This document shows, in pieces, positions 1 through 64,000 of a DNA stretch of 64,000 bases. The translations under genes were made by a program, and so were the position numbers. The stretch is from Tubulanus polymorphus (Eukaryota; Nemertea; Palaeonemertea; Tubulaniformes; Tubulanidae). Positions within the stretch are counted from its first letter, which is position 1. Each line of letters begins with the position of its first letter. The notes under the pieces were generated by a model. It worked only from the letters and a program-made list of their open reading frames with translations, ran no database searches and was not told the DNA's origin. The stretch spans positions 229,501 through 293,500 of the forward strand of contig NC_134027.1 in NCBI RefSeq assembly GCF_964204645.1. Direction: 5' to 3'.

Positions 1-1585
1 TCATTCTATTCCGAGGATTATAGTGTGGTCGTCTTTTACGGGAGGGCCTTAATTAACTTTCCAACAATGCCACGCAGGTTGCTACACCTGGAGCCAGTTG
101 CCATGCATTAGTGATAAAAAATGTTGGATCAGTCAGATATCAAAATTTGAAAAAAAAGGCTGCGGATAGTAAGTATATCTGGGGATAGCAGATAAACAAT
201 ATTCCATTTTTTGCTGAGGTAAGTGTTCGGGGTTGCAGGCGATGGGCGGCCGAACTGATGCCATCCGCATTGATTGGTCCTTAGAATCCTATTAGGAATA
301 TTCAAACTGAATGCGGATGATGGATCAACTATCAGCTACTGATAGCAAACAGCCTCACAGGATGCTGACTGCAGAGATCTGGTATCTATCACCAGTACTG
401 ATATTGTCACGGTTGCTGATTTCATATTGTGACATCAAGTGCGACTCGCGATTTGATGCCTACCTACACCGTAAGGTGCTGCCGCTATGGCTATCGTTAG
501 CGGATTTTATGTACACTAACAGGAACCACCTCTGGCAAATGGTGGTATAACGAATGCCAGGGTTGCCTCGTGTTAGTGTATGGAAAATCCGCTAACGATA
601 ACCATAGCGGCAGCACCTTACGGTATACCTTAGACCCCACCGAGCGTATCAATTAGACATAAAAAGAGGGATGTTTAGAAATAGTTAAATCGAGAACCTC
701 AAATCCTGGTTAAAAGGGCACCGGCAGTCAGTTCTGGTAGATTTGTCCGAATACCATCAATAGAAGATGCAATCAATAAAGAATCAAAATAACTCTTTTT
801 AAAAGAATTTCAAAATGAACAATCAACAAAATCGATTTCCTTTAAATGAAAACCGTACATGATTATTCAACAAATAGTGAATATTTTAACATGATTGAAA
901 ATATATTTCTATAAATATATTACATGATGAAACACAATCGACTAAAATCAAGAGAACTAACAAACAACAATCATATCACAGTTTAAATTCAAATTCTAAA
1001 ATCTAAAGAATTAAATTAGAATTACTTATAACTACCCAATCTATAATCAAAACATATTGGGCTCGATCACAGAATCTAGAAATTCAAAAACCCAAAGATG
1101 GGTACAATGTAAACACCAGGGCTAGGGCCAGTGTCAGATTTAAGCTATGACTGAACAGAACTGGGCCCTTGGTCCTAGCAATCCAACACATTTCAATTGG
1201 AAAAAGAAATTCGATCGCATTTTCATCGCTATAAATTATCTCTTTGCTTTAAGCTTCATGAATGAAGACTTGGGAGGAACGTAGGTTTTTTAAATATTGA
1301 CGAATCTGGCAAACAATAAGGATTCATAAAATGTTCAAATATTGAATTGTTTAATCAGTTACGAGTTTAAAAAATAACTGTAGACCACCAGCTGTGACTA
1401 GTATCTATAAACAGTGACTTGTGCAATCAAATAGATTTAGAAATCTCCCTATATCATTTATACATAGATCAAAAATTCAAGTCACAACTGTTGAGAGTAC
1501 GGCCCTTCTAAAACCCTCCCACTGACCCCCCTCACACCCCCCCCCCCCCAGCCCTTAATAGTAACTCAGTACACATAGTCTACAA
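1..1585. other. Intergenic DNA beyond the LRRK2 3' end
   Basis: AT-rich, with only short open frames that lack splice or coding support. Besides the foldback at 466-628 it has a C-rich run at about 1520-1550. No gene recognised. Confidence 0.5.
466..628. repeat. Foldback element with ~58-bp arms
   Basis: The left arm from about 468 (ACCGTAAGGTGCTGCCGC onward to about 530) returns inverted at about 570-627 (ending GCACCTTACGGTATA). The arms differ at only a few bases. Between them is a small hairpin around CCACC...GGTGG (527-545). There is no coding capacity, and it looks like a MITE. Confidence 0.75.
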
Positions 1586-1697
1586 GATCCAGTTCCACAG
1601 TTGTGAGTTAAGATTTGACTCAGAGTTGTTAACTCATTGAAAATGAACTAATTTTAACTCATAGTTAACTCTAACTCATGACTGTGGACCTGGATCC
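1586..1697. repeat. Short inverted-repeat (MITE-like) element, family A
   Basis: About 110 bp with ends GATCCAGTTCCACAG and, inverted, CTGTGGACCTGGATC. The core contains CATTGAAAATGAAC, shared (either orientation) with the other family A copies listed. It lies immediately downstream of the LRRK2 stop. Confidence 0.7.
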
Positions 1698-1703
1698 TTT
1701 ATT
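1698..1703 (-). terminator. Likely LRRK2 poly(A) signal
   Basis: AATAAA on the minus strand about 42 nt beyond the LRRK2 stop codon. It directly adjoins the outer end of a short inverted-repeat element (1586-1697), so cleavage would fall inside the element. Confidence 0.6.
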
Positions 1704-1744
1704 TCACTCTTACTCAGTATTTGACCTCTATGGTCAGGTACAGA

Positions 1745-4700
1745 TTACAAACTCATATGAAATGTGTTTTCTTTTAATTCAGGAACATTTGCAGCCAGTT
1801 GTTCGGTAGAGTTGAAATGTGTTTGCCAAACTAAAGTTCGTCTTTTCCTCATTTCTTCGTTCAATGAATTGATATAAGACTTCAGCTCCGGATCCCAAAC
1901 AGTGACGCAACCATAGTTAGAAACTGAAATATCATACAATATATACAGTGATCGTTTAAGTCGTGATAAGTCTATTCCGCAATTTGTATTTCTGATTCAA
2001 ATTACTAAGTGTAAGTCATCATCAACACAAAGATCATCTCAAATATGACGACTTATAAGAGTTTTAGACTATATCTTATCACAAGAAAGTGCTTACAATC
2101 AGTTCCAGTTCGAGTGCTGTCTATAGCGCCGTGATAACCCATCCCACTGACTAGAATTACCGAAGATATCGTCGGTACGCTCTCTAAAAAATAAACAAAC
2201 AAAAAAGAAATATAAATTAAAGATATTTTTGGCCTTTTACTCAGAACTCAAGGAGAGGCACATCATATTCTGACAACTTTTCTTCAAAGTAAAGCAATAG
2301 AGGATCTGTCTTAACCTAGTGTTGAATCAATAAACCGAGACTGTGTAATCTTTTATAACGTGCCACATTACTTTATCTGCAATTGTCTATGTATATTATG
2401 TATATTTGGTTTGTTTGGTAAACTAGGAATGAATGTGAATTGGTGTATATGTCTGTGTGTATGTGGGAGTGTATGGACGAGGGATTAGGACTAGATTAAG
2501 CCAACTTTGGCTTCTCCTAATTCCTCGCATAATTTATTGGTATATTGTTTTCCATATATTGTGTATTCATTTGAAAACTCTGTAACAATCGTTTATGCAA
2601 ATAAATCATATCATATATCATATATCATATATCATACGTCATACGTCATACGTCATACGTCATACGTCATACGTCATACGTCATACGTCATTATCATTAT
2701 CATATCATATATCATATATCATATCATATCATATATCATATCATATATCATATCATATCAAGATGGATAAGACTTTATAGGTAACTTGTTTATAAAGTAC
2801 GAGCTTCCTTACTAGTGTATTGTAGCTTCATCAGGTGAATGATTGAATAAGTGTTTTATAAGAATGTAGCCATCGCTATTAGCAAACAATGTATTGAAAG
2901 TTTAGCTCTTTTTTACCTAAACTATTCATCCTTCTGTAAAAAAGATCCTTTGATGATTTCAGGTTTAGTTTTCTTGCCGGCATTTCGATTCTGCTACCTA
3001 TAAAATGACAGACCACATTCATATTTTCTCTGGCTTCAACGAGTGAAAATAGACTTTCTTCAATATTGCGAACAATGGGTTAAAATCGATCTTTTAGTTT
3101 AAAAAATCGATGTTTTAATTCAGCTGCCGATCATGAATTATGGCACCCGACTTCTCTGCAAACAAGTTGAAATAGATATAAGTGTATTTTGTTTAATTCA
3201 CCTGTAGTTTTGACTTGAACTATTGATCTGATTGATGATGTATGTCTATGTATGATCCCGATACAGTGATGTGTAGCTGGGTTAATCAGTACGATATGAC
3301 CCCCTCGAGTCCCGATCCACAGACTCGTAAAATCCTGTAACATCAACGTCGATACTTGTGTAGCCGTTTGAATGTTCTTCAAATTCTTCGAATTAAATCT
3401 AAAATAATAAAGTACAAAACTACAAAAAGTTAACATCGTATGAAAATTAATAATCAACCTGACCAGAAATCCAGATGAAAATAAAATTGAATCGCATTTT
3501 CTCAAACGGACCTGACAATCTCCTGAATGTCGATAACACTGCTTCGTTTGATTTTGAGTTTCTGTAAAGATTGGACGGACCAAACCTCAACGACGGAACT
3601 ATGCATTTTACCGATATACAAATCATGACCCATCACCATACATGTGATCAGATTTCTGAAAAGAATGAAGAAAATGCAGCACAAATTTTGAAACATAAGA
3701 AGATATTAAAGGCTACTCAAGAACACGTTCACTGGCGGCTAAGAGTAAACTCATATATCTGGCTCATCGTTACCACTTCTAGTTGGCACATGGGAATGAC
3801 ACATTTCCTGATTGGACGGCTATGAGAACAAACTCTGTCATTAATTGGTCAATTTTGAGCAAAGGCTGACTATGTAACAGCTCCAGTGCCAACCTTCAAG
3901 TACATTAGTGTGGCACCTGGGGGCAGCACCGTATCATCAGGGTGACAGTGAACTGTCGACTTACGGTAGATTTTGATCAGTATCCCACATATGTTTAATA
4001 TCATACGACTGACTGGTCAACTCTTCAAATACTACAACATGACTTCCACACGACGCGTAAATCAAACCGTTGTGATAGAGAAGACATCGCACTGGGGTAG
4101 AGTTTCCGGGTAGAAGCTGAATATAATAGGGCTCAATAGTTGCACTCTGAAATATAAATTAAAAAAACTTAAATGTGGAACTGGATCCAAGAGCTGCACG
4201 ACTCAGTTCTAGTTAAATGATATAGTCCGTTTGTAATCACTTTTTGCAGGAGTCAAATTTTAACGTATGGAACTTGGGGATGGGGTGGCTGGATGAGGGG
4301 AGGGGAAGTGGCTCAGCTGAATGACATAAAGTTTTATCAGTCATAATACCACAATGACGAAACTTGAATGAAATGTTGAGATTGTTGTTGAGTTGGGCCC
4401 GATTGGGTCTGATTACTTACAGTAAGAAGTGTAGCAGTATCATATACAGCCAGGTAACCATTTGCTAAACCAGCTAGAATTAAATCCCTCGCATCATGAC
4501 TAAAAACAAAACATAAAACATCTGAATTATTATCTAAGTTCCATAGTTATAGACCTAAGAGTCAAACAAGAATAAAACAGATACCCTGAACCTGCGAAAA
4601 CAGATAGTTTAAGAATTGTGCGGATAGCTGCCCCTTTTAACTGTATGCCCTTTTCATTTGTTTGTGCTCCTGTCAGAGTCTGCCCTGGCTGCCACTGGAT

Positions 4701-5442
4701 CTGCCCCTGGACCCGGCCCTGGATGCGGTCCTGTTTCCGCCCCTGCCTGGATGCGCCCCTGGATGCGCCCGTGGATCTACCCCTGTTCAGAGATTTCAAG
4801 AATTCTATTCAATTGAATTAGATCATGATTATATCTACCTTGTATAGTGTAACAATGAAATAACAGCGTCTGGAAGTGCATCCATTGTATGTCTGAGTTG
4901 ATGTTCCCAGGCATCGTAAACTATAATGTGACCGACTTCGTTTGCTTGAACTCCGACTAATACAGCCGTCTGTCTAACAGTACACATACACCAGATTCGA
5001 CCATGTCTTTGCGGTTTAGGTAATATCATTCCCTGCGAAATAAAACCCCCCAAAAAAACTTGTCATTCAAACCCAAACATTCAGAAATTATAAAACACCA
5101 ACTACTAGGCTAGGTCTAACTGTACGGTCATGCCTCAATTCATTTTCTAAGGCCAGGAGTCAGTTTCATTAGACCAGTCTAAAGCCATGGAATGAGATCA
5201 GTCTTACCTCATTACAGTCCTATAACTAATCTTATTGAACTATAAGTCTATTCAAACCTAAATCTAGATAACCACACTCATAGAAGTATTCTCAGTGTTC
5301 GTAGTAACTCTTAATAAAACAAGTGAATTGTTCAAATAACCTTGATTTCTGATTTACTGTCAGTAAGATTGACCCAGGATAATTGAGAGTGACCTCTCTC
5401 TCCGCTGCCAAACCAAGCTTCCACTAACTGATCCTCATGTCT
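1745..5442 (-). CDS. LRRK2: LRRK2 exons 54-61: C-terminal WD40 propeller and tail
   Basis: Exons: 5341-5442, 4839-5032, 4421-4499, 3965-4146, 3512-3655, 3202-3398, 2097-2183, 1745-1923. Human-like landmarks in order: AWFGSGERGHSQLSW, ILAGLANGYLAVYD, SSVVEVWSVQSLQKL, SLWIGTRGGHIVLIN and, in the last exon, GCVTVWDPEL, followed by a charged C-terminal helix with EEMRKRRTL, as in human LRRK2. The tail runs about 20 residues longer than human. The last junction is a split codon (2097/1923). In the family this propeller mediates dimer and membrane or microtubule contacts. I looked for one more exon between 2183 and 3202 and the alignment does not need it. Confidence 0.94.
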
Positions 5443-8400
5443 CTACAAATATAAACTCAAACAATTCACTCACATACCAGGGCTAGTAGCATCTGATGTC
5501 ACTTACAGGCTTGTAGCATATGTAGTTAATCCTAACCCTGTCTATGAACCAGGGCCCAGGTTGTGGATTTATCGCAGACCCAGCCAAAAACATAAAACAT
5601 CCTTTGATATATGACCTATTGCTCCTCCCCTCCCGTATGATTGACAACTTACCCTCACAGCGATACATTCAACAGCTAAATCCTTCGATACATACATCAC
5701 TCGCTTCAGAGACACAACCTCAGCACAATTCAAACAATCATAGACTTCAGCAGCCTACAATTAAAAATAAACAACCTTAGACTGACGCGGTCAGTTGTGG
5801 ATGACTCCAGATCCAGTTTGGGATGACTCCAGATCCAGTTGTGGATGACTCCGGATCCAGACTACTCTGGTAGCTGTTAACTTACTGTCAGTCTTTTATC
5901 AGGATCTTCTTTAAGACACGTATCAATAACGTCCTCCATATCGGGCCACGGTTCTTGTCCTTTGCTTGTGATCGGGTTGATTGGTCTTTGCTACAAATAC
6001 ATCATAAACAACTTGATTATGTTATGTTTACATCAAGGGCTGATGTCAATGTAAACGATTAAGTGCTTAATCTCAGAGCCAGTGATTGAAGCACTAGGAC
6101 TGCAGAACAGCAATCCAAGTTTATCAATCATTATCCTCCAGACTCTATTTGTGGGACCAATCAATTCTCTCTGGGGTATGCGAATACCAGTCGTATCAGG
6201 ATGAATTAGAGCAAGAAAATTTGTTACATATTGACGGGCAGGGCACGAGATCGACTCCCGGGGTAAACAGGATTCTGATATATTTCATGAACTGACCTCT
6301 AGAACTGCAGCATCGAGTTCAGCTCGACAGATTAATTCCTCAAACGGATGATGACCTCCAGTAACGAGTGTATAAAGAGTGATACCCAGTGAGTAAACGT
6401 CTGCCTGGTATGTGTAAGTCTCTTCACGAGCTACCTCTGGTGCCTTGTATCCAGCTGTACCCTCCGACGCGTAAAACCCATACGACGCCGCAAACCGAGC
6501 TATTCCGTAATCTGTGATCTTAGCATTCACCTGAAATAAACAAATCATAACTCATAAAGCTGGAACATGATCCAGGACTGGGGAACTGGGTTCTGAGTAT
6601 CACAAAAACTGAAATATTTAACGGGTAACTGCCTCAAAGATTATTTATATGAAATGCATAAGAGTCTCTCATACTTACGACAACATTCAAAGACAAACTG
6701 AAGATAAGAACATTGTCTGGTTTCATATCTCTATAAATGATTTTATATTTCTGTAAATACATCAATCCTTCGGACACCTACAGAATAAATACATACACAA
6801 AATAAGAGCAAAATCTGGAAGTGACCCAAGGTAAATCTAACTCATAACTGTGGAATTGCGACCAGAACTGTGGAACTGGATCTAGAACTGTAGATCTGGG
6901 TCATGAACTGTGTAACTGGGAACACAATTGTGGAACTGGGTCTAGAACTGTGTAACTGGGACCAGAATTGTGGAACTGGGGTAGAACCGTGGAACTGGGG
7001 TCAGAATTGTGGAACTGGGTCTAGAACTGTGTAACTTGGACCAGAATTGTGGAACTGGGGTAGAACTGTGTAACTGGGACCAGAATTGTGGAAACGGGTC
7101 TAGAACTGTGTAACTTGGACCAGAATTGTGGAACTGGGGTCAGAATTGTGGAACTCTATCCTGAACTGTAGAACTGGATCCAGTACTGTAGAACTCAATC
7201 GCGAATTGTGGAAGTGGATCCAGAATTGTGGAATTGTGTGGTGGTGGATTATTGATAATACCTGTGTAGCAATTCTATGCATCAAGCGTCTGCTCAAAGC
7301 TCGTCCTGTTTTCAGTAGTCCACCGAGTGAACCGAGTGGAGCTAGTTCTAGTAGTATAACCCTCGGTCGCAGTCCGACCGCTAACATCTCGATTAAACTC
7401 GGGTGTTGCAGACGTCTGAGGATTGTTACTTCCTGTCTCATCATCGTATGTGGACTAACATCACCGACTTTATTAAACACCTTCACAGCTACCGATCTAT
7501 CTTTATACGTGGCTCGGTAAACTGATCCGAAACTACCTTCACCAATACGAGATTCATTACTGTAAAATATTCAATATCTTTTACTAGAAATATCTTACAG
7601 AACAAACCTCCCCTCCAATCACTCCTCCCCTGTACCCCATCCTCCCCTCCCTCCTTCCCTGTACCATCCATCCTCCCCTCCCTTCTTCCCTGTACCATCC
7701 ATCCTCCCCTCCCTTCTTCCCTGTACCCCATCCTCCCCTCCCTCCTCCCCTGTACCCCATCCTCCCCTCCCTCCTCCCCCTGTACCCCATCCATCCTCCC
7801 TCCCTCCTCCCCTGTACCCATCCTCCCTCCCTCCTTCCCCTTTACCCCATCCTCCCTCCCTCCTCCCCTTGTACCCCATCCATCCTCCCTCCTCCCCCTG
7901 TACCCCATCCATCCTCCCTCCTCCCCCTGTACCCATCCATCCTCCCTCCTTCCCCTGTACCCCATCCTCCCTCCCTCATCCCCCTGTACCCCATCCTCCC
8001 TCCTCCCCCTGTACAGGCTGGAAGAGATTCACTACATTGATACTTGAAGAGAATCTTTTTTTTGAATTTTCTAATAAAATAAATCGCAGGTGCACAAGTA
8101 CATGCTATACACAGAACAATTGTACCAAGTTTCATCGAAATACAACAAAAAGGAGGTGTTGGTGTCTTCCTGGATGGACAATATCTCCATGGCAGATTCC
8201 ACAAACAACTAATCTAACAATTCATGATTCTGATCACGGAGTTTTTGTGAATAAGTCAAAATAGAATCGAAATCTTGAACAGAAAATGAGAAATTCAATG
8301 ATTTACTTGTTTTGCTTGTTGTATTGAGGTGAATGTAGATTGTTGTTTATTTTCTACAGTTCAAATAGAACTTACTTTGGCAAAAAGGTGAAGTAATCTT

Positions 8401-11400
8401 CTTCCAGTAAAAATCGTCTGTCTAAATCCCACAACATCACATCAGGAGTCTATATAAATAATAAAATACATCATCACAGACTGTCTCTCTCAGTATGAAC
8501 TCAGTTTCAGAAAGTGATTGATTACAAACCAGTATCCGCAGAGACACTGGAATATCATGATTCGGACACGAAATAACATCATCAAAATCAGATTGATTTA
8601 TCAGTTCTTCCAAAGAGAAAAAGTGAACATCTTCAGCTACAAATAAAATTGAAATTCCTACTTCATTTCCTTTACAATATTGGTAACATCTTGGAGCAGT
8701 TTTATAGACTGGGTATCACAGTTATCCCTAGTGATGGATCCTGAGTCCAGTTTTATAGACTGGGTATCACAGTTATCCCTAGCTCATAAAGCCTTCACAC
8801 ATGAATCCTTATTGTAAATACTCACGCTCACAGAAACTGCAAGGGATTTTTCTCTGTAATATTTCTTCACCGGTGAACGGATCTTTAACTAGTAAACCAG
8901 GGTACCATTCCTCGATCAGAGCGTCCATGTGATCAACTATATGACCCAATAACCTGTCACGATAACACAACAATACCGGTCAGTAAAAACATATTTCTTC
9001 CCGTGAAATATTCAAATTTATGTTAAAGACGTTTGGTTAGACTTTTTACTTTATCTTTACTGTTTAAGCTTTATGCAAAAAAGGGACCCACATTTTACTC
9101 TCCCTCGTCCCCTGAGACACTTACACTCCTCCTCTCTTCGAAGCAGGAACAGTTATCACAATAGCATCTTCGTGATTGAATTCAACCAGCACAAAATTAT
9201 CCTAGAAAATGAAACACAGTCGGCTAATCATCTGACACATTGCATTGTTTGTTTGTTTTTGAATGACGTCATTCAGATCTTGGTTAATCCCTAGACTAAC
9301 CCCATATAGTAACATTACTTACATCAGACTTATACAAGTAGATTCCTTGTTGCCAATATTTCGTATCCTGAACTCCAGATATCATCTGAAATTCATTAAA
9401 AAAGTGAAATTCTTCACATGGACTTTAGACTGAGGGTAGGTTACAGAGATTGAGTAATCAATGGCTGAGGGTAGGCTACAGAGATTGAGTAATCAATGGC
9501 TGAGGGTAGGTTACAGAGATATGAGTAATCAATGGCTGGGGGTAGGCTACAGAGATTGAGTAATCAATGGCTGAGGGTAGGCTACAGAGATTGAGTAATC
9601 AATGGCTGAGGGTAGGCTACAGAGATTGAGTAAAAAGTACCTCAGGCATCATTTCCTTCATGAACGATAGAAATCTGCAAATTAAACGAGACCAGAATCC
9701 AATCGGTACAAACGGCATTTCATAGTGACGGTGAATATAGTCTGTAACGAAATATATTCATCATATCAATAACTGAACTAAGAACATACGTTTACGCGTA
9801 GAAATTCAAACGCTATAGTCTAGAAACACACAAAATGACCAGGTTATGCTCATCTTAGCTCAGCAACCAATCTAACACCAGGCCTAGCTCATCTAACACC
9901 TAAAACAAATCTCACTCAAACAACTACCATTTACTTAGCCGCCTTTGACTCACTCACCAGTGCGTGCTTTCCCGGGTAGATTTAATTGAGGTCGCTTAGG
10001 TGAAACCCGACAAGGAATCAACAATTCTCTATCATTCAGTGGTAGAGCTATCTCAAATCTACAATACAAGAAACCTATCTCAAATCTACAATATTTCAGA
10101 GAAGATCTCGGATCAGTTGAAGATTGAGATCATCTTTATGCCAGAAATCTACTGAATCTACTCGTTTCTACAAGTTGAAAACAGAAAAATTCTAACTGAT
10201 TTGGTTGATTTCACATAAGTGATGTAATAGGAGGATTCTAGGGAGGAAGTCATTTATTCGAGAACAGGCTATAATGAACTTACTTCTCAAGCAGACGTAG
10301 ATATTGACCGATCATATCCTTCGGAAACGAATAATTAACATCTCGACCGACTTTCTTGCCGGTAAATAACTGCGGAACGTTACTTCTCAACAGTATCTGT
10401 AATTTCAAATTTTTGAATTTCAAATCCAACTGAATCCAACTGATGAGTTGTTTGTTTTCGACAGTGACATACCCCTTGTTCGCTGATGAATGGATTAATT
10501 TCTCGTACGGTGACGACTTGTGCAAACATTCGACACAACCATTCAGGATTTATGAAATACAGATCTTTCAAATAAAGCGTAGAATCTTCGAAATGTAGCA
10601 GAACGCCGACTTCATGTAAAAACCGTACAGCCTATAAGAATCAAACAGGGTTTTAACAAGCTACCCACAGTAAATAGGAAAACTATCAGAGGATTTTGAC
10701 ATTTCAGAAGCAAAGAGCCATTTCCAAAATAGATTTATTCCCCAAGAGTAGTTATAACAATGTAACCGGGTTGCAATGCCTGTAGCTGCTAGAATGTAAT
10801 TAGTGAGCAGTCAACTGCAGGGGGAACCTAGGTCGGAATTCACTGTGAAACCACAGAGTGGTTGTAACTACAGGTGGTGATTGTGCGTGTCTATATCGGG
10901 TCTTATAGAGGTTATGCTAGTGACATCACACAGTTCATCTTATTGAACGTCAATTGTCAGTCAAGCGGCAAACAGAAGTTAAAAGACAGCCATTTGACAG
11001 ATAATTTTATGCATTCGACTGTCTGACGCTTGTCTCAACACAATCTCAATAAATCTACGGTTTATGCGTGAAATCTAATTGTGAAACTAGAATTGAAACA
11101 CTCACTTGTTGTAGTTCATCGTGATCTAACTCTATTTTAGCTCCTTTAATCAATCTATTCAATTCATGTTGACGTAAAACGGGAAACGAACGTATTTTCG
11201 CCTGCTCCGTGATCAACTCCTCCAGTTGTTTGTAACTCACAGGGATTTTTTGTCCCATCACGAATTTACCTTTCAATTTAAACCTGAAATCATCAATCAA
11301 TTCAGTAAAATACAGTGAAACCTGTGGCTAAAGTCCTTAGAGTTGTGATGATCATTTTGTTGATGACTTATTAATCAAATCACGACTTATACTAAGTAAA

Positions 11401-14400
11401 TTGAAAGACTACGGTAAATGAAACTCACTCATTTATAACTTTTCGTATTTTTTGTTCAAGTTCATTTATTTCTCTTGTATCTTTCGTAGCATTCACGATT
11501 ACCATATCTTTAATTTCCGGAAAACCTGACAAACAAAAACAGAAAGGCAAATTTCAAGAGGTTCAAATTCAAAGTACACAGGAACACAATTCTAATGCAT
11601 ATTTCCAGAGCAAATCTCCAGAATATTTGAAAGTATCTCCAGCAATGTGTGGTCGATTTCTGGTTTCTTTCTGGGCACAAGAGACGGCAGCGCATTGTGG
11701 GCTGAATTTGATTTCAGGTTAGGTTTGAATCAGAGAATTCAAATCAGTCCGATATCCAGAGCAAATCTCCAGAGGATGTTGTTTGAATTTTACCTGGTTT
11801 ACTGGTTAATCTTAGAATAGCACATCTCATTTCATAAATACAGTTCTCGAGATCTTCAGGAGGGATAGCATCTTTATGAGTTCCTACGATGATAACCGGG
11901 CATCCGGGAGCTCTTGCGTGGATATTTACCAGCCACGGTTTCAATGTTTCGACTTCACTGAGACCACGAGATAAATCATAAACCACCTGTAAAATACACA
12001 TCATACCTGATCTATTACTTCTACTAAAAGGGGAGGGAAAGTTTATTTTATATTTGAACTTAGTTCTGGGTAAATACAGCTATCAGTAAGCTCAACACTC
12101 TAGTTCCACTGTTTCAGTTCAATCTGACTCTGGACGCAGTTCCACAGATGTAAGGGTTTAATCTGACTCTGGATCCAATTCCACAGTTGTGTGGGTTTAA
12201 TTTGACTCTGCACCCACAGTTGTGAGTTGAGAAATTTGATTGTGTGGAACTTAGTTCCTGATCCACAAGAGAGAAATGAGGAAGTGAGGAAGAGATTTTA
12301 TTTACCAGATAAAGCGCTCTGTTAGAGAGGAAACACTGATGAGTGCTGTAGAACTCTTCCTGACCAGCGAAATCCCACGTACTCAATGTATAAGTAACAG
12401 GTCTAGAATCTCTGTCTCTTCCATCTCGAACTGGTCTCGCTGTTAAAAATCTACAAATAAATTACATCCGTCTAAAGTCTGGTCACAAACTCAGAAAAAT
12501 TGGCATTATGGTATATTTGAGGTGTGAAGCATTTCTATGATGTCACCTCCAGTCTTTAACGAGAATCCCGACCGTGGCGACACTTTTTTCGTTCCTATGC
12601 GCTGATTTTTTCGGTCTCTGCAGTGTACGAAGTAAAGTTGTTTTTCCGCGACCTCCGAATCCGACTACCATCATCTTAATGCGGTAATATTCTTCTGACT
12701 TAAATATAGATTATGAGGTTTTAATCGTATCATTTACTACCAACAGTAGAACCTTATCTTAAAGGCTCCACTGTAGAGCTGGACCCAGTTCCACAGTTAG
12801 AGTTAACTCTCAGTTAAAGTTGGTTCATTTTCAATGAGTAACTGATGAGTAACTCTATACTTCGAACTGTGGAACTGGACCCAGAATAATGAGAGGGATA
12901 GAGAAAGGGAGGAGAGAGCTGAAAGGAGAGGGAAAGAGAGGAGAGGAAGAGGTCAGGGAGAGAAGAGAGAGACTAAGGAGAGGGTAGTTTTTCTGTACTT
13001 ACATTTTTTAATTTTTCGTGGAGAAATCCGATTAAATCTCGAGTTCTTCCTCTCAACAAAGCTTCATCGATGTCCAAACGTAGATTATCAAATGATAACT
13101 AAAATGATCAGACAATGATTTAACAAAACACTGAGTCTCTACAACATCTACTGAAATAATCATAACATTAAAACAAACGTGCGAACCTCCCAGAGCTTTG
13201 ATAGTTTTCCCAGTTCATCTGGTAATGTTGTTATAGCTGTATTATGACTGATGTCTAAAGATGTTAATCCAGATAATTGACCAATCTCTTTAGGAAGCTA
13301 CAAATAATCAAACACATTCGTAAATACAGCGTGATCAAACATTCAGCATCAATTGAAGAAAACAAAACTGATTTTAAATGAAACTTCAATTATAAGAGAG
13401 CCAAATTAAGACCATCCTCACTTGCCAGAGCTTGGTTACCTTCCAATGAAGCTCACGTTTACCCTTGGCAAGTGAGTATGTGTTACCTCGGATAAATCAT
13501 TTTTCTGTATGACCAGGCGCTCCAGCGTCGTCCAACGTTTAACGTCTAACCCGAGGTTCAGCTTATCGATATTGTTGTTTGATAGCAGTAATTCACGTAG
13601 GTTATTTGTCTGCCACAGAACCGGTGGAGGGAATCCTACGAGTCCATTACCGCTGATATCTAGAGCTCGCAATCTACAATCAACAATCAGATACTAACTT
13701 CAATACGACCTAGACAACTAGACCCCACGATCCAATTCCACAAGTTGTTGGTTAAATTTGAATCTAAAGCTGAAATAAGTTCATTTCCAATGTTTTTTTA
13801 GAACTGTAGAACTGGGTCAAGTCTCAATAAATCCTGATCTTCAAAGGTTGATTCTCTAAAACTTCCATTGATATTCAAGCTGATAACAACAGGGCTATCG
13901 AAGTTACCGCTACCTGGCTGACAACCACCCACCATTGAGGTCTATTACAGATAAAATCTGATGAAGCATATCAGAATATCAAACTTACGAGGGCAGCTCC
14001 AGAATGAATTTTGGTATGAAATATGGTTCTTTTACGTGTAATGAATTGTTAGCAAGTTTTACGCAGTTCAATCTGATGAGTAAAGATGCTTGCTTCTCTG
14101 ATGGCAGGCTCACTGCAAAATAAAACAACAGAAATATAGAAAACCAAGAGATCCATTCCGCCTCATTAATCTCTATCATCAGGACCCAGTTCTACATTTA
14201 AATAGTTAGAAATGAACTGGATTCAGAACTGTAGAATTGTGGAAAGAATTTGACGTACCTAATTCATTTCCGGAACATTCGAAAGTTTCCAGATATTTCA
14301 CGATCAAATATTCCTCAGGAATGTGATTTAGATAATTATGCGATAAACTCAACGTTACAAGTTTCTTCAGTTTGTTCTCTTCGGGAAGTTCAGAAATCTT

Positions 14401-17400
14401 GTTACTGCAAACATGAATTTAGACACATTTAGATAAATATTTACAAAAATCAGAGAGAAATATAGAGGGGTTGGTTTCGTAGACCCGGACCCAGTTCCAC
14501 CCCATCATCTAAACCAACTGTGGAACTGAGCTCTGGATGATAACCAGCACCCAGTTCCATATAGCTGTCCCTATAGTTTGACTTAAAATCAAGGCTAAAA
14601 ATCACTTATTTCTAATGTTTTAACTCAAGAAAAACTTAGAACTTTGGAAGTTGGTCCAGATTTTGATACATAGTTGTATAAGAGTCAGCCCAAGAGAGGG
14701 TTCAAGTTAAAACCAGTGCTAAGATGAATATTCTGAGTACCGACCTGTTTAGGTATAAAGTCGTGAGGTGAGGCAGTTTTTCATTAAGCCACGTCGGGTA
14801 ACTATCCAACTTGTTGTAAGACAGATACAATTCAGTTAAACTGAACGAAACAGGCATCGAATTATCCATGTAATAAGACTACAAAATATAAAACACACAA
14901 TTCATCAGACACTGGTCCTCGAGATAGTAACAGTCTTAAATTCAACTTATTCAGTCAGTTCTAATCCAATCTTACACATCAATTTTGAAGTGTTCAGACT
15001 CTGTGAAACGTACCTGCAGTTGATTGTGAGAAAGGTCGAGGATTTTGATTTTCTGACACGACAAGCATTGCGTAGGAAACACTTGTAGTTCATTGTGACT
15101 GACATCTAGATGTTGTAACAATGGAAGACACTGAAAAACAAAGCCAAACTTAATAATCACCCAGCAGAGGAACTGGTTCCAGGGTCCCTTAGTACAACGA
15201 CTGTTCAGTTTATTTTTCAAGTACCGGTTTATAGTATGAATATAAATACATATGCTTCGATGAAGGATCAATTTGAAACTTTGAGACCCATCGCTGAGCC
15301 CAGTTTTACAATGTTAGGTTAAAAGAAAATTCAGAATAATTACACAATAAATCAATACAGAATAAATGAAACAATCATCACCTTGAATATTGATTCTGGT
15401 AAAGATAAGAGGCAGTTACGACTGAGCACGAGTTTCTCAATTGATTCAAACATCGAAGATAAAGTTGAACCAATCACGACGATCGAAGATAAATCTCGAA
15501 TATTATTGGACGAAACGTCGAACAGATTGACCTGGTGTTTCACAGGTTTCTTCACGATATTCTCATTCGGAATATGATCCAAGTTCGATCGGTATCTTCT
15601 TCTATTACGATCTAAAAATAAATAAAAACATTCTTCAGTTCTACGATTGAAAGGAACTTCAAAACTCACTTCTGTTCTAAATCCGTTTTACTTATTTAAG
15701 ATCTATATTCAATGAGGGGGATGCAGTAGCAGGGAGTAGTGTGAACCATCAGTCATGGTCTCATTTACCAAGATTTGAAAGGCAGAAGTTTCTGGGTTGA
15801 TGGTTCTTCACTGCCTTGGCTCAACGAGACCTCAACCTGCCCATTATACCCTGAGTTTGAGAAGAAACTCTGAACTTGCTAACAGTGCCCTGCACGGTAC
15901 TCAGTTGGTTGAAGGCAAAGAGAAACTCTACTAATAGTGTCCTGAGTGGTGCTCAGTCATTGCTTCTAATCTAGGATCATTTTGTTTCTACAGTCAATCT
16001 TCAATCTATAACTCTGCTACGTATAATAATTCTCAACTAAAACCACTATGAATATGATCCAAGTTACTTAAACCTGGGTTCAGAACGTTCCGAACTCACT
16101 TCAAATCATAAATCATCATCAACAGTGGATTTTAGTTTGATCAGTATTTACCGAATGGTTGATGGCGTTTATATGAAGACGGTTCATCCTCTAACGACGT
16201 GTCCTGATCCGGATCAGTTTGAGCTCGTTCTATTTCACATAATTCATGTTCTGTCTCTTCAAACAGTACCCCATCAACTCCGTCCGTTCCGTCCGTTCCG
16301 TCTGTTCGGTCGCTATCCTCTTCATAAACTACTTCGATATTCTCAGGTAATGAAAATTTCCTCTAGAAAATTGAGAAAATCGTGAAAATGATTATCAAAC
16401 CTAATTTGAATGTTAAAGAAATGGGAACTAAGCAGAACTTGTTGAAAATATCCCAAAAAATCTTTATATCTGAATTCAAATAAAACTTAAGCTGTGCTAG
16501 GGGAGGTTTTGAGGAGTACAGTGAAAATTAAGCCTGGACTGAGATTTTTTGTGTCTCTGTAGAAATAGACAAAAGTTAGTTTATCCCAGTCTTATGTTTA
16601 GTCTCAAGTTTGGACTGGACCGAAATGAGATTTTCCTAGTCTTATTTGAAGTCTCAACTCTAGAACTGGACCAAAATTAGGTTGGCTAGATTTTTGGTAA
16701 ATGTAAAACTTACATCAATCAAACTGTCCGTGCTGCCGTAATGATTTGAAATCTCATAAATCGCTGATCGTCGTGACAACGATTTACGTTTATTGCGAGA
16801 GAACGGAGTCGGTGATTTCCGCAGCCAGCTCGATTCTAAAACACAAATTCATACATGAAATATTCATAAAATAAAATTGATATTATAAAACTGATATTCA
16901 GTTCAATGGTTGTATTAGTGAGTGAGACAGTCCGACTGTTCGAGGTTGAAATTTGACCTTAGTGTTAAAATAATGAAAACTGAACTAACTTTAAAAATTA
17001 GACAACTGATTCCAGAGATCAGTTTCACACTCGGGTTAAAACATTCAATTCTAAATTCTCAAGTCGAACTGTAGGACTGGATTGAGATGTTTGTTTCTTA
17101 CCGACAGGAATGACTTTATCTCCGACCGCTGCTTGTTTACGTCTGGGATCTTTATTACTGAACGGAGTATTCGCTCCACTAACCGTCTGCTGTTTCCACG
17201 TTTCAATCTCTTGTGGCCAGTCGACAAATACAAACTGTTTACGAGTCGCTGCATTTAAAAACAATTACCAAAATACATGAACAAATACAAGGAAATATCT
17301 GTTACTCATCTACCGGTTACAGACAGAAGACTTTCAAAACTAGTCAGTTATAATGAATAATCCCGCACTGATATCACTGTTTCTGAGTATTGGGAAACCT

Positions 17401-20400
17401 GGGCCTGGTTTCATAGACTGAGTATCAAAGTTATCCCTAGGGGTAAATCCTCAATCTGGGTGACAAAACCACCATGGTTACAATGAGACACCATGGTTAT
17501 AACTGATAGATTTCAAAATGTTGCCAGGGACTATTTTTCTTCTACATCTATGAAACCCAGCCCTATTACTTATCGCTCCTTTAAGAAAGGATTTAGATAT
17601 ATCTCAAAACTCTCTTACTACTTACGTCGATAATCTTTGAATATATCGTTTTCGGAATATCGTTTCCGTAGTAACGGAGAATTCGGTTGAGCACTGTTGA
17701 AATCGAACGGGTTGATTTTGCAGACATCCGGCGAAGATTGTCGTTTTAAACGTAACTTCGACAGAAATGATCGCCGTTCGACATTTTGTCGGTAAACCGT
17801 ATCGGGACAAGTCGTCAACTGTTTAGATATGTCTTCATTTTCTCGTAAATCTAAACAAAAATCAAATAACTAATAATCTACTGAAAAGAATAACCCACAA
17901 TTAGGAAGCAAGACTACAAGAGAAGAGTTAGATTGCTGACTTACCGATATCTACAGGGTATCTGAGCGCCAGTCGACTACCCATTAAAACTTGACTCTCA
18001 ACTGATAAATTCAGACAGCTTCGCGCTTGTTGTCGAGCTCTTGTTTGTTGCATTAATGGTTTCAGTTGGTCGTCTTCTGCAAAATATGGGATTTCCTTTA
18101 AATTTAGTGTTAATGAATCGGAAATGTTACAGCGCGAAAATCTTATAAAACTTGTATCTATCCCATTGCGAGGCATCTTGATACTTTTTGTGATCTGGTT
18201 CCTGATAAGTTAGTAGGGTAATCTTATTATTGTTTGTAAGCTTTAATTAAGGTTTGTGGAAACATCCAATCGTAAAACTCAACCACAGACTGGTATTTCT
18301 GACCAGGTCCTGGATGCAGTTCCATGATTTTTTAGTTTGAATTGAACTGCGCAATAAACCAATTGAAAATGAATTGATTCTTACTCTAAGAATAGGGGAA
18401 CCGAGTTCTGCTGGTTAGACACTCACCAGTAGGTTTAGATACCCTATCAGGGGAGTCTAATAGCGTAGCTATCAACCATTCTGGTTGAATATTCCCGAGG
18501 TTTAAACCACTCCACGATACAATTCCAGCTACAAAATAAACAACACATTTTCACCTACAAAACATTCTTATCTTGAACAAAATATTCAAAGATACGGTTT
18601 CATAGTTTCGAATCAAGTTTGAAACTAACTCACAACCGTGAAACTAGAAGATTTGTTCAGTACTAACCTTCTTTATCAAATCCCATATGATGAAGCAGCA
18701 TGCCTGTAATATTATGAGCTTCTAAATCTAAACTTAATTTCAGCGCAGTTTGTACATCATTGATACCCTGAAAATATATACAACCACTTCACAGTCGGAC
18801 CTCAAAGAAAGTTAACCTTTAAATTTGATAATTTCTAGCTATAAATCAGTGTAGGGTTGATTCCAGTCAAGATCTAGATACAAGATGCTTCTTCGATTGG
18901 TCTTAGGGACACTCATAGCATGTTCTTATCTAAAACTGATCTTAAGATGAAAATGAGCTCAGCCAGATGTGATTTATGGATTTCAGTAGATATAAACTGG
19001 AGTGGCTGGCTCTCTCACTGGAGTCACTGATACTCGATATATCGATATATACCTGTTGAAGCAGACACTGTACCATAGCCTCGTTCTGATGTCGACAGGC
19101 GTAGCAGATCGGAGTATCCTGACCTTCACCTTGATTACAATCAACCCCTAATTCTATTAAACACTCGACAACCTAAAACAGAGATAAACAAGAAACGAAA
19201 TTCTTAATATGGACTTGACCGTTTAATCTAGAATCAAAATTAAAGAAAAATTTTTTTTTTTTTAAATCATGAGTGGTAGGCATGAAGTTTTTGGCAGAAT
19301 TTCAGAGGATCCGTGCTCCGAGTGATTCAAAAAATCCTTATATTTCTCCCATGAATTGAATCAGGGAGTTTTTATGAAAATCTGACGGCTGGGCCGTATG
19401 CAGCCCCGTCTATGGGTAGGTAAAATTTTTTTCATTTATCTAAGTAACTCTAGGTGTATTCTGAGGGCTTTCTGGCTATCTTTCTTTTCTGACATTTTCC
19501 ATGTACGGCAGAATCTAAATGATTTTTTTATAATCTGAAAATTTGATTTGATGATCATCACCTCATAGCAATGTAATCATTAATGCTTCCAAACCACAGA
19601 AAAATTATCTATGCAATTAAAAAACCTAAGATCGACTCATGTAGAAAATCCGCGACTAATGTTACGTTTATTTTTTCAAATAATTTGCATTTGAAGAATC
19701 CCATGATGAAACATTGCATAGAATCATTCTATGCAATGGGTCTATCGTGCCATCATGATCTTTGACCCCTGTGCATACTACTGATGAGGCCTATACAGAT
19801 TGGAATAACATTTAACATTTATAATTGTTGACAAAACAACAAACAGGATACCAACCACATAAATTGTAAGACATAAACAACACATAACGCATGGAAAATA
19901 TGAAGCAGAACTCGAACTTTTGGGGGTAGGAGCGTTCGCACCCCCCCCTGAATACGGCCCTACAGGTACGGGATCTCTGTGATAACAGCATGAAATGATG
20001 ATTAATTATAAATACATTCCACTTACATCATGTGAACTACCGATCGATTGTACACTGTGTACGAAGTTTGTTAGACAATTTATTCACTTCAACAAAACAA
20101 ATCGTAGGCAAAAAAATTGATACCTTGTTTCTCCGCTCTGCTGAGCTTAAAACTTGACCCAGCCGCCTATCTACCTTGGACATTACTGTTTTTTAGAATC
20201 GTGATCTATTTTACCATAATAGACCCGCATCAGCTATAGAAATGAACTGAAGAACAAAGTATCATTTTTGATTAGCCTTGAACTTGGAATTATTTAATGT
20301 CACCACTTCGGGGTATCTATGGATTTATGAGAAATAAAGCTAGAGGTTTTCATCAATAAATGTTAACGTTTTTATTCTTTGATTGCAATAAATCATTCTA

Positions 20401-23400
20401 AAATTTAGAAAAAAAAAAAAACAGGCGGCGGCTAAATTAGGAGGGGAGCTGTTGGGAATCAAAGAAATTTATTTCTATGGCCTTATTAAAGTTCCAGTTG
20501 TTCAGCTGGCTACTGGCGCGTATTCAACCCGGCAGTAGAACCTTTTCATTCAACTTCTATAAGCTCTCAATGTAAATCTATTCAACAATAGAGACACAAT
20601 TGCGGCTTTTCAGAGTTGTTGATATCATTCTGACACGCGCTATTGAATACGTCACCGGCTGACCACGGTGTACACAAGCATAGACCATTCACCTCTGCAC
20701 ACTCACACTGTGAACATGCTACCGTGGATTCTCCTCCTGGCGCTCCCGCTCCTGCTCCTGCTCCTGTTCCTGCTTCCTGAGGAACGACGTCTTTATGTTT
20801 TATGTGTTACTGTTCGTCTCCGTGCTGTCCTGTACTGTTCCGTGTTTATTAATCCGTTCTATTTTTCAGCAATTAACCCGTTTTATTTTTCAGGGCCGAT
20901 TTCTCTGTCGAATTTCAACGTTTGCTGGAACAAAACTAATGTCCGAAAGCGTCGGCTCTCCTTCGCCGGTCATGTGTCGAGGATGTCAGACAAAGAGTCG
21001 GTCAGGAAATTCTGCCCTCTACACGCCCTCATACGGAACACGAAAACCAGGATGACGAGGCCTCACTGCCCCCACCTATCTACAAAGTGTGCTGAGTGAT
21101 GTCAATGACAGGCATATCTGTGAGATTGCGCGGGATACAAATGGAGCGGTTATACTGGATTGTCACGCTACTAGCATTCATTGTGTCCTTGTGACCGCCC
21201 GGATGAGGGATGATTCTACTGTCACGCTCTTTGTTTCTGGTATTCTGAGTCGGCTGAGGGATGATTCTACTGTCACGCTCTTTGATTTCTAGTTTGAGTG
21301 CTAGTTTTCATTGTGTCCTTGTGATAACCCCGGTCAGTGGATGAAGTCTCTCGTCGGCTTGTGAGTGCTAGTTTCATTGTGTCCTTGTGACAACCTCGGT
21401 CAGTGGATGAAGTCTCTTGTCACGCTTTTGGGTGCTAGTTGAGATCCTGAATCTCAACCCGGTCCAGCTGGTTGTACTGCGCTATTTGTGTTTCGTGCAA
21501 TTTTACAGGTTTGTCAGTTACTGACGTCGCCCAGTACATCCTGCAGTTAGATGGGGAATGTGAGGCGTTGTCATTCTGGTTTTCGCGTTCTGTGTGAGGG
21601 CGTGTAGAGGGCAGTATATTCCTGGCTGGCTCATTGTCTGGTGTTCTCGGCATGTGACCGGCGACGGAGAGCTGAAAAGCTTTCGAACATTAGTTTTGTT
21701 CCGTACCAGGTTTTCATCGCTCTTCTCTTTTTTTTTCATTTCAGGACTCCCAAGAAGTTGAAGAAGGAGATGCTAGAAGGCGACTACAGAAGATGCCGAA
21801 AAAAGAATAGTGAACTCTTCACAATCTTGAAAGTTAAGTTGATTCACATGTAAATTAGGATTAATGATGAAGAAATGTGTGACTACAAAATGTTTTTCTT
21901 TTTCTCAATTTCAGCTTCGACGAAACCCAAGAAGACAAAGAAGTACTTCGATTTTGAAAAAAATGATGTAAAATCGACCGACGATCACACAACTATATCT
22001 GTACTTCGATTTCGAAAAAAAAAATTAGACAAAATTATCTTCAACCTTGTAAACTTTCGGACTACATGAAAAAAAAGACCAAATATTGTAAAATTATCGA
22101 AAAAAAATTATGTAAAATCAACCGACGATCACACAACTATATCTGTACTTCGATTCCCGCCTGTTTCGCTCCTGGCAGGTGTGTCACGATCGTAAGGGAC
22201 ACCAACTCAAAAAGTTGAACGAGAGCTCATCAACTAAGATCTGCCGATTAGAGAACAGTGCACAGAAGGGGCCAATTTGGATGAAACTCAACCAACCAAC
22301 TTAGGAGAACCCAGCCATCATAAAAAGTAATTTGATATTTGATATGAACTTAGAACATTTTAACGGATACTGAACCGAGCAAACTTGAAATGTAAGTTGA
22401 TTTTTGGCGAACTTTATGTTTGCCTACGCAAATGGTCTGGAGAAGCAGTTTTCATTGAAAACGAATAGAGTACCGGTGTGTCAACAAGGCACAAACATTG
22501 GCTGTTGAACCAATAGTGTTGATTTTGGTGTCATGGTTTGGCTTAATGAGTTCTCGAGCCCACAAAAATTTCATAGTGATCGAGTTATAGTAGGGGACTT
22601 ATTCTTGAAAAACACGTAAAAACCTGCTTTTTAGCACTAAGTAATGGCACGTTTTCATATATGAGAATTTGCTTACTTGGAATTGAAATATATAAAAATC
22701 CAATCCTTCCTGGAAGTGTTGCCATTTTTTGTGTGACTCATCTCGATGTACTTTTCGACCTACAGGTCCTCACTTTATAAACCCCAAAAGTTTTCTAGCT
22801 TCTATTTATCTGAGTTGACCTCATTACCTGAGCTACATTGAATGTGATTGGCTGTTTGTTGGATAAACCGGATATTCCGGGAACTTCTGATGTAATTGGG
22901 AAAGCCCATTGGGAAAACCCAATGTGGAACCCAAAACCAAATGGCGATAATTATAATTTGTTCGGTTTTACGAATATAACCAAGTAGGCTATTCTAGGTA
23001 TATTATTTATGGAAATTATTATGATAAATTCTAAATGAAATATTATGTCATTACAGGATATCTTCTTTTAATCATTGCAGCTAAATTTCAACTATGAGAA
23101 AAACCCAGTTTGAGATCAACTACTCGCCCAAAATCGACCAACTGGAACAGTGCTCAGATGAGGCCAACTACCTAACCAACTAATAGGATAATCGCCGATA
23201 ACGAACCAAGCAATCATTAAAGGTAACTTGATATATGTGGAATTATGTCGATAAATTCTAAATGAAATATTTTGTCATTACAGGATATTTTTGTTTGCTC
23301 ATTTCAGCTAAATCCTATCTATATGAAACTGCCAAGCTTTAAATCAACGACTCATCAAATATCTACAGATAAGCTCTGCCCACTGAACGATCCAAGCTTG

Positions 23401-26400
23401 AATCAAATGCATCAACCAATTGTTCTAACCGATACTGAACCTAGCAAACTTGAAATGTAAAATGAGGCCAACTAAAATCCAACTTATCAACTAACAAACT
23501 TAAGATGATCCACGCCGATTACGAACCAAGCAATCATAAAAGGTAACTTGATATACATGGAATTATTTCGATAAATTCTAAATGAAATATTTTGTCATTA
23601 CAGGATATCTTCTTTTAATCATTGCAGCCAAATTTCAACTATGAGAAAAACCCAGTTTGAGATCAACTACTCGTCCAAAATCGATCAACTGGAACAGTGC
23701 ACAGATGAGGCCAACTTACTAACCAACTAATAGGATAATCGCCGATAACCAAGCAATCATTAAAGGTAAATTGATATACATGAAATTATTTCGATAAATT
23801 CTAAATGAAATATTTTGTCATTACAGGATATCTTCTTTTAATCATTTCAGCTGAATTTCAACTATAAGAAAAAGCCCATCTTGAGACCAAACACTCGTCC
23901 AAAATCTACAAACTGCAACGGTGCACAGAAAAGGCCAGAACTGAACCCAGCAATCTTTAAAGGTAAGTTGATATACATGAAATTACCTGTATATAGAAAT
24001 TTCAGTCCTCATATGAATATCATTTCATAATTGACTATCATCAAAATCTATTTACCGGTCCAAATGGCTGAACTTTTATCTACACTAGTCTTAAACAATG
24101 ATGAACTAGTCCTATTACTGCAATTAATTATTGGGGTTTAAATCAGCAATTGACTTCAATGAATTTTACTTTGTGAAAAACAGGGTGGCTTGTAATTTGA
24201 AATGACACGTAAATTATGATAAATCTGTCTGAAATGTTTTGCTTTCTTCACTTTGTTTCAGCCAAACTACATCTCGGAAAAATTGGCCTGAAGAAGACAC
24301 TCACAAGTAGATGAATACTGATCGACCTATTTGCTGATGAAAACTGCAGAAGCCGGAATGAGAAGTTGAGGAGCCAGCAACGGATTAATCACTCAACGAT
24401 GGATTATTCTACAATCGGTGATTTCTATAAAACATTTTATCAGGAGCAGCAGAGACAATAGTGAATTTTATAAACACTGATTCAAGCGACAAAGCTAATG
24501 GATTATCTCATAAACACTGATTCAGGATAAACACTGTTTTAAAAGCAGCAAAGACAATAGTGTATCTTATTAGGAGCAGCATAGACAATAGTGCATGTTA
24601 TAAACACTGAGATCCAGGAGCGGCGAAGACAATAGCGGACTTCTGTAGTAAAGTATTGATTTTTTTGCTTATCACCTTTTTCAAACCAGTCTGATGGATA
24701 ATATAGTGTTTTCGAGGAAACTATTTGATAATGTTTATGCGATGTGAGAGTCTAATAAAAGCTAAGCTCCATTAATGCACGATTTTGGTCTTTGATCCTT
24801 GGTCGATACATAAGTCAAGTTAAGTTAGTCACTAGGGGTAAATGGTCGTGTTGAGTGCCTAGTTTTGACTTGTAGGTCTGTTGAGTTAACTCCTAAACTG
24901 AGATATAGTTTCAACATGAATTGTGAGTTTCGAAAGTAACCAATTTGAAAAATTTGAAACAAATCGTAGATTTCGATTTAAGCGTCCTTCAATCTGTTTG
25001 ATGATCATATCTACGTATTTGAAAACTAAAGCTTTATCTGAAAGGAGACCATTATTTACATTTGAGAGTTAAAGCTAGGAATAACAAGGCATAAAGTTAT
25101 AGCTAGGACTCATTTTCAACGTTTTAACATTGTTTATAGCTGTTTGAACTTCTTTTATTGTAATGGGTAAATCCATATCACGAGATGGCTCTCGTGAATA
25201 ATCACTTAGCTTCAAATCGGGTGTATAATGATTATTAAGGAGTGGCAGTGAATCAGTAGCGCTTTCTTAAAATGGGCCCAGAACTTTACAGTGAAAAAAT
25301 GCCTGCAGTTGTAAATAGAGGAGTATAAATAATACATAACTACAAACTACAAGTACATAAAGTAATTCTAAAAAATAAAAAAAACCAATAAATAATAAAT
25401 AGAATAAACAACAATACAAACAAACAACAAATTAATATTCTATTTACATGAAAAGGCATTTTTTCAAATATTTATCAACACGGTTCTTCATTTATCGAAC
25501 AACCTTCCCTAAGTATAGCGAAAACCCGAGATCTTTTCTGTTGTTATTCAAAGCATTCTATCAACTCAGTTATTGTAATGAACAAAACAAATAACCATAA
25601 ACCTTAACTAAATCGAAAACATTTAAAAAATAACTGATATGATAGAATGCTTTGAATTACTGTGATGAAAGATTGACCCGTCCTTTCAACTAGCCGCGCT
25701 CAATCACTGCTGTGACTGTTATCTAAAATCTGGTACATACATTTTACTTTTTAGAAAGAATTCAAAACAGCTATAAACTTAAGTTATTGATGTTATTGAT
25801 TAGTTACCGATTGTATAATTATGTTGAAGCTGCCAGGAAAAACGTCAGAATACTTAGTATGTAATGTCGAGGTGTTCGGAAATATTTAAGACAAGGCAAA
25901 GTTGGCAAAATTCTAGTTTTCTAGTGAAAGTAATGATTAATTATTACAAAGAGTTCCAGAGTGAATCTGAGTTTCTCATCTCTAGTTTTAATGCTCTATG
26001 TTGGAGACGGTTATTGTAACACGGTTCGCGTGTTTGTAAATTAGGAACTTGCATGACGATTAAGATATTATTGTTGCGTGAATAAAACGATGTACATTTT
26101 CATCATTCATGTTGAAACTTTTCAGTTGTTAAGTTTTATAGCAAAAATTAGGATAGGATTTCACTTAGGTGCTTTTCAGTGGTTCATAAAATACTGATCT
26201 AATCAAGGCCCTGTCGAAAATAGCAGGAGCATAGAATAATTGTCCTAGCTTTGTTTTGAATATCAGTTTAACCGCGTCCGTGTGGGGCCTGTAATATCTC
26301 GACTTGAAGAATTTCTGATCTTTATATAGAGTTGTATCTATATTTACTATCAAGTTGAATAATTTAATTAACAAGTTACCGTAGCTTCGTCAGTCAAACC

Positions 26401-29400
26401 ATATTTGTTTGAAGATACTCGATTTATCTTAAATTATCACGAAGAAAAACCTTTATAATAGTTTGCAGGGTTTGATCTGAGGAATAAATGCCACCTGACC
26501 TTGGGGCAAGCATATATGTTATATCACTTGCCCCCTCAAAAATCAACTTGTCCTACACGAATAGTCCGATTGTGACACAATAATCCCTTGCATCGAGTGG
26601 GATAAAAGCTTTGAGACATAGAATTACACAAGCCTGGTGGATGAGTGATTATGATAACCTTCATGCCCTAATGAAAATATATTTGTCCCGCGCAATTGGA
26701 CTAGTGCTTAGATCAGACCCTGCTTTGTTTCAAATGTAAAATTTGTAAAAAAGTAGTTGATTATGTTTGAAGAAATCTCTTAAAGATGAGGAAAATTTGG
26801 CAATGTTTTTAGTTTTCTAGTAATAATCAAGATTAATTAGTTAACCTTGCGCTTTCCAGAGTGAGTGAATTTGTAGGTTTAATGTTTTTATTTTGAACTG
26901 TTTTAAAATAACTCGTTAAGCCACCAGGGTATAATTGTTGTGCAAGAATAAAAACGACAGACATGTTCGTCATTCATGTTAAAACTGTTCAATTGTTTAG
27001 TTACGTGTATTGCAACTTTTTTACTGTGGTGCTCATCAATGGTTCATAAAATACTATTTTTATTAAGGCCCTTATGGAAAATAGAGGAGCAAAATAGAGG
27101 AGCAGTCTCTTGATAAATGAGGACATATGAACAGTGTTAATTAGCAGATTGTGCCAGCAATATATGGACTCTAAAAGACAAGGCAAAGGTGGCAAAACTC
27201 TTTAGTTATCTTAAATTATATTAATTATCGTAAAATAATGTTGATGAAAATTAAATCAAAGACTGTTTAGTTAATCATAAGCTTTCCAGTTTGAATTTGT
27301 GGTTTTATCTCTGGTTTTTATATTTTATTTTGGAGACTTTTTTGAAATAAAGGTCATGTTTTTGTAAATGACTGAGGCACTACCCCAAGTATATGAATAC
27401 CTGTCATTTAGGTATGATTGTTGTTGCGGGGATAACATGACACGTTCATGTCAATTGTTCATAAATCACTGATTTATTAAGGTCCTATCGAATAAAGTTG
27501 AGCTTTTTCTTGACAACTGAGATGTCCTCAATCTCGATGTCATTTGAAAAGTTGACGATGATAGATTCATATTTCATGAAATATAACAAAGTGTCAGTTA
27601 TATTGACCTCATGAATTGTCAAATTCATAATCTTAGACTTTCAGACTAGTCCTTTTTTGGTGTTTTATGGATCAAAAATTACAATTCTTTGTGTACTTTT
27701 GTTATTTTCTTATTGATGCAAATTGTATAAATCAGCTGTAGTGGAAATGTATCATATATAAACACTTATAAATACCTTACATGTAACTTTTGTGGTTTTT
27801 TAAAGTTAGTACAATTTCATACATGGTAATATAAATAAAATTATTATTAAAATTTGAGAAAATAAGCTAAAAGTTAATAATTTGACATGTGAAATTAAAT
27901 GATGTAAAGAATGTAAATCAGATTGATTAATCCTACGCTTTCCAGAGTATTTGGCCAGGTTTATCTCTGGTTTTAGTGCGGGGGCCATGGACAATTGAGT
28001 CCATGGTTGGGCCATAGACTTAGACTTTTTTGTTATAGAGTCTATGTTTGGACCAAGGGGAGTATAAACACTCATTTATAGTTTATACGCCTATGGTGGT
28101 TGGACTAATTGTTTTTGAAAGTCCACGTGTTTGAGGAGCTTACGTTATAATTCCTCGAGCACAAACCTGGCATTTTGTATAATTGTTGTATGAGAATAAA
28201 TATGATTTTGAAATTTGTCATTCGTTGAGTTAAGCAACAAGTGTTACTAAAACGAAGCACTACTAAATAAAAAGACTATATGCACCGGAGAAAACCGACC
28301 AATTTACGTTTCAGATGCATTTGTTTATATCTGGTATTGCCTACACTCATTGGCAGAGATGGTTGAATACACAGATAGCACCCCTAGTGATGATTTCTAA
28401 TGAGTGCAATAGCTCATCGGACTTCGTTTTAGTCATGCATAGTTCTTACACCTCTAAGTGCATAGGTCTTCATTTTAGTAGCACATAGTTTTAGTAACAC
28501 CCCCATTTCACTGCCCTTCTATTAAATTCACTGCTTTTTACAGCCGGCCCGTGAATCATTTACGAACCCTGGCAGTTGTATCAGATGCAGTTTCCTGGAA
28601 AACTTTTAACTAGGCCACCACATGAGAGGCACGCTTTTCATATACAGTACATGCACAGATTACATTGCGAGTCTTGTGGCGCGCATGTGTGAAGCACGGC
28701 GGAATATGCGTGAAGGCGCATATTCTTCTGAACAAAAAGTAGTTCCAACGACAAATAAATAACTAAATTGATTAATGAGGCTGTCTGTACATAGGCCTGA
28801 GGCCTTAATGTGATATCATATAAAATAAGTGATGCATTCTGATGAATTCAATAGGGGAGAGGAGATGGAGAGGGGAGTCTGTAATTCAGCGGAAAAAGTT
28901 TCAAAAGTTTGAAGAACACATGAAGATGCCAAAAGCAAGATGAGCTTAGATTATCTCACAGCAAACAAACAATCAGCATCCAGCTGAACAGTTGTCAGGG
29001 TTTGATATAATCAATAATGAATGTGACATGTACATGTAAGACAGATATATAACAGGCACATGTACCTTTAGTAAACCGAGTTCACACGCCGATAGTAGAA
29101 GTCTTGGATTGAATCCTGCCACCCATCCTATTATATAAATACAATAACTAGCATACTCCAATAAATCTGAAAAAAACAACAAAACATCAACAAATTTTAC
29201 AAAATCACTGCTGGATTTCATATATACAGGTCATATATCCATATTAGAGGCAGCGGGACCTGGTTCAAGTTCTAGGACCTGGTTCAAGTTCTAGAACCTG
29301 GTTTAAGTTCTAGGACCTGGTTTAACACAGTTCTAGGTTACATTAGGATACAGAAACCATACCAAAGTTTTGCTCAAGAGTCAATTAATGAACTGGATGC

Positions 29401-32400
29401 GGCACTCAGTCTGAAAGTTGAGATGTAGAACAGATATATATTTATTTACCGGCATAATCCTGTTTTTGTTCCAATATATTGAAAAGTCCTCGTTCAACTT
29501 TGCGATCGATAAAAGCATGACAAATATCGCTACCTTCTTCAGCCAATAGATGAATAGCAACACACGTCTGAAATAAACAATGCTGTCGTCACCAGGGGGC
29601 ACTGTATATTCAACAATAAGATCAGGAGTAGATTTTAAGGATGATTTTGTGAGTTAAAGTTGCAGCCCTTTTTACTCTAGTGCCCAAGCAAAAAGAAAGC
29701 TAGATTATAAATCTTACAGAAGTTCAAGAGTAACTAGTAGTCATTTTCTATAAAGCTAATGTCACTGCCAAGAATAACATGAACAAGTTGTTCCCCTTTT
29801 CTCCCCTCCCTCTCCCCCAACTTTTCCTCTCTCCCCTCTCTCTCCCCTCCCTCTCCCCTCCATCTCCCCCAACTTTTCCTCTCTCTGCCCTCCCTCTCCC
29901 CTCTCCTAACACCCTCTCTCCTCTCTCTCCTCTCTCCTCTCCCTCTCTCCCCTCCCTCCATCACTCTTACCTCTTTCAGCAGAAATATATCATCAAAAAA
30001 TACATCAAGAACGGACTGTAACACAGACGCTAGACTCAGTAATAACTGTTCATCATGAAACTGCCATTCTTCAGAGAATATTTGTAAAACAACCATAGCA
30101 CGTTTCTGAATACCTGAAATAACAACAATCATCGTGTTGCTGTGATACGCTATTGAGTCAAAATTAAACTTTTTCGAAATCAACTGTTTTTTCATCTCTA
30201 TCTAAAGCATAAGTTAAATATAACTGACCTGCACTGAATTGATGAATTTCCATAGTTTGTATCACTTGTTCAATAGCCTCAGCGTCAATCATAAGTTTAG
30301 TACCACCCTCTAAAATACAAAATCATAGCTGTCAATCAACAATTTAGTCCCACCCTCTAAAATACAAAATCGTATGGTAGTCTCAAACGCTCGAATGGCT
30401 GATATTTTTTAAATGGTTCTCATGTATTCCATATATTTAAACTAGTCCTAGGCTTTAAGCTTATTTTCAAGGTGGAACCATCAAGGTGGAACCACCTCCA
30501 GTTCCATGGTCATTGAGTAAGTTAACTCTCAATTGAAATCAGTTCATTTTCAATGAGTTAACTCTTAAGTTAAATCTTGGAACTGGGTCTTGGGGTAAGA
30601 TGTAGATGGCGCCAGTAGTTAAACTCATACCTGCGCTAGCGAGTATCGCCATGGCTTCTAAAGCACATTCCTGCATTAATTCAGAACGATCGTGAACCTG
30701 CATCGCTGTCAATACTTTATGATGAACCTTTTCAACCAAACACTGGTGTCGAATTACCTCTACAAAAATAGTAAAATGCAGTTAAAACGCCTACAGTTTG
30801 AGATGATTGAAGATCCGTTAGTTTCTATCAATGGGACGAAAACATTCCGAAAATATGTCGTCACGTAGAAATGATATAACAATTTATTTAATGGTCGAGA
30901 ACGGCTTATAAAATGTCAGAAACATAATGGTAAATGCATTACGTAAAATTGAATTCTAAAGTTATTTCTCGTTCATGTTTGGAATTTCCTTCATAACAAG
31001 TCTGGATGTGTGACAGTCAACTCTTATCCAGTTTCATAGAATTGTATTTACTTGATCCATAGATTCACGGTAAGTCAAAGAGCTTAGGTCATAGACCAGG
31101 TATCACAGTTATCTCTAGGGATAATTCTATAGACCAGGTATTAAAGTGATTGAGTTTTATGAATAAGTCTTTAACGTTGGTTCTGTCAGGGGTTTCTTGC
31201 TGTGTAAATATCTTACAATGTTTTTAACAGATGAAGTTACATAGTTTACTGTTGCTGATATTGATAATGAGAGATACCATCTCCAGTCCACCCTGGAATC
31301 ATGGAAATATAGGTAAGCAAGTACAGGTGTAGAGTCAGTATGATTTATTCTTATTTCTCTGTATCATTGCGTGTTAGTCAAAACTACACCGATAATCAAA
31401 TTTTCTAATTTTAGGTTGGAATATTTGGAATCAGAAACCGAACTGGGGTTCAATGTGGGGTGGTGCCCATCTGCCCAATTATCAGCAAACCCCACAGTTT
31501 CCAAACCCGTATTATACAGGTTTGTCTCATCAGCCAATCCCGCCGCAACCGAGGAAAACATTCTGTGAAATATATCCACAGAACAGAGACTGTCAACGAC
31601 TCTGTCCACAACAGACGGGTAAGAATATTTCACTAGACGCCTCAATATAATACAGCATATAATACATAATATATATATAGTCCAGAACTGTAGGACTGGG
31701 TCCAGAACTGTAGGACTGGGTATGACGATCTGTCGCTATGTTTTACCTGCAGGTCTTCCACCTGAAAACTCAGTTATTCATGTAAAGAAAGATGAACCGT
31801 ATAAGAAGGTTTATGGTCATCATTCAGCTGATTCAGCAGTTACAATGAATGTTTACGCTATTGGTGATGAGATGGTAAGTAATACCGGAGTCAACCTACA
31901 AACTTTTACCTCGACCCCTTCTCCACAATCTACAATCAATAATTTCAGCGTGTAGGTTACGATGTTTTACTAATGAATCCAGCAGAGGGCGCTGTAGATG
32001 CAGCAGGAGACCCGTGTAGTGTAGGTATACAGCTCAGTTTAACCGGACAAGAGGCTGACTACGGAGAACTATACTGTACCATGCAGAAACTGTCAGCATC
32101 GGGACTCCGGTCCGGAATCTCATCCGGTAATCATCTGTTAGTCAGATACGTGGGGGCGCCGGCGGCGCTGGTCAGTCTGCAGACGGCATTTGCAATGAAC
32201 GTCATAGCAACGAAAAATATAAATACACCGGAATATACCGATATGCTGCTCGGATGATTATAGATCTACTGATCAACTCAAATAAAACTTCAATATTTCC
32301 TGAAAACTTTGATAACCCTTTTTCCTTTAAGTATCGAGTCCTTGTTGAAATGATTTGTAGTAGAATATTCTATGTGAAATTCATGTTCTTTTGATCTTTA

Positions 32401-35400
32401 CACACTGAAACATGCACATGTATTATAGCAGTGTACATAAACTGTACAAGACAATCACATAATGCACAATCACTGTAAGCTGACATATACTTTTGACATG
32501 AAACATGCATGCAATATAGACTATGTACAAAATGACATGTACTTTTGATACAAAACATGTACACTTCGACATGCACATGTACACAATTAACACGAAACAT
32601 GTACATGTACTTACCATTATCAGCGAGACATGCAATAGCTGCTACAGCTTGAAATTGAACTTCTTCAGTTTTTGGAAACTCGATTAAAGCTCTGATTAAT
32701 GAATTCAGCGGCTCATGCTTAGCCATCTCTGATTTCCATTTTTGACTGCATGCAAAATAAAACAGCGCGTTCATTTTGAATTTCAAAATCCGAGCATTTT
32801 TCATTTAAATCTATAGAAACTTCGGTAAGACACAAACCTGAATATAGTAAGACCTCTTATAGCCATACAACCCGCAGCTTGAGCTGTACGACTTTTCCAA
32901 TGTTCTTTCATTCCTAGTAAAATTGCCAGGTGAATATTCTTCTCCATCATTAAATCCTGAAGTCTCTCTAGAAATAACATTTACTGCATGAATATTCTCT
33001 AGGGAAATGTCTAAGTCTAGAATATGCAGTCGATTCTTAAAAAACCTTACAAGATATGAAGGCTTTTACTTGTAATATTTGCCCGCATAAAGAAGACGAG
33101 GACTCCGCTCAAGACAGATTTTATTTTGAAAATTCAGTGACTTCACTGAGGTCTTTGATGTTATATATTTCATATATAGGCTAGTTTAGGCTGGTTATCT
33201 CTGAGTTAGTCCGATCAGACTTGAGCTACAGACTCTACACCAGATATGAAGAAATGCTGAATGTTTTACTGATATGAAGTGAAATACAATATTTACCATT
33301 ATCCGCACAAATCCAGTAGATGGCAGTACAAGCATTTGAAAATACTTTAGCATTCTTCCAATGAACAAAAATTGCTCCACAACACATTGTATGAATCGGA
33401 TCTCTACAAAAAATCATTGGAAAAAAATTCGTTTTCGAGGAAATTACCGGTACTTAGCTCTGAAGTTGGGTTTACTTACTGTTTGAGGTCAGGATCTTCA
33501 CCTATTCTCGACTCAAGAACTGGTCGATATTCCATCAGTTTCGCCAATGCTTTCATACATATAGACTAAAAACAGCAATAACAAAGAGATCATGATCCTT
33601 AACGACCCCCTCCTAACTAGAGTTAAATTACTATATTTCTAAATACTCAACCCTAGTTCAGTTTCAGAAAAACTCTAGTTCAGTTTCAGAAAAAAAGATC
33701 AACTCTTTTAAGGATTCAAGATAAAGTACACTTACTAAGAAATGAAATTGATTTAAGGAGTTAAAACTTTTTCATGAAAAAACTGGACTTATATCTGACA
33801 CAGAACTGTGAACTCGGGTCTTTTTTGGGTTACATATTTAGAGATCTAAAGCCAACTGCATAAACATCTAGTGTGGGTTGTAGTTGACCTACCTGAACAG
33901 CACTGTCTTCTAAATATGTTTTAATTGCCACCCAAATTAATTTCAACCATTGATCGTCGTATTCTTGAGGATACTCAACGTCTTCAAACATGGCATGAGC
34001 TAAAATATAAACACCCCAATGTGAATTGAATTAGTTTCGTAGCCCGGGTATCAGAGAATCCTCAACATGGCCCGGGTATCAGAGCATCCTCAACATGGCC
34101 CGGGTATCAGAACATCCTCAACATGGCCCGGGTATGAGAAAAACCTCAACATGGCCCGGGTATCAGAGAAACCTCAACATGGCCCGGGTATCAGAGAAAC
34201 CTCAACATGGCCCGGGTATGAGAGAAACCTCAACATGGCCCGGGTATGAGAGAAACCTCACATGGCCCGGGTATCACAGCATCCTCAACATGGCCCCTAA
34301 AAACTGACAAATTTCATATGAATTATTTACCGATTGCGTAGAATGTTTTGAATCCGGCTGTTTGGACGTCGCGATCTTTAGGACACAGCATCAGACGTGT
34401 AAGAATATTAGATTGAATATCCTTCTCAATTACATAATCCACAACAACATCTACAAACAACAGACACAAGCAGCTAATTACAGATATATACATACATAGA
34501 GTAAAAATAAACTTTGAAACACTAAACATGAACGAGAGGTTCAACTGTATATACAAAATAATTGTCCCGGTATACACATTATCACCCACACATTTTGATG
34601 AGGCGCCAGAGTCTGACCGAGCCCATTCTTAACAATTAAGAATTTTTGCTACCAAGTTGTCATAAAGGTGCAATAATTGCTTAGCTAATTACAATATTTT
34701 GGTTTCTTTATTTGAGCAACGTTTTTGACTGAGAACTTTGAAACTGAATTGTGGACCTGATTCCACACGACGGTCTACAGTCAGTTTTTAACACCGAGTA
34801 CAATAAGAACTGTGGAATCGGGTCCTCAATGCTTTCTATAATTTCTAAAATGATAAGAATGTTTTTAATTACCGTCTGAACAGAGTTTACTGATGAGTAA
34901 CATACACGCCGACCAAACTTCCTCCGTAGCCGAGACTCGTTTGATTGGTCGAGACTCAACAATGATACAATGAATCTGATTTTCAACGAGATGACTTCGC
35001 ACTCCGTCTATAAACATACAAATAATACTGTCTTGTTTTAGTAATTAGTACGATACACGTTGTGGATGAAGAAACATTTCTAGAGAATCATCCAACTTGA
35101 CGTCAGTAGAGACTATAGAATTAAAACTGGGTCCAGTTTTACTAAAAATTGGTTTAATTGCAACATACCGGCAACAATTCTTAGGCTAAAAAAAATTGAT
35201 ACCTTGTTTCTCCGCTCTGCTGAGCTTAAATGTTGACCCGGCCGGCCGCCTATCTACCCTAAACATTACTTTTTTTAAAATCGTGATCAATTTTACCATA
35301 ACAGACCAGGCCGCTATAGAAATGAACTATTTACAAATTCTATCATATTTTACAAAAATGACCCAGCCGCTGCGGAGAAACAAGGTATCATTTTTGTTTC

Positions 35401-38400
35401 GCCTTACTTGACGTTTTTAGAAGCTTAAACATTTCCATGAAACTGAACCCTAGTGCAGCTGACCCTGGAGTAGTTTTGTTTAGAAGTGTTTTATGTCCCA
35501 ACTGCGAGTAACAGTGTAACCCTACAAGTAGTCTTACTTAAAGAGACGGCCAGGACCTTTTTAGAGATTGTTATGTCTCACAACCTGACTAAGTTAGCAA
35601 GAAATTAGTCCATGAATGTGTCTTGAAAGCCAACGCCAGAGGTGGCTCTGAACTAGGGACCTCTCGGTTCCCAGTCCTCCACTCAACCAACTGAGCTAAC
35701 CGCACAGGAGTGAGTATCGGAATAAGTGGATTAAAACTGGATTATTTCTGTTGTATACGAACCGTGTTTAATCAGTATCGTCAATAAACTCGAAGCCTCT
35801 TTTAAAACTGATGCATTGTTAATATGTGTTTTCAACGCTATAATTACAGCTTTCAGATCACCATTCTCTATAAATATCTGTTGCCTCGATTGATCTGAAA
35901 ACAGAAAATTAGAAGCAAAACTTGAATACATTTGAATATGAATAACAACTTGAACCAGGTTTCAAATTGTAAGTAATCAAAAGTTAACTAGCTCATATTG
36001 CGCGGCTCAAATCTTATTCACAACTGCGGAATCATGACATTGGATCCGATACTAGAAATTCTAAACACTCACCAGCTGTTTATTGATTTGTTATTTATTT
36101 ATTCTTTTTGCGAATGGAAATTCTAGTAGCTCTTGTTTCTCTCGACTCTCACCTCTTTTCAATAGAATATGCAGTACATTACAACTGATACACTGTAGCT
36201 CAGCATTCACAACGTACACACCCATAGATATTCTAATACTACTCATCACATTCTGCCCTTGTGACAATAAAAATTTCTTCACTTCATCTAAACACAAAAT
36301 AAACATCTCATAATTAGAAGCTTCATGGATCCAGTTCGACAGTTCCGAAACCTGGCTCTAGAATTTTGAATGAATAAAACCCTAGGATCTTGATTCTAAC
36401 TCAAGAACTGTGCTCCTGATATCTCCTCGATCCTCCACATACTCCTAGTTCCTGCATGATTCCTTTGATGCCACCTTGCTTATTGATATAAATGATCCCC
36501 TTTTAAGATTCATCTGCCTAAAGATTCATCAGAGAATATGCTATCCATGAAACAATGCCCCGACACCCAGAGTCAATAACTCTTATAGTGTTATAGTAAT
36601 AAATGTTGTTTTAAGTTCATCAACTGACAAAGTGACTACTAAAACTGCCTGGTTCCCGATGCTATTCATCTGATCATTAAATTCAACCACTTTTTTGAGC
36701 AACGGATTTTTCTAGAATGGTTTGATATTTTTTGATACATACCGCTGGTGGTCAAGTAGGAAATCAGTTTCAAGGCTATCACCTGAGCACTGTCTGTGAT
36801 TGGCTGCTGGTTTAACAGTTTTACGCAAATTCTAGATTCAAAAAGATTAACATCTCAATTTATTTGAATCAGTCTCACGTGCAGATACGACCATCAATTC
36901 TCATTATATTGAAATATGAAAATTCACTTACTTCGCGGAATCCAAATTGATGATTCTTTGTCTCAATGTGTTACTATAGAAACACAGCCGATAAAGCAAC
37001 AAACAACCAGACTGAAAACAGAAGGTTATCATCAATACATGTACATGTACAATGCAAACATGTACATGTACGAGACAAACATGTACATGTACAATACAAA
37101 CACACACATGTACAAACCAAACATGTGCATGTACGAGTAAAACATGCACATTTTGAAAATCTTAGAATATTGAAGCAAAACAACACTATTGCAGGAAGGA
37201 TAAATTGTCATTTTCAAGTTGAAATTTTGGATTGAAATTTGTACACATGCATTAGATTTAAAACAGTCACCAATTAGACAAGAACTGATGAATAGTTTGC
37301 GATGGAAATTTGGGATGTTTTTGTTTTATTGATGGATGATTAGTTAATTGTAGGTGGAGTTTACCTGATGATTGACAAATCAACAACTGTGCAATATTTT
37401 GGGTGGAGCTGAAATTCACAGTTAAAGCAATTAAAAATAGCAATTATTATGAGAAAGCTGTGAGAAAAAAAACAAATTATCACGCACGTAAGCAGCGTGT
37501 GTTAAAATACAATTCTAAAGCAAGAACCACATAGCATACAGAGATTAACCATTGATAAAACACTCTACGCATGTCATGTCTATGTTTTATATTGTTAAGA
37601 TACGTATGAAATGTTTCCTTGTGATGACGGTTTATTATCCAAATAGTCATCTTCACGAATAATGCATTCAGAACTACTATTCAGTATCCCTCTATAGATG
37701 ATGGTTAGGAATGGGCCCAAGTCGGAACATCATCCTACAGGCTCAAGGAAACATTTCAGACTTAAAAGCATTAAATCCAATTAACCATTTAAGTGAATAA
37801 TTGTAACAGAAACGAATGAAAAAGTGTGAAAATTTCTGAAAATAGAAGTGAAATCCAAATGGCACTGAAAGAAATGTTGATTTGTTTAAGCGCTGAAAAT
37901 TAACAAGCTCGCAAAATATGTGGTTAAAACCTCCAAATCTCCAAGTATTTAAGCTGAGAAGCAACAATTTAAAAACCGATACAATTCCCCTATAAACCGA
38001 TACAATACCCCTATAAATCTGAAAGCTGTCTAAATAGAGTTAAAAAGCAACTCAAAATATATATATATATATATTTATTTACCTCGAACAGCTTTTCATA
38101 GCTTTTGAAGAATTTAAACTTATCCAATATCAGTTTCTGAATGTGATTGTCTTCAAGAAAATTAAGCGCCATTTCTGATAGACATAAAATAAAACAAGGC
38201 AAGTTAGAAATGGATGAAAATAAGCACCAATTGAAATGTATTCAATAGTTAAAATAAATACAGATGAAAGAGAAGTGATCTCTTCAAGGCTATCACTGGG
38301 TTTTATTTTTTCAAAATTCTTTCCATTTTGTTCACTGAGAAACTGCAGTGTTTAGGCTGTAGCTTAGGGAGATTTGTTTATGAATGTCCAGTTGACAAAG

Positions 38401-39001
38401 GGGCTGATATAAACCTCTTGTTATCAAAGAATGATAGTCGGTATTGTTTGTGAATAGAGTTACCATACCTGACTGGTCACCAGTTACCACACCTGACTGG
38501 TCAGCACTCAGCTCACTGGTCACCACTGACCATTGCACCAACTTACAAACTCACTCAATCACTAGTACTCAGTAGTCTAGTGGTTAGGACAGAGGACTGG
38601 CACCTGAGGGACCCAGGTTCAAATCTCGGGATGGGCTGCAGCTAGGGTTAGGGTTACGGACCTAGGGTTAGGGTTAAGGACTTAGGGTTATGAACTAGGG
38701 GAATATCGATATGTTTATGTCAAACTGATTTGAAAACTCAAATGGACAAACTTCCCTTTTTCTTAAACTTACCATCATTGCAACAATCATATAACAACTG
38801 TAGCGCTTTTCCGAGATCTGCTTCATCGAAACAGTTTTTGAGAAGGTACCAGCCATCTTGAGCTTTCTGATAAGAAGCTGAATTAATCGTGTTGTTGTGC
38901 GTGCTACTAGATGATTCAGACGATGAACTCGGCCATTCGTCGAACGCGATCACCTGCCTCTCTATAACTGTATCATCCATCACTGCATCTTCATCATCCA
39001 T
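1745..39001 (-). CDS. LRRK2: LRRK2-type leucine-rich repeat kinase, complete, 61 coding exons
   Basis: ROCO-family protein combining a GTPase (Roc-COR) with a Ser/Thr kinase. The vertebrate orthologue phosphorylates Rab GTPases at membranes. I joined exons by GT-AG sites and reading phase from the ATG at 39001-38999 to the stop at 1747-1745. The exons sum to 8,139 nt with no frame conflict, about 2,712 residues against 2,527 in human LRRK2. The armadillo block plus the ankyrin block before the LRRs is the LRRK2 rather than the LRRK1 layout, and ankyrin, LRR, Roc, COR, kinase and WD40 segments all align by eye with human LRRK2. The extra length lies mostly in the acidic/Ser-rich linker and LRR region. 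Introns range from 76 bp (10397-10472) to about 9.9 kb (19173-29065). Two plus-strand units are nested in introns 13 and 18. Exon coordinates are in the five block entries that follow. Exact junctions are by eye. Confidence 0.96.
2594..2762. repeat. ATACGTC / ATATC microsatellite
   Basis: A tandem ATACGTC heptamer (about 8 copies) flanked on both sides by ATATCAT-type repeats, in LRRK2 intron 59. The CpG-containing heptamers sit as one block inside the AT-only version. Confidence 0.9.
5653..8449 (-). CDS. LRRK2: LRRK2 exons 48-53: protein kinase domain
   Basis: Exons: 8376-8449, 7262-7559, 6679-6777, 6297-6530, 5886-5990, 5653-5754. The glycine loop GEGSFGSVYRATY is followed by VAVKVFNK with the ATP-binding lysine, RQEV (helix C Glu), LQHPSLIEMLAVGLRPR, then IIYRDMKPDNVL (Tyr instead of His in the HRD motif, as in human LRRK2). 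The metal motif is DYG (ITDYGIA, about residues 2185-2187), not DFG, also a LRRK2 hallmark; residues equivalent to human Gly2019 and Ile2020 are kept. The activation segment reads YASEGTAGYKAPEVA, so human Ser2032 and Thr2035 have counterparts but Thr2031 is Ala. The domain therefore looks catalytically intact. The intron between 7559 and 8376 holds a purine/pyrimidine minisatellite. Confidence 0.97.
6840..7250. repeat. Degenerate tandem array of AACTGTGGAACTGGG units
   Basis: About 20-24-bp units resembling TCTAGAACTGTGTAACTGGG repeat for about 400 bp within the LRRK2 kinase-domain introns. The unit matches the terminal repeat of the family A inverted-repeat elements, so the array probably arose by amplification of one element end. 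Confidence 0.8.
7615..8025. repeat. Pyrimidine-rich minisatellite in LRRK2 intron
   Basis: About 14 imperfect units of roughly 26-29 bp built on CCTCCCTCCTCCCCTGTACCC. Open frames on both strands across it are products of the low complexity, not genes. Confidence 0.9.
8530..12698 (-). CDS. LRRK2: LRRK2 exons 35-47: Roc GTPase and COR dimerisation domain
   Basis: Exons: 12547-12698, 12306-12450, 11794-11986, 11429-11525, 11106-11283, 10473-10631, 10284-10396, 9958-10058, 9641-9741, 9323-9385, 9125-9201, 8826-8953, 8530-8636. The Roc P-loop VVGFGGRGKTT lies at residues about 1494-1504 (GxxxxGKT present). Switch II reads WDFAGQEEFYSTH, where human LRRK2 has Arg1398 in place of the Gln. The guanine motif is VGTHKD (Thr-x-x-Asp). 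The hinge NIHARA keeps the residues equivalent to human Asn1437 and Arg1441. COR keeps DLYFINPEWLC (Tyr1699 equivalent), GQYLRLLEK, PFVPIGFWSRLI, KYWQQGIYL and VDHMDALIEEWYPGLL. The split codon across 9125/8953 rebuilds the expected V-L-L-G. The 76-bp intron between 10396 and 10473 is the smallest in the gene. Confidence 0.95.
9418..9632. repeat. ~36-bp minisatellite, six copies, in LRRK2 COR intron
   Basis: Unit begins GGCTGAGGGTAGGCTACAG and continues with AGATTGAGTAATCAAT. The copies are nearly identical, between exons 9323-9385 and 9641-9741. Confidence 0.9.
12781..12884. repeat. Family A inverted-repeat element, best copy
   Basis: Starts GGACCCAGTTCCACAG and ends with its inverse CTGTGGAACTGGACCC. 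The internal TTCATTTTCAATGAGT is also near-palindromic. About 104 bp, in the intron just upstream of the Roc P-loop exon. No open reading frame. Confidence 0.8.
13003..18076 (-). CDS. LRRK2: LRRK2 exons 22-34: Ser-rich 14-3-3-type linker and LRR domain
   Basis: Exons: 17945-18076, 17626-17850, 17102-17248, 16714-16835, 16152-16362, 15382-15611, 15014-15130, 14745-14878, 14259-14404, 13989-14112, 13487-13673, 13187-13297, 13003-13098. Residues about 823-1100 are basic and Ser-rich, with several Arg-x-x-Ser or Arg-Arg-Ser sites (ERRSFLSK, RKRYSEND, RRSAIYEI). They occupy the place of the human Ser910/Ser935 cluster that binds 14-3-3; the equivalence is positional inference. Exon 26 has an acidic stretch with a short TDG-repeat from a coding 9-bp tandem repeat. 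From about residue 1110 there are LRRs (for example LFDVSSNNI, HLDVSHNELQVFP, LYLSYNKLDSYP). The last repeat reads LPKEIGQLSGLTSLDISHN, closely matching human LPPEIGCLENLTSLDVSYN, and then a linker helix leads into Roc. Confidence 0.92.
13728..13818. repeat. Family A inverted-repeat element
   Basis: GATCCAATTCCACAAG at the left and AACTGTAGAACTGGGTC at the right, with the AAGTTCATTTCCAATG core. About 90 bp, in an LRR-region intron of LRRK2. Confidence 0.65.
18427..39001 (-). CDS. LRRK2: LRRK2 exons 1-21: N-terminus, armadillo and ankyrin repeats
   Basis: Exons in transcript order: 38773-39001, 38083-38174, 36932-37011, 36743-36831, 36153-36287, 35763-35894, 34873-35007, 34331-34450, 33893-33999, 33480-33565, 33297-33403, 32838-32967, 32615-32745, 30631-30759, 30229-30309, 29971-30113, 29450-29567, 29066-29166, 19053-19172, 18668-18767, 18427-18528. 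Residues about 1-75 are acidic and Ser-rich. Residues about 77-680 are helical armadillo-like repeats, mostly one repeat per 80-140 nt exon. Residues about 700-822 form ankyrin repeats; VVECLIELGVDCNQ and the GINDVQTALKLSL helix match the human LRRK2 ankyrin region, followed by a 'QPEWL' segment equivalent to human 'EPSWL'. The armadillo part is the least conserved, so its junctions rest more on splice signals and phase than on similarity. The start ATG opens MDDEDAVMDD, with no other in-frame ATG upstream in the exon. Confidence 0.9.
20103..20280. repeat. MITE family B, partly decayed copy
   Basis: Left end ATTGATACCTTGTTTCTCCG, right end a decayed inverse (AACAAAGTATCATTTTTG). The internal sequence matches the copy at 35181-35406 over most of its length, for example AATCGTGATC and TATAGAAATGAACT. 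Confidence 0.75.
20930..21165 (+). pseudogene. Decayed C-terminal tail of a non-LTR reverse transcriptase
   Basis: Spread over shifted frames I read NVRKRRLSFAGHVSRMSD, then LYTPSYGTRKPG, then LSDVNDRHICEIARDTN. This succession (RRL.FAGH..RM, then LYTP..G.R..GRP, then a helix with the Ala-Arg-Asp motif) is the usual C-terminal extension after the RT domain in non-LTR retrotransposon polyproteins. At least two frameshifts make it non-functional, and no polymerase motifs remain upstream. An inverted second copy lies at 21480-21700. Confidence 0.7.
21480..21700 (-). pseudogene. Second, inverted copy of the reverse-transcriptase tail
   Basis: The minus strand carries the same tail in broken frames: KTNVRKLFSSPSPVTCR aligned by DNA with the plus copy, then PSTRPHTERENQN (frame-shifted LYTP..GTRKPG) and DVLGDVSN. 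With the copy at 20930-21165 it forms an inverted repeat with arms of about 200 bp and a spacer of about 310 bp. It is inactive. Confidence 0.65.
23081..24780 (+). ncRNA. Putative spliced transcript with tandemly duplicated exon-intron modules
   Basis: Four exon-like modules (23081-23222, 23308-23542, 23628-23765, 23851-23962) each start after a polypyrimidine-AG (ATCATTGCAG or ATTTCAG) and end at AAAG followed by GTAACTTG, GTAAATTG or GTAAGTTG. The 85-88-nt 'introns' between them are nearly identical to each other. A terminal exon-like part starts at 24262 and reaches AATAAA at 24754-24759. Modules 1 and 3 share a 29-codon ORF starting MRKTQFEINYS and ending LTN; the others do not keep it, so I call it non-coding. 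Related, more diverged modules lie upstream (about 21740-22395). It is antisense to LRRK2, inside intron 18. Transcription is inferred only from splice and poly(A) signals. Confidence 0.5.
25890..28230. repeat. Diverged large tandem repeats (about 0.4-0.9 kb units)
   Basis: Recurrent landmarks in the same order: AAGGCAAAGxTGGCAAAA (25,895; 27,180; degenerate near 26,795), GCTTTCCAG or TTCCAGAGTGA with TTTATCTCTGG (25,950; 26,850; 27,290; 27,940), an ATTGTTGxG..AATAAA segment followed by a CATTCATGTT-type stretch (26,065; 26,935; 27,420; 28,175) and GGTTCATAAAATACT (26,182; 27,038; degenerate 27,465). At least three, probably four, degenerate units. No coding sequence found. Unit borders are approximate. 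Confidence 0.6.
29760..29962. repeat. CT-rich microsatellite next to an LRRK2 exon
   Basis: CTCCCCTCCCTCTCC-type low-complexity DNA running to within a few bases of the 5' splice site of exon 29971-30113. Frames across it are not genes. Confidence 0.9.
30494..30590. repeat. Family A inverted-repeat element
   Basis: CACCTCCAGTTCCATGG at the left, TCTTGGAACTGGGTC at the right, and the TCATTTTCAATGAGTTAAC core. In the intron between LRRK2 exons 30229-30309 and 30631-30759. Confidence 0.7.
31231..32257 (+). CDS. Predicted secreted protein, 238 aa, nested antisense in LRRK2 intron 13
   Basis: Four exons, 31231-31312, 31415-31618, 31753-31874 and 31949-32257, with GT-AG junctions and phases 1, 1, 0; they sum to 717 nt including the stop. 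The product starts with a short basic residue and a Leu/Ile-rich stretch (MKLHSLLLLILI) typical of a signal peptide. A Trp/Asn/Pro/Gln-rich segment follows (residues about 20-75, NIWNQKPNWG, QPIPPQPRK), then a short Cys cluster (FCEIYPQNRDCQRLC). The C-terminal half (about 110-238) is a globular-looking domain with two Cys (GDPCSVGIQL, ELYCTMQKL) and 'GNHLLVRYVG', which could be CUB-like. I do not recognise the family. A poly(A) signal follows 23 nt after the stop. The sequence TTTTTAACAG just before the ATG may be a 3' splice site, so a 5' UTR exon could lie upstream. Confidence 0.8.
32281..32286 (+). terminator. Poly(A) signal of the nested secreted-protein gene
   Basis: AATAAA 23 nt after the stop codon at 32257, on the plus strand within LRRK2 intron 13. 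Confidence 0.7.
32405..32612. repeat. ACATGTAC-rich interspersed repeat
   Basis: Many ACATGTACATGTAC and related self-complementary units in imperfect tandem, reaching the splice donor of LRRK2 exon 32615-32745. A similar block sits at 36998-37145. Confidence 0.8.
34055..34300. repeat. 28-bp minisatellite, about 8 copies
   Basis: Units of AACATGGCCCGGGTATC plus GAGAAACCTC-type ends, in an LRRK2 intron. GGGTATCA..A resembles the dispersed 'GACTGGGTATCACAG' motif seen at about 8710, 8760, 17420 and 31090. Confidence 0.9.
35181..35406. repeat. MITE family B, intact-looking copy
   Basis: 226 bp with about 33-bp terminal inverted repeats: TTAGGC followed by ATTGATACCTTGTTTCTCCG at the left, and GCGGAGAAACAAGGTATCAT followed by GCCTTA at the right. 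No ORF. In the intron between LRRK2 exons 34873-35007 and 35763-35894. Confidence 0.85.
35440..35716 (-). repeat. tRNA-derived SINE-like element
   Basis: The minus strand begins GTGCGGTTAGCTCAGTTGG (A-box like, TAGCTCAGTTGG), followed about 40 nt on by CCTAGTTCAGAGCC (weak B box), then about 200 bp unrelated to tRNA. The order fits a tRNA head with a SINE body. The 3' limit is uncertain, and the element is probably old. Confidence 0.55.
36998..37145. repeat. ACATGTACATGTAC repeat in LRRK2 intron
   Basis: Five to six spaced copies of the self-complementary motif with A-rich spacers, adjoining exon 36932-37011. It shares its sequence with the block at 32405-32612. Confidence 0.85.
38571..38640 (+). 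repeat. tRNA-like head (SINE fragment)
   Basis: TAGTCTAGTGGTTAGGA fits a Pol III A box and, 36 nt later, GGTTCAAATCTCGGGAT fits a B box. No convincing acceptor stem, so I read it as a tRNA-derived repeat, not a functional tRNA. Telomere-like repeats follow directly. In LRRK2 intron 1. Confidence 0.6.
38641..38702 (+). repeat. Degenerate TTAGGG (telomere-like) repeats
   Basis: Several CTAGGGTTAGGGTTA blocks separated by ACGGAC, AAGGACT and ATGAACT variants, immediately 3' of the tRNA-like sequence. Confidence 0.75.
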
Positions 39002-40170
39002 TGAATCTCATACTGAAGTTATCAAACATTACCCTAAATCATCTTAAACCTAATTTCATAAGTTTTTCCAGAAAAATCGCCGAAACTGTTCCCTTAAAAT
39101 GTTTGACTAGTTTAGCTGAAGTGTGTGTATGATTTAGATGACAGAGAGGGGAGGATTTCAGTCCAGCGATCGGGGGAACGATTACAGGCAGAGAAGGGGT
39201 AGTCTGAATACCAGATGTTATTGGTTATTCTCTGCACCGTAACACTTGGTTGTAGAGTAGTAGTAGTAGAATCCAGCAGCGTAACATGGGCGGGGGGGGG
39301 GGCGGGGAAACCTCACGACTCCAAACTACTGGCGATCTGACAGATAATAGCAGAAAGTGAGAGGGGAGAGATGAGGGTTGCTTTCATTTTATTTGTTTCA
39401 ATTCTTCACACAACCCCGAACTAGAAATAGAATTCTGGTCGCGGCCGGTTGTGTGTTACTGTTTGTTATAATGTTAATAATGTTGTTTAAATTCAATTGA
39501 ATTAGCCGACGACGGTTCTATATTTGACAGGCTGTTGGATAAACCTTCTGGAACCTCTCATACATCATGTTATTTCTAGCTATTCGTTCTATTCCTACTT
39601 GTTGTTACCGCCGTTTTATAACTGCGAAACAGAAACGCTCAATAAAACCTAATTGGATTGAATTTATTTCCGGGTTGTGAGCGCCACCTGGCGGTAGTGA
39701 TTGTGTGGCAGTTTTTCGGAAATATTCGATTTATTCATCGTTTAACAAGGAGAAAATGACTTTAAACCTCGGAAAATCGCCTCGCTTTTCTTATTGTAAG
39801 AAAATTTGGATGAAATTGAAACCAATTCGAATAAAAACAACAACAAAAACAGCATTATACTGTATCAATTCAATATCAATGTATATTATATTGTAACTAT
39901 TTTTAGGCCTACTACCCCGGGACCCGTATTCACCCCCTTGCCCCCAAAACAGTATAGGACACACTCATTTTTTGTGTGAAGAAATCATTTCTCATGAGTA
40001 TCTACCACCAACCACCCAAAAAAAGAAACAGTGTTCGTGATTCAGTTGTCAATGACAGCTGTTTGTTTTAGCATCTCCGGGCCAGGCGGGTCACTGGTGC
40101 AGGCCCTAGGCCTATGTGAAACTGACACAAACTCTTGACCTTTCAGCTCGGGTTCACCCCCAGTACCTAG
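39002..40170. other. 5' flank of LRRK2 (likely promoter region)
   Basis: The DNA upstream of the LRRK2 ATG. It contains a G run at about 39290-39306 but no TATA box I would defend. The transcription start is not visible by eye. The open frame at 39705-39896 has no support. Confidence 0.4.
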
Positions 40171-42250
40171 AGTCTTTGTCAGATTGTCTCAGTATTGAGA
40201 CTGGATCCTCTCCGGGGGGTTGAGTCTAGGGTCGGTTAGATTGTCTCAGTATTGAGACTGGATCCATTCGGGGGGGTTGAGTCTAGGGTCCGTTAGATTG
40301 TCTCAGTATTGAGACTGGATCCTCTCCGGGGGGTTGAGTCTAGGGTCGGTTAGATTGTCTCAGTATTGAGACTGGATCCTCTCCGGGGGTTGAGTCTAGG
40401 GTCGGTTAGATTGTCTCAGTATTGAGACTGGATCCTCTCCGGGGGTTGAGTCTAGGGTCGGTTAGATTGTCTCAGTATTGAGACTGGATCCTCTCCGGGG
40501 GTTGAGTCTAGGGTCCGTTAGATTGTCTCAGTATTGAGACTGGATCCTCTCGGGGGGATTGAGTCTAGGGTCCGTTAGATTGTCTCAGTATTGAGACTGG
40601 ATCCTCTCGGGGGGGTTGAGTCTAGGGTCGGTTAGATTGTCTCAGCAGTGAGACTGGATCCTCTCCGGGGGGTTGAGTCTAGGGTCGGTTAGATTGTCTC
40701 AGTATTGAGACTGGATCCTCTCCGGGGGGGTTGAGTCTAGGGTCGGTTAGATTGTCTCAGTATTGAGACTGGATCCTCTCCGGGGGTTGAGTCTAGGGTC
40801 CGTTAGATTGTCTCAGTATTGAGACTGGATCCTCTCGGGGGGATTGAGTCTAGGGTCCGTTAGATTGTCTCAGTATTGAGACTGGATCCTCTCCGGGGGT
40901 TGAGTCTAGGGTCGGTTAGATTGTCTCAGTATTGAGACTGGATCCTCTTTGGGGGTTGAGTCTAGGGTCGGTTAGATTGTCTCAGTATTGAGACTGGATC
41001 CTCTCCGGGGGTTGAGTCTAGGGTCGGTTAGATTGTCTCAGTATTGAGACTGGATCCTCTCGGGGGGGTTGAGTCTAGGGTCCGTTAGATTGTCTCAGTA
41101 TTGAGACTGGATCCTCTCGGGGGGATTGAGTCTAGGGTCCGTTAGATTGTCTCAGTATTGAGACTGGATCCTCTCCGGGGGTTGAGTCTAGGGTCGGTTA
41201 GATTGTCTCAGTATTGAGACTGGATCCTCTCCGGGGGGTTGAGTCTAGGGTCGGTTAGATTGTCTCAGTATTGAGACTGGATCCTCTCCGGGGGGTTGAG
41301 TCTAGGGTCGGTTAGATTGTCTCAGTATTGAGACTGGATCCTCTCCGGGGGGTTGAGTCTAGTGTCGGTTAGATTGTCACAGTATTGAGACTGGATCCTC
41401 TCCGGGGGTTGAGTCTAGGGTCGGTTAGATTGTCTCAGTATTGAGACTGGATCCTCTCCGGGGGTTGAGTCTAGGGTCGGTTAGATTGTCGCAGTATTGA
41501 GACTGGATCCTCTCCGGGGGGTTGAGTCTAGGGTCCGTTAGATTGTCTCAGTATTGAGACTGGATCCCCTCCGGGGGGGTTGAGTCTAGGGTCGGTTAGA
41601 TTGTCTCAGTATTGAGACTGGATCCCCTCCGGGGGGTTGAGTCTAGGGTCGGTTAGATTGTCGCAGTATTGAGACTGGATCCTCTCCGGGGGTTGAGTCT
41701 AGGGTCGGTTAGATTGTCTCAGTATTGAGACTGGATCCTCTCCGGGGGTTGAGTCTAGGGTCGGTTAGATTGTCTCAGTATTGAGACTGGATCCTCTCCG
41801 GGGGTTGAGTCTAGGGTCCGTTAGATTGTCTCAGTATTGAGACTGGATCCTCTCGGGGGGATTGAGTCTAGGGTCCGTTAGATTGTCTCAGTATTGAGAC
41901 TGGATCCTCTCCGGGGGTTGAGTCTAGGGTCGGTTAGATTGTCTCAGTATTGAGACTGGATCCTCTTTGGGGGTTGAGTCTAGGGTCGGTTAGATTGTCT
42001 CAGTATTGAGACTGGATCCTCTCCGGGGGTTGAGTCTAGGGTCGGTTAGATTGTCTCAGTATTGAGACTGGATCCTCTCCGGAGGGTTGAGTCTAGGGTC
42101 GGTTAGATTGTCGCAGTATTGAGACTGGATCCTCTCCGGGGGGTTGAGTCTAGGGTCGGTTAGATTGTCGCAGTATTGAGACTGGATCCTCTCCGGGGGG
42201 TTGAGTCTAGGGTCGGTTAGATTGTCGCAGTATTGAGACTGGATCCTCTC
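40171..42250. repeat. 2.1-kb minisatellite, ~37 copies of a 56-58-bp unit
   Basis: The unit reads GTTAGATTGTCTCAG, then TATTGAGACTGGATCC, then TCTCCGGGGGTTGAGTC and TAGGGTCG. The part GTCTCAGTATTGAGAC is a perfect 6-bp inverted repeat around GTAT. Copies vary mainly in the G-run length (4-7), CC/GC before GTTAGA, and TCTCAG versus TCGCAG. Variants recur in blocks, which implies higher-order duplication. It lies between the divergent LRRK2 and SLC41A genes. Confidence 0.95.
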
Positions 42251-45200
42251 TACGAGGTATCTATGATTTAGAGTTAATTGGATGAAATTATATTTTAGTA
42301 GCATAAGGCATCTAAACTTCGAACTATAACACCTGGGGCTGTTACTCATCTGTTTATTGATTAATGTCTCGTCTATTTGATATAATTATAAACCGGGTCT
42401 AACTAATAACTGGGCTTAATTCACTTAATGTTATAAATAATGGAGACATTTATAGATTTCAGATTATGACTGATATTCAATAGTTTATTCACAGATGTTT
42501 GTAATGGCAGCAGTGGGGTAGTACAGCTGTTAGCCTGTACAGAGGGGACGTGGAGGAGAACAGCATTCTTCATGCATCGCTAAGCCCAACAATTTTTAGG
42601 GTAAATTACCGAGAAAATGTCATTCTGACATTTCCAGAATGTTACGAAATTCCATTTTCAGAAGTTTTGTTTTTGACCTAGAAATTTTGTCAAAATTGTA
42701 CCGTTGTTTAATATATAGAAAGTGACATTTTTAGATTATTTTCTGGTTTTGAAATCTGACATTCTATTGTTGTGTTTCCTATTTCTATTTTCCACTGCTG
42801 CAGCTGTTACTGTAGATATTTTTCAGGAGTCCTATATTTAACGCGCCACAGATTTTTTATTCACTGTTAATCGCATTCGACCCAGTTGTTACAAATATCA
42901 ACGGGTTACTTTACATCATCATAAATTCAAATTTTGTTAAATTAATTGATTTGAATGGTTGAACAGTTGTTGGCAGTAACCAGCAGTAACCAGCAGCACG
43001 TAGCTGGCCGGTCGCGGGGTTTGTCTGGTAATCTAACACATGTTACCAGACAATATATCGTGTGATATTAGTGAGATCGAGATTATTAAAATATCGATGA
43101 ACGCAGGTTTTACATAAGAGTTCACTTGATTGCGGTAAATGCATCGCTCCAGTAACACTGTCAATAGTTACACGGTTAACTCTCATCCAGTTGCTTGCTT
43201 CGTTGAGAGGTTCAGTTTGAAATTAGTTCATTTACATCGTTTTAACGTTTGAGACAAATTATAATCTTCAACTGGATTCCGTATCTCAGTTGTTTGAGTT
43301 GTATTTGACTGGAGTCGATTTGACCTCTCACAACTGGATAGTACGGAATCGAGTTCTTGGTTAATATTTGACTGTAGGTTAAACAAATAGAAAATGATAT
43401 AATTTTCACTGTTGTATCAAACTTAACCGACATCTGTGGAGTTGAATCGAGAGCGTTGAAACATTGACTCGTTTATTTCAGGATGAACTAAAATTATTAA
43501 TCAATATTTCGCAGACACGCGGGTTGGACAGTTCGTATTTATGTGTTACTGTGTTTAGACTAAATCAGTTATTCAGCTGCAGTTCAGCGCAAACAACGCT
43601 AACACCAAACCTTGAGAATTCGTTTATTCTATTTTGTGGATTTATTGTCAATCATGATGGGTAAGAGAAGCGTTTTCACATGAAATATGGTTTGAAACGT
43701 GGTAGTCAGTGTATTATAGATAATGTGTTTTGAAAATCTGGGCGCAATTGGGGGGAGGGGGAGAGAAGTGGAGTATTGACCCAAATTCATAAATGATTGT
43801 CTTAGATAGTTGCGCTTGCAATTTAAAATTCATTCTCTAACATAGAATTAGAGGAAACATAATTTTAAACTATTCTTTTCAGCTTTACATTCGTTATCTT
43901 GATTACGCCGGTTCTGGATCCAGTTCTGCAGTTTTCTGATTTCAGGCTACTCTTTAAGTAAAGACACTGAAATGAATTATGTCAATTTCAAAAGATAAAT
44001 TTATCGATGAACTGTAAATCTGGGTCCTGAATTCTGTGTTACTGGTGATGAAGTTATCTCAGTCTATTCTATTATCTGATAGATTATTAATGGTTTATTA
44101 AAGACCAGTCTCTGTATATATATATATAAGTACTACAGCAATATGTGATTTATAAAACAGATGGTGTCTGTTATAGTCATAATGATGATGATGATGATGA
44201 AATTTACACGTGTTGAAGATTTTGTCGTAACCCGCGGTGAAAATAAACACCCACGAAAATATCCTATTAACGAATATTACAAATTTCTATTTGAATTTTT
44301 AGAATTATTTGAAAGATTATTAACCGGTGTAATATGTAAGTGCCAGGGCTCTGTCTGTACCGTATTTTGTGGTTGTGGTCATTTTCATTTTTAGCTTTAT
44401 GAGAATTTTTGTCTTCGTGATTTTTTCCTATCATGAATGAAAATCCCCCGATTAACTCATTCTCTCGGTGGCGCCCTCATTATTCAGACAGTTAAACTAA
44501 TCTACGTGCGTCCATATATTTGCATGGATTTTCACATGAAGTTTTTCCTGCCCGTGAATTAAATTGTTGTCAAAATTTTCCCAAAAACATTTTTCTGATT
44601 TTTATTAATTTTCTATTCGATTTTTCGATTGATACGGAATGAAGCATCGTTTTGAAAATTTAAACCTTTTATCAAAAGTTATTTTTTGGATGCATAATTC
44701 GAAACTTATGTTGATTTTATGCGTATATTATAATTCTTTGTATCAAAAAATCAATACAGTAAACCTTGCCCTAATTCACTCTTTCAAACCTGCTTACCTC
44801 AAGACACCTCAGATTAATTTTGTCATTTAACATCAGTCCCGGGTTGTCTAATTTTGGGTGAAGTTTACTGTAAAATATTTTCGATTTTTCTGATATATAT
44901 TTTTTGGCTCTCTATGATGTTAGATAGTTTATGTCACATACAGTTTAACTCGTGTTGTCGTATGATAATTAGTCAAAAGTCATCTCTATTATTTTTGAGT
45001 TTCTATTTGTATTTTGCGATCCAATTTACTACAAGTCTAAGTCATTATTTTGATAAGTCATTTACGTAATGATCTTCGTAAGCAATGAGTTTCACTGTAT
45101 TCTGACATGTTTTATAGGTTATTTCTCTCTCTCTCTCGAACTGCCTCTCTATTCACTGCTGTAACAGTTATTGTTGCAGCTGTTTTTTGAGAATAACAAA

Positions 45201-45269
45201 TTTCAAGGATTTCGAAAAATATCGAATTATTGCCAGCTCTGTAAATATCGATAAATCACTGTGTTTCAG
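42251..45269. other. Region upstream of the first SLC41A coding exon
   Basis: AT-rich. The first coding exon starts after a clear 3' splice site (45260-45269), so at least one upstream exon should exist here. Candidates are an exon-like stretch at 43482-43661 (ACAG/GG acceptor-like start, donor GTAAGA) and an open frame at 44161-44331 ending at GTAAGT, whose phase does not fit the coding exons. A possible 120-bp inverted-repeat element (TACAGTAAACCT ... AGTTTACTGTA) is at 44756-44876. Confidence 0.4.
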
Positions 45270-45323
45270 ATAACTGTAAGTCTACTGTGGCAAGTGAAGT
45301 CGAGTATTTCATCAATAACAACA

Positions 45324-48300
45324 ATGGCTACTACCGTTACCACGAGCAACGATAACAATCGGTCGTCATCATCGATAGCAACCGTACGAAAACGTAGAAA
45401 AATGGTTCCTAGTTTAAACGTAGATGGCAGCACCGTCGGTGTTGAGCAGACGGACAAAACAACGTCCGCAAACATCGAAATCGAAACGGATTATAAGAAA
45501 CTCGAAGACACTGAAAACAACGAAATCACCGCGGATACAACGCCATTGTTGCCGGTTACTAATGACGCTCACTCTGGTAACCATGGTGATAACGATGATG
45601 ATGATTTTCAAATGAAACTGGCGACGCTTGAAAATGAGAATTCATGGTCGATTTCATTACAAGTTTTTATACCATACGTTATAGCAGGATTCGGTACAGT
45701 TGGAGCTGGCATGGTGCTAGATATAGTACAGGTAACTCTCCCCCTCCCTCCCCACCCTCCCCCACCCCTCCCTCCCCCTCCCTCCTGGGTCGGGAGCTGG
45801 CATGGTGCTAGATATAGTACAGGTTACTCTCCCCCTCCCTTCCCACCCTCCCCCACCCTTCCCCACCCCTCCCTCCCTCTCCCTCCTCCTGGGTCGGGAG
45901 CTGGCATGGTGCTAGATATAGTACAGGTAACTCTCCCCCTCCCCTCCCTCCCCCTCCCCTCCCTCCCCCTGGGTCGGGAGCTGGCATGGTGCTAGATATA
46001 GTACAGGTAACTCTCCCCCTCCCCATCCCCTCCCCCTCCCCTCCCTCCTCCTGGGTCGGGAGCTGGCATGGTGCTAGATATAGTACAGGTAACTCTCCCC
46101 CTCCCCATCCCCCCTGCCCTCCCTCCCCCTGGGTCAGGAGCTGGCATGGTGCTAGATATAGTACAGGTAACTCTCCCCCTCCCCATCCCCCCTGCCCTCC
46201 CTCCCCCTGGGTCGGGAGCTGGCATGGTGCTAGATATAGTACAGGTAACTCTCCCCCTCCCCATCCCCTCCCCCTCCCCTCCCTCCTCCTGGGTCGGGAG
46301 CTGGCATGGTGCTAGATATAGTACAGGTAACTCTCCCCCTCCCCATCCCCCCTGCCCTCCCTCCCCCTGGGTCAGGAGCTGGCATGGTGCTAGATATAGT
46401 ACAGGTAACTCTCCCCCTCCCCTCCCCCTCCCCTCCCTCCTCCTGGGTCGGGAGCTGGCATGGTGCTAGATATAGTACAGGTAACTCTCCCCCTCCCCTC
46501 CCCCTCCCCTCCCTCCTCCTGGGTCGGGAGCTGGCATGGTGCTAGATATAGTACAGGTAACTCTCCCCCTTCCCCTCTCCTCCCCTCCCTCCCTCCTCCT
46601 GGGTCGGGAGCTGGCATGGTGCTAGATATAGTACAGGTAACTCTCCCCCTCCCCTCCCCCTCCCCTCCCTCCTCCTGGGTCGGGAGCTGGCATGGTGCTA
46701 GATATAGTACAGGTAACTCTCCCCCTTCCCCTCTCCTCCCTCCTCCTGGGTCGGGAGCTGGCATGGTGCTAGATATAGTACAGGTAACTCTCCCCTCCCT
46801 CCCCCTCCCCTCCCCTCCCTCCTGGGTCGGGAGCTGGCATGGTGCTAGATATAGTACAGGTAACTCTCCCCCTCCCCTACCCCATTATGTCTTACCTTTA
46901 GTTTATCATAAACGACAAATGAATTTTTAATTGATCCCAAATTCATTGTGTTCACAGAATTCAATCACATTCTCAATCAGTCAATGATTTAAATATGAAA
47001 TAAATGCGGTGATGTGTTTCTGCTGATCATCACTGGGAGTCATTGAGTCCCAGTGAGTCTCTTTGTCAGTCTAATAGTCATAGAGTCATATATATAGAGT
47101 ACTGTGTAGTTATTCCCAGTAGTGACATACGGCAGGTGTATCAGACATTTTTAGACAAATAAAAAATAATAAATGTACCATACATTCACCTAGAACTCTT
47201 AATGTACGCGTGGATATGAATGTGATATTGAAGCAACTGAACAAAGATAATATCAGTGGAAATATTTATTTTAGTATTTTCGAAATTGGTTATAATTTTA
47301 ATAATTCAACTCTGTTTTGTGGCGGTGAATCATTGATACAGTTTGCAGCAGTTAGTTACAGATGGTGTTCAGGATTTACATTTTAAAACCTAAAACCTCG
47401 CGAACTGAATATTATTGAATATTATTTGTGTCAGCTCTTGGTATGTTCCGGTTAGGGTTTAAACCACGTGGGATTTATCTACGTTTCAATCCTGTTCACT
47501 CGTTGCTGAAACCGTTTCGAATTTGGCAGTTGTTACGAGTTTTTGAATATTTACGGTTTGATGAGAATAATGTTTGGACAGTCGGAGTTCAAGTTTTTGT
47601 ACCGTTTGTTTTGGCCGGTTTAGGAACAGTCAGCGCTGGTATCATTCTAGATATAGTACAGGTAGTTACATTATAGTTACAATGTTAGGAATACCGGGAG
47701 CCGGTTCCGCAGTTAACTTTTAAAGTTGTGAAATTGATAAATAACTAAATTAATTCTGATTTAAACATGAACTGCATGAAACACTAAACCCTGTTTCACA
47801 GTTAGTTTCAATAAATTGAAAATGAATTCAAACTTAATCAGATTTAACCTGGAACTGTGGAAGTTGATTCTGGTATCTCAAACATATATCATGAGGATAT
47901 TTACCCCAGTTTATGGATCCAGGAAGGTTTAGACTGTAAAAACTCTGACTTGAGAATGTGATGTGATATGTGTTTGATGGTATCATAAATATAGTCAGAA
48001 GTAGTCTTTGAGTTAAACAGTTTCTTTCTGAGTTTGTTCACATGTAACTGTCAATGATTCTATAACAAATGCATGTTTTGTTTATTTTCAGCATTGGGAA
48101 GTATTTGATGTAATTTCTGAGATTTTTATATTAGTACCAGCCTTACTCGGTCTGAAAGGAAACCTAGAAATGACTTTAGCTTCGAGATTATCGACACAGG
48201 TAAAATATATGAAATATCACCTCAATATTTCATTGCTGTTCCAGATATTTCTCTAATTGCTTGTGGTATTTTTAGGCGAATTTAGGGAAAATGGACTCGC

Positions 48301-51300
48301 CTAAAGAGAAATGGTTGATGATTGGTGGAAATATGGCTTTAATACAAGTAAGTGAATTCATTTAAAAGAACACCAGGACTCGTTTCAGTAAGGAGTCAGT
48401 TCAAGAAAAACTCACTTCAGTAAGGAGTCAGTTCAGTAAGGAGTCAGTTCAGGAAAGACTCACTTCAGTAAGGAGTCAGTTCAGGAATGACTCAGTTCAG
48501 TAAGGAGTCATTTCAGTAAGGAGTCAGTTCAGGAAAGACTCAGTTCAGTAGGGAGTCAGTTCAGTAAGGAGTCAGGTCAGTAAGGAGTCAGGTCAGTAAG
48601 GAGTCAGTTCAGTAAGGACTCACTTCAGTAAGGACTCACTTCAGTAAGGAGTCAGTTCAGGAAAGACTCAGTTCAGTAGGGAGTCAGTTCAGTAAGGAGT
48701 CAGGTCAGTAAGGAGTCACTTCAGTAAGGAGTCAGTTCAGTAAGGACTCACTTCAGTAAGGACTCACTTCAGTCAGGAGTCAGTTCAGGACTCTTAGAGT
48801 GAAAATTAGTTCATTTCAATGTTGAAACTCCCTGAGTCAACTACTTAACAAGACCCTCTGCTCTATTTCAAGTTTCTAAAGTAGTTGAATTTATTATATT
48901 TTCAGGCTCAGGCTATAGTTGTGGGGTTTCTAGCGTCAATGGCTGCTATGATATTCGGTTGGATTCCTAAAGGAAAGTTCGATATTGATCACGGTTTATT
49001 ATTGTGCTGTAGTAGCATCGTAACTGCATCAATAGCAAGTCTTATCTTGGGTAAATATGATTCTCTGGCCGGTCAGCGGATACTGTGGATCAGTTCCACT
49101 TCAGACTGATTGAGTTCAGTTCCACAGCGGACTTACAGTCGACTCATTGTGTTTGTTTTTATATATTTCAGGTGCTATAATGATTTTAGTTGTATTAGGA
49201 TCTCGTCAATGTAAGATCAACCCTGATAATGTAGCTACTCCGATAGCCGCCAGTCTCGGAGACGTTACAACATTGAGTCTCCTCGCTGCTATATCTGGTG
49301 TACTTTATCACGCAATAGGTACATGAGTTTTAAATTCCAATCTCCAGCACCAAACCACCAAACTTCTGCCGTTTAGACATCTTAGGGTTTGGAAGTGAGC
49401 TGATTAAGCGTCTCAGGTGAAGCACTGAACACATGTGAAGTGTGGACAATCAGTTTTTGAAAGTGCGCTGATAAAATGTCTAATATCTGGTGTTTGTAGT
49501 TCATTTTCAATTAAAAATGTCTCAGGTGAAGCACTGAACACATGTGAAGTGTGGACGATCAGTTTTTGAAAGTATGCTGATAAAATGTCTAATATCTGGT
49601 GTTTGTAGTTCATTTTCAATTAGAAATGTCTCAGTTGAAGCACTGAACACATGTGAAGTGTGGACGATCAGTTTTTGATAGTGTGCTGATAAAATGTCTA
49701 ATATCTGGTGTTTGTAGTTCATTTTCAATTAAAAATGTCTCAGGTGAAGCACTGAACACATGTGAAGTTTGGACGATCAGTTTTTGATAGTGTGCTGATA
49801 AAATGTCTAATATCTGGTGTTTGTAGTTCATTTTCAATTAGATGAAACACTGAACACATGTGAAGTGTGGACTATAGCACTGTTTGATATCATTGTATGT
49901 AATTATAAGTAAACAGGTCTGGTTGTATAATTTCAGGTAAACAGGTCTGGTTGTATAATTTCAGGTAAACAGGTCTGGCTGTCTCCCGTGATTATAGTAT
50001 TTTTTCTTGCTTTGATTCCTGTATTTTGTGTAATATCTGCTAAGAATCGTTACACCAGTGAGGTGATTTATACGGGCTGGACGCCGGTCATCTCAGCTAT
50101 GGTAATCAGCAGGTAAGCATTATTCATCTCAAATCTCTGAAATACCTCCAGTACTACACGTGCAGGATGAAGTCAATTACTGATCAGGAAAAAAGTATTT
50201 TTATAAATTCACTGAATCTCTCTCTTGTTTTCATACATTTACAGCATTGGAGGGTTAATTTTAGATTTCACCGTTGAGAACTTTCACGGCATAGCCGTTT
50301 TCCAACCAGTTATAAATGGTAAGTTGTATGTTGTGAGTTGTATGTGGTGAGTTGTGAGTTGTATGTTGTGAGTTGATGAACAATTTCATTTTACTGTAAA
50401 CTCAGACTCAGTAATTTTCAACAACTCAAACAAAAACTGATTTCCTTTTATCTCATATATCACTTGTTCTGGATTCAGTTTGTCAGCTGTATTTATGATA
50501 CTGTTATATATTATGTTTGATTGTAGGAGTTGGCGGTAATTTAGTCGCTGTTCAAGCAAGTCGTTTATCCACATATTTACATCAGATCAGTAAACCCGGT
50601 ATATTACCTGATCATATACCGCGTGGTTGTCCTAATCCATTCAAAGTTTACTGCCATTCTGGTGAGTTACTACCACTACATCTATATTCACTGTGGCCCA
50701 TTCTCTTCCATTCCCTGCTACATAGTCAGTCCATTCACTGTCACCCATTCTCTTCCATTCCCTGCTACATAGTCAGTCCATTCACTGTCACCCATTCTCT
50801 TCCATTCCCTGCTACATAGTCAGTCCATTCACTGTCACCCATTCTCTTCCATTCCCTGCTACATAGTCAGTCCATTCACTGTCACCCATTCTCTTCCATT
50901 CCCTGCTCCATAGTCAGTCCATTCACTGTGGCCCATTCTCTTCCATTCCCTGCTACATAGTCAGTCCATTCACTGTCACCCATTCTCTTCCATTCCCTGC
51001 TACATAGTCAGTCCATTCACTGTCACCCATTCTCTTCCATTCCCTGCTACATAGTCAGTCCATTCACTGTCACCCATTCTCTTCCATTCCCTGCTACATA
51101 GTCAGTCCATTCACTGTCACCCATTCTCTTCCATTCCCTGCTACATAGTCAGTCCATTCACTGTCACCCATTCTCTTCCATTCCCTGCTCCATAGTCAGT
51201 CCATTCACTGTGGCCCATTCTCTTCCATTCCCTGCTCCATAGTCAGTCCATTCACTGTCACCCATTCTCTTCCATTCCCTGCTACATAGTCAGTCCATTC

Positions 51301-53150
51301 ACTGTCACCCATTCTCTTCCATTCCCTGCTACATAGTCAGTCCATTCACTGTCACCCATTCTCTTCCATTCCCTGCTACATAGTCAGTCCATTCACTGTC
51401 ACCCATTCTCTTCCATTCCCTGCTACATAGTCAGTCCATTCACTGTCACCCATTCTCTTCCATTCCCTGCTCCATAGTCAGTCCATTCACTGTCACCCAT
51501 TCTCTTCCATTCCCTGCTACATAGTCAGTCCATTCACTGTCACCCATTCTCTTCCATTCCCTGCTACATAGTCAGTCCATTCACTGTCACCCATTCTCTT
51601 CCATTCCCTGCTACATAGTCAGTCCATTCACTGTCACCCATTCTCTTCCATTCCCTGCTCCATAGTCAGTCCATTCACTGTCACCCATTCTCTTCCATTC
51701 CCTGCTACATAGTCAGTCCATTCACTGTCACCCATTCTCTTCCATTCCCTGCTACATAGTCAGTCCATTCACTGTCACCCATTCTCTTCCATTCCTGCTA
51801 CATAGTCAGTCCATTCACTGTCACCCATTCTCTTCCATTCCCTGCTACATAGTCAGTCCATTCACTGTCACCCATTCTCTTCCTTTCCCTGCAATCGCTT
51901 GATTCTTAAGATAATGATACAAAAGAGCATCTGTGGTAAGCATTGTCTAAATAAGCTCTACACAAGTTGTCGACATTTCCAGCCTCCCATTCCTTCCAGC
52001 CTCCCATTCCTGCCTCCCATTCCTGGTACTGTATAAGAACTATCTTTTCTTTGAAAATAAATTCAAATTTCTTCAATCTCGATATGAGTATTAACAATTC
52101 TGAATCGAGTTCCGCAGTTTTTGATTGAAGTTGAGCTCTAAGAGTTCTAACAAATTTCCGGTCAAATCTCAGTACTGTGGAACTCTGGTAGAACTGCAGT
52201 GAAACTGTTGTGGAACTGTAGTGGAACTGTTGTGGAACTGCGGTGGAACTGTTGTGGAACTGTATATTGAGTTGTATGATTGTATTCTAGGAATCCACGC
52301 TCGAACAGCACGTGTTTTATTAATGATGGTTATTCCCGGTCATCTGATATTCATGTATACGATCTCCTATATGAAAGCTGGTCATACATCTATTACACTG
52401 ATGTTTGCTGCTGTTTATTTAACTGCAGCTCTCCTACAGGTACTTATTATTTATCATTTGCCTTCCCTTGACCGGTGCAAACGGCCTTTATACGGTCTAA
52501 CCTTGTTACTACTACAAACTTCATTGGATCAGAAAGTCTATTCGTTATAACCGATAGTTTGTTGTATCCAGTATGGAATCAATCAGATTGTCTTATATGG
52601 AAAAATTTAACTCAAAATCAGTCAATTATTGATACTCACAACTGAGAAACTATTGTCCCAGTTCCTCGAGACCCAGTTGTGCATTTCTTGGTTAAATCTG
52701 AGTTGAATTAGTTGATTGTTCATCTTGTTTAATAACTCCCTAAGAGTCGAATTGAACTGCAAACTCGGGGCAGGGCCCAGTTTATTCAACGTTTAAACTA
52801 CATCCTAATAGTCATCTTAAAGACTTATGAGATATATATTCACTTTGTCACTAGGATACTACTGTCATAAAGTACGTCAAAAAAGATGATTATGAATCTA
52901 AAAGCCTTGTTTATTTAAACTGAATGAATTGTATTGTTTTGAATAGTATTGATTTGTATTGCAGGTGTTCTTGCTGTTATTTATAGCTAATTGGATGGTT
53001 CACTGGATGTGGAATCAAGGCGACGATCCTGATAATTTCGCTATTCCGTATCTAACGGCGATCGGAGATTTACTCGGTACAGCGTTTTTAGCCGTCGCGT
53101 TCCAGATACTTTATCTCGTCGGCGATAAAGATTCCGATGTCGGCGATTAA
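45324..53150 (+). CDS. SLC41A: SLC41-family Mg2+ transporter (MgtE-like), isoform A
   Basis: Predicted Na+/Mg2+ exchanger or Mg2+ carrier of the plasma membrane, related to bacterial MgtE. Exons: 45324-45731 (coding part), 48092-48199, 48276-48347, 48906-49050, 49172-49318, 49965-50112, 50245-50318, 50527-50661, 52291-52439, 52965-53150; phases agree, giving 523 residues (human members about 507-573). Residues 1-110 are a hydrophilic, acidic N-terminus. Helix 1 is about 111-136. The two pseudo-symmetric halves show the family signatures [20 protein letters not shown] (about 152-171) with [15 protein letters not shown], and [19 protein letters not shown] with [19 protein letters not shown]. 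The C-terminus DSDVGD is almost that of human SLC41A1. I chose the ATG at 45324 because the same frame runs back into a splice acceptor. Which vertebrate paralogue (A1, A2, A3) it represents cannot be settled by eye. Confidence 0.95.
45700..46872 (+). repeat. Minisatellite made from an exon end and its 5' splice site, 15 copies
   Basis: The last ~30 nt of the SLC41A first coding exon plus its donor (GGCATGGTGCTAGATATAG, TACAG/GTAACTC) and a CT-rich stretch are repeated in tandem, 14 further copies after the genuine junction at 45731. Units are 70-100 bp. Thirteen copies keep a perfect GTAACT donor; one (near 45823) reads GTTACT. Between copies only the CCCTCCC tract length varies. Open frames on either strand across it are by-products. 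Confidence 0.95.
47443..47661 (+). CDS. SLC41A: SLC41A alternative first coding exon (isoform B)
   Basis: An ATG-started exon of 73 codons ending at CAG/GTAGTT. Its last 26 residues, [15 protein letters not shown] plus [12 protein letters not shown], duplicate helix 1 of the upstream exon ([14 protein letters not shown] plus [12 protein letters not shown]) and end in the same phase 0, so either can join the 48092 exon. The upstream parts are unrelated: here [13 protein letters not shown] and a basic, aromatic tail instead of the long acidic one. Isoform B would be 460 residues. Whether it has its own promoter or a 5' UTR exon is not visible. Confidence 0.8.
48362..48792. repeat. ~15-bp tandem repeat in SLC41A intron
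   Basis: About 28 units of GGAGTCAGTTCAGTAA and variants (AGGACTCACTTCAGTA) between exons 48276-48347 and 48906-49050. Confidence 0.9.
49405..49870. repeat. 109-bp tandem repeat, about 4 copies
   Basis: Units contain GAAGCACTGAACACATG, GGACGATCAGTTTTTGA and CTAATATCTGGTGTTTG. Minus-strand open frames across them are the same frame read in successive units. In an SLC41A intron. Confidence 0.9.
49905..49985 (+). repeat. Tandemly duplicated 3' splice site of SLC41A exon 6
   Basis: The 28-bp segment GTAAACAGGTCTGGTTGTATAATTTCAG (split here as GTAAACAGGTCTGG and TTGTATAATTTCAG) occurs twice in tandem before the exon, giving acceptors after 49936 and 49964. Only the second keeps the frame: using the first meets TAA ten codons in. 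Confidence 0.85.
50680..51893. repeat. 47-bp minisatellite, ~25 copies, in SLC41A intron
   Basis: Near-identical units of CAGTCCATTCACTGTCACC plus CATTCTCTTCCATTCCC plus TGCTACATAGT. A few units carry CTCCATAG or GTGGCCCA variants, which recur together, suggesting block duplication. Confidence 0.95.
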
Positions 53151-54654
53151 CGAACGTTTCGTTAATTAGTTGGACATGATTTTAATTAGTCGTTACTTAT
53201 TGATGTACGCTGATGAAATGTATCTCAATAATGCATATCCCTCCCATTCCGTAGTCGCGCAATTAGAATTTGAATTTAGGGTTGAATATGATTTAAAAAT
53301 CAGTTCTGACCGAAGAATAGAATTTCATAACTTTTTGTGCGTAATAATCAATACAGTAGACTCTACCTTACTCGGCAGACTGGTCAAACTCGGGGTAAAG
53401 GATAAGGGTTTTGGTTACTACGAAACTCGGTGAGATATTTACAGCAGTCTCAACGCTACAGAGTTCTTTAATTCTAAACACTGTGCAATACTTAGAGCAG
53501 TCCCAAAGCCACCAAGTAAGATTTAGTTTACAGTATGTATAAATCTATTTTCATAAGAAAGAATTTATTGTCTATTTTCTAATTTGTACTTATTTGCTCA
53601 AAACAAACTTAAAGTACGAAATGAACAACATGATATAAAACATGACTCATCTGTGCAACTGCAGATAAAGTTTTAAGTGCTGCTAAAACTTCATGAAGCT
53701 CAAAATTGTGTGAAAAACTATTTCAGAAAATGATGGATCAATCCTAAATCTTCATACAGATTAAAGATTAGTGTCCTTCTTATTGGTGCTTGTTTAACAA
53801 ACCTGTATCATTCTTACCTCGAAGATAAGCTATTCAAATGTATATAAATTATCATCACTTGTTCTATGCAGTTTTACTGATAAATGTTTTTATCCCAAGG
53901 GCTGAAATATTTGAAGTTGTAATGTGATATGTTGCTGGTGTCTGCTGATTAGATTAATTATATAAATGTATTTATAGCAATAAGTCTTGAACTGAATTCA
54001 TTACAGGAACCAGTTTCCAATTGAGTTGCACAGTCTTGACTGAAACTGAAAGTGGTCTGAAGTCTTATTGCTGGTCTTTAATTGTTAAGATTGTAATAGT
54101 TGTAGGATCTCAATCCCACTGTAATGTTCATACTGTTTGTTGACATGTTGTGACTATGATGTAAGGGCAATCTGTATTGGTCAGTCACAGTCCTAGTTTC
54201 TGATTGGTCTACATGAAGTGGTCTGCTAACCCTAGGGTTACCGTGATTGGCTAACCCTAGGTATCCACAGTGACCTAGTAGTCTGCTAGGGTTAATGTGA
54301 TTGGCTAGCGCTAGTTGGTGGTCATTGATTGGTCAGTGGTATTTGATAGCCTCACAGTAGGGATAAGGGGTCAGCTCATATACTCACACAGTTGCCCCCA
54401 TTTGACATACAGACCCAAACAGTCAATTCAAAATGAACTTATTTTAACTCTGTCATAAATAAATACAGACTTGGCTCCAGTAAGTGTGAATTTAAGTGAG
54501 AATGAAATTATGTATTTCAGCTGGGTATCAGTTTGACTGACTTTAAGTATAAATGTGCTGAGTATGTGGAGGTGTTATAACTGAGGCTGGGATGTTTGTG
54601 TTTAGAATTATTCAAATTTTAGTAGATTTAATTAATATGTTGATAAAATGTACA

Positions 54655-54702
54655 AATAAAATCACTGCTTATACTGTACACTATTGGTTTTAAATAAATA
54701 AA
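54655..54702 (+). terminator. SLC41A poly(A) signals
   Basis: AATAAA at 54655 and overlapping AATAAA at 54693-54702, about 1.5 kb after the stop. The intervening stretch 53151-54650 is AT-rich, without coding potential, and is probably 3' UTR; it holds CTAACCCTAGG motifs near 54230-54290. Confidence 0.55.
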
Positions 54703-55026
54703 AGATTATATCTTGTTGGTAATTTAAAGTTTTGTTTGTTTGTTTTTTTGTATGAAAAAGTTTTCTCAGAATGTGTTCATGTTTTGGTTTTTCATCATTC
54801 ACTCTCAATTGAATCCTAACCAGTTCATGATCGAAGTTGAAATGTAGACATTGATTGATTTTGGAAAATCCTTTCTTTTTAAATATTTATCCTAGAAAAA
54901 GAAATATTCTCAATTTTTCTATCAAAAAAAAATAATAAAAGAAAGGTATGAAATTTCAAAGACTTTATTTTGCTGGCCAGGTGACCACAATACAGGTCGG
55001 GTATTGTTTTCTAATTTACAAAATTA

Positions 55027-55287
55027 TTAATGACGACCGCCAGCAATTAATTGAATAGTTGGACCGCGCTGGATGAAGCGGAGGTTATGTTCCGATGACT
55101 GCTGGTAAAATGTTCCGCGTACAATAGGAACCGGTGTGCGGCACGTGTGGAGTCTGTGTGTAGTTGCACTCTGAGAGTCTGACTGAGACAGTCTGGAGAT
55201 GCTCGTTACGATTTCGTCGATTTAAGGTACTTTTACGCACTTTTCTGCCATATACAAACCATCTAGAATGATATCGGCATCTTGCAT
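55027..55287 (-). other. Doubtful small ORF, head-to-head with UBA1, with an in-frame TAA
   Basis: An ATG at 55287 opens MQDADIILDGLYMAEKCVKVP, meets TAA as codon 22, and the same frame then stays open for 64 codons to a TAA at 55029-55027, ending FIQRGPTIQLIAGGRH. AATAAA on the minus strand (54964-54969) follows about 60 nt later, and the DNA is richer in G+C than its surroundings. There is no ATG after the internal stop and no clear splice acceptor that would skip it. Another frame is also open here (55085-55300), so this may be a promoter-associated GC-rich region and not a gene. Family not recognised. Confidence 0.25.
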
Positions 55288-55590
55288 TCGCTTGCGGCAA
55301 CTTTCAAAGCCGAATTTAAGTTTAAAACGTGGTAGAATAAAGGATAGATTTTAGTTTATGAGTTAGACACAAGTTGTCAGCACTGGCGCCGCTTTACAAT
55401 CGGCCATTTTTCATTTATTACGTGTATTTAGAATCACAAAGCATCTTCAGATACCGATGACAGTTCATTTATCAGACGAAGTTGGACAGTGAGACTAAAA
55501 TCAGATTTCATTGAAGCTGTTATTGTTTGTGGTTCCGTGGATTGTGTGGTATCAGCCAGATTTGTTTCTATTGAATGTTGGAAATTTTAG
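55288..55590 (+). promoter_or_regulatory. UBA1 5' flank and probable 5' UTR
   Basis: The 300 bp before the UBA1 ATG. The ATG directly follows GGAAATTTTAG, which can serve as a 3' splice site, so a non-coding first exon may precede it. No TATA box recognised. Confidence 0.4.
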
Positions 55591-58500
55591 ATGTCTGATA
55601 TCGAGGTAAATCAAGCTGTAAGTTCTCCTCCATCCAAGAAACGAAAGACGACGACTAGTGACGACACCGCGCTGCAAACCGACTCAACTCAAAACATCTC
55701 CGATAAATTATCATCGAATAATTCAGCTTTAACAACGAAGAGTGTAAGTAAAAACCGGTCGCGATAAACCGTGGGGACCTTTTTAAATTCTTTAAACAAT
55801 TCTAAATGTTCTAACCCAACTAGGAAGTTTGAAGGTCTAATCACCCCCACCCCTACAGCAGTTAGGAATATTTGAATTCTAATAAATCTATAGGCCTATC
55901 CAAGCTAAAAATTTCTATTTTATGGAATCATCTACTGTCTGTCACACCTACTCTCCGTGCGACGTTTTGGTCCGTAATTTCGTTAATAATCGGTTTATCT
56001 ACCTTTATTACGCATCAGTTTGTTCAGTGTGGAATTTGCATTCAGAAATAAACAACAATTTTTACTAAAGTTGTTTTTGTTTTCATTTATGAGCGATAGT
56101 TTACTCAGCATACGCTCGCGTAATGCTGAAAAATCCGCTCCGCGGACGCTCGGAAACGTTACAGTGACGTCATCACCTGCTCATTAGCATATCAAAATAC
56201 AGTAGGTGGCGCCACGTGACGGGCCATAAACGCCGTTTTTCAGCATTACGCGAGCGTATGCTAGGTGAACTATCGCTGATAGAAGAAAACACAAACAAAT
56301 TTATGCCAGTTCATGATTTATTTCTGAATGCAAATTCCTTACTGAACAAATTGATGCATAATATTTACAGATCAACCGATTATTAACGAAATTACGGACC
56401 AAAACGTCGCACGAAGAGCATGTGTGACAGACAGTAGAATGATTTTTATGATGACTCATTCATACTACTTGTATAACTCCTAATCAATGGAGGGTTCCTT
56501 GAATGAAATCAATTGTGGAGGCCTCCAAATCAATGGGGTTTTTAATGTCTATAAATAGATTGTAAGGGGTTGGTTGTCTCATTGTTATAAACAGATTCTA
56601 CTATTAGTTAATAGTGGTTTTGGTTGGTATTTGCAGCAGTTGTGAGACCCCCTCACTCGCTCGCTCGCTGAGTGGATCCACTCACTGTGTTCAATAGGTA
56701 TAAACTCCCCCTCACTGTCTCTAATGTATAGAAGATACAAGGTAGGTTCTATAATTTCTGGCTGTTCAAATTCTCATGAAAGGGTTCCATCTTATTAAGC
56801 AAACACGATTCTATCAAATCTATCGCTTAAGGTTTCATCCTACTGAACCTAGCTGATATAGAGTAGGCTAAACCTATATCATCCTATTCTTCTACTCCTT
56901 ATTTTGCCTTTATTTGATAGGCTTTGATAGTTCTATGAAGGGGAACCCTAGGCATGAGTTTTAGTGTCACCTCAAACACCTTTTTCCCTCAATGTCTCCT
57001 GATCGATAGTTATTTGTAAATCCTGCTCATAAACTCTGAAACAAACTCTGAACTCTTTTGCTTCTATACATCATGAGAATTTGAACGGATGGGGAATGAA
57101 ACCTACTTTGTATTCCTGTACATATTTCTTGAAACTAGGTTCTCCTGTTCTGGGGTAGGCTCGATGACTAGGTTAAGATTGTGATGTTCACAGTCTCTGA
57201 TCGTTGTTGAGGTCACAGTGAATGATTCCACTCTTTGTCGTGAACTTCATCAAAACTTCCGCAATTGATCGGTTAAAATAATTCTAGTTCATTTTCGATG
57301 TTTTAAGTTTAATACACTGAAAATGAATTGATTTAAACTGTTTGAGTCAAACTGTACCCTGTAAACTGTTTGGGTCAAACTGTACCCTGTAAACTGTTTG
57401 GGTCAAACTGTACCCTGTAAACTGTTTGAGTCAAACTGTACCCTGTAAACTGTTTGGGTCAAACTGTACCCTGTAAACTGTTTGAGTCAAACTGTACCCT
57501 GTAAACTGTTTGGGTCAAACTGTACCCTGTAAACTGTTTGAGTCAAACTGTACCCTGTAAACGGTTTGAGTCAAACTGTACCCTGTAAACGGTTTGAGTC
57601 AAACTGTACCCTGTAAACGGTTTGAGTCAAACTGTACCCTGTAAACTGTTTGAGTCAAACTGTACCCTGTAAACTGTTTGAGTCAAACTGTACCCTGTAA
57701 ACTGTTTGAATAATGAATGAATCAAACTGCTGTCTAAACCTGGTTATCTAATCATGAATGTTAGTATGATTCAAGAAGATGCTATTCTATTGCGTCGTTT
57801 GTTTTTAGAAATGATATAAATGTACTTTTGTTTTGCACCGACCACTGAGTGACCAGCACTGACCACTGAGTGACCAGCACTGACCACTGAGTGACTATAT
57901 CTATTATTAGTGGACTCTTATGAAATATAGTGGTTTGAAAACCTGCTTAACGGCAGGCGGAGATCGTTTAAGATTCATCCAGTTATTGAGAAATTAGTTC
58001 GATCTGTGTATATCTCATAATGTTAATAATGGATGATGTGATTAAATTTCAGGCCAAAATGACGAGTAACGGGACTGAAAATAAAACCGATATCGATGAA
58101 GGTTTATATTCAAGACAACTGTAAGTATCACATGACACATTGAGAGGGTCGCACCATGCAACTCAAAACTGTTTTGCATTTTTTGCTGATCGAAATAAAA
58201 TACATGAACCAGCGCAAATCTTAACGCCCAGTCTTCACAAAAAACTAAACAAGTTCCTTAATCGTTGTTTAGATGAACCACAGACTCAGAGTCAGAGCAA
58301 ATTGAACTAAATTTATGACGAAATCAATAGATTATAACCTTTTTAAAAATCTGGAATGTTATGGGGGTTCTTGTTTCGCAAATTTTTAAACTCTAACATC
58401 AATTAATGGAGTAAATGATAATGAATTGTAGGTATGTTTTGGGTCACGACGCTATGAGGCGTATGGGTGTATCTAATGTACTGATATCTGGTATGAGAGG

Positions 58501-61500
58501 TCTAGGAGTTGAAATTGCTAAGAATGTCGTATTAAGTGGTGTTAAATCAGTTACTATACACGACCAACAGAACGCGAGTATGACTGATCTATCAACACAG
58601 GTTAGTATTAAACATCCCTTCATCCTCTCCCCTGAGAACTCTGTTAACTTAAAAACCCGTCAACTTAGAAACTTTTAAACTCTACAGGTCAGTTCCACAG
58701 TCGAGGGTTAGAGTTAAATTCAGTTCATTTTCTATGAGTTAAAACTCACAATCTTAACTCACAACCGTGGAACTGGATCCTGAGTTCAGAGTTAACTCTT
58801 TAACTCACGTTCTCTATTTGTCAGTGAAATATTAATAAAATTGATTTATTTAACGTAGTTTTTCCTACGTGAAGAGGATATCGGTAAGAACCGAGCTGAA
58901 GTTTGTCAGTCACGTTTGGCCGAGTTGAACAGTTACGTTCCAGTTACAGCTCATACTGATAAACTCACTACTGAATTCATCAGTCAGTTTCAGGTAACGC
59001 ATCGTTTCAACACATTTCATTCTGTTTCAGTAAAACCAGCAAAAACACTGCAGGATTTTATTTGTATTTATTTACAGGCTGTCGTACTTACAAATTCTAC
59101 ATTGATCGAACAGTTAGAACTAGGTGGATTTTGTCACGAAAACGGAATCAAATTCATCGTAGCGAATACTACTGGATTGTGTGGGTGAGTTTACCTCAGT
59201 ATCTCTGTAGCCTCAGTGTGGATGAGTTCGCTTAACATACCAGTGAGAATCCTTGTAGTACCAGTGACTAGATTAATTTTCAGAAGAGAAATAAGATTTA
59301 GATGTTGTGATTTGTTGAGGTTTTGAAGTAGTTGTGAATTTTAGATTTGATTCGATGTTTTATTTTTTCAGTCAAATATTCTGTGATTTCGGTGAGAATT
59401 TCACTGTGTTTGATACAAACGGTGAACAACCGATCAGTAACATGATTGCTGGTATTGATAAGGTAGGCCTCCTATCTAAACAATAACAGTTCACCACCCA
59501 GTAACACAGTTTTAATTTGAAGTATGACGCATGAGAATGATTGAAAATAAACTTTTAACTCAAATAAGAGTCAAATTTGGAGTATAGAACTGGATGCTAA
59601 TTGTAACAATTGAGGGAAGTCCAAGGTGATATGGCAACCTCCCCCCTCACTCCCTACCTCCCACCCCTGTCTCTTAATGCGTCATTTGAGCCAGTTCTCC
59701 AGAAGAAATGATTGCTTGTATCTCTGTGCGTTCTAGGATACAGAAGCTGTCGTCACTTGCCTCGATGAAACCAGACATAATTATGAAGATGGAGATTTTG
59801 TAACGTTCTCAGAAATCAATGGAATGACCGAATTAAACGGCTGTGAACCACGGAAAATTAAAGTACTCGGTAAATATAAAACGTTAAGATATTTGTCATT
59901 CTGTTAAGAGAATAAGAAATTTATTTTCTTTGGAACGAAAGTGATTCCACAACAGGTTTTAGAGGGGTGGCCTCCTCATATTTACATCTATCCCTCTGAA
60001 AATCAAAATCAGCCACCTTCTGCCCCTACCAGAGTGGATGTCAATATTCCATCATATTATTGATGCTGATAAGTGCTTTGAAATATATTCAGCTAATGAA
60101 AAAATAGGAGATTACCAAAATTAAGCTTAATTTCTGTAATTTTTGAGGGATTGAAAGCCTTGGTACAATGTCATACACTGAACAATAAACACAGCCCGTT
60201 TAGAATCCGAGCAGATTGAGAACATTAAACGATAGTTGCTGATGTTTGATTGAATTATTTCAGGTCCGTACACGTTCAGTATCGGCGATACATCGAGTTA
60301 TTCTGACTATGTACGAGGTGGAATCGTGACGCAGGTTAAAATGCCCAAATCATTCAACTATAAATCAATCTCTGAAGCGATGAAAGCTCCGGAATTTGTG
60401 ATGACAGATTTTGGAAAGTTCGAAGCTCCCGGTCAACTCCATATTGCATTCCAAGCTTTAGATGAGTTTCAGGGTCGACACGGACGTCTGCCTAAACCTA
60501 GAAATCAGGTCAGTTATACACAAATATCCACCTCAATTAGACGCGGCGCTTCTCAATGGGTCTGGAACTGGGTTCAGATTCATATCTGATTTAAAATTGG
60601 TATTGAGTCAACAAAATAATATTGAATCAACTGTTCAGATATTCAGGATCCAGTTCCACAGTTGTGAGTTTGATTCAAACTGTGAAACTGGGTCACTCAG
60701 TATTAACAGCAGTATATTATTGTACGTATGGTTATATTTCAGGCTGATGCCGATACGTTTATTGCTGTCGCTAAAGAAGTGAATTCTAAAAGTGAAGCTA
60801 AAGTAGAAGAATTAAACGAGGAATTATTGAAGAAGTTCTCGTTTACGGCGGCGGGTGACGTCTGCCCGGTCGTAGCGTTTATAGGTGGCGTTACTGCACA
60901 GGAAGTGATGAAGGTAAACATTATAGAAATACCGGTAACCTAGTGGGGATCGAGGGATGATTTAATGAATGGCCTGGGAAGCCGTTATGTGATATATTTA
61001 ACGAATGATTGTTTGATATTATTTCAGGCTGTTAGTGGTAAATTTACTCCTATTCAGCAATTCTTATATTTTGATGCGTTTGAAAGTTTACCAGAAGAGG
61101 AAGGAGGAAGTTTAACTGAAGATGATTGTCAACCGGTAAGTTTAACTGGCTCCTCTCTCTCCTCTCACCCTCTCTCCTCTCACTCCTCTCCTCTCACTCT
61201 CCTCCCTCTCACTCCTCTCACCCTCTCTCCTCTCTCTCTCTTCCCTCTCACTCCTCTCCTCTCACCCTCTCTCCTCTCTCTCTCTTCCCTCTCACTCCTC
61301 TCCTCTCACCCTCTCTCCTCTCTCTCTCTTCCCTCTCACTCCTCTCACTCCTCTCCTCTCACCCTCTCTCCTCTCTCTCACTCACTCTCCTCTCACTCTC
61401 TCCTCTCACTCTCTCCTCTTTCTCCTCTCACCCTCTCTCCTCCCTCTCTCCTCCCTCTCTCTTCCCTCTCACTTCCCTCTCACTCCTCTCTCTCACCCCT

Positions 61501-63706
61501 CTCTCTTCCCTCTCTCTTCCCACCCTCGCCTCTCTCCTCTCACCCTCTCTGCTCCCTCTCTCTCTCTCTTCCCTCTCACTCCTCACTCTCTCTCACCCCT
61601 CTCTTCCCACCCTCGCCTCTCACCCTCTCTCTTCCCTCTCACCCCTCTCACTCCTCACTCTCACCCCTCTCTTCCCACCCTTGCCTCTCTCCTCTCACAC
61701 TCTCTCCTCCCTCTCTCCTCCCTCTCTCCTCTCACCCTCTCTCCTCCCTCTCACCTCTCCTCCTTTCGTTGCTCTTTGATATTTCAGGAGTTTTTCTCTG
61801 TATTTTTAGATTGGATGCAGATATGATGCACAAATTGCTGTTTTCGGGAAGAGCTTCCAGGATAAATTAAACAACCTCAAATATTTTGTGGTAAGCGAAA
61901 AACCGGTTTTAACCTTAACCCAGGGACTTACTGTGACAGGGCAGTGGTTTTAACTGATTTTATTATTCAGGTTGGAGCTGGAGCAATAGGTTGTGAGTTA
62001 CTAAAGACATGTGCAATGGTAGGAATTGGAGCGAGTGACTCCGGCTGTGTTTATGTTACCGATATGGATATCATTGAAAAATCAAATCTCAACCGACAGT
62101 TTCTATTCCGATCTCACGACGTTCAGGTCAGTTAAAATTCGGTTGAATTCGAATATTTAAACCGTCGTTGACTGTCGTTATTTCAAAAAAATGATTGATT
62201 TAATTTTACAGAAATCTAAATCATCGACAGCAGCTGCAGCCGTTAAAGTGATGAATCCTAACATGAATATCGTCGCTCATTTAAACCGCGTCGGGCCGCA
62301 AACCGAGAAAGTATACGACGATGAATTCTTTGAGAATTTGGACGGTGTCGCGAACGCACTCGATAATATTGACGCCCGTAAGTTATAAAGAGTTCCTATG
62401 ACTCCTTGATTCCGTTTAAATTCCTTCTTAATGGAAAATCCTTTGAAATACATGCTTTAACCTCCTTTAATTCCAACAGAACGCCAGAAACTCCTTAAAA
62501 TTTTTAAAAACAGGCAATTAGAAATGTCTGTCTAACTCGACTAGCCCTAAATCAGTACAGTTGGGACAAGGATTTTTTACCCGATTAGGCAGAGTTTAGG
62601 TAGAAGTGTAAAGGATAAAAATTTGCTTACAAAACCATTGAATCAATTGTCTACGAGGATGAACAGAACAGATTAGGACGAGTCTACTGTATTTGCGATA
62701 TAAAAATGATGCAGACGCTTCCTCAAAATCTGAAATCTGAACTCTTTACATCTATGTTGGGACCCTGGTTTAGTTTGATGTTGTTAGGTTATTGAGCTGT
62801 ATCTCTCTAACTCAGCTCTACCTGACCTGTGTGTTTGATTAGAGCTGTATCTCTAACTCTCTCTATTCCTGACATGTGTGTTTGATTAGAGCTGTATCTC
62901 TAACTCTCTCTATTCCTGACCTGTGTGTTTGATTAGAGCTGTATCTCTAACTCTCTCTACCTGACCCGTGTGTTTGATTAGAGCTGTATCTCTAACTCTC
63001 TCTTCCTGACCTGTGTGTTTGATTAGAGCTGTATCTCTAACTCTCTCTATTCCTGACCTGTGTGTTTGATTAGAGCTGTATCTCTAACTCTCTCTACCTG
63101 ACCTGTGTGTTTGATTAGAGCTGTATCTCTAACTCTCTCTACCTGACCTGTGTGTTTGATTAGAGCTGTATCTCTAACTCTCTCTATACCTGACCTGTGT
63201 GTTTGATTAGAGCTGTATCTCTAACTCTCTCTATTCCTGACCTGTGTGTTTGATTAGAGCTGTATCTCTAACTCTCTCTACCTGACCTGTGTGTTTGATT
63301 AGAGCTGTATCTCTAACTCTCTCTATTCCTGACCTGTGTGTTTGATTAGAGCTGTATCTCTAACTCTCTCTTCCTGACCCGTGTGTGTATTGTAGGAATG
63401 TATATGGATCGTCGATGTGTTTATTATTGTAAACCACTCCTCGAATCAGGAACATTAGGAACTAAAGGAAACGTTCAAGTCGTAATTCCACATATGACTG
63501 AATCTTATTCGTCTTCACAAGATCCACCGGAGAAATCGATTCCTGTTTGTACGTTGAAGAACTTTCCGAATGCTATAGAACACACCCTGCAGTGGGCCAG
63601 GGATATGTTTGAGGGTTTATTCACTCAGAAAGCTGAAGATGCGCATCTGTACCTCACCGACCCGAAGTTCCTCGAGAGAACACTCAAAATGCCCGGTATA
63701 CAACCG
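55591..63706 (+). CDS. UBA1: Ubiquitin-activating enzyme E1 (UBA1), 3' end beyond the window
   Basis: Activates ubiquitin with ATP and passes it to E2 enzymes. Exons: 55591-55743, 58053-58120, 58432-58600, 58859-58993, 59078-59184, 59372-59462, 59737-59869, 60264-60508, 60743-60913, 61028-61135, 61810-61890, 61971-62126, 62212-62377, 63396-63706; together 698 codons (human about 1,058 in total). The N-terminus has an NLS-like PSKKRKTTT. The inactive adenylation half starts [15 protein letters not shown] with [10 protein letters not shown]. The active half has [12 protein letters not shown] (about 488-499), [18 protein letters not shown] (Asp520, Arg529) and [13 protein letters not shown]. The catalytic cysteine is in [16 protein letters not shown], about residue 646. 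The second catalytic-Cys half, the rest of adenylation and the ubiquitin-fold domain must lie past 64000. Introns are rich in minisatellites. Confidence 0.97.
55926..56443. repeat. ~520-bp foldback element in UBA1 intron 1
   Basis: Long inverted repeat: CTACTGTCTGTCACAC, then GTGCGACGTTTTGGTCCG and TTCGTTAATAATCGGTT, on to TACGCTCGCGTAATGCTGAA, reappear inverted up to 56443. Arms are about 220 bp with scattered mismatches, and the centre (about 56150-56230) is unpaired and holds CACGTGACG. No ORF. The element is non-autonomous; the superfamily is not clear to me. Confidence 0.85.
57335..57715. repeat. 28-bp minisatellite, ~13 copies, in UBA1 intron 1
   Basis: Units of AAACTGTTTGAGTCAAACTG plus TACCCTGT. 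Inside each unit AGTTTGAC and its inverse nearly pair, so single strands could form hairpins. The rest of intron 1 (56450-57330, 57900-58050) shows nothing recognisable. Confidence 0.9.
58687..58780. repeat. Family A inverted-repeat element in UBA1 intron
   Basis: GGTCAGTTCCACAG at the left, ACCGTGGAACTGGATCC at the right, and the CAGTTCATTTTCTATGAGTT core; about 94 bp. Confidence 0.7.
60645..60694. repeat. Minimal family A foldback
   Basis: Only about 50 bp: GGATCCAGTTCCACAGTTG directly followed by AACTGTGAAACTGGGTC. It looks like the two element ends with the core lost. Confidence 0.6.
61140..61785. repeat. CTCTCACCCTCTCTCC low-complexity tract in UBA1 intron
   Basis: About 640 bp of nearly pure pyrimidine on the plus strand. 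It starts right after the 5' splice site of exon 61028-61135 and ends about 25 bp before the next exon. Long open frames over it (Ser/Leu/Pro only) are artefacts. Confidence 0.95.
62780..63392. repeat. ~46-bp minisatellite, ~12 copies, abutting a UBA1 exon
   Basis: Units of GACCTGTGTGTTTGATTAG plus AGCTGTATCTCTAACTC plus TCTCTACCT. The last unit grades into the 3' splice site (TGTGTATTGTAG) of exon 63396-63706, so the polypyrimidine tract of that exon is supplied by the repeat. Confidence 0.95.
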
Positions 63707-63764
63707 GTAAGTTAATGGGCTAAGACCGGGGAGAGAGGATGGCCGGAGGGGGGGAGTGGTCTAA

Positions 63765-63985
63765 CAGCAGCTGTGAGAGAGGGAGGAAGGGGCCTTCAAG
63801 AGGAGAGAGGGAGGAAGGGGCCTTCAAGAGGAGAGAGGGAGGAAGGGCCTTCAAGTGGATAGAGGGAGGAAGGCTCCCACATGAAGGAGGTTGATTCCCA
63901 CTGGAGTTGATAGAGGTGGGAGGGACCCACATGAAGGAGGTTGATTCCCACTGGAGTGGGGGAAATTGGGAGGGACCCACAGTAG
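63765..63985. repeat. Purine-rich tandem repeats at the right edge
   Basis: Two unit types: GAGAGAGGGAGGAAGGGGCC with TTCAAGAG, and GGGACCCACATGAAGGAGG with TTGATTCCCACTGGAG. In the UBA1 intron after 63706, continuing to the window end. Confidence 0.9.
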
Positions 63986-64000
63986 TTAAAGAGAGGTTGG

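Follow-up and report, generated by a model that had tools for sequence, protein, structure and literature searches.

A minisatellite of fifteen tandem 5' splice sites at a first coding exon of an SLC41-like gene: a probably near-neutral mirage

Tandem repeats that extend across exon-intron boundaries have been described in amphioxus under the name of "mirages", in Adh3 and in the globin genes BflGb6 and BflGb9 (PMC3087553), with TnC also named among them and the repeats of PGBD5 likened to them (PMC3902484). Regular splicing is reportedly undisturbed by such repeats (PMC3087553, PMC3902484): what is known of Adh3 and the globins points to normal splicing, although the amphioxus arrays are reported to be unstable in length (PMC3087553). 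In human segmentally duplicated genes, variable minisatellites at exon-intron boundaries are reported to result in novel introns and alternative splicing (PMC2812944), and AGGT arrays have been described as acting as dual-specific splice sites in human UBC, VCX3A being named as an analogue (PMC10809524). In a model of how introns are gained by tandem duplication, the doubled splice junction supplies new competing sites (PMC3087553). As far as these accounts go, the class of junction-spanning repeats is already known, from at least two chordate groups; a literature search of partial coverage found no lophotrochozoan case. The array presented here was found in a stretch of 64,000 nucleotides, the whole of which is called the window below. 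In motifs, a slash marks the splice junction.

The SLC41-like gene and its array

Exons A and 2 to 10 of the gene, when joined, encode a protein of 523 aa with two stretches matching the MgtE family (PF01769, E 7.6e-47; Pfam). This bears out the original prediction of the kind of gene, SLC41A, "SLC41" being the label that we take to denote animal MgtE proteins. Exons A and B, each searched alone, matched no Pfam family. In the PDB, the full 523-aa protein found no match, and exons A, 2 and 3 together found only two non-significant ones (E 0.82 and 1.9). In a protein search of the genome, all 11 matches at E<=0.001 fell at this locus, with no paralogue at that threshold elsewhere. Exon A may begin at 45270, given the acceptor-like TTTCAG that ends upstream of it at 45269.

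Exons 2 to 10 are shared with a second first coding exon, exon B, which is located past the array but ahead of exon 2 and ends, like exon A, in LDIVQ; joined to exons 2 to 10, it opens an in-frame reading frame of 460 aa. Over their last 25 codons exons A and B have 17 identical residues, with nucleotides identical at 20/25, 24/25 and 12/25 of the first, second and third codon positions, respectively, as expected if both exons are constrained at the protein level. Judged by their sequences, exons A and B are homologous alternative first coding exons. The array had been placed at the first coding exon of SLC41A, which holds for exon A, but not for exon A as the sole such exon, exon B having been overlooked. 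If started from a promoter of its own, isoform B would bypass the array. The reading frames of both isoforms are intact, and thus appear compatible with the production of normal mRNA despite the array.

The predicted tandem repetition of exon end, donor and CT stretch, fifteen times in total, was confirmed by the location of fifteen exact 30-nt cores, starting at 45702, 45793, 45897, 45977, 46059, 46137, 46215, 46297, 46375, 46451, 46527, 46607, 46683, 46754 and 46830. TRF scored the array at up to 1690 and set its end at 46883. In each unit the 30-nt end of the coding exon is followed by the 5' splice site, then by a tract rich in CT, and lastly by either CTGGGTCG or CTGGGTCA. The core is free of substitutions in all 15 copies, and is directly followed by GTAACTCTC in 14 of them and by GTTACTCTC in copy 2. 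The donor reads CAG/GTAACT in 14 of the 15, that of copy 2 being the sole variant, and its GT is kept throughout (15/15). Copies are spaced by 71-104 bp, and units differ almost wholly within the CT tract; three of the 14 spacings are divisible by 3 and 11 are not. The statement that every copy carries the AGMVLDIVQ codons stands as regards the identity of the core (15/15), but not as regards the frame of exon A, in which the core lies in only 8/15 copies, a point that is moot past the stop in copy 4.

Units 4 and 7, units 5 and 8, and units 9, 10 and 12 are identical to each other, which suggests that the array grew in part by block duplication. Changes numbered 0/420 in the core against 3/238 in the non-tract intronic part (p 0.047, with counts entered by hand), two of the three belonging to units 5 and 8, which are identical; this is a weak hint of constraint on, or conversion of, the core. 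The array contains 14 non-overlapping G-quadruplex motifs on the minus strand and none on the plus strand. A DNA search of the assembly (77 contigs, 267.8 Mb) located it at a single place: of ten matches, 7 lie within it, and the other three, weaker (E 2.1e-8 to 8.4e-4) and located at C7:241162-241290, mainly involve the CT-rich part of the query.

Table 1. Features of the SLC41-like locus (window positions) and donor arrays elsewhere in the genome.
Feature	Position	Strand	Basis
Exon A, first coding exon of 136 codons, ending in phase 0 at LDIVQ/	45324..45731	+	ORF; in-frame joining to exons 2-10
15-copy minisatellite (mirage)	45702..46883	+	Repeat analysis; genome DNA search
Donor copy 1, presumably the authentic one in use, CAG/GTAACT	45729..45737	+	Consensus match; U1 duplex
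Donor copy 2, CAG/GTTACT	45820..45828	+	Sequence; U1 duplex -5.6
Donor copy 3, only decoy with full frame kept	45924..45932	+	In-silico joining
In-frame TAG within copy 4 core	45993..45995	+	Translation
Exon B, alternative first coding exon of 73 codons with its own ATG, phase 0, donor CAG/GTAGTT	47443..47661	+	Homology to exon A; ORF
Exons 2-10, common to isoforms A and B	48092..53150	+	In-frame joining
Exon 6 acceptor junction repeat, 28-bp unit x2.6, ATAATTTCAG/GTAAACAGGTCTGG	49909..49982	+	
Degenerate repeat from exon 7 donor, TGGTAAGTTG and TGGTGAGTTG	50317..50375	+	
Monoamine-oxidase-like gene (L007), 7 donor copies, exon ..TIDNMAQQ/	C9:283200-286400	-	PDB amine oxidase B chains aligned across junction
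Class II tRNA-synthetase gene (L029), 3 donor copies 72 nt apart	C2 ~31.7047 Mb	-	tRNA-synt_2b
Gene with TRPM2-like domain (L031), 8 donor copies	C4 ~21.8327 Mb	-	Pfam
PDZ-domain gene, 4 donor copies			First copy is the coding exon's donor
AAA-domain gene intron (L006), 64-bp array of CAG/GTAACT decoys	C9:15335800-15339400	-	Unit not exon-derived in look

Donor choice and the products of each donor

The repeated donor matches 8 of the 9 positions of CAG/GTAAGT, which we take to be the donor consensus, and forms a predicted U1 duplex of -8.0 kcal/mol, the ten donors of the gene model ranging from -5.1 to -11.0; 1.6% of the GT sites in the window pair with U1 equally well. With GTAACT in 14/15 copies and predicted pairing within the range of the gene's own donors, most copies retain a putatively usable donor, as the original prediction had it. 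Predicted accessibility of the 9-nt donor, from local folding, spans 0.006-0.041 when 120 nt are folded and 0.014-0.058 when 200 nt are folded. Copy 1 ranks mid-range in the former and second lowest in the latter, and copy 15 is lowest in both. Donor choice by structure was rejected, since predicted accessibility fails to single out copy 1 as favoured, and the choice among copies must therefore rest largely on position.

Such an effect of position is known from minigenes in which two strong donors of the same sequence were set 52 nt apart, and in which exon definition is reported to lead to exclusive use of the upstream donor and intron definition to favour the downstream one, larger exons being mostly skipped when both donors are weakened (PMC9225289). 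The intron leading to exon 2 has a length of 2360 nt when counted from donor 1 and of 1232 nt when counted from donor 15; taken as exon-defined, it would be spliced from donor 1, with the difference that the minigene exon is internal (PMC9225289) whereas exon A may be a first exon. As a separate candidate, each unit was considered as a microexon with the acceptor GGAG/CTGG; this was rejected, with scores of -15.0 to -17.4 in copies 2-6, 14 and 15 and of -0.3 in copy 1, below those of 18 real acceptors.

When joined in silico to exon 2, donor 1 gives the normal protein of 523 aa. Donor 2 causes a frameshift, with a stop that ends 17 nt into exon 2 and a product of 171 aa, and donor 3 adds an in-frame insert of 65 aa, for a product of 588 aa. 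Donors 4-15 all lie beyond the TAG of copy 4, which stands 11-864 nt before the respective exon end, and yield the same 223-aa product; there is thus no graded series of proteins, and copies past the third add no new one. Stops located ahead of downstream exon junctions generally expose a transcript to nonsense-mediated decay, and transcripts from donors 4-15, in which junctions remain downstream of the stop, should be targets of it. The original prediction had a later donor either insert Pro-rich peptide or shift the frame, which would hold for donor 3 and donor 2, respectively, but not for donors 4-15 with their single truncated product.

Repeats at other junctions of the gene and genome

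Two further junctions of the SLC41-like gene lie within repeats, the exon 6 acceptor and the exon 7 donor (Table 1), both missed in the earlier account. In the exon 6 repeat, two identical acceptors are found 28 nt apart, and splicing to the first of them, the upstream acceptor, would cause a frameshift. Together with the donor of exon A, 3 of the 19 junctions of the gene lie within repeats, and tandem arrays of period >=10 occupy 15.4% of the window; relative to this coverage there is no enrichment of repeats at SLC41 junctions (one-sided p 0.58). Elsewhere in the window, a 24-bp duplication at 20848-20893 doubles an acceptor-like TATTTTTCAG, and large arrays at 61153-61763 and 6842-7233 start about 15-30 nt inside introns without the exon being copied, the adjoining donors being likely ones by eye. 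Frames on the minus strand at 3131-7570 resemble, also by eye, an LRRK-type kinase and its C-terminal repeat domain.

The genome was searched with two short pattern families for at least three exact donor words at the spacing of the array. Nine loci were obtained, and in 5/9 the first copy is the coding exon's own donor; where several overlapping loci came from one array, one was taken for Pfam analysis. Four further donor mirages in coding genes are present in the genome, in genes of the MAO, tRNA-synthetase, TRPM and PDZ types (Table 1). In the MAO-like gene the donor of the preceding exon is also duplicated, in 2 copies 46 nt apart, and the first two 60-nt units of the array are open and in frame when read through. 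The tRNA-synthetase gene, which we read as "prolyl, mitochondrial", has units that are open and in frame; relative to copy 1, which is attached to the exon, copies 2 and 3 both carry differences at two exonic sites, which are the same in each. Internal stretches of the TRPM-like array still weakly match the Pfam TRPM2-like domain, in other frames. The array in the AAA-domain gene, presumably PEX1, begins shortly after a likely real donor CAG/GTAAAT, as judged by eye. Among the remaining donor-array loci, L005 (C6) and L016 (C1) had no match in Pfam below E 0.9; L020 (C10:1.503M) lies upstream of a 7tm_1 reading frame.

Comparison of the donor word with the same word read backwards gave 1 v 26, 23 v 4, 20 v 173 and 19 v 138 matches, the second of these, for CAGGTAACT, being the sole comparison that favours the donor word. 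Altered words gave a similar result, with 19 matches of the donor word against 130 of a GT-to-GA word at equal gaps, and 1 v 24 when the word was altered in a different way. Arrays of the donor word were therefore not in consistent excess, controls being higher in five comparisons and lower in one, with matches inside an array non-independent. The picture is one of random nucleation in a minisatellite-rich genome, and no test run points to selection for the array.

In the same genome, ten homeobox matches at C6:5318231-5634756, all on one strand, apparently form one Hox cluster. Six of them were translated, and one shows a Lox5-type tail (AKLNGPNG) and another a Ubd-A-like tail (QQIKELND), which we take to be lophotrochozoan/protostome marks; the genome probably belongs to neither of the two chordate groups from which the class is known. 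A search by COX1, aimed at the species, gave no match.

Explanations and comparison with known systems

The best explanation for the array, and to our mind a probable one, is that donor 1 is used nearly always and that the array is near-neutral. It would have originated when the 3' end of exon A was duplicated along with its donor and the CT tract next to it, and it grew partly by duplication of unit blocks, in DNA with G-quadruplex motifs in the template strand. Since competition between identical donors is won by the upstream one under exon definition, splicing would take place nearly always at the first, exon-adjacent donor, the downstream copies leaving with the intron, and the bypassing of the array by exon B may have contributed to near-neutrality. 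Any function of the array is most likely nil or slight. The "tolerated accident" mentioned in the original prediction is the better-supported of its two alternatives. Repeats are not enriched at junctions, and predicted accessibility does not favour copy 1. Against near-neutrality, minisatellites at human exon boundaries do change splicing, as reported (PMC2812944), intron definition would act in favour of a downstream donor (PMC9225289), and all donors but one are predicted to be more accessible than copy 1 when 200 nt are folded.

A rival explanation is dual-specific or recursive splicing, in which each TACAG/GTAACT would serve as both 3' and 5' site and whole units would be removed stepwise, leaving the same mRNA at any copy number; tolerance of every copy number would then be accounted for, and such AGGT arrays are those reported for human UBC, with VCX3A as an analogue (PMC10809524). 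With a matrix built from 18 acceptors of the same genome, ACAG/GT reaches 6.4, or 7.6 in the case of copy 2, among the 8/15 copies scored, a level of 6 being reached by 3.1% of the AG sites in the window; however, the matrix is small and in part rewards exons starting with GT, and the score falls in the low range of real acceptors (2.5-18.0, leave-one-out). The stretch upstream is also pyrimidine-poor (7/16 by hand count; the 18 real sites have 9-13), and a short way upstream there are two further AGs, in CTAG and ATAG. We regard this mode of splicing as unlikely.

A poison-extension switch, in which some exon A transcripts use donors 2 or 4-15 and enter nonsense-mediated decay, so that isoform A is lowered relative to B, is doubtful to a similar extent. 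The single stop ahead of donors 4-15, the early stop in exon 2 after donor 2, decoys that pair with U1 as copy 1 does (except copy 2) and the position of exon B downstream of the array all agree with such a switch. However, units added after the fourth would no longer alter the product, so that any dependence on copy number would level off there, and no test showed selection for donor arrays. A broader proposal, to which we give equally little credence, is that minisatellites repeatedly nucleate across junctions in this genome, here providing 15 candidate dual-specific AG/GT sites, with recursive removal or stochastic donor choice and with copy number tuning the A:B ratio.

That the array is an assembly artefact, the actual number of copies at the locus being one or a few, is very unlikely. 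Tandem arrays are often mis-sized in assemblies, and this one has been seen in one assembly, but its units differ by indels in irregular order, it lies on a contig of 27.8 Mb, and similar junction arrays exist at four other loci. Least probable is the copy-number-dependent splicing rheostat of the original prediction, producing proteins with different Pro-rich inserts, for which no positive evidence emerged: donor 3 does leave the frame open with its 65-aa insert, but it is alone in this among the 14 decoys, 12 of which (12/15 of all donors) share the truncated 223-aa product, and the insert would directly follow the first predicted helix, where it would probably be disruptive.

Fifteen near-identical donors behind one exon represent a natural experiment on donor choice of a kind otherwise built as a minigene. 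Should copy number tune the A:B ratio, a natural allele series would allow the spliceosome's choice among many identical donors to be tested directly in vivo. The class itself being known, the interesting part is the presence of several instances in one probable lophotrochozoan genome, which would suggest that junction-spanning minisatellites are broadly present in repeat-rich animal genomes. Such minisatellites may be a source of alternative donors and possibly of new introns.

Unlike amphioxus, the host looks lophotrochozoan by its presumed Hox marks. Unlike intron gain by tandem duplication, a case of which is reportedly known in potato (PMC4974935), the locus shows no evident new intron or exon. 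The array shares with the human paralogue repeats the position of a minisatellite at an exon-intron boundary, where it may alter splicing; those repeats have units of 30 bp on average, repeated four times, in recent paralogues and with novel introns (PMC2812944), whereas here the gene is at a single locus and no new intron is evident. With UBC and VCX3A it shares an AG/GT in each tandem unit, but the units of UBC are coding monomers (PMC10809524), whereas open, in-frame repeats encoding varied repeat numbers are not what is found here, with units of 71-104 bp, 11/14 spacings off multiples of 3 (3/14 on them) and the stop in copy 4. Compared with BflGb6, reported with 6 and 3 units in two haplotypes (PMC3087553), the SLC41 array has 15 copies and an invariant exonic core. 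Instability and normal splicing are both reported for amphioxus (PMC3087553), and the SLC41 array is known from the sequence of one assembly. As in the amphioxus mirages, a minisatellite unit spans the exon-intron boundary in many copies with splice signals, and both 5' and 3' junctions are affected (PMC3087553, PMC3902484). The SLC41 array thus bears the marks of a mirage: its unit holds the end of an exon and the start of an intron, the splice signals are kept, and copy 1 is contiguous with exon A.
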